Assembly: GCA_947626475.1 (NCBI GenBank)
Contig: CANQSK010000007.1
Coordinates: 1-44,010, forward strand
Length of the DNA stretch: 44,010 nt
DNA from: an uncultured Lachnospiraceae bacterium
Lineage (GTDB): Bacteria > Bacillota > Clostridia > Lachnospirales > Lachnospiraceae
Direction: 5' to 3'
The number at the start of each line of letters is the position of its first letter. Within the stretch, counting starts at the first letter, position 1. Both the position numbers and the translations under genes were made by a program. This document shows positions 1-44,010 of the stretch, in pieces. The notes under the pieces are model-generated. The model was given only the letters and a program-made list of their open reading frames with translations, did no database searches and was not told where the DNA came from.

Positions 1-6
1 ATGATT

Positions 7-58
7 GTCCCCCAACTGCTTTATGCGCCAGTTCGGGTACTTCGGGGACGGTCTTTTT
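7..58 (+). terminator. probable intrinsic terminator of a gene left of the window
   Basis: An outer stem GTCCCC (7-12) with GGGGAC (44-49) encloses an inner stem AACTG (14-18) with CAGTT (29-33). A TCTTTTT run follows at 52-58. It would end transcription entering from the left. A REP-like palindrome is an alternative. Confidence 0.4.
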
Positions 59-207
59 CATACACGAGTTATCTGTAAATCTTGATGTGCTCATTATATC
101 CGCTCAGGAGCGGCTGCGCATTGTGAAAATGGAAGATTTTTTCTTTTGACTATTGTAAATTATTTTGTTTATCCTGACAGACAAAAAGGTCGAAAAAGCT
201 GTTTTTA

Positions 208-236
208 TTGACTTTTCCTGCATATTGGATTATAAA
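208..236 (+). promoter_or_regulatory. sigma-A-type promoter of the first AraC gene
   Basis: TTGACT (208-213), a 17-bp spacer and TATAAA (231-236). Transcription would begin near 243. This rules out the longer open frame beginning at 208 and supports the ATG at 295. Confidence 0.5.
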
Positions 237-294
237 TAATTTAGAATTGATTTTCGGAATAATAGAAAATAATTTGGATTTTAAGGAGGATTTT

Positions 295-1290
295 ATGGCT
301 TCCAACCGTCAGAACAGCTTTCAGAAACCGGAGGATAACCCGGAGATTTACAGAACCCTGTATGATGAAGACGACGATGTCATAGCGGAGGCGCACGCCT
401 ACCGGGCGGGAAATTTTCGATTTAACTGGAACGCCTACCTGGATATTACTTTAGTTCTGAAAGGAGCGATCCGCCTCCACACAGAGGAAGGCGTATTTCA
501 GGTATCGGAGGATATGTTTGCGATCATTAATCCCAACGTAGGACATGCGGCTCTGACTCAGGAGGATGACACCATCGTCCTGGTGCTTACCATATCGGAG
601 AAATATGTGAAAAAGGTCTGCGGTTTTCTGCCTGTTTTTGCCAATGAGTGCAGTCCGGAACGCGCGGACGGGCCAATTCAGTGTCTGGTCCGGGCGCTGA
701 CTGCCTCTTTTTTCCAATCTTTATCAGAGGATCGGACAGGTCCGGACGGAGATTTTTTTGCCAGAACACAGATCGATTTCCTTCTGGCTGTTCTTCAGAA
801 GCATTTTTCAGGGAAAAGACCGGCGGAAAAGCTGCAGGAGAAATCTCAGCAGCAGCGAAAGAGGACCAGAGAGCTGATCCGCTATATTGACCGTCATTTC
901 AGAGAGGAGCTGACGCTGTCTGATCTGGCGGAACAGGCCGGGATGAACACATCCTATCTTTCTACTTATTTCAGAAGCAATACAGGACTGGGCTTTCATG
1001 AGTATCTGATCCGCAAGCGTCTTGCCTATGCGGTCTATCAGCTGAATCACAGCGACGATTCCATACTGGATATCGCTCTGGATTCCGGGTTTGCGGATAT
1101 CAAGCCGTTCTATTCCGCTTTCCGCCGGTACCTGGATCTGAGCCCGGGAAAATACAGGGAGGCTTTGAAAGCCCAGGGCGGCGTGGGACAGATCGGAGGC
1201 TCTACAGTGCTGCCGGCGGATCATGAGACAGTTCAGAAGAAACTGAACCAGTACGCGGGCCGGCCTGTTATCCTGTCAGCCTGCCTGTGA
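295..1290 (+). CDS. AraC-family transcriptional regulator (cupin sensor plus HTH)
   Basis: Predicted 331-residue regulator. The start at 295 follows an AAGGAGGA ribosome binding site at 283-290 and lies downstream of the promoter. The first third has a cupin-like sensor region (from HAYRAGNFRFNW to about residue 110). The last 100 residues are a double helix-turn-helix AraC domain with the typical ELTLSDLAEQAGMNTSYLST and FRRYLDLSPGKYR segments. Family members usually bind a sugar or sugar acid and activate a neighbouring catabolic operon. It lies 127 bp upstream of a GH88/105 hydrolase gene in the same orientation, so that operon is its likely target. The inducer cannot be told from sequence. 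Confidence 0.9.
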   Translation: MASNRQNSFQKPEDNPEIYRTLYDEDDDVIAEAHAYRAGNFRFNWNAYLDITLVLKGAIRLHTEEGVFQVSEDMFAIINPNVGHAALTQEDDTIVLVLTISEKYVKKVCGFLPVFANECSPERADGPIQCLVRALTASFFQSLSEDRTGPDGDFFARTQIDFLLAVLQKHFSGKRPAEKLQEKSQQQRKRTRELIRYIDRHFREELTLSDLAEQAGMNTSYLSTYFRSNTGLGFHEYLIRKRLAYAVYQLNHSDDSILDIALDSGFADIKPFYSAFRRYLDLSPGKYREALKAQGGVGQIGGSTVLPADHETVQKKLNQYAGRPVILSACL

Positions 1291-1368
1291 GCCCGGGTGG
1301 GTGATTTTTTGAGAAAAAACAGGCTGAAACATGCAAAAAAATAACTAACGGGCCTGCCGGGACGGATT

Positions 1369-1374
1369 TATAAT
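1369..1374 (+). promoter_or_regulatory. -10 element of the uronyl hydrolase operon
   Basis: A perfect TATAAT sits 44 bp before the hydrolase ATG. No good -35 hexamer is present 16-18 bp upstream. A promoter lacking a -35 box is what an AraC-type activator would serve, but no operator repeat was identified. Confidence 0.35.
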
Positions 1375-1417
1375 AATCTGTGTAATCAAAGGGCAGCCCT
1401 CAAAGGAGATTATTATT

Positions 1418-2545
1418 ATGAAGCGCACGCAACTAAACGAACTGATCGACCGGGTCAATGACCGGCTTATGCACCTGGGTATGCCGGAAGACGCCGGAAA
1501 AGTAGATCTGACAGATCTTAAGGAAGTGTTCAAAGGCCTGAATCCCAGGGACTTTGGCATCGAGGAGTGGGACTGGCCCCAGGGCGTGGGGCTGTACGGC
1601 TTTATCCAGCTGCAGAAAGCCCGGGGAAACACGGATTACGACGATTTCCTGGTCGACTGGATAAAGAAAAACCTGGAGAGAGGGCTTCCGTCCCGAAACA
1701 TCAATACCACAGCGCCGTATCTTGCGGTTCTGGACGTGACGGAACGCCGCGATTTTCCTCAGTGGGAAGAGCTGTGCAGGATTCACGCGGACTGGCTGGT
1801 CCATGACCTTCCCAAAACACGGGACGGAGGGTTTCAGCATGTGACTACGGGAATCCCGGACCGGAATTCCGTTATCCTGAATGAGGAACAGCTGTGGGAC
1901 GATACATTATTTATGGCAGTTCTCTTTTTGGGGAAAATGGGGGCGCGCTACGGTAATCAGGAATGGATCGACGAGTCCGTCCATCAGTTCCTGGTTCACA
2001 TTGAGTATCTGTATGAGCGCTCCAGGGGGCTTTTCTATCACGGCTGGACCTTTAACGGAAATCATAACTTCGGCAGGGTCTTCTGGAACCGGGGCAACTC
2101 CTGGTTTACTTACGGCTGTGTCGCTTATCTGGAAGCCATGGGGGATAAGATACCTGCTCCGGTGAGGACCTACATTCTGGATGTGTGGCGGCACCAGGCG
2201 GAGGCTCTTGCGAAGCTTCAGAATGACAGCGGTCTGTGGCCTACGGTTCTGGATGATCCGGACAGTTACGAGGAGGCGTCGGGATCGGCGGCTATCGCCG
2301 CGGGAATCCTTCTGGGAGTCCGGAGCGGATACCTGGATTCTTCCTATAAAGAGGTAGGAATGAAGGCGGTGGAAGGGCTGATCCGGTGCATCAGGGAAGA
2401 CGGGACGGTGGATAAGGTATCTTCCGGAACCGCTATGGGAATGGATAAACAGCATTATCTGGATATTGTGATCCGTCCTATGGCTTACGGGCAGTCGCTG
2501 ACATCCCTGGCCCTGACGGAAGCCCTGTATCTGGCGGACGAGTGA
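1418..2545 (+). CDS. glycoside hydrolase family 88/105, unsaturated uronyl (rhamnogalacturonyl) hydrolase
   Basis: Predicted 375-residue cytoplasmic enzyme without a signal peptide. Its length, alpha/alpha-barrel pattern and motifs fit the GH88/GH105 (YteR-like) family. The WDDTLFMAVLF motif at residues 160-170 carries the expected catalytic Asp, and FWNRGNSWFTYG is a family hallmark. Known members hydrate the 4,5-unsaturated uronic acid left by pectin or glycosaminoglycan lyases and release the next sugar. AAAGGAG at 1402-1408 fixes the start. It is followed 40 bp later by a zinc dehydrogenase, probably in the same transcript. Whether the substrate is rhamnogalacturonan or another unsaturated oligosaccharide is open. 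Confidence 0.88.
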   Translation: MKRTQLNELIDRVNDRLMHLGMPEDAGKVDLTDLKEVFKGLNPRDFGIEEWDWPQGVGLYGFIQLQKARGNTDYDDFLVDWIKKNLERGLPSRNINTTAPYLAVLDVTERRDFPQWEELCRIHADWLVHDLPKTRDGGFQHVTTGIPDRNSVILNEEQLWDDTLFMAVLFLGKMGARYGNQEWIDESVHQFLVHIEYLYERSRGLFYHGWTFNGNHNFGRVFWNRGNSWFTYGCVAYLEAMGDKIPAPVRTYILDVWRHQAEALAKLQNDSGLWPTVLDDPDSYEEASGSAAIAAGILLGVRSGYLDSSYKEVGMKAVEGLIRCIREDGTVDKVSSGTAMGMDKQHYLDIVIRPMAYGQSLTSLALTEALYLADE

Positions 2546-2585
2546 AGACAGTTCTGAAAAATAATCGAGGAGGTATCAATATATT

Positions 2586-3653
2586 ATGAAACCAGAAAAA
2601 ATGAAAGCGGTGTCGTCGTATGGTCCTTATGACAGCAGATATGAGGAGGTCTCTGTGCCTGAGATCGGCGAGGGCGAGATCCTGCTGAAGGTGAAGGGCT
2701 GCAGTATCTGCGCAGGCGATCTGAAATCCTACCACGGAGGAATCCGGTTCTGGGGGACTTCCGAGGCCGACCGCTATGTGGAGCCCGGCAGCATTCCCGG
2801 ACATGAATTCGTGGGAGTGGTGGAGGAAACAGGCGCCGGAGTGACAGGCTGTAAGGCGGGAGATCTGGTCTGCGCGGAGCAGATCCTTCCCTGCGGGGAA
2901 TGTTATTTCTGTAAAAACGGAATATACTGGATGTGTCAGAGATCTGCGGTGTTTGGGTTTAAGAATTATGCAAACGGCGGATTCGCCGAGTATGTGAAGC
3001 TGCCGAAGGGAACGAAGGCTCACGTTCTGCCTCAGGGCTTTACTACGGAACAGGGAGTGCTGGTGGAGCCTATCGCCTGCGGTATGCACGCTCTGGAGCA
3101 GGCGAATATCCGCCATGACGATGTGGTGGTGATCTCCGGCCTGGGAGCTATCGGCCTTTCCATGTGCAATATCGCGGATCTGGCTATGCCCAAACTGGTG
3201 ATCGGACTGGAACTTCGGGATGAGCGGGCAGAGAAGGCCAGGGAGTATGGGGCTGACGTGGTGCTGAATCCTTCCAAAGTGAATGTGGCGGAGGAGATTC
3301 TGAAGCTGACGGACGGTTTGGGCTGCGATGTGTACGTTGAGGCCTCCGGAAGTCCCAGGAGCGCCGTGCAGGGTCTGAACGTGCTGAAAAATCACGGGCG
3401 TTACGTTCAGATGGGAGTGTTGTCCGATCTGGTAACGGCCGACTGGAATGTGATCGGCGACGGGAAGGAGCTGACGATCATAGGGTCTCATTTGTCCGCT
3501 AAGGTGTATCCCGCCGTGATCCGCGGAATTGAGAAAGGCCTGATCAGGACGGACGGTCTGATTTCCCATACCTACAAGCTTGCCGACTGGGAAAAGGCTT
3601 ATGATACGGCGGCCAACGACCCGACAGCAGTGAAGGTTATGCTTACGCCGTGA
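2586..3653 (+). CDS. zinc-dependent medium-chain (polyol/threonine-type) dehydrogenase
   Basis: Predicted 355-residue MDR-superfamily enzyme. The N-terminal GroES-like domain has C42 in a CAGDLKSYHGG context and a GHE motif at residues 72-74 for catalytic zinc. The structural zinc cysteines are C103, C106, C109 and C117. A Rossmann motif SGLGAIGLSM lies near residue 185 for NAD(P). The FWG segment after the catalytic cysteine resembles erythritol/threitol-type dehydrogenases. It probably oxidises or reduces a polyol or sugar intermediate released with the upstream hydrolase. GAGGAGG at 2567-2573 precedes the ATG at an unusually long spacing of about 12 bases. Exact substrate unknown. Confidence 0.85.
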   Translation: MKPEKMKAVSSYGPYDSRYEEVSVPEIGEGEILLKVKGCSICAGDLKSYHGGIRFWGTSEADRYVEPGSIPGHEFVGVVEETGAGVTGCKAGDLVCAEQILPCGECYFCKNGIYWMCQRSAVFGFKNYANGGFAEYVKLPKGTKAHVLPQGFTTEQGVLVEPIACGMHALEQANIRHDDVVVISGLGAIGLSMCNIADLAMPKLVIGLELRDERAEKAREYGADVVLNPSKVNVAEEILKLTDGLGCDVYVEASGSPRSAVQGLNVLKNHGRYVQMGVLSDLVTADWNVIGDGKELTIIGSHLSAKVYPAVIRGIEKGLIRTDGLISHTYKLADWEKAYDTAANDPTAVKVMLTP

Positions 3654-3736
3654 TCCGCGGCACAGCCGCGGCAGCGGCAGGATGCAAAAACAGCGGCGGA
3701 GCGATGGAGTCCGGGCGGCCGGGATGAAAGTTTGTC

Positions 3737-3765
3737 TTGCGTTTTTGAAGGCTGTCACGTATGAT
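3737..3765 (+). promoter_or_regulatory. candidate promoter of the esterase gene
   Basis: TTGCGT (3737-3742), a 17-bp spacer and TATGAT (3760-3765). It lies in the 160-bp gap after the dehydrogenase, which also holds a CCGCGG-CACAG-CCGCGG hairpin (from 3655) without a T-run. The esterase may therefore be transcribed separately. Confidence 0.4.
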
Positions 3766-3813
3766 AAGAGTAACCGAGACGGAAATTTCATGAAAACTGC
3801 GGAGGTATTTCTT

Positions 3814-4848
3814 ATGAAGGTCACAAAAGACGTTACCATCGGCCAGCTGTGCGAGAGCGGAGAGTGGAAGCCTTTTTCCGATTATTTTTTCACCAAGATG
3901 ACCGATGATGTGTGGAACAATACCCTGGAGCATTACGGCTTTGAAAAATGCGGGTTTGAGGAGACTCTGAACCGGCTGAAGGAGAAGGGAGATAAGGCCT
4001 GCCGGCTCTGGGATGTCTATACGGAGCAGGAAATCAGCGCGGAGCCGGACAAGGAAGCGGTAAAGCTGATCTCCATGCCGGCCAAAACCGGAGAGAAGCT
4101 GCCGGAAGGGGCGGACTCAGAACAGGCAAAACAATACGTATTGGTATGTCCCGGCGGCGCCTACGCCCGGCAGTGGGGGATCATTGAGGGGCTGGCTGTG
4201 GGAGCCAGGCTGAACCGGCTGGGCTATCCGGCCTTTGTTCTTTACTACCGCACGATTCAGAAGCCGCCCTTTACGGTTCCCCTGAAGACCAAGCCGGAGG
4301 AGGATATGGCGGCGGCGGTCCGCTGGATCACGGACAGGGCCGGGCAGTTCCATGTAAAGACAGAAGGGTACGCGGCGGCAGGATTTTCAGCGGGAGCCCA
4401 TCTGGCGGCAGAGTGGGGGACAGCAAATCTGGGGTCCGGAAATTACGGCCTGCCACGGCCGGCGGCTCTGATGCTGGGCTACCCGGCAGTGTCCATGGAC
4501 GTATTCTATGACGGGATGGAGCAGCTTTCCGGTTCGGCCCGGGAGACGGCCTCCTATTTCCTGGCCAGGATGGAGGGCAAGGATTTCACCAGGGAGGGAC
4601 TTCACAGGTACAGCGTCAATCTCCATATGGATGAGAATTATCCGCCGGTCTATCTGGTGGCGTGCAAGGACGATCCCATTGTACCTGTCGTTTCCTCTTA
4701 TATAATGAAGGAAAAGCTGGAGGAGCTGAAGATTCCCCACCAGATTGAGATTGCCGCCCACGGCGGCCACAGCTTCGGCGTGGGAGACGGGACGGAGCTG
4801 GACGGCTGGGTAGAGCGGGCCGTAAGATTCTGGGAATCCGTCAGATAA
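3814..4848 (+). CDS. alpha/beta-hydrolase esterase (acetyl-xylan-esterase/BD-FAE type)
   Basis: Predicted 344-residue protein, starting at the ATG eight bases after GGAGG (3801-3805) rather than at the upstream in-frame ATGs. CPGGAY (112-117) forms the oxyanion-hole region. GFSAG (190-194) is the nucleophile elbow with Ser192. KDDPIVP (Asp286/287) and GGHSFG (His319) complete the triad. No signal peptide is visible, so it should act on imported oligosaccharides. Next to a pectin-type hydrolase and two AraC regulators, removal of acetyl or other ester groups from plant glycans is the likely role. The exact ester is not determinable. Confidence 0.82.
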   Translation: MKVTKDVTIGQLCESGEWKPFSDYFFTKMTDDVWNNTLEHYGFEKCGFEETLNRLKEKGDKACRLWDVYTEQEISAEPDKEAVKLISMPAKTGEKLPEGADSEQAKQYVLVCPGGAYARQWGIIEGLAVGARLNRLGYPAFVLYYRTIQKPPFTVPLKTKPEEDMAAAVRWITDRAGQFHVKTEGYAAAGFSAGAHLAAEWGTANLGSGNYGLPRPAALMLGYPAVSMDVFYDGMEQLSGSARETASYFLARMEGKDFTREGLHRYSVNLHMDENYPPVYLVACKDDPIVPVVSSYIMKEKLEELKIPHQIEIAAHGGHSFGVGDGTELDGWVERAVRFWESVR

Positions 4849-4860
4849 TCAGATAATAGG

Positions 4861-4912
4861 AAAAAACCAGAGGGCGCTGCAGAACAGTGTAATCATCTGT
4901 TCCGCAGCGCCC
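4861..4912 (-). terminator. intrinsic terminator of the second AraC gene
   Basis: GGGCGCTGC (4872-4880) pairs with GCAGCGCCC (4904-4912), and an inner GAACAG/CTGTTC extends the stem. On the minus strand the stem is followed by a T-run (plus-strand AAAAAA at 4861-4866). It probably also stops the convergent esterase transcript. Confidence 0.75.
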
Positions 4913-4916
4913 CTGT

Positions 4917-5768
4917 TCATGCCGGTGACTGATCCTGCTTTTTTGCAAACGCGGTTTTTCGGTCCGCGTCGCTCTTTTTCCGTGTTCGGGTGGGGGACAT
5001 GCCGGTGAGAGATTTGTAGATCCGGTTGAAGTGAGTTACGTTGGAGAAGCCGACAATCTTGCTGATCTCCGTAACGCTCCGGTTTGTCTCCTGCAGAAGC
5101 CGCTGGGCGTGAAGGATCCTCAGGCTGTTCACATACTGAATGACGGTGCTGCCGATATGTTTTTTGAATTCCCGGCACAGGTAGGAGGGATTGATGTAAA
5201 ACCGGGCGGCAAGCTGATTCAGTGTGATGGGCTCCGTATAGTTCTCGTTCAGATAACGGATGATGGAAGAGATACGGTCCTGGGATTCCGGAGCGGCGGT
5301 TTTCAGAGAATCACGTATGATATGAATCATCAGCTGGTTCAGAAGCAGAACCATCTGTTCCTGGAAGTGGGGTTTTTCCATCTCCTGTTCCCGCAGAATG
5401 TTCCGAAGGTAGGTGAGGGTATCCCGGTCTTCGTTGGATTCAAATACCTGGGCGCCCTTCTCCAGAGCGCTTCCGATCTGAGGGAAGAGGATCGCCTCCC
5501 TGGAAAAGTACATATCGAGCCGTTTGAATGGCATGTCCTTCTCCCCGTAGGAATAGTGCATGACAAATGGCGGGAACAGAACGAAATTTCCGGCTTTCAG
5601 GTGATAGAGGGTGTCGTTCACCATGTGGTACCGTTCGCCGGATTCCAGGTAATACAGTTCATAATATTCATGGTAGTGAGGTTTTATCATGTTGTCGTTG
5701 ACGCCCTGCGCCCGGTCTATGGCGACAGAGCGGCCGAAAGCCATACGCTGGCTGGCCAGATCGATCAT
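4917..5768 (-). CDS. AraC-family transcriptional regulator
   Basis: Predicted 283-residue protein. The N-terminal cupin has the pattern HYHEYYELYYLESGERYHMV around residues 31-50. The C-terminal AraC DNA-binding domain contains EPITLNQLAARFYINPSYLC and the second helix-turn-helix VTEISKIVGFSNVTHFNRIY, ending in GMSPTRTRKK. AGGGGG lies nine bases upstream of the ATG. It converges on the esterase gene and shares a terminator with it. It probably controls a carbohydrate locus, perhaps the esterase, but no operator was identified. No clear promoter is visible in the 50 bp between its start and the tRNA terminator. Confidence 0.88.
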   Translation of the reverse strand: MIDLASQRMAFGRSVAIDRAQGVNDNMIKPHYHEYYELYYLESGERYHMVNDTLYHLKAGNFVLFPPFVMHYSYGEKDMPFKRLDMYFSREAILFPQIGSALEKGAQVFESNEDRDTLTYLRNILREQEMEKPHFQEQMVLLLNQLMIHIIRDSLKTAAPESQDRISSIIRYLNENYTEPITLNQLAARFYINPSYLCREFKKHIGSTVIQYVNSLRILHAQRLLQETNRSVTEISKIVGFSNVTHFNRIYKSLTGMSPTRTRKKSDADRKTAFAKKQDQSPA

Positions 5769-5817
5769 ATATTTATTATCCCCCTGCGCAAATCGCGCGA
5801 AAAAACTTGTTCAATGT

Positions 5818-5847
5818 AAAAAAGCCGGAATTCCTTTTCGGAATTCC
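5818..5847 (-). terminator. intrinsic terminator of tRNA-Val
   Basis: GGAATTCC (5827-5834) and GGAATTCC (5840-5847) form an 8-bp stem with a 5-base loop. On the minus strand GGC and six Ts follow (plus-strand A-run 5818-5823). It is placed 27 bases after the tRNA 3' end. Confidence 0.8.
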
Positions 5848-5873
5848 CGCAATTCTACGTCTGACGCCTATCG

Positions 5874-5946
5874 TGGAGACAACAGGGCTCGAACCTGCGA
5901 CCCCATGCGTGTGATGCATGTGCTCTCCCAGCTGAGCTATGCCTCC
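5874..5946 (-). tRNA. tRNA-Val (anticodon CAC)
   Basis: A full cloverleaf folds on the minus strand. The acceptor GGAGGCA pairs with TGTCTCC with one G-T pair and discriminator A. The D-stem is GCTC/GAGC, the anticodon stem CATGC/GCATG with loop ATCACAC, and the T-arm GCAGG-TTCGAGC-CCTGT. The anticodon is CAC, reading GUG. CCA is not encoded. It has its own promoter and terminator and so is a monocistronic tRNA gene. Confidence 0.95.
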
Positions 5947-5953
5947 GTCAACT

Positions 5954-5981
5954 ATTGTATCACGTAAACAGAAAAATGCAA
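5954..5981 (-). promoter_or_regulatory. promoter of tRNA-Val
   Basis: On the minus strand TTGCAT (5976-5981), a 16-bp spacer and TACAAT (5954-5959), with TGA directly before the -10, giving an extended -10. It lies 8 bp before the tRNA 5' end. Confidence 0.7.
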
Positions 5982-6063
5982 GCAGATTTTGAAAAAATAT
6001 TTCTGAACGCTGCCCTTTATAAAATCTTAAGAATTAAAACATAAATTTATCACAATTCTACGA

Positions 6064-6157
6064 TATACTTTAGGGCGTTGAAAGGCCTTGGGCCTAAAAC
6101 AAGCTTTTTCATACTCTAGCCGGCAGAATATCCCCATTCTGCCGGCCCTCCCTTTTT
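6064..6157 (+). ncRNA. candidate small RNA with its own -10 and hairpin end
   Basis: A TATACT at 6064-6069 (no good -35) could start a transcript near 6073. It contains a small AGGCC-TTG-GGCCT hairpin (6083-6095). An 11-bp stem GCCGGCAGAAT/ATTCTGCCGGC (6119-6146) is followed by CCTCCCTTTTT. No plus-strand gene lies upstream that would need this terminator, and the minus-strand side lacks a T-run. I do not recognise an RNA family. It may simply be the 3' region of the minus-strand gene at 6196. Confidence 0.25.
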
Positions 6158-6195
6158 CAGGATGTTTTCCAGAATACTTCCGGCAGCGCGAAATC

Positions 6196-6666
6196 CTACC
6201 GGCCTCTTCGGATCCGTTCGCTGCCGCTTTTTGAGCCGGTCAGCCGGATGACGCCGTTGCCAACCGGTTCTTCCTTTTGGCCGGAAGGCTGTCCGGACGG
6301 ATTGTCTGCGCGGCGGCTGACGGCAACGGTTCCGCCGAGGATGTCCGGGATGGTGAGGCGCTTGCCGTAGAAGGACATCCAGGCGTAGCCCTGGGAGGAG
6401 AGAAGCGCCGGGATGCTTTCATTTCCCCGGATATCCGTGTCGATATTCATATTGTAAAGCTCTGAGGAACCGGCGCCCGCTGTATCCGGGAGACCGAACA
6501 GCTCCGCCTCGACCAGTACGCCGCCGTAGGGCGTTTCATAGAATTTGACCAGTCCGCTCAGGTAGGGGGCGCCGGAGCCGCCTTTTACCCAGGCCATGGC
6601 CTGAGGTTCGTTGTCTTCCAGTAAATCCGAGAAAATCCTTCCGGGAGTGACAGGTTCTTTCTCCAT
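6196..6666 (-). CDS. Cu/Zn-superoxide-dismutase-like fold protein lacking all metal ligands
   Basis: Predicted 156-residue protein with AAGGAGG nine bases before the ATG and no signal peptide. Residues 23-143 follow the SodC fold pattern: a strand VKFYETPYGGVLVEAELFGLP, then ALLSSQGYAWMSFYGKRLTI, DILGGTVAV, and the terminal PSGQPSGQ..VGNGVI that in SodC reads PSG..G.riACGVI. The places where SodC has FHIH and further His and Asp ligands hold residues such as YNMNIDT and VAVSRR. The whole protein contains no His and no Cys. Dismutase activity is therefore not expected, and a structural or binding role is inferred. It is transcribed divergently from trpS. Confidence 0.6.
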   Translation of the reverse strand: MEKEPVTPGRIFSDLLEDNEPQAMAWVKGGSGAPYLSGLVKFYETPYGGVLVEAELFGLPDTAGAGSSELYNMNIDTDIRGNESIPALLSSQGYAWMSFYGKRLTIPDILGGTVAVSRRADNPSGQPSGQKEEPVGNGVIRLTGSKSGSERIRRGR

Positions 6667-6735
6667 ACTGTAAAACCTCCTTCTTCTGTAACTGTATGAG
6701 GGAAAGCCCGGACTTGTGACGGAGACGGAAAAAGA

Positions 6736-6765
6736 TTGACACGGAAGCGCTTTTCACTTTATACT
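6736..6765 (+). promoter_or_regulatory. upstream promoter of trpS
   Basis: TTGACA (6736-6741), an 18-bp spacer and TATACT (6760-6765). The spacer contains GGAAGCGCTTTTC, a partial match to a catabolite-response (cre) palindrome, which is not strong enough to call. Confidence 0.5.
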
Positions 6766-6818
6766 ACATTCTGTAAGAGATTTGACAGAAAATAGTAGTA
6801 GGAATTTGAAAAAACTGG

Positions 6819-6848
6819 TGGTATAATTTACACTACGATACGCGTATC
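6819..6848 (+). promoter_or_regulatory. second trpS promoter with a palindrome at the transcript start
   Basis: An extended -10 TGGTATAAT (6819-6827) lacks a good -35. Ten bases later is a perfect 12-bp palindrome GATACGCGTATC (6837-6848), directly abutting the AGGAGG ribosome binding site (6849-6854). The palindrome would lie at about +3 to +14, where a repressor or a small RNA hairpin could control trpS. Confidence 0.45.
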
Positions 6849-6859
6849 AGGAGGAAACC

Positions 6860-7954
6860 ATGACAGAATCGAAGAAGATTATTTTAACGGGGGACAGGCC
6901 TACCGGGAAGCTGCATGTGGGGCACTACGTAGGGTCTCTGAGACAGAGGGTAGAGCTTCAGAACTCCGGTCAGTTTGATGAGATCTACATTATGATCGCC
7001 GACGCCCAGGCCCTGACGGACAACGCGGACAATCCGGAGAAGGTCCGTCAGAACATTATCGAGGTGGCCCTGGATTATCTTTCCTGCGGCCTGGAGCCGG
7101 ACAAGTCCACGCTGTTCATCCAGTCCCAGGTGCCGGAGCTTACGGAGATGTCCTTTTATTATATGAATCTGGTGACCGTGTCCCGCCTGCAGCGGAATCC
7201 TACGGTGAAGAATGAGATCAAGCTGCGGAACTTTGAGACCAGCATTCCTGTCGGTTTCTTCACTTATCCCATCAGCCAGGCGGCGGATATCACCGCCTTT
7301 AAGGCGACCACGGTTCCGGTGGGGGAGGACCAGCTGCCCATGATCGAGCAGACCAGGGAGATTGTCCGCAGCTTCAACCACATCTATGATGAGGTGCTGA
7401 CGGAGCCGGAGGCCCTGATTCCTTCCAACGAGGCCTGCCGCAGGCTTCCCGGCATTGACGGCAACGCCAAGATGAGCAAGTCTCTGGGCAACTGCATCTA
7501 TCTTTCGGATTCGCCGGAAGAGGTGAAGAAGAAGATCATGAGCATGTTTACCGATCCCAATCACATCCGGGTTCAGGACCCGGGCAATGTGGAAGGGAAT
7601 CCGGTGTTTATCTATCTGGACGCTTTCTGCCGGGACGAGCATTTCGCCCGGTTCTGGCCGGAATACAGCAATCTTGAGGAACTGAAGGCCCATTACACCA
7701 GAGGCGGTCTGGGGGATGTGAAGGTGAAGAGGTTCCTCAACGAGGTCATGCAGGCGGAGCTGGAGCCTATCCGCGCCCGCAGGAAAGCCTATGAGAAGAA
7801 TATTCCGGAGGTGTACCGCATCCTTCAGGAGGGCAGCATCCGGGCTGAGAAGAAAGCGGCTGTGACTCTGGCGGAGATGAAGGCTGCCATGAAGATCAAT
7901 TATTTTGACGACATGGAGCTGATACGGAGCCAGGCCGAAAAGTACGGAGAATAA
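6860..7954 (+). CDS. trpS: tryptophanyl-tRNA synthetase
   Basis: Predicted 364-residue class I synthetase that charges tRNA-Trp in the cytoplasm. The HIGH-type signature is [12 protein letters not shown] (residues 14-25) and the KMSKS loop is AKMSKSLGN near residue 203. The length is about 30 residues above the common 330-residue form, consistent with clostridial TrpRS. AGGAGG is six bases from the ATG. There is no T-box leader: at most about 90 bases of leader precede the gene. The D,D-carboxypeptidase gene follows 13 bases after the stop and may be co-transcribed. Confidence 0.95.
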
Positions 7955-7967
7955 GGAGTGAGAAACA

Positions 7968-9236
7968 GTGGAGATGAGTGTGCGTAAGATACGTTGGAGG
8001 CGCATGGCGGCTGTGGCGCTGGTCCTGTGCCTGATGTGCCAGACGGCGGTGTACGCGGATTCTGTGAATCCGCCGGCGGAGCCGGCAATTCAGGCCCAGG
8101 GAGCAGTAGTCATGGACGCGGCCAGCGGCCAGATCCTTTACGGAAAGAACGCCAATACCCAGTATTATCCGGCCAGCATCACCAAGCTGATGACGGCGCT
8201 TCTGGTGATCGAGCGGTGCAATCTGGACGATATGGTGACATTTTCAAAGACGGCCACCACCAACCTGGAGGCGGGAGCGGTGTCTTTGGGCATGACGGAG
8301 GGAGATACGCTTACGGTGCGCCAGTGCCTGTACGCCCTGCTCCTGAAATCAGCCAATGAGGTGGGCAACGCCCTGGCGGAACATGTGGCCGGGAGTGTGG
8401 CGGCCTTTGCGGATCTGATGAACCAGAAAGCGGCTGCCCTCGGCTGTACGGGAACGCACTTTGCCAATCCCCACGGACTGAACGACCCCAATCATTATAC
8501 AACGCCGAGAGATATGGCGCTGATCGCCCGCGCGGCGTTCCAGAGCGATGTGCTGAGGCAGATCGATACGACTCTGTCCTATCAGCTTCCGGCCACCAAG
8601 AATTCCAAGGCCAGAACGATCACCATGGGCCATAAGATGATGTATCCCACGGATTCCCGCTATTATGAGGGAATCATCGGAGGAAAGACAGGATATACCT
8701 CCAAGGCAGGCAATACCCTGGTGACAGGGGCGGAGCGGAACGGTGTCCGTTTGATCGCCGTGGTGATGAAGGCTAACGGCACTCACTATACGGATACCAA
8801 GGCCCTTCTGGATTACGGCTTTGCCAAGATGAGCTCAGGCGCTGTGCAGCAGGTACAGCAGGTGCAGCAGGAAGGACCCGGAGCGGACAGCGCCGCAGGA
8901 CAGGCCCAGGTCCCGGCAGCACAGAACACCGGATGGCAGCTGGATAATAACGGCTGGTATTATATTAAAAGCGACGGAAACTTCGCCGCAGGCGAATGGC
9001 TGAATCTGGAGAGCGGGTATTACTGGATGGAGCCCAGCGGCTATATGGCCACGGGATGGAGATTCTTCGACGACGGCAACTGGTATTATTTCAGCAGCAG
9101 CGGGGCTATGGAGGTCAACCGCTGGGAGCAGGACAACGGCAAATGGTTCTATCTCGGCGGAAACGGCGCTATGCTGAAGGATACGGTGACTCCCGACGGG
9201 TACATCCTGGGGAGCGACGGAGCCTGGATCCAATAA
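7968..9236 (+). CDS. D-alanyl-D-alanine carboxypeptidase (PBP5-like) with C-terminal wall-binding repeats
   Basis: Predicted 422-residue secreted peptidase that trims peptidoglycan stem peptides. It starts at GTG (7968), nine bases after AAGGAG. A signal peptide spans residues 1-30 (RRMAAVALVLCLM core, VYA cleavage). The S11 catalytic motifs are S70-x-x-K73, S128-A-N130 and K240-T-G. Instead of the usual C-terminal amphipathic membrane anchor, residues from about 315 carry four to five aromatic, glycine-rich choline-binding-type repeats (GWYYIKSDG, YYWMEPSGYMATGW, NWYYFSSSGAM, KWFYLGGNGAM). It should therefore be held at the wall non-covalently. A short Gln/Val-rich linker joins the two parts. 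Confidence 0.9.
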   Translation: MEMSVRKIRWRRMAAVALVLCLMCQTAVYADSVNPPAEPAIQAQGAVVMDAASGQILYGKNANTQYYPASITKLMTALLVIERCNLDDMVTFSKTATTNLEAGAVSLGMTEGDTLTVRQCLYALLLKSANEVGNALAEHVAGSVAAFADLMNQKAAALGCTGTHFANPHGLNDPNHYTTPRDMALIARAAFQSDVLRQIDTTLSYQLPATKNSKARTITMGHKMMYPTDSRYYEGIIGGKTGYTSKAGNTLVTGAERNGVRLIAVVMKANGTHYTDTKALLDYGFAKMSSGAVQQVQQVQQEGPGADSAAGQAQVPAAQNTGWQLDNNGWYYIKSDGNFAAGEWLNLESGYYWMEPSGYMATGWRFFDDGNWYYFSSSGAMEVNRWEQDNGKWFYLGGNGAMLKDTVTPDGYILGSDGAWIQ

Positions 9237-9265
9237 AAAGAAGGGAGCACTCGGAACGCGCTCCC
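9234..9265 (-). terminator. intrinsic terminator of the ArsB/CitM-type permease gene
   Basis: GGGAGC (9243-9248) pairs with GCTCCC (9260-9265). On the minus strand the stem runs into TTCTTTTTATT (plus-strand A-run 9235-9239). The T-run overlaps the stop codon of the convergent carboxypeptidase. A second GGGAGCG...CACTCCC repeat at 9275-9299 overlaps the permease 3' end. Confidence 0.65.
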
Positions 9266-9282
9266 ATAGAAAAAGGGAGCGC

Positions 9283-10392
9283 CTAGAGCAGCACTCCCAC
9301 AGTAAGAAGAAGAATCAAACCGGCAGCATTGACCAGGGTGAAAAATCCCAGATAGGCTTTGCTGTCGGCTTTTTCTGTTTTCATGTACAGGCGGAATGAG
9401 ATCAGGCTTGCCAGGGAGGCGATGGGAGTGCCCAGCCCGCCGATGTTGGTGCCCAGAAGCAGAGACTTCCAGTCCTCCGTGAAGCCGGAGAGGAGGACGG
9501 CGGCGGGAACGTTGCTGATGATCTGGCTGGCCAGGGCGGAGGTAAGCAGGGGCTGCCGGGTCAGAAGGTTCTGAAGGAATCTGTGGACGGTGTCCATGGC
9601 TCCCATGTTTCCCGCAAACAGGAAGAAGAATACGAAGGTCAGAAGCAGCCCGTAGTCCAAAGTCTTAAAGAGCGCCCTGTCTTCCAGAAACAGGGCCGCG
9701 CATATGATGACAAGGAGAACCCCGTAGGGGAGGATACGGAAAACGGACAGCAGGCACAGAAGAAAAAGTCCTGTGTAGAGAGCAATGGGCCTGATCTCGT
9801 ATGAGCCGGATTCCGGAAGAGAGACAGACAGCTGGCCGCCGGGGCAGAAAAGGACACTGGCGGACAGAAGGGGCATGGCCAGTAACGTGCAGGGCAGGAC
9901 TGTCCCGAAAAATTCTCCGGCGGACAGTCCGAAGGAGGAGTACAGGTACAGGTTCTGCGGATTGCCTACGGGAGTTGCCATACTTCCCAGGTTGGCAGCC
10001 ACCGTCTGCATGACGATGACGAAGATCAGGTACTTCTCCTGACCGGTCAGGCCGAGGATCAGAATGGCGAAGGGCACAAAGGTGATCAGGGACACATCGT
10101 TAGTCACCAGCATGGAGGAGAAGAAGGGAAGCAGGATCAGCAGAAGGAACAGCTTCCTCCGCTGCATATTCCCGCCCAGAAGCCGGTGAGCCAGCCAGGT
10201 AAAGAGGCCGTGGCGCTGCAGTCCCGCCACTACCGACATCAGGCAGAAGAGGAGGGACAGCACCCGAAAATCTATGTATCCCAGATAAGCCGGGGACGGC
10301 GGCACAAACAGCATGGAAAGAAGCGCGCAGACGGCCGCGGCCGTCAGGACCGGTTCTTTTTTGATCCTGTTCAGAATGATTTCAGATTTCAT
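9283..10392 (-). CDS. SLC13/ArsB-CitM-type ion transporter superfamily permease
   Basis: Predicted 369-residue, very hydrophobic membrane protein with roughly ten transmembrane segments. Two inverted-repeat halves carry the superfamily signatures SMLVTNDVSLITFVPFA plus TPVGNPQNLYLYSSFG in the first half, and SNVPAAVLLSGF plus GTNIGGLGTPIASLASL in the second. The family moves anions (arsenite, citrate, other carboxylates) or exchanges sodium. The substrate cannot be assigned here: no arsenic genes are next to it. An AAGGAG precedes the ATG. It is transcribed alone and convergently with the carboxypeptidase. Confidence 0.82.
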   Translation of the reverse strand: MKSEIILNRIKKEPVLTAAAVCALLSMLFVPPSPAYLGYIDFRVLSLLFCLMSVVAGLQRHGLFTWLAHRLLGGNMQRRKLFLLLILLPFFSSMLVTNDVSLITFVPFAILILGLTGQEKYLIFVIVMQTVAANLGSMATPVGNPQNLYLYSSFGLSAGEFFGTVLPCTLLAMPLLSASVLFCPGGQLSVSLPESGSYEIRPIALYTGLFLLCLLSVFRILPYGVLLVIICAALFLEDRALFKTLDYGLLLTFVFFFLFAGNMGAMDTVHRFLQNLLTRQPLLTSALASQIISNVPAAVLLSGFTEDWKSLLLGTNIGGLGTPIASLASLISFRLYMKTEKADSKAYLGFFTLVNAAGLILLLTVGVLL

Positions 10393-10567
10393 AGCAGATT
10401 CTCCTTCGTTTCAGTCACCCTATTGTAAATCATATTTTCAAAATATTCCAGTGGCGGAAGGGAGAAATTTTCACAGAATTTCCACAATCTGTCCACAAAT
10501 TCTCCATAGACAATTAAGGTTCGTTAAAGGTTTCGGGCTTATGATAGGCTTCGATAAAACAAAAGGG

Positions 10568-10597
10568 GCCGCGTCTGTGACGCGGCAGAAGGAGGAG
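10568..10597 (+). promoter_or_regulatory. leader hairpin abutting the NEW3-gene ribosome binding site
   Basis: GCCGCGTC-TGT-GACGCGGC (10568-10586) is a perfect 8-bp stem with a three-base loop, two bases before the AAGGAGGAG ribosome binding site (10589-10597). No T-run follows, so it is not a terminator. It could be a 5' stabiliser or protein site. The 207-bp region upstream shows no convincing promoter. Confidence 0.4.
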
Positions 10598-10599
10598 TC

Positions 10600-11805
10600 A
10601 TGATTCGAGTTATAGAGTTGCCTGTCACTAAACGGTATATCCGTGCGGCCGCGGCGGTTGCCGCAGCGGCCTGTGTCACAATGGCCTGGGCGTTTCCCGC
10701 CAGGGCGGACGGAGGGCTGGAGCTGCACACCAGCTATCCGGGGATGTCGGTGAAGCCGGGGGATTCCCTCAGCATTCCGATCTCGATCGACAACCAGACC
10801 GGCGCCGGACTGGACGCGGACGTATCCATTTCCGGAGTTCCGGAAAACTGGGAAGGGTATCTTCAGGGCGGAAACTATCAGGTCAGCCGGGTGTACGTTC
10901 CCCAGGGAACGGACGGGGCCGACGTAACTCTTCATCTGACGGTTTCCGATGAGCTTGAAGAGGGAACCTACGAGGTTTCTGTTCAGGCGGCGTCTGTTCA
11001 GGGCGAGGCGGCGGACCAGCTTCAGCTGGCGTTTCAGGTGACTACGGATGAGGCCGGAAACGGCAGTTTCACCTCAGAGTATCCTCAGCAGGAGGGAACC
11101 TCCGGAACCAGCTTCAGCTTCAGCACTACGCTGATCAACAACCGTCTGGAGCCCCAGAACTACAGCCTGTCCTCCAACGCTCCGGCAGGATGGACCGTCA
11201 CCTTCACACCCTCCGGTGAGACCACCAATGTGGCGGGAATCGATGTGGAGTCCGGCGCCAGCCAGGGGATTACCGTGTCTGTGGTTCCGCCCCAGCAGAT
11301 AGAGGCAGGCGATTATCAGATTTCCTGCAGCGCCGTGTCCGCCTCGGAGACTCTGACCACGGACCTGACCGTGACGATCACCGGGACTTACGGTCTGGAA
11401 ATGTCTACTCCCGACGGCCGTCTCAGCTTTGACGCCCGGGCAGGAAAGGAATCTGACGTGACGCTGCAAATTACCAACACCGGCAACGTGGATCTGGAGA
11501 ATGTGTCTTTGAATTCCACAGCTCCCAGCGGCTGGACCGTCACCTACAATCAGGAGGACAATATCATCAAGTCCCTGCCGGCAGGAAGCACTTCTGAGGT
11601 GATCGCCCACGTAAAGCCTGGCAATGACGCGATTACCGGCGATTATGTGACTTCTTTCAACGTGAGCACGGAGCAGATCTCGGACAGCGCGGAATTCCGG
11701 GTATCGGTGAAGACCAGCACCATGTGGGGGATCGTGGCAGTGGTGATCATCGCGGGCGTAGCCCTCGGGCTGGAGTACGTGTTCCGTAAATATGGCAGAC
11801 GGTGA
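10600..11805 (+). CDS. secreted, membrane-anchored NEW3/COG1470-type beta-sandwich protein
   Basis: Predicted 401-residue protein. A signal peptide at about residues 1-37 (AAAAVAAAACVTMAW, ARA cleavage) precedes three repeated Ig-like NEW3 domains marked by the phrases VPENWEGYL, APAGWTVTFTPSG and APSGWTVTYNQ. A C-terminal transmembrane helix (GIVAVVIIAGVALGLEYVF) and a basic tail follow. The bulk should sit outside the membrane. Such proteins are commonly encoded beside ABC-2 transporters, as here: the ATPase starts 17 bases after the stop. It probably acts as the extracellular subunit of that transporter; the cargo is unknown. Confidence 0.82.
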   Translation: MIRVIELPVTKRYIRAAAAVAAAACVTMAWAFPARADGGLELHTSYPGMSVKPGDSLSIPISIDNQTGAGLDADVSISGVPENWEGYLQGGNYQVSRVYVPQGTDGADVTLHLTVSDELEEGTYEVSVQAASVQGEAADQLQLAFQVTTDEAGNGSFTSEYPQQEGTSGTSFSFSTTLINNRLEPQNYSLSSNAPAGWTVTFTPSGETTNVAGIDVESGASQGITVSVVPPQQIEAGDYQISCSAVSASETLTTDLTVTITGTYGLEMSTPDGRLSFDARAGKESDVTLQITNTGNVDLENVSLNSTAPSGWTVTYNQEDNIIKSLPAGSTSEVIAHVKPGNDAITGDYVTSFNVSTEQISDSAEFRVSVKTSTMWGIVAVVIIAGVALGLEYVFRKYGRR

Positions 11806-11822
11806 GAAAGGAGGACGGCGCT

Positions 11823-12836
11823 ATGGAAGAGACGCTGAACCCCATCATCCACACAGAAGGACTGACCAAATGCTATGGCGCCAAGACGGCGGTGTCGAAT
11901 CTGAATCTGGATATCTACCCGGGCGAGATCTTCGGCCTGCTGGGCCCCAACGGAGCCGGAAAGACCACTACGACGCTGATGCTTCTTGGGCTGTCTGAGC
12001 CTACGTCAGGTGAGGCGTGGATCGACGGAAAGAACTGTACCAGAGAGCCGATTGAGATCAAGAAGATAGTAGGCTATCTGCCTGATAATGTGGGATTTTA
12101 TTCCGACATGACAGGCAGGGAGAATCTGCATTTTACCGGACGATTGAACGGCCTGCCGGAGAAGGTGATCGCGGAGAGAGCGGAGCAGCTTCTGGAGAAG
12201 GTGGGCATGAGCCAGGCGGCTGACCAGAAGACAGGCACCTACTCCCGCGGTATGAAGCAGAGGCTGGGAGTGGCCGATGTGCTGATGAAGGACCCCAGGG
12301 TAGTGATCATGGATGAGCCGACTCTGGGCATCGACCCGGAAGGAATGAGAGAATTGATGCAGCTGATCCGCCGGCTGGCGGCGGAAGACGGGAGGACCAT
12401 CCTGATCTCTTCCCACCAGCTGTATCAGATCCAGCAGATCTGCGACCGGGTAGGCTTATTTGTGGAAGGGAACCTGGTGGCCTGCGGCAAGATTGACGAG
12501 CTGGCCCGCAGTATGCAGCGGGAAGGCCGGTATGTTCTGGAGACGGCGGCGTTTCCGGACGACGGGGGATTTAAGGATCTGCTGGAAAAGCTGGGCAATG
12601 TGGACAGCGTGGAGCGGGAGGGAGAATTCTATGTGGTACATTCCCGCTCCGACGCGAAGAGGGAGCTTCTGAGGCGGGCGCTGGATGCCGGCTATACATT
12701 GTCCCATCTGCGGCAGAGGGAAAACGATCTGGACGAGATTTATCACAGATATTTTGAGGAGGCGGAGCAGGAGCATGGAAGCGAAAATGAGAAAAAACCG
12801 AAGCGCTTTGCTGCATTTGCGAGAGGAAGGGAATAA
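11823..12836 (+). CDS. ABC transporter ATP-binding protein
   Basis: Predicted 337-residue ATPase starting at the ATG eight bases after AAAGGAGG (11807-11814). Walker A GPNGAGKTTTT, signature YSRGMKQRLG, Walker B VVIMDEPTLGID and H-loop ISSHQ are intact. After the roughly 220-residue nucleotide-binding domain is an accessory C-terminal region ending in a basic tail (NEKKPKRFAAFARG). It drives the ABC-2 permease encoded four bases downstream, with the NEW3 protein as likely external partner. The drug/antibiotic-export-type subfamily is suggested by gene order only. Confidence 0.93.
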   Translation: MEETLNPIIHTEGLTKCYGAKTAVSNLNLDIYPGEIFGLLGPNGAGKTTTTLMLLGLSEPTSGEAWIDGKNCTREPIEIKKIVGYLPDNVGFYSDMTGRENLHFTGRLNGLPEKVIAERAEQLLEKVGMSQAADQKTGTYSRGMKQRLGVADVLMKDPRVVIMDEPTLGIDPEGMRELMQLIRRLAAEDGRTILISSHQLYQIQQICDRVGLFVEGNLVACGKIDELARSMQREGRYVLETAAFPDDGGFKDLLEKLGNVDSVEREGEFYVVHSRSDAKRELLRRALDAGYTLSHLRQRENDLDEIYHRYFEEAEQEHGSENEKKPKRFAAFARGRE

Positions 12837-12840
12837 GAGG

Positions 12841-13779
12841 ATGAGCGGACTGGGAGCGCTTTACCGGAAGGAGCTGGCCGATCATATCGGAAGCCGGAGG
12901 TTTCTGATCGTTCTCGGCCTGATCGTGCTGACCAGCTACGCCAGCCTCTATGGAGCCCTGTCCAATCTGTCGGACGCGGTGGCGTCAGATTCGGAGTTTA
13001 TCTTTCTGAAGCTGTTCACCCTAAGCGGCAATTCGATTCCCTCCTTCACTTCCTTTATCGCCCTTCTGGGGCCCTTTGTGGGACTGACTCTGGGATTCGA
13101 CGCCATCAACAGCGAGCGGTCTGAGGGGACCTTAAACCGCCTGGTGTCCCAGCCGATCTACCGGGATGCGGTCATCAACGGAAAATTCCTGGCGGGCGCC
13201 GCCATCATCGGAGTCATGGTGTTCTCCATGGGGTTGTTTATCGGCGCCATAGGACTTCTGGCCACGGGGATTCCTCCCTCCGCGGAGGAGGTAGGGAGAG
13301 TGCTGGTGTTTCTGGTGTTCACTACAGTGTACATCTGCTTCTGGCTGGCGCTGGCTATTCTGTTCTCCGTCGTGTGCCGCCACGCCGCCACCTCCGCCAT
13401 GCTGGGAATCGGCCTGTGGATTTTCTTCGCTCTGTTTATGAGCCTGGTAGCCTCCATGACAGCCGGTCTTATCTATCCGATCAACGATTCGGCTACCGTG
13501 GGCCAGGTCCTGAACAACTATGAGTGCCAGACGGCCATAAACCGCCTGTCTCCCTACTATCTGTACAGTGAAGCGGTGTCTACCATTATGAATCCCATGG
13601 TCCGCTCCACCAACCTGATCCTGCCGCAGCAGCTGTCAGGGGCGATCACCGGTTATCTGTCCCTGGGGCAGAGCGTGCTTCTGGTCTGGCCCCACATGAC
13701 TGGCCTGCTGGCGCTGACGGCGGTAATGTTCGGCGCCTCCTACATTGGATTTATGCGGAAAGAGGTGCGCAGCCGCTGA
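12841..13779 (+). CDS. ABC-2 type transporter permease
   Basis: Predicted 312-residue membrane protein. I chose the ATG at 12841, four bases after the ATPase stop, because MSGLGALYRKELADHIGSRR is the typical cytoplasmic start of ABC-2 permeases; an earlier in-frame ATG at 12685 would lie inside the ATPase. About six transmembrane helices follow. The first has a basic N-terminal side, and a long extracellular loop before the last helix holds PINDSATVGQ. It forms the membrane channel for the preceding ATPase. Substrate unknown. Confidence 0.87.
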   Translation: MSGLGALYRKELADHIGSRRFLIVLGLIVLTSYASLYGALSNLSDAVASDSEFIFLKLFTLSGNSIPSFTSFIALLGPFVGLTLGFDAINSERSEGTLNRLVSQPIYRDAVINGKFLAGAAIIGVMVFSMGLFIGAIGLLATGIPPSAEEVGRVLVFLVFTTVYICFWLALAILFSVVCRHAATSAMLGIGLWIFFALFMSLVASMTAGLIYPINDSATVGQVLNNYECQTAINRLSPYYLYSEAVSTIMNPMVRSTNLILPQQLSGAITGYLSLGQSVLLVWPHMTGLLALTAVMFGASYIGFMRKEVRSR

Positions 13780-13825
13780 GAAAAAAGGCTTGATTTTTCC
13801 CGGAAAAAGAGAGACAATAAAGTCT

Positions 13826-14521
13826 ATGAGAGTGCTTGTGATTGAGAAAGAACCTTCTGCCGCCGCCCGCATTCATGAGGCGCTGCGGCAGATCTGGTGC
13901 GACGTAGACAATTGGGAAGAGGACGGCTGGATAGAAGAGAACGGGGAGTTTCAGAGGCTGCGCCAGGGCGGTTACGACGCGGTCATCCTGGGCTCCGGGA
14001 TCCCCGGAATATCCGGGATGGAGATTCTAGGCCGCCTGCGGAGGGATAACTGTCAGCTGCCGGTGCTTATGGTAACCGGCGGCCTTGCGGAGGAACGGAT
14101 CAGCGGTCTGGAACAGGGGGCGGATTACTGCCTGAGCGCCCCATTTGAGGAGAGAGAGCTTCTGGCAGCCCTGAAAGCGGTTCTGCGCCGGAAGAGAGAG
14201 ATGATCCCGGAACGGATGAATTATGAAGAACTGTCCCTGGACCAGGGGACTTTCGTCCTCTCTGGTCCGGGAGGTTCTTTCCAGCTGGGAAAGAGGGAGT
14301 TTGATGTAATGCAGACGCTGTTGGTCAACCGGGATATGGTAGTGCCAAAAGGCCTTCTTCTTTCCAGAATCTGGGGCGACAATCCGGAAGCGGTTGAAAA
14401 TAATGTGGAAGTCTATATTTCTTTTCTGCGGAAAAAGCTGAGAGCCGTCCAGGCCGGTGTGTCTATTCTGACCATCCGGAACCTGGGCTACCGCCTGTCC
14501 GCAGATAAGAACGAGTCCTGA
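13826..14521 (+). CDS. OmpR-family response-regulator-like protein with a degenerate receiver
   Basis: Predicted 231-residue protein. The start at 13826 gives the normal receiver beginning MRVLVIE. Residues 1-120 keep the receiver fold, but the phospho-acceptor Asp is Gly56 (DAVILGSGIPG). The conserved Lys is Ala105 (LSAPF) and one Asp of the acidic pair is Lys8 (IEKE). Thr84 is kept. The C-terminal winged helix (KREFDVMQTLLVN, ENNVEVYISFLRKKL, RNLGYRL) looks intact. Phosphorylation-independent DNA binding is inferred. No histidine kinase is nearby. It begins 46 bases after the ABC permease, so it may share that transcript. The ribosome binding site is weak. Confidence 0.85.
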   Translation: MRVLVIEKEPSAAARIHEALRQIWCDVDNWEEDGWIEENGEFQRLRQGGYDAVILGSGIPGISGMEILGRLRRDNCQLPVLMVTGGLAEERISGLEQGADYCLSAPFEERELLAALKAVLRRKREMIPERMNYEELSLDQGTFVLSGPGGSFQLGKREFDVMQTLLVNRDMVVPKGLLLSRIWGDNPEAVENNVEVYISFLRKKLRAVQAGVSILTIRNLGYRLSADKNES

Positions 14522-14539
14522 GTGATCTGAAGATTCTTT

Positions 14540-14806
14540 TTATGATCTGCCCGTTTTCCGGATATGGCCGTCATGCGTACCCGGAGAGCGGAATGTATAT
14601 TCACTGTTATCCATGTGAAATTCCATAATATCGCTTACGGCGCAGTTTAAAATGGTGCAGAGCACGCCGATGGTATGAGTAGAGACGTACTCATCCCGTT
14701 TCAAACGGTTGATCTGTCCGGAACTGATGCCGTAATATTTGATCAGCCGGTACTGGCTGATCCTCTTCTTTTTCATCGTGTGCCACAGCGGTGCGTATGT
14801 AATCAT
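14540..14806 (-). CDS. small XRE/Cro-type helix-turn-helix protein
   Basis: Predicted 88-residue DNA-binding protein. The segment MKKKRISQYRLIKYYGISSGQINRLKRDEYVSTHTIGVLCTILNC is split as a classic Cro/C1 domain: recognition helix around SSGQINRLKRDE, then TIGVLCTILNCAVSDIMEF. AAGGAG precedes the ATG. The family has many chromosomal members of unknown target. It lies convergent to the degenerate response regulator with only 18 bases between them. The tail (from HMDNSEYTF) is not conserved-looking. Confidence 0.8.
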   Translation of the reverse strand: MITYAPLWHTMKKKRISQYRLIKYYGISSGQINRLKRDEYVSTHTIGVLCTILNCAVSDIMEFHMDNSEYTFRSPGTHDGHIRKTGRS

Positions 14807-14940
14807 ATTGGTTTCTCCTTAGCTGTATTAAACCGAAGATACAGAGAATCGTAAATTCCCCATAAGTGGATAATATTAAAATAGTGACAAGGATAAAGGC
14901 GACAGCTTGATGGCCGCGTAAGAAAAGAATCGTTCTCCGC

Positions 14941-14970
14941 TTGACGGAAAAGGGGCGGAACGTGTATGAT
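14941..14970 (+). promoter_or_regulatory. promoter of the DUF6062-type gene
   Basis: TTGACG (14941-14946), an 18-bp spacer and TATGAT (14965-14970), 32 bp before the ATG at 15003. GGGGGTGG (14986-14993) is the likely ribosome binding site. Confidence 0.5.
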
Positions 14971-15002
14971 TATAGGAGAAAAATCGGGGGTGGCAGTCAT
15001 TT

Positions 15003-15767
15003 ATGAAAGAAAAATTATATACGATCGAGCTGCACGACGCGCTGACGTCGGGGGACGAGTGCCCCTTCTGTTACATGGAGAGAGATCTGGAACAGAAGGC
15101 CATTGAATTTGTTCTGGGCTCTTCCTATATGGAGAGCGACACCAGGGACAAGACGGACCGGCAGGGCTTCTGCCGCCATCATACCAAGATGATGTATGAT
15201 TACGGCAATACCCTGGGCAACGCCTGGATCCTGAAGAGCAGGATGAAGCACCTGCGGGAAGGGCTGAAGAAGGAGATGGCCGATTTTAAACCGGAGGCTT
15301 CCGGCTCCAGGTTCGGCCTGTTCAGAAAGAAGGAAGAGACGGCGGGGGGCACCTCGGTAGGCAATTGGATCCGGGGAGAGGAAAGCCACTGCTATGTGTG
15401 CGCCAGAGTGGAGGACACCTACCGGCGGGTCATCGATACCTTCTTCTATCAGGTGAAGCACGAGAAGGAATTTGTGGATATGGTGAAGCAGTCCAAGGGC
15501 TTCTGCATCCATCATTTCGCGGATCTGGTAGACGCCTGCGCGGATAAGCTGGACAAAAAGGAGCAGGACCAGATCCTGCCGGTGCTGTTTGACCAGATGA
15601 ACCGGGAGCTGGACCGGATCCAGGGTGATATCGACTGGATGATCGAGAAATTTGATTATCTGAACAAGGATAAGGACTGGAAGAACTCCCGCGACGCCGT
15701 GCAGCGGACCATGCAGAAGATTGTGGGCGGACATCCGGCGGACCCGGTGTTTAAGGCGGTCAAATAG
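15003..15767 (+). CDS. DUF6062-type Cys/His-rich protein of unknown function
   Basis: Predicted 254-residue soluble protein. It contains two matching Cys/His modules: C20-P-F-C23 with GFC57-R-H59-H60, and C130-Y-V-C133 with GFC168-I-H170-H171. Each resembles a metal- or cluster-binding half-site, and the second is a duplication of the first. The pattern matches a clostridial family I recall as DUF6062; no function is established. The rest is helical and charged. The phosphoesterase gene starts 10 bases after its stop, so the two are probably co-transcribed. Confidence 0.75.
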   Translation: MKEKLYTIELHDALTSGDECPFCYMERDLEQKAIEFVLGSSYMESDTRDKTDRQGFCRHHTKMMYDYGNTLGNAWILKSRMKHLREGLKKEMADFKPEASGSRFGLFRKKEETAGGTSVGNWIRGEESHCYVCARVEDTYRRVIDTFFYQVKHEKEFVDMVKQSKGFCIHHFADLVDACADKLDKKEQDQILPVLFDQMNRELDRIQGDIDWMIEKFDYLNKDKDWKNSRDAVQRTMQKIVGGHPADPVFKAVK

Positions 15768-15777
15768 GAGAAAGATT

Positions 15778-16623
15778 ATGTGGATGTGGGTCACGGCGGC
15801 GGCTTTTCTTGCGGGACTGGCCATTCGTTCCCGCTATGAGAGAAGCATATTCGTCTCTGATGTGTACGAGCTGGGCTCGAAAAAGCTGAAGAAGGACAGA
15901 ACCTTTGTGTTTCTGTCTGATCTTCATGACAATCAATTCGGACAGAACCAGAGATGGCTTCTGGCCGCGATTGAGAAGGCGGAGCCGGACGGGATCCTGA
16001 TCGGCGGAGATATGATGGTAGTAAAGAAAAGGGCGGATGTTCAGGCCGCCCTGTTTTTCGTAAAACAGCTGGCCCGCAGGTATCCGGTCTATTACGGCAA
16101 CGGAAATCACGAGAACCGCATGGACCGGAGAAGGGACCGCTACGGGGACGCCTACGACCGTTACGTGGAGGAACTGAAGGAGGCGGGAGTCCGGTATCTG
16201 GCAGATGAGAGCGCGGAGCTGGATCAGGATATCCGGATCAGCGGGCTGGACCTGGACAAACGCCATTACGGCAAGTTTATTCCGAGAAAAATGGAGGAGA
16301 AGTATATCCTTCGCCGCCTGGGCAGGGCCAGCAGCGAGCGCTATCAGATTCTTCTGGCTCATTCTCCCGGTTTTTTCCGGACGTACGCCGCCTGGGGAGC
16401 GGACCTGACTCTGTCCGGACATTATCACGGCGGTACGATCCGCCTGCCGTTTCTGGGAGGCCTTATGACCCCCCAGTTTGAATTTTTCCGGAAATGCTGC
16501 GGCGGGCTTCTGAAGGATGGGGAAAAGGCAATGGTGGTCAGCCGGGGACTGGGAACCCATTCCATCAACCTGCGCCTGAACAATCCGTCCCAGCTGGTGA
16601 TCCTGAAGCTTAGGGCGGAGTAA
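15778..16623 (+). CDS. membrane-anchored calcineurin-like metallophosphoesterase
   Basis: Predicted 281-residue enzyme. The start at 15778 follows AGGAGA. One N-terminal membrane helix (MWMWVTAAAFLAGLAI) is followed by the metallophosphoesterase motifs: D-L-H (FLSDLHDN), GGD (LIGGDMM), GNHE (YGNGNHEN), LAHSP and SGHYHGG. This set binds two divalent metals and cleaves phosphomonoesters or diesters, as in YkuE/YaeI-type proteins, which act on lipid-linked or UDP-linked substrates. The true substrate here is unknown. It probably sits at the membrane facing outward or inward; topology is not settled by the sequence. Confidence 0.87.
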   Translation: MWMWVTAAAFLAGLAIRSRYERSIFVSDVYELGSKKLKKDRTFVFLSDLHDNQFGQNQRWLLAAIEKAEPDGILIGGDMMVVKKRADVQAALFFVKQLARRYPVYYGNGNHENRMDRRRDRYGDAYDRYVEELKEAGVRYLADESAELDQDIRISGLDLDKRHYGKFIPRKMEEKYILRRLGRASSERYQILLAHSPGFFRTYAAWGADLTLSGHYHGGTIRLPFLGGLMTPQFEFFRKCCGGLLKDGEKAMVVSRGLGTHSINLRLNNPSQLVILKLRAE

Positions 16624-16626
16624 ATG

Positions 16627-16655
16627 TTTACAGAAAAATATATTTTTGCTATACT
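16627..16655 (+). promoter_or_regulatory. strong promoter of scpA-scpB
   Basis: TTTACA (16627-16632), a 17-bp spacer and TATACT (16650-16655) with TGC in front, an extended -10. Transcription would start near 16662. This excludes the in-frame TTG at 16646 as the scpA start. Confidence 0.7.
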
Positions 16656-16696
16656 GTGGAGAAGAAAGATTGGTTGAAGAGAGGCAGAAGATATCT

Positions 16697-17488
16697 ATGA
16701 GCATCTCCTATAAGCTGGAGCATTTTGAAGGTCCTCTGGACCTTCTGCTGCATCTGATTGAGAAGAATAAAGTCAGTATCTATGATATTCCCATTGTGAT
16801 GATCACAGAGCAGTATATGGAGTACGTCAGCCACATGGAGACGGAGGATATGGGCGTGGTCAGCGAGTTTCTGGTGATGGCGGCCACGCTTCTGGACATT
16901 AAGTCCCGGATGCTTCTGCCTGTCCAGGAGGATGAGGAGGAGCAGGACGAGGATCCGAGAGCCGAGCTGGCGGCCCGCCTGCTGGAGTACAAGATGTACA
17001 AGCAGATGGCGGTGACGCTCCAGGAGATGGAGGAGGGGGCTCAGAAGCATCTGTACAAGGAGCCCACAGTGCCGAAGGAGGTTTCCCGGTACGAGCCTCC
17101 CGTGGACCTGGACCAGCTTCTGGACGGTCTGACTCTTGCCCGCCTGCAGAGTATCTTCAATTCCGTGATGAAGCGGCGGACCGACCGTGTGGACCCGATC
17201 CGCAGCAAATTCGGAAACATTGCCAAAGAATCCGTGAGCCTGGAAAAGAGGATCGGCTCCGTCATGGATTATGCCAGGAAAAACAGGAAGTTCAGCTTCC
17301 GCCAGATGCTTTCCGGGCAGTCGTCCAGGGTGGAGGTGGTGGTCACGTTCCTGGCGGTGCTGGAGCTGATGCGCATGGGACAAATCCGCCTGACTCAGGA
17401 GGAGCTGTTCGACGATATGAATATCGAAGTGACGGAGGCCGGGGCAAAGGCGGATGAGCTGAATCTGGAGGGACTGGAAGATTTTTGA
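16697..17488 (+). CDS. scpA: segregation and condensation protein A
   Basis: Predicted 263-residue kleisin subunit of the bacterial SMC-ScpA-ScpB condensin, which organises and separates chromosomes. The N-terminal hallmark SYKLEHFEGPLDLLLHLIEKN starts at residue 3. EFLVMAATLLDIKSRMLLP follows, and the winged-helix C-terminal domain (VVVTFLAVLELMRMG, TQEELFDDM) closes the protein. The middle is the expected acidic linker (VQEDEEEQDEDPRAEL). The start at 16697 is chosen because the promoter lies just upstream. scpB begins 17 bases after the stop. Confidence 0.95.
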   Translation: MSISYKLEHFEGPLDLLLHLIEKNKVSIYDIPIVMITEQYMEYVSHMETEDMGVVSEFLVMAATLLDIKSRMLLPVQEDEEEQDEDPRAELAARLLEYKMYKQMAVTLQEMEEGAQKHLYKEPTVPKEVSRYEPPVDLDQLLDGLTLARLQSIFNSVMKRRTDRVDPIRSKFGNIAKESVSLEKRIGSVMDYARKNRKFSFRQMLSGQSSRVEVVVTFLAVLELMRMGQIRLTQEELFDDMNIEVTEAGAKADELNLEGLEDF

Positions 17489-17505
17489 GATAAAGAGGAT
17501 GAAGA

Positions 17506-18423
17506 ATGAGTATCTTTGACGACAGGGACGAGGAATTTAATCTGGAGGAGATTCAGGCGAGGCAGGACGCGCTGGAGGCGGAGCTGGCCGGTTGGGAGGA
17601 TGAAATGGAGCCGAAGGCAGCCAAAGAGGCGGATGAGTCGGAATCGGAGGCAGCTGAGGAGGAAGGTGAAATGGAGCCGGAGCCGAAGGCAGCCGAAGGG
17701 GAAGGTGAAATGGAACCGGAAACAGCTGAAGAGGAAAGTGAACCGGAACCGGATGAGGAGAAAGACAGTCCGGATTCAGAGGATGAGGAACCGGATGCGT
17801 CGGACGTTTTGGTGATGGAGGATTACGGCGGCCAGGAGAGCGACTGGGAGGCGGTTCTGGAGGCAGTCCTTTTCACCATGGGGCGGCCGGTGGAGCTGTA
17901 CCAGCTGGCAGTCGCCATCGGGCAGGACAAGAAAATCGCCCGCCAGACGGTGGAGCGGCTTCAGAGGCGCTACGACCTGGAAAACCGCGGCATGGAGATC
18001 ATACGGCTGGAGGACAGCTATCAGATGTGCACCCGCGGGAAATATTATGAGAACCTGATCCGGGTGGCGTCGGTTCCCAAGAAGCATGTGCTGACCGATG
18101 TAATTCTGGAGACCCTGTCCATCATCGCCTACAAGCAGCCTGTGACGAGGATGGAGATCGAGCAGATCCGCGGCGTCAAATCCGACCACGCGGTGAACCG
18201 GCTGATCGAGTACGATCTGGTTCAGGAGGTAGGGCGTCTGGACGCCCCGGGACGGCCGGCGCTGTTTGCCACCACCGATGAGTTTCTGCGCAGGTTCGGC
18301 ATCGGCTCTGCGGCCAATCTGCCGGACATGGATCCGGTGAAGCTGGAGGAGATGCGCAGCCAGGTGGAGGAGGAGCTGCAGGTGGACCTGGAGGAGATTG
18401 AGGGAGAAACTGAGGATACATAA
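17506..18423 (+). CDS. scpB: segregation and condensation protein B with a long acidic N-terminal extension
   Basis: Predicted 305-residue protein; the family is usually about 190 residues. The two winged helices that bind the ScpA kleisin begin near residue 110 (WEAVLEAVLFTMGRPVEL) and include ILETLSIIAYKQPVTRMEIE and GRPALFATTDEFLRRFG. Residues 1-105 are almost wholly acidic, with imperfect repeats of the type GEMEPEPKAAEGE. The extension is in frame and the ATG at 17506 has a weak upstream GAGGATGAAGA; an internal start near the core is not obvious. The extension probably forms a disordered, negatively charged arm. Confidence 0.93.
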   Translation: MSIFDDRDEEFNLEEIQARQDALEAELAGWEDEMEPKAAKEADESESEAAEEEGEMEPEPKAAEGEGEMEPETAEEESEPEPDEEKDSPDSEDEEPDASDVLVMEDYGGQESDWEAVLEAVLFTMGRPVELYQLAVAIGQDKKIARQTVERLQRRYDLENRGMEIIRLEDSYQMCTRGKYYENLIRVASVPKKHVLTDVILETLSIIAYKQPVTRMEIEQIRGVKSDHAVNRLIEYDLVQEVGRLDAPGRPALFATTDEFLRRFGIGSAANLPDMDPVKLEEMRSQVEEELQVDLEEIEGETEDT

Positions 18424-18476
18424 GCCGTTTATCAGTAAATTTTGTATAAAAAAACAAAAAAGTACAAGAAAACTAT

Positions 18477-18504
18477 ATGAAAATTTTCCATTTTGTGGTA
18501 CAAT
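18477..18504 (+). promoter_or_regulatory. promoter of glgC-glgD
   Basis: TACAAT (18499-18504) preceded by TGG makes an extended -10. The -35 is poor (ATGAAA at 18477-18482, 16-bp spacing). The -10 ends 37 bp before the glgC ATG. Confidence 0.5.
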
Positions 18505-18541
18505 CATCAAAAGTATTAAAAACAGATAGGGGGAGATTATC

Positions 18542-19750
18542 ATGGCAAAAGAAATGATTGCAATGCTTCTTGCCGGCGGACAGGGTTCGCGTCTTTACGC
18601 GCTGACCCAGAATCTGGCAAAACCTGCAGTTCCTTTTGGCGGAAAATACCGTATCATCGATTTTCCGTTGTCGAACTGTGTGAACTCCGGCATTGATACG
18701 GTCGGCATTTTGACCCAGTATCAGCCGTTGGTGCTGAATGAATATATTGGAAACGGACAGCCCTGGGATCTGGACCGCCTTCACGGCGGCGTTCATGTGC
18801 TGCCGCCGTATCAGCAGGCGTCAGGCTCTGACTGGTATAAGGGTACGGCCAACGCTATTTACCAGAATATTTCCTTTATTCAGAGATACGATCCCAAGTA
18901 TGTCATTATCCTGTCCGGCGACCAGATCTGCAAGCAGGATTACAGCGAGTTTTTGAAGTTCCATAAGGAGAAGAACGCGGAGTTTTCCGTGGCGGTCATG
19001 GAGGTTCCGTGGGAGGAGGCTCCCCGTTTCGGCCTGATGGTGGCGGATGAGGACGACAGGATAACCGAGTTCCAGGAGAAGCCGAAGAATCCCAAGTCCA
19101 ACCTGGCGTCCATGGGCATTTATATTTTCAACTGGGATATCCTGAAGAAGTATCTGGAGGAGGACGAGGCGGATCCTGCCTCCGAGAACGATTTCGGCGG
19201 CAATATCATTCCCAACCTGCTGAGAGACAACCGCAGGATGTACGCATATCATTTCAGCGGATACTGGAAGGATGTAGGGACGATTTCCTCCCTGTGGGAA
19301 GCCAATATGGAGGTTCTTGATCCGGAGCACAGCGGAATCAACCTGTTTGACGATGACTGGAAGGTATACAGCCGCAACAGCGGAATGACCGGCCACAAGG
19401 TAGGCAAGGGCGGAAAGATCGAGAATTCCATGATCACTGACGGTTGCCGCATCAACGGTACGGTAAAACATTCCATTTTGTTCGCGGGCGTGAAGGTTGA
19501 GGAAGGCGCTGAGGTGGAGGACGCCGTTGTGATGGGCGGTTCCATCATTCATTCCGGCGCTGTGGTGAAACACTGCATCGTTGCGGAGAACGTGGAGATC
19601 GGTCAGAATGCCGTAGTGGGAGCTATGCCCGCTGACGGCGAGAAGGGCGTGGCTACTGTGGGCTCCGGCGTGTCCATCGGAGACGGAGCGAAGATTGGCC
19701 CCAATGCCATGGTTAAGACTAACGTGAAAGGCGGTGAGGAACAATGGTAA
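18542..19750 (+). CDS. glgC: glucose-1-phosphate adenylyltransferase, catalytic subunit
   Basis: Predicted 402-residue enzyme that makes ADP-glucose from ATP and glucose-1-phosphate, the committed step of glycogen synthesis. The N-terminal nucleotidyltransferase motif [20 protein letters not shown] carries the nucleotide-binding glycine loop. [28 protein letters not shown] and FQEKPK follow. The C-terminal third is a left-handed beta-helix of hexapeptide repeats ([21 protein letters not shown]). GGGGGAG precedes the ATG. Its stop overlaps the glgD start, so the two subunits are translationally coupled. Confidence 0.96.
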
Positions 19751-20889
19751 AATCCAACGCAGATGCTTTGGGCATCCTTTTCCCCAACAGTTATGATTCC
19801 CTGATCCCCGAGCTGGTGACGGAGCGTTCCATGGCGTCCATCCCCTTTGGAGGACGTTACCGTATGGTGGACTTCGTGTTGTCCAGCATGGTGAACTGCG
19901 GTATTGACAATATTTCTCTGATCGTGCGCAGAAATTACCACTCTCTGATGGACCATCTGGGAGCAGGCCGTGAGTGGGATCTGACCCGCAAAAACGGTGG
20001 CCTGAATATTGTGCCTCCCTTTGCGGAGAAGAGCGTAAAGGTCTATAACGGCCGTGTGGAAGCGCTGGCCAGCATTCTGGAGTTTTTGAGGAGCCAGAAG
20101 GAGACCTACGTTGTGATGGCCGATACCAACATCGCAGCCAATTTTGATTTTAATGCCCTGATTGATGCCCATATTAAGAGCGGAGCGGATGTGACTGTTG
20201 TTTACACGGAGGAAGAGATTCCCCAGTCCGCGAAGGAAGCTCACGGCGTGGGTCAGGATCTGTATTACACGCTGAAGACAGATGACGGCGGCCGTGTGAC
20301 CGACATGTATCTGAATTCTGTGGAGGATGGTATCCAGAAGTTCGTCATGAATTATTATGTGGTGAACCGGGAGCTGCTGATTCAGCAGATCAGCGAGGCA
20401 TATATCCGCGGGTATGTATATTATGAGCGGGATATCATTGCCCCCCACTTGGACAAGATGAACGTGCACGCGTTCAAGTATGACGGTTATGTGGCAAGGA
20501 TCGGAAACCTGAAGAGCTACTTCGATGAGAACATGAAGCTTCTGGATGACGCGAACCTGGATGCGCTGTTTGATCCCAGCCCCATCTACACCAAGATTCG
20601 TGACGATAACCCCACCAGATATGTGGGCGACGCCAAAGCGGAGAACGTTCTGGTAGCCGACGGCTGCGTCATTGAGGGTGAGATAGAGAACAGCATCCTG
20701 TTCCGAGGTGTTCATGTAGGCAAGGGCGCCAAAGTAAAGAACTGTGTGCTGATGCAGGATACGGAGATCGGCGAGGGAGCCGATATTGAGTACGTGATCA
20801 CTGACAAGAGAGTGTCCATCGGAGCCGGCAAGGAGCTGAAGGGCGCCGATACTCATCCCATGTACATAGCCAAGAGACAGAAAGTGTAA
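19744..20889 (+). CDS. glgD: glucose-1-phosphate adenylyltransferase, GlgD (regulatory) subunit
   Basis: Predicted 381-residue paralogue of GlgC. It keeps the overall fold ([38 protein letters not shown], and a C-terminal beta-helix), but the N-terminal glycine-rich nucleotide loop is missing: the start reads [18 protein letters not shown]. In Firmicutes GlgD associates with GlgC and raises or tunes its activity rather than working alone. It overlaps glgC by seven bases and ends 41 bp before a bidirectional-type terminator. No other glycogen genes are in the window. Confidence 0.93.
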
Positions 20890-20929
20890 AGACCAAAAAG
20901 GATTGATAAAAGGATATTGGGAGAAAAGG

Positions 20930-20959
20930 AACAGGCGTCTCCGCAGGGAGGCGCCTGTT
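20930..20959 (+). terminator. intrinsic terminator after glgD, probably bidirectional
   Basis: AACAGGCG-T-CTCC (20930-20942) pairs with GGAG-G-CGCCTGTT (20947-20959) around a GCAG tetraloop. TTTCGT follows on the plus strand and CCTTTTCT on the minus strand. It lies between the convergent glgD and GNAT genes. Confidence 0.65.
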
Positions 20960-20989
20960 TCGTGGGTAAAGGTCAGTAAAGCATCATTC

Positions 20990-21460
20990 TTACAGAATAG
21001 TTTCCATCCCCAGCTTCAGGGGCTTCAGCCCTCTGGCCTCGTAGAACTTCATGGCGGAGGGATTGCAGTACCACACGTTGAGGGTTACATTGTAGCAGCC
21101 GCTCTTTCTGGCGAAGTCGAGGACCGCGTTGTAGATCTGAGTGCCCACATGCTGACCGCGGATAGCTTCATCCACGCACAGGTCGTCGATATAGAGGGTG
21201 GACCGCTTGGTCATGGCGCCGGTGCCGTCATACCGCTCGAAGACGCAGAAAGCGTAGCCCATGACCCGGTTATTCTCATCTACGCCCACGAGGATGGGCG
21301 TTTCGTCGTTGTGAATGATGGCCAGAAGTTCCTCATCGTTATATTTTTTGCCGCCGTCGGTGAACAGATCCGGGCGGCCCTCATGATGAACGCCGCATAC
21401 TTGATAGAGGAGTTTGTTGATCCCCTCCAGGTCGCATTCTTTTGCACGTCTGATTTCCAT
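20990..21460 (-). CDS. GNAT-family N-acetyltransferase
   Basis: Predicted 156-residue acetyl-CoA-dependent transferase. The start at 21460 (MEIRRAKECDLEGI) has AAGGAG nine bases upstream; a longer frame to 21502 lacks one and would overlap the promoter. The acetyl-CoA pyrophosphate loop is RGQHVGTQIYNAVL in motif A (from YIDDLCVDEAIRGQ), with NPSAMKFYEARGLKP in motif B. The substrate (small molecule or protein amine) is unknown. It has its own promoter and is divergent from the Rpn-type nuclease gene. Confidence 0.88.
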   Translation of the reverse strand: MEIRRAKECDLEGINKLLYQVCGVHHEGRPDLFTDGGKKYNDEELLAIIHNDETPILVGVDENNRVMGYAFCVFERYDGTGAMTKRSTLYIDDLCVDEAIRGQHVGTQIYNAVLDFARKSGCYNVTLNVWYCNPSAMKFYEARGLKPLKLGMETIL

Positions 21461-21505
21461 AATGTTTACTCCTTCGTTTTCTGTATGTTTCTGAATTTGC
21501 AAACA

Positions 21506-21534
21506 AGTATAGCACAGGAAGACCGGCAGGACAA
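21506..21534 (-). promoter_or_regulatory. promoter of the GNAT gene
   Basis: On the minus strand TTGTCC (21529-21534), a 17-bp spacer and TATACT (21506-21511), with TGC before the -10. The rest of the roughly 300-bp divergent gap (21535-21715) shows no gene that I can support. Confidence 0.6.
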
Positions 21535-21717
21535 GAAAAATGTGAGTGTTTTGCAGCGGCCCGCCAGTTTATACTTTTTTAATTTGATTTGGGCTCGGAA
21601 AAGAGATATGATTGTCTTGATAGAAGTTTTGAATTCTGATCATTCATTGGAAGCTTTCTGAAAATCCGTATCCTGTATTTTTGAAATGCGGTCAAGGTAA
21701 TTCCCTCTATAAATCTT

Positions 21718-21746
21718 TTGCAAAAGAAACAGACATGTAGTACAAT
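21718..21746 (+). promoter_or_regulatory. candidate promoter of the first Rpn-family gene
   Basis: TTGCAA (21718-21723), a 17-bp spacer and TACAAT (21741-21746). The predicted transcript start (about 21753) falls inside the ribosome binding site AAAGGAG, so either the leader is almost absent or the true promoter lies elsewhere. Confidence 0.35.
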
Positions 21747-21761
21747 GAAAGGAGAAGCTTT

Positions 21762-22769
21762 ATGGCAAAACAAAAGAAAAATCTGTCAGAAACCCTGAAA
21801 AGAAAGAGAAGAAAAAGTCAAAAAGGAAGTCAGAAGGGGACGCCGGCAGTCCGGGAATATAAGAGCAGGCTGTTCATTCGTCTTTTCAGTGAGCCGGAAG
21901 AGCTGCTGGCGCTTTATAATGCAGTCAATGAGTCTGCTTATACGGATGCCAGCCAGCTGGTAGTCAATACGCTGGAGAATGTTCTGTATCTGGGAATGAA
22001 GAACGACATGTCTTTCCTGATCGGAAGTGAAATGAACCTGTATGAGCATCAGTCCACCTGGAATCCCAATATGCCTTTGCGGGGCCTGTTTTACCTGGCC
22101 AGATTGTATAAGGCATATGTGGCTGCCAATGGACTGGATATTTATTCAGGAGTCCATCATAAGCTGCCGGCGCCCAGGTATATCGTGTTCTACAATGGAA
22201 CCGCGGAAGAGCCTGAGCGGATGGAACTGAAGCTGTCGGATTCTTACGAGGTGGCGGACGGGCCGTACAGCCTGGAGTGTACAGCGACAGTCCTGAATAT
22301 CAATTTCGGGCATAACCAGAAGCTGATGGAGAGCTGTCACCGGCTGTACGAATATTCCTACCTGGTCAGCCGGGTGCGATATCACTTGAAGGAGGGGCTG
22401 GTATTGCGGGAGGCTGTGGACCGTGCGATTGATGACTGCCTGAAGAAAGGCATTTTGGAGGCGTTTCTGACTAAGCACAGAGAGGAGGCCATGATGGATC
22501 TTTTGACTGAGTTATATTCTGTGGAGAGGCATGAACGGCTTGTAAGGAAGGAAGCGAGGGCAGAGGGGGAGATGATAAAGCTGATTTCCCAGGTCTGCCG
22601 CAAGCTGTCCAGGGGGAAAGAACCGGAAGTGATAGCAGATGAACTGGAAGAAGATTTGGCGGTAATCCAGCCGATCTGTGAGACGGCCCGGAGGTTCGGT
22701 CCGGGTTATGATATTGAGAAAATATATGAGGAGCTGGCGAACACGAAAGCGGCGCCGCCGGAAAGATAA
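21762..22769 (+). CDS. Rpn-family recombination-promoting nuclease / PD-(D/E)XK transposase-like protein
   Basis: Predicted 335-residue protein. After a very basic N-terminus (KRKRRKSQKGSQKGTP) comes the PD-(D/E)XK core: Asp in GMKNDMSFLIG, then the E-x-Q motif in NLYEHQSTWNPNMPLRGLFY. The C-terminal part is helical (EGEMIKLISQVCRKLSRGKE). Known Rpn proteins cut DNA and promote RecA-independent recombination, and many copies accumulate in gut Firmicutes. AAAGGAG precedes the ATG. rarA starts 29 bases after its stop, so the two may be co-transcribed. Confidence 0.82.
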   Translation: MAKQKKNLSETLKRKRRKSQKGSQKGTPAVREYKSRLFIRLFSEPEELLALYNAVNESAYTDASQLVVNTLENVLYLGMKNDMSFLIGSEMNLYEHQSTWNPNMPLRGLFYLARLYKAYVAANGLDIYSGVHHKLPAPRYIVFYNGTAEEPERMELKLSDSYEVADGPYSLECTATVLNINFGHNQKLMESCHRLYEYSYLVSRVRYHLKEGLVLREAVDRAIDDCLKKGILEAFLTKHREEAMMDLLTELYSVERHERLVRKEARAEGEMIKLISQVCRKLSRGKEPEVIADELEEDLAVIQPICETARRFGPGYDIEKIYEELANTKAAPPER

Positions 22770-22798
22770 CGATCCGGACAGGATAAAGGAGATTTGCC

Positions 22799-24127
22799 AT
22801 GTCCATGGAACAGATGTCATTGTTTGATATGCAGGAGGTTTATCGGCCCCTGGCCAGCAGGATGCGGCCGGAGGATCTGGATGGATTTGTGGGGCAGGAA
22901 CATTTGCTGGGAGAAGGGAAGATTCTGCGGCAGCTGATTGAGCAGGACCGGATTCCTTCCATGATTTTCTGGGGACCGCCGGGGGTGGGAAAAACAACTC
23001 TGGCGGGAATCATCGCCAACCGGACTCATGCCAGGTTCATTAATTTCAGCGCCGTCACCAGCGGTATCCGAGAGATTAAGGAGGTCATGGCCCAGGCGGA
23101 GCAGAGCCGCCGGGTGGGGATGAAGACGGTGGTGTTTGTGGATGAGATTCACAGGTTCAACAAGGCCCAGCAGGACGCGTTTCTTCCCTATGTGGAGAAG
23201 GGAAGCATCATCCTGATTGGGGCGACCACGGAGAATCCCTCTTTTGAGATCAACAGCGCCCTTCTGTCCAGATGCCGGGTGTTTGTGCTCCAGGCGCTGA
23301 CCACGGAGGATCTGGTGACCCTCCTGGAGCGGACGCTGACCGGCGAGCAGGGTTTTGGCCGTCAGAAAATAGATATCACCGGAGATATGATCCGGATGAT
23401 CGCGGAGTTCGCCAACGGCGACGCCAGGACGGCCCTCAACGTGCTGGAGATGGCTGTGACCAACGGGGAGGCCGGACCGGAGGGGACGAAGGTCACCATG
23501 GAGACGCTCAGACAGTGCATCGGAAAGAAAAGCCTTCTGTACGACAAGAAGGGTGAGGAGCACTATAATCTGATTTCGGCCCTTCACAAGTCCATGAGAA
23601 ATTCAGACCCGGACGCGGCGGTTTACTGGTTGGCGAGGATGCTGGAGGCCGGGGAGGACCCTCTGTATGTGGCCAGGCGCGTGATCCGGTTTGCCAGCGA
23701 GGACATTGGCATGGCGGACAGCCAGGCTCTTCCTCTGGCGGTGGCGGCCTATCAGGCCTGCCATTTTCTGGGGATGCCGGAGTGCAATGTTCATCTGGCC
23801 CACGCGGTCATCTATATGTCCATGGCACCGAAATCCAACTCCGCCTATGTGGCTTATGAGGACGCCAAATCCGACGCCCAGGGGATGCTTGCGGAGCCGG
23901 TGCCTCTGGTGATCCGCAACGCCCCTACAAAGCTGATGGCGGAGCTGAACTACGGGGCCGGATATCAGTATGCCCACGATACGGAGGAGAAGGTAGCCCG
24001 CATGCGGTGCCTGCCGGATTCCCTGGCGGACAGGGAATATTACCATCCCACTTGTGAAGGCGCGGAAGAGGCGGTAAAAGACAAGCTGGAACGAATCAAA
24101 GCGTGGAAGAAACAGCAGAAACGATAG
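22799..24127 (+). CDS. rarA: replication-associated recombination AAA+ ATPase RarA (MgsA)
   Basis: Predicted 442-residue clamp-loader-like ATPase that acts at stalled replication forks. Walker A GPPGVGKTT (59-67), Walker B VVFVDEIHRF (around 110-119), sensor 1 GATTENPSFE and the arginine-finger region LLSRCRVF are present. The C-terminal tetramerisation part (LYDKKGEEHYNLISALHKSMR, AHAVIYMSMAPKSN) is complete. The N-terminal MEQMSLFDM looks like a beta-clamp-binding motif. The ribosome binding site is AAAGGAG. Confidence 0.95.
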   Translation: MSMEQMSLFDMQEVYRPLASRMRPEDLDGFVGQEHLLGEGKILRQLIEQDRIPSMIFWGPPGVGKTTLAGIIANRTHARFINFSAVTSGIREIKEVMAQAEQSRRVGMKTVVFVDEIHRFNKAQQDAFLPYVEKGSIILIGATTENPSFEINSALLSRCRVFVLQALTTEDLVTLLERTLTGEQGFGRQKIDITGDMIRMIAEFANGDARTALNVLEMAVTNGEAGPEGTKVTMETLRQCIGKKSLLYDKKGEEHYNLISALHKSMRNSDPDAAVYWLARMLEAGEDPLYVARRVIRFASEDIGMADSQALPLAVAAYQACHFLGMPECNVHLAHAVIYMSMAPKSNSAYVAYEDAKSDAQGMLAEPVPLVIRNAPTKLMAELNYGAGYQYAHDTEEKVARMRCLPDSLADREYYHPTCEGAEEAVKDKLERIKAWKKQQKR

Positions 24128-24134
24128 AAAAGCC

Positions 24135-24163
24135 TTTTCAGGATGGGGGTTTTGTGGTATAAT
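24135..24163 (+). promoter_or_regulatory. promoter of the pyrH operon
   Basis: TTTTCA (24135-24140), a 17-bp spacer and a perfect TATAAT (24158-24163) preceded by TGG (extended -10). It starts eight bases after the rarA stop and probably drives the long downstream operon. Confidence 0.65.
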
Positions 24164-24189
24164 GTCGGAGAAAATGGGAGGATGACTGT

Positions 24190-24894
24190 ATGAATAACTG
24201 GAAGCGGGTTCTTTTGAAGCTGAGCGGCGAGGCACTGGCCGGTTCGGGAAAGACGGGATTTGACGAGGATACGGTGAAGGATGTGGCCCGGCAGGTGAAG
24301 ATGTCGGTAGACGCCGGAGTGGAAGTGGGCATTGTGATCGGAGGCGGCAATTTCTGGAGAGGCCGCACGAGCAATGCGATCGACCGCACCAAGGCGGATC
24401 AGATCGGCATGCTGGCTACAGTGATGAACTGTATCTACGTGTCGGAGATATTCCGCAGCCAGGGAATGAAGACGGAGATTTTCACTCCCTTTGCCGTGGG
24501 TGCCATGACGGAGCTGTTTTCCAAGGACAAGGCGGTCCGGTGCATGGAGTCCGGAGGGGTTGCTTTCTTCGCGGGCGGTACGGGACATCCCTATTTTTCC
24601 ACGGACACAGGGATTACCCTGAGAGCCGTGGAGCTGGACGCGGACTGTATTCTGCTGGCCAAATCCATTGACGGAGTTTACGACAGCGACCCGGCTGTGA
24701 ATCCGCAGGCCAAGCGCTATGATACCATCAGCATCCAGCAGGTGATCGACCAGAAGCTGGCGGTGGTAGACCTTACGGCGTCGATCATGTGCATGGAGCA
24801 TCAGATTCCCATGGCGGTGTTTGATCTGAATGAGAAGGACAGCATTGCGAACGCGATGCAGGGAAAAATAAACGGAACTATTGTTACCGTATAA
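24190..24894 (+). CDS. pyrH: UMP kinase
   Basis: Predicted 234-residue amino-acid-kinase-fold enzyme converting UMP to UDP with ATP. It shows KLSGEALAG at the N-terminus, the glycine loop GIVIGGGNFWRG, and FFAGGTGHPYFSTDT plus DGVYDSDP. All are standard PyrH features. It is the first gene after a strong promoter, and frr follows 16 bases later. The usual rpsB and tsf genes are not upstream; rarA is there instead. Confidence 0.96.
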   Translation: MNNWKRVLLKLSGEALAGSGKTGFDEDTVKDVARQVKMSVDAGVEVGIVIGGGNFWRGRTSNAIDRTKADQIGMLATVMNCIYVSEIFRSQGMKTEIFTPFAVGAMTELFSKDKAVRCMESGGVAFFAGGTGHPYFSTDTGITLRAVELDADCILLAKSIDGVYDSDPAVNPQAKRYDTISIQQVIDQKLAVVDLTASIMCMEHQIPMAVFDLNEKDSIANAMQGKINGTIVTV

Positions 24895-24910
24895 AAATCA
24901 GGAGGGGTAT

Positions 24911-25465
24911 ATGGACGAAATTTTAAAGGTTTATGAAGACAAGATGAACAAGTCTCTGGATGTGCTTCAGAGCGATTACGCATCCATCCGCGCTGGGCGG
25001 GCCAATCCCCATGTGCTGGATAAGATCAAGGTGGATTATTACGGAACGCCTACGCCGATCCAGCAGGTGGGCAACATTTCGGTTCCTGAAGCCCGAATGA
25101 TCGTGATCCAGCCCTGGGAAAAGAGCCTGCTGAAGAGTATTACCAAGGCTATCCAGACTTCGGATCTGGGAATCAATCCCAACAACGACGGCAATGTGAT
25201 CCGCCTGGTATTTCCGGAGTTGACGGAGGAGCGCAGAAAGGATCTTGCCAAGGATGTGAAGAAGAAGGGCGAGGCCACGAAGGTGGCCATCCGCAATATC
25301 CGCCGGGACGCCAACGAGGCCTTTAAGAAGATGGAGAAGGACGGGGAATTCTCTGAGGACGACCGGAAGCTGGCGGAGACGAAGATGCAGAAGCTGACGG
25401 ACAAGATGATCGACAAGGTTGACGCGGCAGTGGAGAATAAGACCAAGGAAATCATGACGGTTTAG
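24911..25465 (+). CDS. frr: ribosome recycling factor
   Basis: Predicted 184-residue protein that, with EF-G, splits post-termination ribosomes. The start at 24911 directly follows AGGAGGGG (24900-24906) and gives the standard length. Typical segments are SIRAGRANPHVLDKIKVDYYG, QPWEKSLLKSITKAI and DLGINPNNDGNVIRL, with the long C-terminal helices of the L-shaped fold. It belongs to the pyrH operon. Confidence 0.96.
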   Translation: MDEILKVYEDKMNKSLDVLQSDYASIRAGRANPHVLDKIKVDYYGTPTPIQQVGNISVPEARMIVIQPWEKSLLKSITKAIQTSDLGINPNNDGNVIRLVFPELTEERRKDLAKDVKKKGEATKVAIRNIRRDANEAFKKMEKDGEFSEDDRKLAETKMQKLTDKMIDKVDAAVENKTKEIMTV

Positions 25466-25480
25466 AGATTCAGAAGACGA

Positions 25481-25501
25481 GGGGCGGGCTTTGCCTGCCC
25501 C
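25481..25501 (+). terminator. GC-rich intercistronic hairpin between frr and uppS
   Basis: GGGGCGGGC (25481-25489) pairs with GCCTGCCCC (25493-25501) with one G-T pair and a TTT loop. Only TT follows, so it may be a weak attenuator, a processing site or a partial terminator. A TATAAT at 25507-25512 lies just after it but lacks a -35. Confidence 0.4.
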
Positions 25502-25527
25502 TTACGTATAATAGACGGAGGAAGATT

Positions 25528-26244
25528 ATGGATTCCGAGAAAAAACCATTGCCCAGGCATGTGGCGGTAATTCTGGACGGCAACGGCAGATGGGCCAAGG
25601 CTCACGGCGTTCCCAGAGCCATGGGACACAAAGCGGGCTGCGAGACCCTTGAGAAGATGGTGGAAGCGGCCGCCAGAATGGGACTGGAATATTTTACGGT
25701 GTATGGTTTTTCCACCGAGAACTGGAAGCGGTCCGAGGAGGAAGTGGGAGCGCTGATGAATCTGTTCCGGTATTATATGGTGCGAATCATCAAGATTGCC
25801 AACGAGAATAATGTGCGTGTGCGGATGATCGGGGAGAAAAGCAGGTTCGCGCCGGATATTATCCAGGGAATCGACAGGATGGTGGAGAGCACCAAAGACA
25901 ATACCGGCCTGACCTTTGTGGTTGCCATCAACTACGGAGGCCGGGACGAGATCGTCCGGGCGGCCAGAAGGCTGACGGAAGATTACCGCCGTTCAGGGGA
26001 GGATGTGTCCCGTATCACGGAGGAGGAGTTCGCGTCCTACCTGGATACGGCCGGCATGCCGGATCCGGATCTGATGATCCGTACCAGCGGGGAGCTGCGG
26101 CTGTCCAACTATCTTCTCTGGCAGCTGGCATACGCGGAGCTTTACGTGACAGACTGTCTGTGGCCGGATTTCAATCAGGAAGAATTGGAAAAGGCCATTG
26201 CTGCGTACAATAAAAGGGAGCGCCGGTTCGGCGGGAGGAAGTAA
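25528..26244 (+). CDS. uppS: isoprenyl transferase (undecaprenyl diphosphate synthase)
   Basis: Predicted 238-residue cis-prenyltransferase that builds the C55 lipid carrier for cell-wall synthesis from FPP and IPP. The P-loop-like motif HVAVILDGNGRWAK has the Mg-binding Asp17. VYGFSTENWKRS and the C-terminal PDLMIRTSGELRLSNYLLWQ are family hallmarks. GGAGGAAG precedes the ATG. cdsA begins two bases after the stop. Confidence 0.96.
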   Translation: MDSEKKPLPRHVAVILDGNGRWAKAHGVPRAMGHKAGCETLEKMVEAAARMGLEYFTVYGFSTENWKRSEEEVGALMNLFRYYMVRIIKIANENNVRVRMIGEKSRFAPDIIQGIDRMVESTKDNTGLTFVVAINYGGRDEIVRAARRLTEDYRRSGEDVSRITEEEFASYLDTAGMPDPDLMIRTSGELRLSNYLLWQLAYAELYVTDCLWPDFNQEELEKAIAAYNKRERRFGGRK

Positions 26245-26245
26245 T

Positions 26246-27046
26246 ATGTTTACGACACGTCTGATAAGCGGAGTCATTCTGCTGATTCTGGCTATCTTCA
26301 TCGCGGGCTATGGGGGCGCGGTACTGTTTGTGACTACGGGGCTGATTTCCCTTATCGGTCTGTATGAGCTTTACCGTGTGCTGAACATTGAGCGGACGCC
26401 GCTGGCCTTTATCGGCTACGGCGCGTCAGTATTTTATTACGGTCTTCTCTGGATCCACGCGGAGGAGTATGTGACGCTGATGGCCATCGGCGCCCTGATG
26501 CTGCTGATGAGCCTGTATGTGTTTGCGTTTCCCAAATATAAGACGGAGCAGATCACGGCGGCGTTCTTCGGCGTGTTCTATGTGTCCATGATGCTGTCCT
26601 ACCTGTATCAGGTGCGGCAGATGCCGGACGGAAAGTATCTGGTGTGGCTGATCTTCCTAAGCTCCTGGGGATGCGATACCTGCGCTTACTGCGTGGGAAT
26701 GCTGTTCGGACATCACCGCCTTACACCGGTGCTGAGTCCGAAGAAATCTGTGGAAGGAGCCATAGGCGGAGCGGCGGGAGCCGGTATTCTGGGATGCGTC
26801 TACGCGCTGTTCCTGGGGAGAAGAATGGCCAACGTCGGCAATCCTATGGTTGCATGCGCCGCTGCCTGCGTGATCGCGGCGGTGATCTCCCAGATCGGGG
26901 ATCTGGCCGCCTCAGCCATCAAGCGGAATCATCAGGTGAAGGATTACGGCAATCTGATCCCCGGCCACGGCGGCATTCTGGACCGGTTTGACAGCATGCT
27001 TTTTACGGCTCCGGCCATCTACTTTGCGATTACGTTTTTGAGGTGA
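26246..27046 (+). CDS. cdsA: phosphatidate cytidylyltransferase
   Basis: Predicted 266-residue membrane enzyme making CDP-diacylglycerol from CTP and phosphatidic acid, the precursor of phospholipids. The start at 26246 has GGGAGG six to eight bases upstream; a longer frame would lie inside uppS. There are about eight membrane segments. The family signature is intact near the C-terminus (SAIKRNHQVKDYGN followed by PGHGGILDRFDS). Its TGA overlaps the ribosome binding site region of dxr. Confidence 0.95.
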   Translation: MFTTRLISGVILLILAIFIAGYGGAVLFVTTGLISLIGLYELYRVLNIERTPLAFIGYGASVFYYGLLWIHAEEYVTLMAIGALMLLMSLYVFAFPKYKTEQITAAFFGVFYVSMMLSYLYQVRQMPDGKYLVWLIFLSSWGCDTCAYCVGMLFGHHRLTPVLSPKKSVEGAIGGAAGAGILGCVYALFLGRRMANVGNPMVACAAACVIAAVISQIGDLAASAIKRNHQVKDYGNLIPGHGGILDRFDSMLFTAPAIYFAITFLR

Positions 27047-27051
27047 CGGAT

Positions 27052-28188
27052 ATGAAAAACATTTCTGTTCTGGGCTCCACCGGCTCCATCGGTACCCAGA
27101 CTCTGGAAGTGGTGGAAAACAACGGCGATATTCGGGTGACGGCACTGGCGGCCGGCAGCAATATCGCCCTTTTAGAGCGGCAGATCCGCAGGTTCCGGCC
27201 CAGGCTGGCCTGCGTGTGGGATGAGAAGAAGGCGGCGGAGCTTAAGACGGCGGTGGCGGATCTGGATGTCCGGATCGTGTCCGGTATGGACGGCCTGATC
27301 CAGGCGGCCGCGGAGCCGACGGCGGAGCTGACCGTTACCGCCGTGGTGGGTATGATCGGAATCCGGCCCACTATCGCGGCCATGGAGGCAGGTAAGGATA
27401 TCGCTCTGGCCAACAAGGAGACTCTGGTCACGGCAGGCCATCTGATCATGCCTCTGGCCAGGAAAAAGGGAGTGAGGATCCTTCCGGTAGACAGTGAGCA
27501 CAGCGCCATATTTCAGTGCATGAGGGACGGCAATCGGATTCACAGGATCCTTCTGACAGCCTCCGGGGGCCCTTTCCGGGGCCGGAGCAGGGAGCAGATG
27601 AGAGAGATTCAGCCGGAGGACGCCCTGAAGCATCCCAACTGGTCTATGGGGCGAAAGATTACGATAGATTCCTCTACCATGGTCAATAAGGGCCTGGAGG
27701 TTATGGAGGCCCGCTGGCTGTTTGATGTGGGGGCGGACCGGATACAGGTGGTGGTTCAGCCCAAAAGCATCATCCATTCCATGGTGGAGTTTGAGGACGG
27801 CGCGGTCATGGCCCAGCTGGGAACGCCGGACATGAAGCTGCCGATCCAGTATGCCCTGTATTATCCGGAGCGCAGGTATCTTCCGGGAAAGAGGCTGGAT
27901 TTCTGGAGCCTGGGACAGATCGTTCTGGAAAAACCGGACTTTGAGAATTTTCCGGCATTGTCTCTGGCCTATGAGGCCGGGCGGACCGGAGGTTCCCTTC
28001 CGACGGTGTTCAACGCCGCCAACGAGTATGCCGTAGGCCGTTTCCTGGACAGAAAGATATCTTATCTGGCGATCACCGATATGATCGCGGCTGCCATGAG
28101 CCGCCACCGGGTCATAGAGAATCCTTCCCTGGAGCAGATTCTGGAGACGGAACAGGAGACATACGAGTATCTGAGAACGGCTGAATAA
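27052..28188 (+). CDS. dxr: 1-deoxy-D-xylulose 5-phosphate reductoisomerase
   Basis: Predicted 378-residue NADPH enzyme of the MEP isoprenoid pathway, converting DXP to MEP. I chose the ATG at 27052 (MKNISVLGSTGSIGTQTLE) with GAGGTG just upstream, rather than the GTG at 27043. The Rossmann motif GSTGSIG, metal-site VDSEHSAIFQ and the SSTMVNKGLEVMEARWLF segment are complete. It supplies precursors used by the uppS product encoded two genes upstream; ispG of the same pathway is downstream. Confidence 0.95.
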   Translation: MKNISVLGSTGSIGTQTLEVVENNGDIRVTALAAGSNIALLERQIRRFRPRLACVWDEKKAAELKTAVADLDVRIVSGMDGLIQAAAEPTAELTVTAVVGMIGIRPTIAAMEAGKDIALANKETLVTAGHLIMPLARKKGVRILPVDSEHSAIFQCMRDGNRIHRILLTASGGPFRGRSREQMREIQPEDALKHPNWSMGRKITIDSSTMVNKGLEVMEARWLFDVGADRIQVVVQPKSIIHSMVEFEDGAVMAQLGTPDMKLPIQYALYYPERRYLPGKRLDFWSLGQIVLEKPDFENFPALSLAYEAGRTGGSLPTVFNAANEYAVGRFLDRKISYLAITDMIAAAMSRHRVIENPSLEQILETEQETYEYLRTAE

Positions 28189-28210
28189 GCGTGGAAAGAG
28201 GTAGTGTTTC

Positions 28211-29269
28211 ATGAGCATGATTATCGCGATACTGGTCTTTGGCCTTATTATACTGATCCATGAGTTCGGGCATTTTTTGCTGGCGAAGCTGTCGGGGATT
28301 GCCGTTCTGGAATTCTCTATCGGCATGGGGCCCAGAATGATTTCCTTTGTCAGAGGCGAGACCCGGTATTCCGTCAAATGGCTTCCCTTTGGAGGATCCT
28401 GTATGATGCTGGGCGAGGATGAGGCGGATTCCAACCCCAGAGCTTTTGTCAATAAGCCGGTCTGGGCCAGGATAGCTGTGGTGGCGGCCGGTCCCGTGTT
28501 TAATTTCCTGCTGGCCTTTTTGCTGGCTGTAGTCATCGTCCATTTTGCCGGATATGACCCGGCGGAGCTGATCGGGATCCAGCCGGGTTTCTCGGCGGAG
28601 GAGCAGGGAATGGAGGCCGGCGATGTCATTACCAGAATGGACGGCACTCCCATTGTGATCTACCGGGATGTGACCATGTTTATGATGAATCACGCCAGCC
28701 GTCCCATCCGGGTGGAGTTTAAGAGGCCTGTGGAGGGAGGCGGCTGGGAGAAGCATACAGTTACCCTTACGCCCAGAATTTCGGAGGAAACAGGCACCTA
28801 TATGCTGGGGATCATTGTCAGCGGAGGCAGAAAACAGGCGGACGGCGCTCTGGAGACTTTGAAATACGGCGCCTACGAGGTGGTCTACTGGATCAAGGCC
28901 GTTATCAAAAGTCTGGGAATGCTGTTTGGCGGACAGGTTCATTCGGACGATCTGGCCGGACCCATCCGGATGGTGACCATCGTGGACGAGACGGTGGAGG
29001 AAAGCATCGTTTACGGAGTGAGCACCATGCTTCTGAGTGTGGCCAACCTGTGCGTGCTGTTCAGCGCCAATCTGGGAGTGATGAATCTTCTTCCGGTACC
29101 TGCCCTGGACGGGGGAAGGCTGGTATTTCTCCTGATCGAGGCGGTGAGGGGCCGTCCTCTGAACCGGGAGAAGGAAGGCATGATTCACATGATCGGGATG
29201 GCCCTTCTTATGTGCCTGATGGTGTTTATACTGTTTAACGATATTTCCAATGTATTTTTCCATGGATAG
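28211..29269 (+). CDS. rseP: RseP-type site-2 (intramembrane) zinc metalloprotease
   Basis: Predicted 352-residue membrane protease. The zinc motif H17-E-F-G-H21 lies in the first membrane helix. A single PDZ domain (GIQPGFSAEEQGMEAGDVIT) sits in the middle. The second active-site motif NLLPVPALDGGRL is in a late helix. The family cleaves anti-sigma factors, signal peptide remnants or other membrane proteins. AGAGG is the ribosome binding site. It sits in its usual place between dxr and ispG. Confidence 0.94.
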   Translation: MSMIIAILVFGLIILIHEFGHFLLAKLSGIAVLEFSIGMGPRMISFVRGETRYSVKWLPFGGSCMMLGEDEADSNPRAFVNKPVWARIAVVAAGPVFNFLLAFLLAVVIVHFAGYDPAELIGIQPGFSAEEQGMEAGDVITRMDGTPIVIYRDVTMFMMNHASRPIRVEFKRPVEGGGWEKHTVTLTPRISEETGTYMLGIIVSGGRKQADGALETLKYGAYEVVYWIKAVIKSLGMLFGGQVHSDDLAGPIRMVTIVDETVEESIVYGVSTMLLSVANLCVLFSANLGVMNLLPVPALDGGRLVFLLIEAVRGRPLNREKEGMIHMIGMALLMCLMVFILFNDISNVFFHG

Positions 29270-29279
29270 GAGAGGACTT

Positions 29280-30344
29280 ATGAGCAGAAGAGAAACCAGA
29301 ACCGTTCAGATCGGAGACCGGGTTATCGGCGGAGGAAATCCGATTCTGATCCAGTCCATGTGCAATACGAAGACAGAGGACGCGGCCGCCACCGTGGAGC
29401 AGATCCGGAAGCTGGAAAGAGCCGGCTGCGACATCATCCGCGTGGCGGTTCCCACCATGGAAGCCGCCGCCGCCGTCAAGGATATACGGCGGCAGATACA
29501 TATTCCTCTGGTGGCGGACATCCATTTTGATTACCGGCTGGCCATCGCGTCTCTGGAGTGCGGGGCGGACAAGATCCGCATCAATCCTGGCAACATCGGT
29601 TCCCCTGAACGGCTCCGCGCGGTGGTGGACAAGGCCAGGGAGCGGAACGTGCCGATCCGTGTGGGAGTCAACAGCGGTTCCCTGGAGAAGAGTCTGATTG
29701 AAAAATACGGCGGCGTCACGGCGGAGGGGCTGGTGGACAGCGCTCTGGACAAGGTGGCCATGATCGAGCGGATGGGCTATGACAATCTGGTCATCAGCAT
29801 CAAGTCTTCCGACGTGATGATGTGCGTGAAGGCTCACGAGTTGATCGCCAGAAAGACCAGATATCCTCTCCATGTGGGCATTACGGAGGCGGGAACCGTC
29901 ACCTCCGGCAATATCAAGTCGGCGGTGGGCCTGGGAATTATCCTGAATCAGGGGATTGGAGACACCATACGGGTGTCCCTGACCGGAGACCCGGTTGAGG
30001 AGGTCAAGTCGGCCAAGCTGATACTTAAGACGCTGGGGCTGCGGAAGGGCGGCATCGAGGTAGTGTCCTGTCCCACCTGCGGCCGCACCAGGATCGATTT
30101 GATCGGCCTGGCGTCCCAGGTTGAGAACATGGTGACGGAGTTTGACGATCTTGACATAAAGGTAGCGGTTATGGGCTGCGCTGTCAACGGTCCCGGAGAG
30201 GCCAGGGAGGCGGACCTGGGAATAGCGGGCGGCAACGGAGAGGGCCTTCTGTTTAAGAAGGGACAGATTATACGCAAGATGCCGGAGGACCAGCTTCTGG
30301 CCGCTCTGCGGGAGGAACTGCTGAAGCTGAGAGAGGAACCATGA
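29280..30344 (+). CDS. ispG: 4-hydroxy-3-methylbut-2-en-1-yl diphosphate synthase
   Basis: Predicted 354-residue [4Fe-4S] enzyme of the MEP pathway, making HMBPP. The start at 29280 follows AGGAGAGG. The TIM-barrel N-terminal half begins RRETRTVQIGDRVIGGGNPI. Cluster cysteines are in SCPTCGRTR and MGCAVNGPGEA. The stop overlaps the polC start (ATGA), indicating translational coupling. This is the single-module bacterial form. Confidence 0.96.
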   Translation: MSRRETRTVQIGDRVIGGGNPILIQSMCNTKTEDAAATVEQIRKLERAGCDIIRVAVPTMEAAAAVKDIRRQIHIPLVADIHFDYRLAIASLECGADKIRINPGNIGSPERLRAVVDKARERNVPIRVGVNSGSLEKSLIEKYGGVTAEGLVDSALDKVAMIERMGYDNLVISIKSSDVMMCVKAHELIARKTRYPLHVGITEAGTVTSGNIKSAVGLGIILNQGIGDTIRVSLTGDPVEEVKSAKLILKTLGLRKGGIEVVSCPTCGRTRIDLIGLASQVENMVTEFDDLDIKVAVMGCAVNGPGEAREADLGIAGGNGEGLLFKKGQIIRKMPEDQLLAALREELLKLREEP

Positions 30345-33300
30345 GCAAATCATTTTTGGAAGTGTTTCCGGAACTGCATATTGCGGATGAACTGAAGGAT
30401 CTGCTTCGTATGGTGGAGGTGGAGCGCGTGACCTCCAACAGGGACCGCAGCTCTCTCAGGGTGTACATAAACAGTCCGAGACTGATTCACAGGCAGGCCA
30501 TATCGGCGCTGGAGAAAGGCATCTGCGACCAGCTGTTCCCCAACAAGAAGCTGTCGGTGAAGATCATAGAGAAGTACCGGCTGTCGGAGCAGTATACTCC
30601 GGAAAAGCTGTTTCGCGTCTATAAGGAAAGCATTCTTCTGGAGCTGAAGCATTACAGTATTGTCGAGTACAACATGCTCCGGCGGGCCGTCTGTTCCTTT
30701 CCGAAGGAGGATATCCTTCACCTGGCGGTGGAGGATAACTCTGTGTTTCGGGAGCGGTCCGGGGAGCTGAAGAGGGTGCTGGAAAAAATATTTTTCGAGC
30801 GCTGCAACCGTCCGCTGGCGGTGGAGTATGAGTATGTGCCCCGGAAGGAGAAGGAAGAGCCCTTCGGAGAAGCGAGCGTGCTTTCCGCCGCGTTTCCGGC
30901 GCAGGAAACGCGTCAGATGCAGGAAGCGGGGACTGGGAATACGGCTGAGAGTCCGGTTGGAGAAATACCGGCGAAGAGTCCGACGGGAGAAATGCCGGCG
31001 GGGAATCCGGCCGGGGAAACTCCGGCAGGGAGTCCGGTCAGGGAAACTCCGGTGGGGGCGTCCTCCGGCAGCGCCAATACCTTCGGCGCCAAATGGGGCG
31101 GCAGAAGAAATTCCTCTAAGGACGGCAGGCGCATCGGCGGATACCAGAAGAAAAGCAATAACCCGGACGTCTATTACGGCCGGGATTTTGACGATGAATT
31201 TATCAGTATTTCTGACATTACCGGGGAAATCGGGGAAGTGACCATCCGTGGGAAGATCATTTTTACGGACCGGCGGCTCCTGAAAAGCGGAAAGACCCTG
31301 GTTATTTTTGATGTGACGGATTTTACGGACACCATCGGGGTGAAGCTTTTTGTCAGCGAGGAGGCCCTGGAGGATGTGGACAAAGCCGTCGCAAACGGGA
31401 AGTTTGTGAAGCTGAAGGGCATGACGACCATTGACAAGTTCGACGGAGAGCTGACTATTGGCTCAGTGGTGGGAATCAAGAAGTGCGAAGACTTCAGCAA
31501 TAAGCGGGAGGACCACAGCCCTCTGAAGCGGGTGGAGCTTCACTGCCATACAAAGATGAGCGACATGGACGGTATATCCGACGTGAAGGACATTATCAAA
31601 CAGGCAAAAAAATGGGGCATGCCGGCCCTTGCCGTTACCGACCACGGAGTTGTCCAGGCCTTCCCTGACGCCAGCCACGCCCTGGGTAAGGGCGATGATT
31701 TCAAGATCATCTATGGCGTAGAGGGCTATCTGGTGGACGATATGAAGCTGCTGGTTGAGAACGCCGCGGGCCAGAGCTTCGACGATCCCTTTGTGGTGTT
31801 TGATATTGAGACCACGGGATTCAGTCCCATCAATGACCGGATCATTGAGATCGGCGCCGTGAAGGTGGAAAATGGGAAGATCACGGATAAGTTCAGCACC
31901 TTTGTGAATCCGGACGTTCCCATTCCCTTCCGGATCGAGCAGCTGACGGGAATCAGCGATGCCATGGTGTTGCCTGCTCCGAAGATTGACAAGGTGCTGC
32001 CGGAATTTCTGGAATTCTGCCGGGGAGCGGCCCTGGTGGCCCACAACGCTTCCTTTGATGTCAGCTTTATTTCCAGGAACGCGAAGCTTCTGGGTCTGGA
32101 GTTTGAGCCTACGGTGCTGGACACTGTGTCCCTGGCCAGGATGCTGCTGCCTCAGCTGAACCGTTTTAAGCTGGATACGGTCGCCAAGGCCCTGAACATT
32201 TCCCTGGAGAACCATCACCGGGCGGTGGACGACGCCGGCTGCACGGCGGAAATCTTCGTGACCTTCCTTTCCATGCTCAGGAATAAAGGCATTGACAATG
32301 TGGACCGGCTGAATGAGATGAACGCCCTGGACGCGGACCGGGTGAAGAAGCTGCCGTCCTACCATATTATTATTCTGGCCAAGAACGATGTGGGGCGGGT
32401 GAATCTGTACCGGCTGGTGTCCCGGTCCCACATTGACTATTTCTATCGGAGGCCCAGGATCCCCAGAAGCCTTCTGAGCAAGTGGAGAGAGGGGCTTATT
32501 ATCGGTTCCGCCTGTGAGGCGGGGGAGCTGTTCCAGGCGGTGCTGCGGGGAACGGACGACAATCAGATCGGCGAGATCGTTAATTTTTATGATTATCTGG
32601 AAATACAGCCGCTGGGGAACAACGCTTTTATGCTGGAGGACGAGGACAGCTCGGTCAAGAGCGAGGAGGACCTGAAAAATCTGAACAGACGGATCGTGGA
32701 GCTGGGGGAGCAGTTTCATAAGCCGGTGTGCGCCACCTGCGACGTCCATTTCCTGAACCCTGAGGATGAGGTTTACCGCCGGATCATCATGGCCTCCAGA
32801 ACCCATGAGAACAATGACAACCAGGCCCCCCTGTATCTGAGGACCACGGAGGAGATGCTGAAGGAGTTTGAGTATCTCGGCTCGGACAAGGCCATGGAGG
32901 TGGTGGTGACCAACACCAGAATGATCGCGGACATGTGCGAGCCCATCTCGCCGGTCCGTCCCGACAAGTGTCCGCCGGTCATTGAGGATTCCGACAATAC
33001 CCTGCGGAAGATCTGCTATGACAGGGCCCATGAGCTTTACGGGGAGGAGCTGCCGTCCATTGTGGTGGACCGTCTGGAACGTGAGCTGAATTCCATTATC
33101 TCCAACGGTTTCGCGGTCATGTATATCATCGCTCAGAAGCTGGTGTGGAAATCCAACGAGGACGGCTATCTGGTAGGTTCCCGTGGTTCCGTCGGTTCCT
33201 CCCTGGTGGCTACCATGGCGGGAATCACGGAGGTGAACCCCTTAAGTCCTCATTATTATTGTCCCAGCTGCCATTACTCGGATTTCGATTCGGAGGAGGT

Positions 33301-34864
33301 CCGGAAGTTTTCCGGAATGTCAGGCTGCGACATGCCGGACCGGGAATGTCCCCGGTGCGGCGCCATGCTGAAAAAAGAGGGGCACGATATTCCCTTTGAG
33401 ACGTTTCTGGGATTCAAGGGCGACAAGGAGCCGGATATCGACCTGAATTTCTCCGGCGAGTACCAGAGCCATGCCCACGACTACACAGAGGTTATCTTCG
33501 GAAAAGGGCAGACTTACCGGGCCGGGACCATCGGCACCCTGGCGGACAAAACGGCCTACGGCTATGTGAAAAATTATTATGAGGAGCGGGGAGACCGGAA
33601 GCGGAACTGTGAGATCAACCGTCTGGTCCAGGGATGCGTGGGAATCCGAAGGACCACAGGCCAGCATCCCGGCGGCATCATTGTTCTGCCTATAGGGGAG
33701 GATATCGATTCCTTTACGCCGGTGCAGCGGCCGGCCAACGACATGACCTCCACCACGGTGACCACCCATTTCGACTATCACTCCATCGACCACAACCTGC
33801 TGAAGCTGGACATTCTGGGACACGATGATCCCACCATGATCCGCATGCTCCAGGACCTGACCGGGGTTGACCCCAGGGAGATTCCTCTGGACAGCCCCGA
33901 GGTCATGTCGCTGTTTCAGAATACGTCGGCTCTGGGAGTGACGCCGGACGACATCGGCGGGTGCAGGCTGGGCGCTTTGGGCGTGCCGGAGTTCGGAACG
34001 GATTTTGCCATGCAGATGCTGATCGACGCCAAGCCCAGGTATTTTTCCGATCTGGTCCGGATCGCCGGACTGGCCCACGGCACAGACGTATGGCTGGGGA
34101 ACGCCAAGGATCTGATCCTCAGCGGCCAGGCCACGATTCAGACGGCAATCTGTTGCCGAGATGATATTATGGTCTACCTGATCCAGAAGGGCCTGGATCA
34201 AAGCCTGTCCTTCACCATTATGGAGTCTGTGCGTAAGGGAAAGGGCCTGAAACCGGACTGGGAGAAGGAGATGCTGGCCCACCAGGTGCCGGAGTGGTAC
34301 ATTGAGTCCTGCAAGAAGATCAAATACATGTTCCCGAAGGCCCACGCGGCGGCCTATGTAATGATGGCCTGGAGAATCGCCTACTGCAAGATTTTCTATC
34401 CGCTGGCCTACTACGCGGCGTTTTTCAGTATCCGCGCCAGCGCCTTCAACTATGAGATGATGTGCATGGGCCGGGCGAAGCTGGAGCACTATCTGGCAGA
34501 TTACCGGAACCGGTCCGATTCCCTGTCCAAGAAGGAACAGGACACTCTCCGGGATATGCGGGTGGTTCAGGAAATGTATGCCCGGGGATTTGAGTTTCTG
34601 CCCATCGATATCTATCAGGCTCAGGCCAGGGATTTCCAGATCGTGGAGGGAAAGCTGATGCCCTCTCTGGTCAGCATCGACGGGCTGGGAGAGCGTGCGG
34701 CGGAAAGTATTGTAGACGCCATTACCGACGGACCGTTTTTGTCCAGGGAGGACTTCCGCAACCGGACCGGCGTTGGGGACAAGATGTGCGCCATGCTGGG
34801 TGATCTGGGACTGCTGGAGGGGCTTCCGGAGAGCAACCAGCTGTCGCTGTTTGATTTTGTGTGA
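30341..34864 (+). CDS. polC: DNA polymerase III alpha subunit, Gram-positive PolC type
   Basis: Predicted 1507-residue replicative polymerase, somewhat longer than the usual 1430-1450. In order: an N-terminal domain; a linker with a four-fold nine-residue repeat (204-239); an OB-fold (around 290-375); a PHP domain starting ELHCHTKMSDMDG (about 398); an inserted DEDDh 3'-5' exonuclease (FDIETTGFSP about 488, HNASFDVSFI, HHRAVDDAG); a four-Cys zinc site (CPSC and CPRCG near 973-1007); and the palm motif PDIDLNFSG (about 1030). The C-terminus SNQLSLFDFV is a beta-clamp-binding peptide. It overlaps ispG by four bases. Confidence 0.97.
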   Translation: MSKSFLEVFPELHIADELKDLLRMVEVERVTSNRDRSSLRVYINSPRLIHRQAISALEKGICDQLFPNKKLSVKIIEKYRLSEQYTPEKLFRVYKESILLELKHYSIVEYNMLRRAVCSFPKEDILHLAVEDNSVFRERSGELKRVLEKIFFERCNRPLAVEYEYVPRKEKEEPFGEASVLSAAFPAQETRQMQEAGTGNTAESPVGEIPAKSPTGEMPAGNPAGETPAGSPVRETPVGASSGSANTFGAKWGGRRNSSKDGRRIGGYQKKSNNPDVYYGRDFDDEFISISDITGEIGEVTIRGKIIFTDRRLLKSGKTLVIFDVTDFTDTIGVKLFVSEEALEDVDKAVANGKFVKLKGMTTIDKFDGELTIGSVVGIKKCEDFSNKREDHSPLKRVELHCHTKMSDMDGISDVKDIIKQAKKWGMPALAVTDHGVVQAFPDASHALGKGDDFKIIYGVEGYLVDDMKLLVENAAGQSFDDPFVVFDIETTGFSPINDRIIEIGAVKVENGKITDKFSTFVNPDVPIPFRIEQLTGISDAMVLPAPKIDKVLPEFLEFCRGAALVAHNASFDVSFISRNAKLLGLEFEPTVLDTVSLARMLLPQLNRFKLDTVAKALNISLENHHRAVDDAGCTAEIFVTFLSMLRNKGIDNVDRLNEMNALDADRVKKLPSYHIIILAKNDVGRVNLYRLVSRSHIDYFYRRPRIPRSLLSKWREGLIIGSACEAGELFQAVLRGTDDNQIGEIVNFYDYLEIQPLGNNAFMLEDEDSSVKSEEDLKNLNRRIVELGEQFHKPVCATCDVHFLNPEDEVYRRIIMASRTHENNDNQAPLYLRTTEEMLKEFEYLGSDKAMEVVVTNTRMIADMCEPISPVRPDKCPPVIEDSDNTLRKICYDRAHELYGEELPSIVVDRLERELNSIISNGFAVMYIIAQKLVWKSNEDGYLVGSRGSVGSSLVATMAGITEVNPLSPHYYCPSCHYSDFDSEEVRKFSGMSGCDMPDRECPRCGAMLKKEGHDIPFETFLGFKGDKEPDIDLNFSGEYQSHAHDYTEVIFGKGQTYRAGTIGTLADKTAYGYVKNYYEERGDRKRNCEINRLVQGCVGIRRTTGQHPGGIIVLPIGEDIDSFTPVQRPANDMTSTTVTTHFDYHSIDHNLLKLDILGHDDPTMIRMLQDLTGVDPREIPLDSPEVMSLFQNTSALGVTPDDIGGCRLGALGVPEFGTDFAMQMLIDAKPRYFSDLVRIAGLAHGTDVWLGNAKDLILSGQATIQTAICCRDDIMVYLIQKGLDQSLSFTIMESVRKGKGLKPDWEKEMLAHQVPEWYIESCKKIKYMFPKAHAAAYVMMAWRIAYCKIFYPLAYYAAFFSIRASAFNYEMMCMGRAKLEHYLADYRNRSDSLSKKEQDTLRDMRVVQEMYARGFEFLPIDIYQAQARDFQIVEGKLMPSLVSIDGLGERAAESIVDAITDGPFLSREDFRNRTGVGDKMCAMLGDLGLLEGLPESNQLSLFDFV
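30950..31057. repeat. four tandem 27-bp units inside polC
   Basis: Four consecutive in-frame 27-bp units (30950, 30977, 31004, 31031) encode SPVGEIPAK, SPTGEMPAG, NPAGETPAG and SPVRETPVG. They form a flexible Pro/Gly/Glu linker between the PolC N-terminal and OB domains. A 27-bp unit keeps the frame whatever the copy number, so this is a candidate variable-number tandem repeat. Confidence 0.9.
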
Positions 34865-34903
34865 CGCGCTGTTGAATAATCATATGGAACAGGATGGTAA
34901 TAA

Positions 34904-36607
34904 ATGAAATTTTCTGAGATACCTTACGTTCGTCCGAACCTGGATGAACTGAAAGAGCAGTATGAGGCCGTAATCGGCCGTCTGAAAAACGCGGCGTCCT
35001 ATGAGGAGGCCCGTGAGGCGTTCCTCCTAAATGAGGTGCTGGAAAGCCGGATCGATACCCAGAGCAGCATTGCCCATATCCGGCACACCATCGATACCCG
35101 CGACGCTTTCTATGACGGGGAGGCCCATTTCTGGAACGCGGCCGGTCCCAGGCTGCAGGAGTACATGCAGAGATGGGAGGACACCCTGCTGGACAGTCCT
35201 TTCCGCGCCGAATTTGAGGCAGAGTACGGGAAGCTGATGTTTGTAAAGGCGGAGATGGACCGAAAGACTTTCGCCCCGGAGATCATTGAAGATCTGCAGA
35301 GAGAAAATGAACTGGTTCAGGAGTACGAAAAACTCCTTGCCTCCGCCCAGATTCCCTTTGAGGGCGGGGTCTATACTCTGTCCCAGCTGACACCCTGTAA
35401 GAACGACCCGGATGACAGCCGGCGGCTGGCGGCGTGGAAGGCAGAAGGGCAGTGGTACAAGGAACGTCAGGGGCAGTTTGACGACCTGTACGACCGGCTG
35501 GTCCGTCTGCGGGACGGCATGGGCAGAAAGCTTGGCTATGGCGGCTACACAACGCTGGGATATTACCGGATGGGCCGCAACTGTTACACAAAAGAGGATG
35601 TAGAGCGGTTCCGGCTGGCGGTGCAGAAATACCTGGTGCCGGTGGCCGCGTCTATCTATCAGGAGCAGGCCAGGCGGCTGGGCAAAGAGTATCCCATGAA
35701 CTTTGCGGATAACGCCCTCCATTTCCGTTCCGGCAATCCGCGGCCTCAGGGGACGCCGGATGAGATCCTGGCCCAGGGGCTTAAGTTCTATGAGGAGCTT
35801 TCGCCTGAGACCGGCGAGTTCTTCCGCATGATGACGGACTGCCGGCTTCTGGACGTGCTGAGCACTGAGGGAAAGCGCAGCGGCGGCTACTGTACCAGCA
35901 TCCGGGATTACGGAGTGCCGTTTATCTTTGCCAATTTCAACGGAACCCAGCATGATGTGGAGGTGGTGACTCACGAGGCAGGCCATGCATTTGCCTATTA
36001 TCTCAACCGCAACCGGGTGCCGGGCTCTTATATCTGGCCGGGCATGGAGGGCTGCGAGGTTCATTCCATGTCCATGGAATTTATGTCCTGGCCGTGGGCG
36101 GAGGGCTTCTTCGGCCCTGACACCCGCAAATTCTACTACAGCCATCTGACCGGCGCGCTGACGTTCATTCCCTACGGGACCATGGTAGACCATTTCCAGC
36201 ATGTGGTCTATGAGAAGCCGGAAATGACGCCTGCCCAGCGCCACGGCGTCTGGAGAGAGCTTCTGGGCGTCTATATGCCGTGGATGAAGCTGGACGGCGA
36301 GATCCCCTTCTACGGGGAGGGCGAAGGCTGGCAGCGGCAGCACCATATTTATTCAAATCCATTTTACTATATCGACTACTGTCTGGCCCAGACGGTGTCC
36401 CTGCAGTTCTGGGCGCTGCTGAAGGAGGACAGGAAGAAGGCGTGGGAGCGCTACATGGCCTACGCGGTCCAGGGAGGGAGCAAGACCTTTACGGAGCTGC
36501 TTGCGGGAGCCGGCCTGGAGAGTCCTTTTGATGAAAGTTGCCTGCGGGGCGTATGCGGGAAAGCGAAGGAATGGCTGGAGAATTACAGCCTGGACGGGAT
36601 TCAATGA
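34904..36607 (+). CDS. M3-family oligoendopeptidase
   Basis: Predicted 567-residue zinc peptidase (PepF/thimet-like). The zinc motif is HEAGH at residues 357-361 (VVTHEAGHAFAYY), and the third ligand lies in the MEGCEVHSMSMEF segment. C-terminal GEGEGWQRQHHIYSNPFYYIDY forms the substrate-binding part. There is no signal peptide; these enzymes degrade short peptides in the cytoplasm. It follows polC by 39 bases and may be a late member of that transcript. No terminator hairpin is visible after its stop. Confidence 0.93.
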   Translation: MKFSEIPYVRPNLDELKEQYEAVIGRLKNAASYEEAREAFLLNEVLESRIDTQSSIAHIRHTIDTRDAFYDGEAHFWNAAGPRLQEYMQRWEDTLLDSPFRAEFEAEYGKLMFVKAEMDRKTFAPEIIEDLQRENELVQEYEKLLASAQIPFEGGVYTLSQLTPCKNDPDDSRRLAAWKAEGQWYKERQGQFDDLYDRLVRLRDGMGRKLGYGGYTTLGYYRMGRNCYTKEDVERFRLAVQKYLVPVAASIYQEQARRLGKEYPMNFADNALHFRSGNPRPQGTPDEILAQGLKFYEELSPETGEFFRMMTDCRLLDVLSTEGKRSGGYCTSIRDYGVPFIFANFNGTQHDVEVVTHEAGHAFAYYLNRNRVPGSYIWPGMEGCEVHSMSMEFMSWPWAEGFFGPDTRKFYYSHLTGALTFIPYGTMVDHFQHVVYEKPEMTPAQRHGVWRELLGVYMPWMKLDGEIPFYGEGEGWQRQHHIYSNPFYYIDYCLAQTVSLQFWALLKEDRKKAWERYMAYAVQGGSKTFTELLAGAGLESPFDESCLRGVCGKAKEWLENYSLDGIQ

Positions 36608-36625
36608 TTTTTTTCAAAAATGTGC

Positions 36626-36654
36626 TTGACAATTCGGGTATTCCATATTATACT
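36626..36654 (+). promoter_or_regulatory. tRNA cluster promoter
   Basis: A near-consensus promoter: TTGACA (36626-36631), a 17-bp spacer and TATACT (36649-36654). It lies 11 bp before the tRNA-Pro 5' end. Confidence 0.85.
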
Positions 36655-36665
36655 ACCAAAGGTAT

Positions 36666-36739
36666 CGAGGCGTGGCTCAGTTTGGTAGAGCGCTGCGTTC
36701 GGGACGCAGAGGCCGTGGGTTCGAATCCCGTCGCCTCGA
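36666..36739 (+). tRNA. tRNA-Pro (anticodon CGG)
   Basis: A complete cloverleaf: acceptor CGAGGCG/CGCCTCG with discriminator A, D-stem GCTC/GAGC, anticodon stem CTGCG/CGCAG with loop TTCGGGA, T-arm GTGGG-TTCGAAT-CCCGT. The anticodon CGG reads CCG. CCA is not encoded. Confidence 0.95.
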
Positions 36740-36749
36740 TTAAAACTAA

Positions 36750-36821
36750 GGCCTCGTGGTCAAGCGGCTAAGACGACGCCCTCTCACGGCGTAAACCCGG
36801 GTTCGATTCCCGGCGAGGTCA
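36750..36821 (+). tRNA. tRNA-Glu (anticodon CTC)
   Basis: Acceptor GGCCTCG/CGAGGTC (with one G-T pair) and discriminator A; D-stem GTC/GAC; anticodon stem ACGCC/GGCGT with loop CTCTCAC; T-arm CCGGG-TTCGATT-CCCGG. The anticodon CTC reads GAG. It lies ten bases after tRNA-Pro in the same transcript. Confidence 0.94.
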
Positions 36822-36828
36822 TTCAGAG

Positions 36829-36863
36829 ATGCTTTGGATGCATGAGCATCCAGAGCATTTTTT
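36829..36863 (+). terminator. terminator-like hairpin inside the tRNA cluster
   Basis: ATGCTTTGGATGC (36829-36841) pairs with GCATCCAGAGCAT (36846-36858) around ATGA, a 13-bp stem with one G-T, followed by TTTTTT (36858-36863). It has the full form of an intrinsic terminator, yet tRNA-Thr starts only ten bases later. Confidence 0.8.
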
Positions 36864-36873
36864 GAGAAGAGAT

Positions 36874-36946
<73 letters not shown>

Positions 36947-36982
36947 CTTTTTATTTCCCGAAAAAAGACTGATTTTTCACGA

Positions 36983-37036
36983 GAAGAGGCGCAGGAATGC
37001 TTGAAAATACTTGCATTTTTGCGCTTCTTCTTTTTT
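36983..37036 (+). terminator. long-stem intrinsic terminator after tRNA-Thr
   Basis: GAAGAGGCGCA (36983-36993) pairs with TGCGCTTCTTC (37020-37030). An inner AATGC/GCATT extends the stem, and six Ts follow (37031-37036). It isolates the tRNA transcript from the downstream operon. Confidence 0.8.
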
Positions 37037-37049
37037 CTCTCCAGTTGGA

Positions 37050-37088
37050 TACGGAATTGTTCCGTAATTACTACGGAATTGTTCTGTA
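37050..37088. promoter_or_regulatory. two tandem palindromes, candidate operator
   Basis: TACGGAA-TTG-TTCCGTA (37050-37066) is a perfect 7-bp inverted repeat. TACGGAA-TTG-TTCTGTA (37072-37088) is a second copy with one mismatch. Their centres are 22 bp apart, two DNA turns. A direct repeat TTGGGGGAAAA follows (37096-37117). They lie 105 bp upstream of the six-gene operon. No clear -35/-10 pair was found nearby. Confidence 0.5.
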
Positions 37089-37192
37089 AGAAAAATTGGG
37101 GGAAAATTGGGGGAAAATCTGCTCCGGCGCAATATGCCAAAATGCGACATTTCGTTTCCATAATTCATTAAACGAACGAAAGGGGATTCGCA

Positions 37193-38089
37193 ATGCAGAT
37201 CAAGTATGATAATAAGAATGTACTATATCTGTCGGCCGACAGCGGCGAAGGCGGTCTGGATCGAATGTTCCGGATGAATTTTCCCGACAGGGCCTATAAT
37301 TTTGGAATCGCGGAATGCAATACGGTTTCGGCAGCGGCGGGACTGGCGACTGCCGGAAAGATGCCTTTTGTATATACTGCTGCGCCGTTTCTGGTCTATA
37401 GGGCGTATGAATTTGTCCGCAATGATATATGTATGCAGAATTTGAATGTGAAGCTGCTTGGAACGGGAAGCGGATTGTCCGTCAGCTCCCTGGGACCGAC
37501 GCACCATTCTACAGAGGATATTGCGGCGCTGCGTGTTCTGCCGGATTTAATGCTCCTTTCACCGGCGACGCCGGCACAGGCTGCCGCGTGTATGCGGCTG
37601 GCGTATGAGCATAACGGGCCAGTGTATATTCGTCTTGGGATGAATCGGGAACCGGAACTCTTTGAAGCCGGATATCCATTCCGCCCGGAGGTATCGGACA
37701 TCATGCGCGCAGGAAAGGATATCTGCATGATATCGACCGGGAGCATCATAAGCGAAGCGATGGGAGCGGCAGAGATCCTGACAACGCATGGCTGCCAGGC
37801 GGAAGTAATCAATGTGTCAATGCTGAAACCGTTTAACGCAGCGGATGTATTGCAGAAAATAAACAGCTTTAAACGAATCGTGTCGATTGAGGAACATAAT
37901 ATTGCAGGTGGGCTTGGCGGAATATTGGCGGAGACGCTTACGGATGCCGGAATCTGTGCAAAGCTGTTCAGAATAGGGCTCAGGGATACCTTTTCTCAGG
38001 GATACGGAAAGCTGTCTGATATCCGGGCGGAAAACGGCCTGAACGCGGAGGGCATAGCCGGGCAGATCCGGGAGGCATTTTATGAATGA
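37193..38089 (+). CDS. transketolase C-terminal half (pyrimidine-binding plus TK-C domains)
   Basis: Predicted 298-residue protein. It matches the C-terminal subunit of split transketolases. The pyrimidine domain has the catalytic-Glu motif FGIAECN (E41) and LGPTHHSTED. A TK-C domain runs from about residue 165 (MISTGSIISEAMGAAEIL) to the end and includes EEHNIAGGLGGILAE. The thiamine-diphosphate phosphate-binding half (TktN) is not encoded upstream, where a terminator and tRNAs stand. A functional enzyme would need a partner from elsewhere. AAAGGGG is eight bases before the ATG. It overlaps the MaoC gene by eight bases. Confidence 0.85.
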   Translation: MQIKYDNKNVLYLSADSGEGGLDRMFRMNFPDRAYNFGIAECNTVSAAAGLATAGKMPFVYTAAPFLVYRAYEFVRNDICMQNLNVKLLGTGSGLSVSSLGPTHHSTEDIAALRVLPDLMLLSPATPAQAAACMRLAYEHNGPVYIRLGMNREPELFEAGYPFRPEVSDIMRAGKDICMISTGSIISEAMGAAEILTTHGCQAEVINVSMLKPFNAADVLQKINSFKRIVSIEEHNIAGGLGGILAETLTDAGICAKLFRIGLRDTFSQGYGKLSDIRAENGLNAEGIAGQIREAFYE

Positions 38090-38510
38090 ATATACATATG
38101 CGGAAATTCAGAAAGGGATGTCGGTAAGCTTCCAAAAGCAGATTACATCAGAGATGGAGGAAGCGTTCCGGACGATCACCGGCGATTGTAATCCGCTGCA
38201 CAGCGACGATGGATTTGCAAGGGAGATCAATCCCGGCAAATTCCGCAGACATGTTGCGTTCGGGCTTCTGACGGCTTCTCTTTTGTCTACGCTTGGGGGG
38301 GTATATTTACCGGGAAAGTATTCTCTCATCCACAGTATTGATAATTTAAGCTTCAAAAAACCGGTTTATGCGGGAGATGTTTTGACGGTGACAGGTACGG
38401 TCGACGAGAAGAAGGATGGACTGAACCTGATTCTGGTAAAAGTGAAAATCGTAAATCAGGATGGAGCGACAGTTCTGACGGCCGGTATGAAAATACTGGT
38501 GCAGAGATAA
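38082..38510 (+). CDS. MaoC-type hot-dog hydratase/dehydratase
   Basis: Predicted 142-residue single hot-dog protein. The (R)-hydratase motif is present as GDCNPLHSDDGFA with Asp35 and His40, followed by VAFGLLTASLLSTL and the C-terminal VYAGDVLTVTGTV strand. Members add or remove water across the 2,3 bond of acyl-CoA or acyl-ACP. Encoded just before an acyl carrier protein and a reductase, it probably acts on an acyl-ACP. It overlaps the transketolase gene and so is translationally coupled. Confidence 0.88.
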   Translation: MNEYTYAEIQKGMSVSFQKQITSEMEEAFRTITGDCNPLHSDDGFAREINPGKFRRHVAFGLLTASLLSTLGGVYLPGKYSLIHSIDNLSFKKPVYAGDVLTVTGTVDEKKDGLNLILVKVKIVNQDGATVLTAGMKILVQR

Positions 38511-38536
38511 TAAGATTATTACAGGAGGAGACGAAA

Positions 38537-38779
38537 ATGACCAGAGAGGAAGTTTATGAGAGGCTGAACAAAGTGTTCCGGGAAGTGTTTGATGATGACA
38601 GCATTATTGTGCAGGACAGTACCACCTCGGACGATATTGAGGACTGGGATTCTTTTGAGCATATCAATCTGGTAGTCGCGGTCGAGAATGAATTTTCCTT
38701 CAAGATTCCAATGGGGAAAGTCGTGACTATGAAGAATGTTGGCGAGATGGCGGATATCATCTTGGAATTAGGGAAATAG
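38537..38779 (+). CDS. acyl carrier protein
   Basis: Predicted 80-residue four-helix carrier. The phosphopantetheine site is Ser39 in WDSFEHINLVVAVENEF. AGGAGG precedes the ATG. It is distinct from the housekeeping fatty-acid ACP context (no fab genes nearby). Its clustering with a hydratase, a reductase and an MBOAT transferase suggests a dedicated carrier, comparable in arrangement to DltC in D-alanylation. No ligase to load it is in the window. Confidence 0.9.
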   Translation: MTREEVYERLNKVFREVFDDDSIIVQDSTTSDDIEDWDSFEHINLVVAVENEFSFKIPMGKVVTMKNVGEMADIILELGK

Positions 38780-38794
38780 ACGGGGAGAACAGTC

Positions 38795-39514
38795 GTGGGA
38801 AGATCAATGCTCGTTATCGGCGGCAGTTCTGATATTGGTATGGGAACCATCCGGCAGATTGGAATGGATTATGACAAGGTGATCGTTCATTATAATCATA
38901 TGAACGATGAGCTTCGCGCGCTTGAAAAAGAACTCGGGGCAGTTTGCGTTCAGGCGGATTTTTCGGATGAAGCGCAGACCAGAAAAATGGTGGATACCAT
39001 CCGGCAGATGGATCTAGTGCCGTCGCATATCCTTCATCTTCCCGCGCCGCCCTGCGTTAATCAGAAATACCATAAAATAAAATGGGATGTGTTCCGGCAA
39101 GAGATGAATATCTCGTTAAGGTCCTTGGTGTATATTTCGCAGGAGTTTCTTCCCCTGATGGCAAAGCAGCATTACGGAAGACTTGTTGTAATGCTGTCTT
39201 TTGTGGTAAACGGAATGCCGCCGGCATACTGTTCGAATTATGTTGTGACCAAATATGCGCTGTTGGGTCTCGTAAAAGCGCTGGCAGCGGAATATGCAGG
39301 CAAAGGGATTACTGTAAACGGAATATCTCCGTCGTGGGTCATGACGAAGTACATTTCCAATCAGCCGGAGATCTTGATCGCGCAGAACGCGGAACGAAGT
39401 CCGATAGGTCGGAATCTTGAAGTAAACGATATTGTGCCGGCGATAAAATACTTGTTTTCAGACGGCGCAATGTGTATAAACGGGCAGAATATTTCCATTA
39501 CATGCGGCAGGTGA
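38795..39514 (+). CDS. short-chain dehydrogenase/reductase
   Basis: Predicted 239-residue SDR. GTG at 38795 follows GGGGAG at normal spacing; an ATG four codons later is the alternative. The NAD(P) loop GGSSDIGMG (9-17) and the catalytic Ser135, Tyr149 and Lys153 (YVVTK) are intact. The usual NNAG is replaced by HLPAPP. It is FabG-like in size and context, so it may reduce a 3-oxoacyl-ACP to the hydroxyacyl form or the reverse. It lies 15 bases after the carrier gene. Confidence 0.88.
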   Translation: MGRSMLVIGGSSDIGMGTIRQIGMDYDKVIVHYNHMNDELRALEKELGAVCVQADFSDEAQTRKMVDTIRQMDLVPSHILHLPAPPCVNQKYHKIKWDVFRQEMNISLRSLVYISQEFLPLMAKQHYGRLVVMLSFVVNGMPPAYCSNYVVTKYALLGLVKALAAEYAGKGITVNGISPSWVMTKYISNQPEILIAQNAERSPIGRNLEVNDIVPAIKYLFSDGAMCINGQNISITCGR

Positions 39515-39520
39515 TTTTTG

Positions 39521-41077
39521 ATGACAGTAACCTCGTATCGATTTTTTGTGTTTTTGTTTATTGGGGCGGCAGTTTATTATACGGCGCCGAAAAGAATGCA
39601 GTGGGTGATTCTTCTCTGCCTCAGCGTTGTATACTATTTCCTTGCGGCAACGCCGTATACGATCCTGTTCCTGATCCTGTCCACGGTAACTGCATATACG
39701 GCTGGCATTCTTATGGAGTGCCGTTATTTCCGCGGAAATAAAGCGGCTGCGAAATGGATTACCTGTATAACGGCTGCCGCTGTACTCATTAACATTTTCG
39801 TATGGTTCCTTCTGAAAGGCAACGCATTCTGGATGCTGGGAACAAGGCTGCTTCATGAGTCGTTTCCGATTTTCCTTCAGTTAGGGGCTTTGAAAATAGT
39901 TCCTGCGTTAGGAATGGGATACTATACTGCCCAGATTATCGGATATATTCTGGACTGTTACTGGGGGATATGTACCCCGCAGAGGAACATTCTGAAACTG
40001 TTTTTATTTGTTGGCTTTTTCCCGCAGCTTACAGTGGGCCCGATCAGCAAGTATTCGGAACTGGAGTGTCTGTATCGGGATCATTCTTTCAACTATATAA
40101 ATATCGCCCATGGATCTCAGCGGATTCTGTGGGGGCTTTTCAAAAAATTGGTAATATCAGACCGGCTGGCAATCATCGTGAATGGGATATGGACGGATAC
40201 ATTATTTTATAATGGATTCTGGCCCTGGATTGTTGTATTCGTGTATCCGTTGGAGATATATACAGACTTTTCCGGATGTATGGATATCATCCTGGGGGCA
40301 GCTGAATTGTTTGATATCCGGCTTCCGGAGAATTTCAGGAATCCATTCTTTTCAAGGACATGTCAGGAATTTTGGCAGCGGTGGCATATTACTTTGGGGA
40401 CATGGGCTAGGGACCATGTATATTATCCTGTTTTAAAGAGCAGGATGATGGTTCGGCTTGGAAAATGGTCGAAGCAACATTTTAGTAAGCGGATCGCAAA
40501 ACTGATTCCATGGGCGGCAGGAATGTGGATTCTTTGGTTCGTTATGGGCTTCTGGCATGGCTCCAGCAAACATATTATCGGTGTGAGCGCGTATTTCTGG
40601 ACGATTTTAGTTCTAAGCGAAATATGCTCTCCCGGATTAAAGAAAATCACCGGCCTGCTTAAAGTGGATACGGAATCGTTCAGCTGGCACTTCTTCCAGA
40701 GTGTCCGGACATATATCATCTATTCCATTGGAGTTGTCTTTTTCACAGCGGATCGTCTGACTGAGGCATTCGAACACGTGAAAGTATTAATTCGGACATT
40801 CTCACATCCGGCATGGAACCCATGGATATTCTTTGACGGCAGCATCAGGAGTCTGGGCGTATCATATAGAGACCTAAATGTCATTTTATTATCCCTTGCT
40901 GCATTGTTGGGCGTGGATGTACTGCGGGAAAAGTATGGTTATGCTCGCACATGGCTCGACCGCCAGATATTGCCGTTCCGCTGGATGTTATACGTGGTGC
41001 TTCTGTTTGCAGTGTTGATTTTTGGGATGTATGGGCCCGGATACAATGCTAGTGAGTTCATCTACGGACAGTTTTAG
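39521..41077 (+). CDS. MBOAT-family membrane O-acyltransferase (AlgI/DltB-like)
   Basis: Predicted 518-residue protein with about ten to twelve membrane segments. The start at 39521 follows AGGTGAT; a TTG one codon earlier is less likely. Family hallmarks are present: FVYPLEIYTDFSGCMDI, FWQRWHITLGTWARDHVYYP (His289) and VMGFWHGSSK (His346, the expected catalytic histidine). Members pass acyl groups across the membrane to alginate, teichoic acid, peptidoglycan or exopolysaccharide. The carrier encoded two genes upstream is the likely donor and the DltD-like protein downstream the partner. Confidence 0.92.
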   Translation: MTVTSYRFFVFLFIGAAVYYTAPKRMQWVILLCLSVVYYFLAATPYTILFLILSTVTAYTAGILMECRYFRGNKAAAKWITCITAAAVLINIFVWFLLKGNAFWMLGTRLLHESFPIFLQLGALKIVPALGMGYYTAQIIGYILDCYWGICTPQRNILKLFLFVGFFPQLTVGPISKYSELECLYRDHSFNYINIAHGSQRILWGLFKKLVISDRLAIIVNGIWTDTLFYNGFWPWIVVFVYPLEIYTDFSGCMDIILGAAELFDIRLPENFRNPFFSRTCQEFWQRWHITLGTWARDHVYYPVLKSRMMVRLGKWSKQHFSKRIAKLIPWAAGMWILWFVMGFWHGSSKHIIGVSAYFWTILVLSEICSPGLKKITGLLKVDTESFSWHFFQSVRTYIIYSIGVVFFTADRLTEAFEHVKVLIRTFSHPAWNPWIFFDGSIRSLGVSYRDLNVILLSLAALLGVDVLREKYGYARTWLDRQILPFRWMLYVVLLFAVLIFGMYGPGYNASEFIYGQF

Positions 41078-41088
41078 GAGATAAAGAT

Positions 41089-42570
41089 ATGAAAAGAAGG
41101 CTTCTGAAGTTTGTATCTTTTATGGCAATGACAGGGATTATCTTTTATCATGTAAGTCGCGTTCTTGGGTATTATGATAACATCCATTCGGCGGCGGTAT
41201 TTTCACAATTTTATGACTTGCCGTCAGAAACAGTGGATGCTGTGTGGATAGGGGCGAGTTCTGTTCAGGAATTTATTATCCCCCCGGTGATGTTTGAAGA
41301 AACAGGGATAGCGTTATATTCATTAGCGGTTGGAAATGAACCGTTTATGGCGTCGGAATTTCTGATTCGGGAATGTGAAAGGGAGCAGGATCCGTCAGTC
41401 TATCTGGTTGATATACGGCAGCTGGCATATACGACACAGGATGATACGTATGTCAGGAGAATCACGGATAACGGTAAATGGACTGTTAATAGGTTGAATG
41501 CTATCCGATATATGCTGAATAACCTAGAATTTTATCATCCAGGGGAATATGATGCCGAAATTGATTATATTTTTCCATTCACCAAATATCATACCCGTTG
41601 GGGAGAGCTGAAGTCAGAAGATTTTGGAAAAGATGACAATTGTTTTTTTGGATATTTTATGAGGATAAATCGACAGTCTTTTAATGAAGCCGAAGTCAGG
41701 TCAAGATTTGACGCTATACCTCAGAAGCCGTCAGAAGAGAGCCTGATGTATTTAAATGACTTCCTTGATTTTTGCGATACCCTGGATAAAAAGATTATTT
41801 TTACGAGAACTCCTAATTGCCTGGATGAAAATAAATTTGCTCAGTACAATTATATACAGGAAGTTATTGAAGAAAGAGGGTATGAGGTGTGGGATTTGAA
41901 TCAGGATACCTATGAAATGGGGATTGACTATGCGAAGGATTTTGCCGATTCTATGCATACAAATGTATATGGGGCACAAAAAGTATCAAAGTATGCCGCG
42001 GTGAAATTATCTGAGGAGCTGGGGCTTCCTGATCACAGAAACGACAGCCGGTATGCGTGCTATGGGACCATGCAGGAGAAATTTCTGGAGAGACTGGGAG
42101 AAATGGAATTAACTGCAACTACTGATTTTAACCGTTATCTGGATAGGTTGATCGCATTAGATAAAAACGAGTATTCTGTTTATATTGCTGTAAAAGATAT
42201 ACAAGGGTATTCATTAACACAGAAAATGATAAAAAAGCTTGAGACATTGGGACTGAAAAATACGGATATCTTATTGGAGCACAGTTATCACAGTTTTGTT
42301 GGCATTATTGCAAATGGTGGGGTCATATATCAACATATCGGAAATGGAGAGGAACCGAGCCACTATGCGGGGGTGATAAACGGACAGACAATAAGCATGA
42401 ATAGCATGACATTTAAGGGTGGTAATAACGCCTCTATAAAATTGGGAGGAAATGAATATGCGAAGAACACACGTGGAATGAATTTTGTTGTGATAGATAA
42501 TAAAGATAGCAGAATTCTTGATTCAGTAGCTTTTGATACTCATGTTTCAGAAATAACCTGTACCCGATAA
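41089..42570 (+). CDS. DltD/SGNH-like membrane-anchored protein with C-terminal ILEI/FAM3-like domain
   Basis: Predicted 493-residue protein. An N-terminal membrane anchor (about residues 5-25) leads to an SGNH-like region with block I WIGASSVQEF (Ser57/58) and block V DSMH (Asp287, His290), as in DltD/AlgX-type partners of MBOATs. Residues 363-493 form a separate domain with GNNASIKLGGNEYAKNTRG and VAFDTH, resembling the ILEI/FAM3 domain family. That family includes glycan-binding examples. It probably accepts the acyl group from the MBOAT outside the membrane and positions it on a glycan; this is inference. This gene is notably AT-rich. Confidence 0.8.
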   Translation: MKRRLLKFVSFMAMTGIIFYHVSRVLGYYDNIHSAAVFSQFYDLPSETVDAVWIGASSVQEFIIPPVMFEETGIALYSLAVGNEPFMASEFLIRECEREQDPSVYLVDIRQLAYTTQDDTYVRRITDNGKWTVNRLNAIRYMLNNLEFYHPGEYDAEIDYIFPFTKYHTRWGELKSEDFGKDDNCFFGYFMRINRQSFNEAEVRSRFDAIPQKPSEESLMYLNDFLDFCDTLDKKIIFTRTPNCLDENKFAQYNYIQEVIEERGYEVWDLNQDTYEMGIDYAKDFADSMHTNVYGAQKVSKYAAVKLSEELGLPDHRNDSRYACYGTMQEKFLERLGEMELTATTDFNRYLDRLIALDKNEYSVYIAVKDIQGYSLTQKMIKKLETLGLKNTDILLEHSYHSFVGIIANGGVIYQHIGNGEEPSHYAGVINGQTISMNSMTFKGGNNASIKLGGNEYAKNTRGMNFVVIDNKDSRILDSVAFDTHVSEITCTR

Positions 42571-42579
42571 TGATAGGGT

Positions 42580-42687
42580 CTATCCCAAACAGAGGGCTGA
42601 ACCTAAAACAGATCTGCCCTCTGTCAGGCAATTTACCATAATAATTCCACTATCAAATTTCGCTTTAGCACCTAATGCATTGCGCAT
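42580..42687 (-). other. short unrecognised open frame, possible 3' gene remnant
   Basis: A 35-codon frame from ATG (42687) to TAG (42580) reads MRNALGAKAKFDSGIIMVNC and onward. There is no ribosome binding site, and the frame can be followed back to a stop at about 42,735. It could be the 3' end of a lost gene or chance. I do not recognise it. Confidence 0.15.
42589..42624 (+). terminator. hairpin after the acyltransferase operon
   Basis: ACAGAGGGC (42589-42597) pairs with GCCCTCTGT (42616-42624). The T-run after it is weak. It is the best candidate for the operon end, 19 bp beyond the stop. Confidence 0.4.
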
Positions 42688-42699
42688 TTTCGTCAAAAA

Positions 42700-42726
42700 T
42701 GTCGTAGAGTATCGCACCCTACGACA
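42700..42726. repeat. inverted repeat of unknown role
   Basis: TGTCGTAG (42700-42707) and CTACGACA (42719-42726) form an 8-bp stem with an 11-base loop. GTCTTATATAA follows. It could be a second terminator or a mobile-element end. No transposase is next to it. Confidence 0.3.
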
Positions 42727-42807
42727 GTCTTATATAACCGTATATTACTTCATTCGATAGCATTTTACAAAAGAATAAGCCATTTGTCAATGTGTTTAGG
42801 TGTATAG

Positions 42808-43253
42808 ACCTATCTGATCAATAATTATGGAGCGACGATGAGCTTGACAAGCCTGCAAAAAGAGCTTCATAAATCCGGATAGCTCTGAAACAGGAAACTT
42901 TAAACAGATATATCCGTATTTTAACAGATGCGAAGAGCCTCTATGAGTGTCGGCGGTTTGACTTAAAATCAAAAAGATCCATTGCGGGAGAACAAAAATA
43001 TTATCTGTCGGATTTGGGGTTTTATTATGCAGCTAATACGGATAACAGGATATCATACGATCAGGTTCTGGAGAATATCGTATACAACGGTGCCAGATCG
43101 AAGGGGTATGAGATCAGCGTTGAAAAAATCGGAAAACGGGAATACGATTTTATTCTGTGCGGCGGCGACAGGAATTATAGTTATGTGCAGGTATCCATGA
43201 CGTTGATGGCAGACAGGAAAACAGACAGGAATACTTTATATCAGGATTTTTGA
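42808..43253 (+). pseudogene. C-terminal fragment of an AAA ATPase with DUF4143-type nuclease domain, frameshifted
   Basis: The frame from 42,808 reads NNYGATMSLTSLQKELHKSG and then stops at about 42,880. A one-base shift continues as IALKQETLNRYIRIL, then RFDLKSKRSIAGEQKYYLSD, LGFYYAANTDNRISYDQVLE and NRNYSYVQVSMTL to a stop at 43,253. This is the usual C-terminal part of ATP-binding proteins of the AAA_14/DUF4143 type. The whole ATPase half (Walker motifs) and the extreme C-terminus are gone. A single base deletion near 42,879 explains the shift. It is a decayed gene and should be non-functional. Confidence 0.75.
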
Positions 43254-43282
43254 TTTCAAATCATCCGAAAGAAGAATTTACC

Positions 43283-43422
43283 ATGCGGTACAATAGAATC
43301 CTAGTTACAGGGGGAGCTGTTTCATCGGCCCCGATCTTTGCGAAAAATTGCTAAACCAAGGAAACGAGGTTATCTGTCTGGACACTCTGTTCACCGGGCA
43401 GGTCTATCTAAAGACTGTGTAA
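43283..43422 (+). pseudogene. N-terminal fragment of an NAD-dependent sugar-nucleotide epimerase/dehydratase, frameshifted
   Basis: ATG at 43,283 gives [12 protein letters not shown], the start of a Rossmann-type epimerase (normally continuing GFIGSHL). A one-base loss near 43,319 shifts the frame. The next frame continues [20 protein letters not shown] and DTLFTGQ before losing similarity and stopping at 43,422. It resembles UDP-glucuronate decarboxylase or dTDP-glucose dehydratase N-termini. Only about 45 of more than 300 residues remain. A lost surface-sugar gene next to the acyltransferase operon would fit, as inference. Confidence 0.7.
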
Positions 43423-43450
43423 AATTCCAAATATAACCAAAAATCATCTA

Positions 43451-43479
43451 TTGCCATTCTGTTCCGATTGTGCTATGCT
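43451..43479 (+). promoter_or_regulatory. promoter of the second Rpn-family gene
   Basis: TTGCCA (43451-43456), a 17-bp spacer and TATGCT (43474-43479) with TGC in front. Transcription would start near 43,486, leaving a leader of about 120 bases. Confidence 0.55.
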
Positions 43480-43489
43480 GTTTCTACTT

Positions 43490-43510
43490 CGGAAGGCTTT
43501 CCGCCTTCCG
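43490..43510 (+). promoter_or_regulatory. hairpin at the 5' end of the second Rpn transcript
   Basis: CGGAAGGC (43490-43497) pairs with GCCTTCCG (43503-43510) around TTTCC; TCTTGT follows. It begins a few bases after the predicted start of transcription. It could be a 5' stabiliser, or an attenuator or old terminator of the decayed upstream genes. Confidence 0.4.
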
Positions 43511-43607
43511 TCTTGTATCTGGTATCATGACCGGACGATTCTCCGGTGGATTCCATGGACGATAATGTATATGCAGCAGTGAGACAGCAGCACAGGGAAG
43601 GAGATAC

Positions 43608-44010
43608 ATGGGGATCATCAATACAGAAGTAAACGCCCTCTTGGAGCGTCCAGCCATCTTCGCGGACCTGGTCAACGGACTTCTCCACGGGGGAGAGCAG
43701 GTATTAAAGCCGGAGGATCTGACGCCGCTTCCTCTTCGGTACGGAGTGGTTGTGGAGGAGGACGGCCGGAGAAGGGCAGTCGAGGTTACCGGGGATGTGC
43801 GGATGAAGGCAGAGAACGATATCTACGCGGTGACATTTTCCGGAGAGACCCAGGCGGAGTCAGACTATACGATGCCGGTCCGGGGGATGCTGTATGACGC
43901 CCTGGAGTACAGCAGGCAGCTGCGGGAGCTGGAGAAGAGCCATAAGGAAGAGAAGGATCTGAAGACATCCGCGGAGCTTTTATCCGGAATCAGGAGAGAG
44001 GACCGTCTCC
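43608..44010 (+). CDS. Rpn-family recombination-promoting nuclease, N-terminal part, cut by window end
   Basis: A frame open from ATG 43,608 to the window edge (134 codons), with GGGAAGGAG just upstream. It starts MGIINTEVNALLERPAIFAD. The PD-(D/E)XK pattern is Asp in GDVRMKAENDIYAV, then E-T-Q in GETQAESDYTMPVRGMLYDA. This matches a second, divergent Rpn/transposase-like subgroup of gut Firmicutes. Family members normally continue another 150-200 residues after EFLSGIRKEDR-like text, seen here as ELLSGIRREDRL. The gene appears intact as far as visible, in contrast to the debris before it. Confidence 0.8.
   Translation, partial: MGIINTEVNALLERPAIFADLVNGLLHGGEQVLKPEDLTPLPLRYGVVVEEDGRRRAVEVTGDVRMKAENDIYAVTFSGETQAESDYTMPVRGMLYDALEYSRQLRELEKSHKEEKDLKTSAELLSGIRREDRL

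Follow-up and report, generated by a model that had tools for sequence, protein, structure and literature searches.

The window analysed here, a 44,010-nucleotide stretch from an uncultured Lachnospiraceae bacterium, carries six genes on the + strand which, as described in an initial annotation, are tightly packed and co-oriented, all open, contiguous and in the order given there. The first, TktC (37193-38089), is the half of a split transketolase that holds the pyrimidine-binding and C-terminal domains (Transket_pyr, 1.3e-29; Transketolase_C, 7.1e-19), is truncated at its 5′ end and retains the Glu region (GIAE) of the Pyr domain. It overlaps by 8 bases with the gene of a MaoC-type (R)-hydratase/dehydratase (38082-38510, +; MaoC, 1.9e-14) containing a GD-x-NPLH motif. 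This is followed, after 26 bases, by a stand-alone ACP of 80 aa (38537-38779, +) with DSF at the phosphopantetheine site and, after a further 15 bases, by a FabG-like SDR reductase with a GTG start (38795-39514, +; SDR, 1.4e-36). The gene of the DltB-like MBOAT membrane O-acyltransferase (39518-41077, +; MBOAT, 9.3e-14; WHG motif) begins 3 or 6 bases downstream, its start being either TTG at 39518 or ATG at 39521, and ends 11 bases before the sixth gene (41089-42570, +), which is assigned to SGNH by its predicted fold and bears a C-terminal ILEI domain in Pfam. The ACP scores below the curated cut-offs of both the Pfam PP-binding model (18.4 bits, cut-off 20.8) and the NCBIfam ACP model (2.4e-10; 40.2 bits, cut-off 70). 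Its best solved match is PDB 2lml, a putative acyl carrier protein (5e-18), for which a role in lipopolysaccharide has reportedly been proposed.

The co-occurrence of the six families, on which the initial annotation had staked its reading, is found elsewhere. In L003, from the same genus and 90% identical in DNA to the window over 4.9 kb, all six genes are contiguous within an operon of the order FkbH-TktN-TktC-MaoC-ACP-SDR-MBOAT-SGNH (G405:C124 is the same contig, judged by coordinates). G163 also holds all six, on two contigs each ending within MBOAT; its eight genes from FkbH to SGNH are divided among three contigs that terminate in the same genes. Four of the six (TktC, MaoC, ACP and MBOAT) are present in G363, in the order FkbH-AKR-TktN-TktC-MaoC-ACP-MBOAT, where AKR is an aldo/keto reductase; no SDR lies between ACP and MBOAT, and the contig stops 56 bases past MBOAT. 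Hence the six-gene set is not a chance grouping, as it recurs in L003 and G163 and partly in G363. The view that these six genes are the set did not hold, since the window carries the 3′ part of what in L003 is an eight-gene operon. The FkbH of L003 matches PF21211 (48.5 bits, cut-off 27), contains the motif DLDNTLWGG and has the uncharacterized protein BF1531 (PDB 3slr) as its best solved match (2.8e-47). Both transketolase halves are present in L003 (Transketolase_N, 4.6e-40; Transket_pyr, 7.2e-33), the TktN being a 275-aa protein that matches thiamine-binding domains only and whose best solved match is the N component of a split-chain transketolase (6yak).

Immediately upstream of the window operon lies an array of tRNA-Pro(cgg), tRNA-Glu(ctc) and tRNA-Thr(cgt) (36665-36947, +; ARAGORN), which in same-genus genomes precedes different genes (blastn). 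The junction between the array and the operon (36948-37192) was compared with same-genus contigs by blastn. Up to 37115 it continues from the tRNAs in L178 also, its part from 37052 to 37167 resembles a stretch located 4.7 kb past the tRNAs in L177, and none of it matches the DNA of L003 in the FkbH/TktN part. Homology to L003 begins at 37212, within TktC, so that FkbH, TktN and about 15 TktC codons are gone relative to L003. FkbH has no match anywhere in the assembly of the window, while the same query matches 76 of the 397 genomes of its family (at 1e-40). The TktN of L003 likewise has no match in this genome at 1e-30. A PF00456 search returned one strong match, in a frame that extends beyond the domain as far as the contig end in the manner of a fused transketolase, and one weak match within a 645-aa gene taken for DXS; hence neither search found a split partner for the window TktC, which on its domain content is by itself half an enzyme. 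Without FkbH and a split TktN, the window copy cannot work as proposed below, unless the assembly misses both; probably it is incomplete, or served by something unseen.

Two explanations of this truncated end were considered. According to the first, to which we give about an even chance, the operon in the window is a remnant in decay, its pathway killed by the 5′ truncation and its six genes left over. The loss of FkbH, TktN and the start of TktC, with no copies elsewhere in the assembly, points in this direction, as do 13 window-unique against 2 L003-unique residues in TktC (outgroup G163). However, five of the 13, by eye on the printed alignment, lie within the replaced start, and the remaining ratio of 8:2 is no more skewed than that of SDR (6:1); the ratios for MaoC, ACP and MBOAT are 0:0, 2:0 and 7:9. 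Decay is further opposed by the six open frames, by a dN/dS of 0.06-0.19 against L003 for all six genes and by an AAAGGGG stretch 7 bases before the TktC ATG. The second explanation, in which the apparent truncation stems from the assembly and the species possesses a complete eight-gene operon, appears unlikely. The assembly is a draft of 207 contigs, the operon is broken just past a tRNA array, and contigs of the relatives L177, L178, L179 and L194 also end near the array; but the junction matches its own genome once, at itself, so a false join is not explicable by a repeat, and the absence of FkbH extends to the whole assembly. Decay of the window copy would concern that copy only and is compatible with the explanation preferred here for the family.

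Across the family, the surroundings of FkbH were examined in 69 loci (the best 67 of 89 match rows, together with L003 and L008), with neighbours assigned by phmmer at E 1e-3. An ACP lies within 3 kb of FkbH in 59 loci, often directly adjoining an MBOAT, and 45 loci have an MBOAT within 6 kb; the other 24 have none within that distance, some being cut by contig ends. SGNH is found within 8 kb in 19 loci and is missing from that range in 50, MaoC and SDR occur together in 14, and an AMP-ligase within 6 kb in none of the 69 (phmmer, two queries). Sequence motifs are kept in most members: DxDNT[LIV]W, the HAD motif, in 63 of 66 FkbH and WHG in all 51 MBOATs; of 20 MaoC proteins 17 have GD-x-N-[PL]-x-H, and of 62 ACPs 60 have the DS site. 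The SGNH proteins are less regular, with GxS and D..H each in only 16 of 21. The FkbH-ACP-MaoC-SDR modules of L112, L118, L130 and L163 have no MBOAT nearby, which indicates that FkbH is not restricted to MBOAT export.

By sequence, the only solved relatives of the window MBOAT are DltB structures (PDB chains 6bug_C and 8jem_A). The operon resembles Dlt (DltA-DltB-DltC-DltD, teichoic acid D-alanylation) in combining, in one operon, a stand-alone carrier, a DltB-like MBOAT and a putative SGNH partner with DltD among its fold matches. It differs in having extra MaoC, SDR and transketolase genes and no DltA, the intact relatives having FkbH; no AMP-binding domain of a DltA-type ligase was found among the ORFs of the window operon. 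In addition, the window MBOAT is homologous to DltB but not its equivalog (TIGR04091, 8.7e-33; 114.1 bits against a cut-off of 375).

In a tree of 77 MBOAT rows, the window falls in a clade of 33 (SH-aLRT 99), of which 27 are FkbH-linked, six have neither label and none is linked to an AMP-ligase, bearing in mind that most rows were fetched via FkbH and that the FkbH label of the window is taken from L003. For the rows that carry either an FkbH or an AMP-ligase label, 61 in all, 2 changes are required, and the FkbH label set against all other rows requires 8 (mean of 24.2 on shuffling, with none of 500 shuffles as low). FkbH-linked MBOATs do not form one clade, as 19 of the 46 fall outside that of the window. 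In the other MBOAT class, an AMP-ligase occupies the place of FkbH. These AMP-ligase clusters (L197-L200, L202, L203, L206 and L210) share with the window an MBOAT of the same family and a small carrier-like protein, with SGNH also present in L198, L199 and L203 (phmmer). They differ in using an adenylating ligase instead of FkbH, their MBOATs lie outside the window's clade, and by eye the window ACP looks unlike the carriers adjoining AMP-ligases.

Among the best 38 MBOAT matches, a sample blind to FkbH, FkbH was found within 6 kb in 17, an AMP-ligase in 12 and neither in nine, three of which sit at contig edges. These nine loci, and the presence of PatB among the fold matches of the SGNH protein, would fit an MBOAT and SGNH pair that acetylates a surface glycan from acyl-CoA in the manner of PatA/PatB, with the carrier genes serving something else. 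We regard this as very improbable: in many FkbH loci the ACP and the MBOAT are immediate neighbours, and in the AMP-ligase-linked class the ligase takes over that position, 9 of the 10 loci examined having, by eye, a small carrier-like ORF. PatA/PatB acetylation uses acetyl-CoA and no carrier; the window operon has a PatB fold match but also a carrier gene.

Of the assignment of the sixth gene as DltD/SGNH-like, the SGNH part is backed by the predicted structure but not by sequence. No SGNH family was matched by sequence, Pfam giving the ILEI domain only (about residues 345-493), while the predicted structure (pLDDT 90) has an SGNH fold, an N-terminal helix and Ser57, Asp287 and His290 at the usual SGNH places. 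DltD and PatB are among its many matches, which also include many SGNH hydrolases; the TM-scores, normalised to the query length, are low (0.2-0.3).

FkbH-like proteins beside a stand-alone ACP are also known from the FkbH modules of polyketide/NRPS pathways (FK520, tetronates, suomilide). In the cases described in an excerpt of PMC7489565, FkbH makes glyceryl-ACP from 1,3-bisphosphoglycerate, and the aldehyde 2-hydroxy-3-oxopropionyl-ACP is reported. The L003 operon differs in that no polyketide or peptide assembly line is visible and FkbH is paired with MBOAT and SGNH. In suomilide/varlaxin clusters FkbH and an MBOAT occur together, but an excerpt of PMC10143770 describes FkbH as the loading domain of an NRPS and assigns the MBOAT to another step. 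A surface-glycan context is shared by Campylobacter jejuni cj1302, an FkbH-domain gene that appears in a comparison of flagellar glycan gene content, the excerpted part of which names no MBOAT or carrier (PMC7099621). No description of a system of FkbH, carrier and MBOAT for surface acylation was found in the open literature searched.

Taken together, we favour as fairly probable that the window holds the 3′ portion of an operon for Dlt-like surface acylation, which in full would comprise eight genes, with loading by FkbH and export through MBOAT and SGNH, the acyl group and acceptor being inferred. The surface-acylation logic without DltA put forward in the initial annotation is supported by the DltB-only solved relatives, the fold match to DltD among other SGNH proteins and the recurrence of the set. 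More broadly, we take the family to represent surface acylation of the Dlt type in which FkbH replaces DltA, with optional acyl-modifying modules: MaoC with SDR, a glyoxalase-like module, or TktN with TktC. In intact relatives, FkbH is most likely the loader of the ACP, and from family knowledge would convert 1,3-bisphosphoglycerate into a glyceryl group on it. As recurring gene modules suggest, MaoC and SDR, here joined by TktN and TktC, may modify or extend the ACP-bound acyl group; in the simplest chemistry of MaoC and SDR, glyceryl-ACP would be dehydrated to pyruvyl-ACP and reduced to lactyl-ACP. By analogy with DltB/DltD and PatA/PatB, the MBOAT would accept the acyl group from the ACP, carry it across the membrane and, with its SGNH partner, place it on a hydroxyl of a cell-surface glycan. 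Because the likely loader has a known substrate in other pathways, the proposal of a new carrier-loading route stands for this kind of system but not as new chemistry. The initial annotation would have counted against its reading a ligase of known substrate that loads the ACP; the probable loader is of a known type but is not an adenylating ligase.

The carrier may receive a C2 unit of ketose origin: TktN and TktC are kept together with FkbH, MaoC and ACP in L003, G163 and G363. In this chemistry, a C2 ketol unit would be joined to an ACP-bound carbonyl and then reduced. In excerpts of the respective sources, NapB/NapD homologues are proposed to feed an ACP (PMC7570522), and the azinomycin pair AziC5/C6 adds C2 to an aldehyde (PMC9570651); both resemble the present case as two-gene transketolases that lie beside an ACP or act on an aldehyde intermediate. 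Unlike the 754-aa NapD homologue DinS (PMC7570522, excerpt), however, the L003 TktN has 275 aa, and its contig carries no NRPS and no KASIII gene. Alternatively, and this we hold as a tentative possibility, TktN/TktC of the relatives could use a sugar or acid in free form as their substrate and give a soluble C2-extended precursor or a component of the acceptor glycan. Related TktN/TktC in G016, G364 and G444 adjoin radical-SAM, kinase/cytidylyltransferase-like and sugar epimerase genes (assigned by Pfam in G364, by resemblance in G016 and G444); no ACP was detected at these loci, which implies that the pair need not act on a carrier. L007 combines TktN-TktC-ACP-MBOAT-SGNH with two AMP-ligases, an arrangement in which a free acid could first be formed and subsequently activated. 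The placement of TktN/TktC between FkbH and MaoC-ACP in L003, G163 and G363, and the carrier or aldehyde precedents above, argue against a free substrate. A further extension of carrier-bound chemistry, which we consider doubtful, is ketosynthase-free acyl building, in which FkbH-made glyceryl-ACP, a transketolase-derived C2 unit and MaoC/reductase steps would give a branched or lengthened hydroxyacyl group for export to a glycan by the DltB-like MBOAT.

If the reading of FkbH-loaded surface acylation is true, FkbH would be a second loader for the Dlt-type logic of carrier and MBOAT, swapped for DltA, and swappable acyl-modifying modules (MaoC/SDR, glyoxalase-like, transketolase) are to be expected. 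With FkbH in 76 of 397 genomes and an MBOAT nearby in 45 of 69 inspected loci, the pattern is a frequent one in this family, so the finding would bear on many commensals beyond the window, and gut bacteria of this family would modify their surface with acyl groups taken directly from glycolysis, at 1,3-bisphosphoglycerate.

The operon of the window is cut at its 5′ end. Positions 37212-42109 share 90.4% identity with the contig L003 of another uncultured Lachnospiraceae (G405:C124 by coordinates), which belongs to the same genus and in which the operon starts 2.7 kb ahead of TktC, with genes encoding FkbH (610 aa; PF21211, 48.5 bits for a cut-off of 27) and the Transketolase_N protein TktN (275 aa). 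In the window, FkbH, TktN and approximately the first 15 codons of TktC (37193-38089) are replaced by tRNA-flanking sequence. FkbH has no match in the window's own genome assembly and L003 TktN none at 1e-30; of the two Transketolase_N matches of this genome, the strong one has a frame continuing up to the end of a contig and the weak one falls in a presumed DXS gene.

The tRNA-Pro-Glu-Thr array directly upstream (36665-36947) is also present in same-genus genomes but with different genes downstream, and is accompanied in five same-genus stretches by the 3′ end of the preceding 1507-aa ORF, presumably polC. Among 20 same-genus stretches compared, blastn matched the operon only to L003, so the operon appears to have been inserted into a variable site. 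By eye, near-identical inverted-repeat, terminator-like stretches (AAGAGCCGAAAAC...GTTTTCGGCTCTT) lie on both sides of the intact operon in L003 (~90-145 and 7820-7870), an arrangement resembling insertion with end duplication. Within 36948-37192 of the window lies an element, with the motifs GGAATTGTTC and AAAAATTGGGGGAA, that recurs beyond the same tRNA array in two congeners (L177:5117-5252; L178 from 9223 downwards). In L178 it seems, by eye, to enter the middle of a glycosidase-like gene, hence the site may be a hot spot of rearrangement.

Without TktN, the TktC of the window cannot form a normal transketolase, and the operon copy here may be non-functional, incomplete or misassembled. 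The dN/dS ratios between the window and L003 are 0.124 for TktC, 0.068 for MaoC, 0.063 for ACP, 0.128 for SDR, 0.078 for MBOAT and 0.190 for the first 345 codons of SGNH. With the relative G163 as outgroup, residues unique to the window and to L003, respectively, number 13 and 2 in TktC (5 of the 13, counted by eye, in the replaced start), 6 and 1 in SDR, 7 and 9 in MBOAT, 0 and 0 in MaoC, and 2 and 0 in ACP. Taken together, these ratios and counts suggest no clear decay of the remnant. Synonymous divergence reaches 0.79 in MBOAT (39518-41077, compared with L003:5190-6749) versus 0.17-0.31 in the remaining five genes, suggesting a recombinational exchange of MBOAT in either the window genome or that of L003. 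The SGNH protein carries a C-terminal ILEI-like domain (42112-42570), absent from L003 and present in many relatives; in a 20-sequence alignment these tails have a recurring signature resembling G-x-N-x-V-V-x-D, and the domain may be a glycan-binding module.

The initial annotation had made its proposal dependent on the co-occurrence of the six families elsewhere, which was borne out by the neighbourhood check: all six are found in L003 and G163, and four (TktC, MaoC, ACP and MBOAT) in G363, whose contig ends after MBOAT. In G163 the six genes are spread over two contigs, both ending inside MBOAT, and a third contig carries FkbH and the beginning of TktN; in G363 TktN comes after an incomplete FkbH and an aldo/keto reductase. 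At 1e-40, FkbH was found in 76 of the 397 genomes of the family (89 matches). Inspection covered 69 loci, namely the best 67 of the 89 matches, L003 and L008, with contig ends scored as misses. Among the 49 loci of at least 500 bits, ACP lies within 3 kb in 42, MBOAT within 6 kb in 32, SGNH within 8 kb in 16, MaoC with SDR in 10, and both TktN and TktC within 5 kb in three; the 20 weaker loci gave 17, 13, 3, 4 and 0, respectively. One of the three transketolase loci, L127, has its pair, less similar to that of L003, on the FkbH strand behind an opposite-strand MBOAT. An AMP-ligase was detected by phmmer within 6 kb of FkbH in none of the 69 loci.

When MBOATs were sampled without regard to FkbH (best 38 matches, own match excluded, neighbours within 6 kb), 17 had FkbH, 12 an AMP-ligase and 9 neither, three of these nine being at contig edges and one of these three being that of G163, whose FkbH is on another contig. 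The chance expectation of an MBOAT-FkbH pair is well under one, as calculated from the 89 FkbH matches over some 1.2 Gb of sequence. Carrier-like small ORFs, recognized by eye without Pfam, lie near MBOAT in 9 of the 10 AMP-ligase loci examined out of 12. In a tree of 77 MBOATs, most of them fetched through FkbH, the window (its FkbH label borrowed from L003) falls inside a clade of 33 (SH-aLRT 99) comprising 27 sequences with FkbH, six with none and no AMP-ligase. Two label changes suffice over the 61 sequences labelled FkbH or AMP-ligase, and FkbH against all others requires 8 (shuffled mean 24.2); 19 of the 46 FkbH sequences lie outside the clade, some being second MBOATs of the same loci.

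Three variants recur downstream of FkbH-ACP: a glyoxalase-like one (L094 by Pfam; L123, L109, L126, L127 and L091 by resemblance of protein starts), MaoC with SDR (14 of the 69 loci), and TktN and TktC with MaoC (L003, G163 and G363). Since MaoC and SDR accompany FkbH-ACP even where MBOAT is not nearby (L112, L118, L130 and L163), their substrate is most likely an ACP-bound acyl group. The glyoxalase-like VOC gene (L094:11137-11514 and five further loci) adjoins FkbH-ACP, often beside MBOAT, and its product might epimerise a carrier-bound glyceryl group.

The split transketolase may use free sugars rather than an ACP-bound group, as related TktN/TktC pairs in G016, G364 and G444 lie beside radical-SAM and sugar genes, where a search detected no ACP. 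The corresponding loci (L079, L080 and L223), assigned by Pfam for L080 and by resemblance for the others, are similar clusters of split transketolase, radical-SAM, methyltransferase, epimerases and a bifunctional kinase/cytidylyltransferase-like protein, an apparent nucleotide-sugar pathway of an unusual kind. A second association of transketolase, carrier and MBOAT, compatible with carrier-bound and free-sugar substrates alike, is found at L007:703-9682, where SDR, TktN, TktC, ACP, MBOAT, SGNH and two AMP-ligases form one run on a 13-kb contig devoid of FkbH. This locus forms a ligase-type counterpart to the system of the window.

Precedents exist for a transketolase acting on a carrier or an aldehyde. 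Two-component transketolases homologous to NapB/NapD were proposed to transfer a ketose C2 unit to ACP (PMC7570522), and the AziC5/C6 transketolase performs the two-carbon extension of an aldehyde (PMC9570651). A literature search limited to open PMC papers found no published description of a system like that of the window.

Identity as a Dlt system was rejected because DltA is absent and the DltB score is below the cut-off. Gene content, conserved motifs, linkage and the MBOAT clade are direct observations; the order of steps and the surface acceptor of the following scheme are putative. FkbH would load the operon's ACP, MaoC would dehydrate glyceryl-ACP to pyruvyl-ACP, and SDR would reduce the latter to lactyl-ACP; where present, TktN/TktC would add a C2 ketol to an ACP-bound carbonyl ahead of reduction. 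MBOAT and SGNH would then export the acyl group to a surface hydroxyl, a mode of working which, by analogy, would be like that of Dlt.
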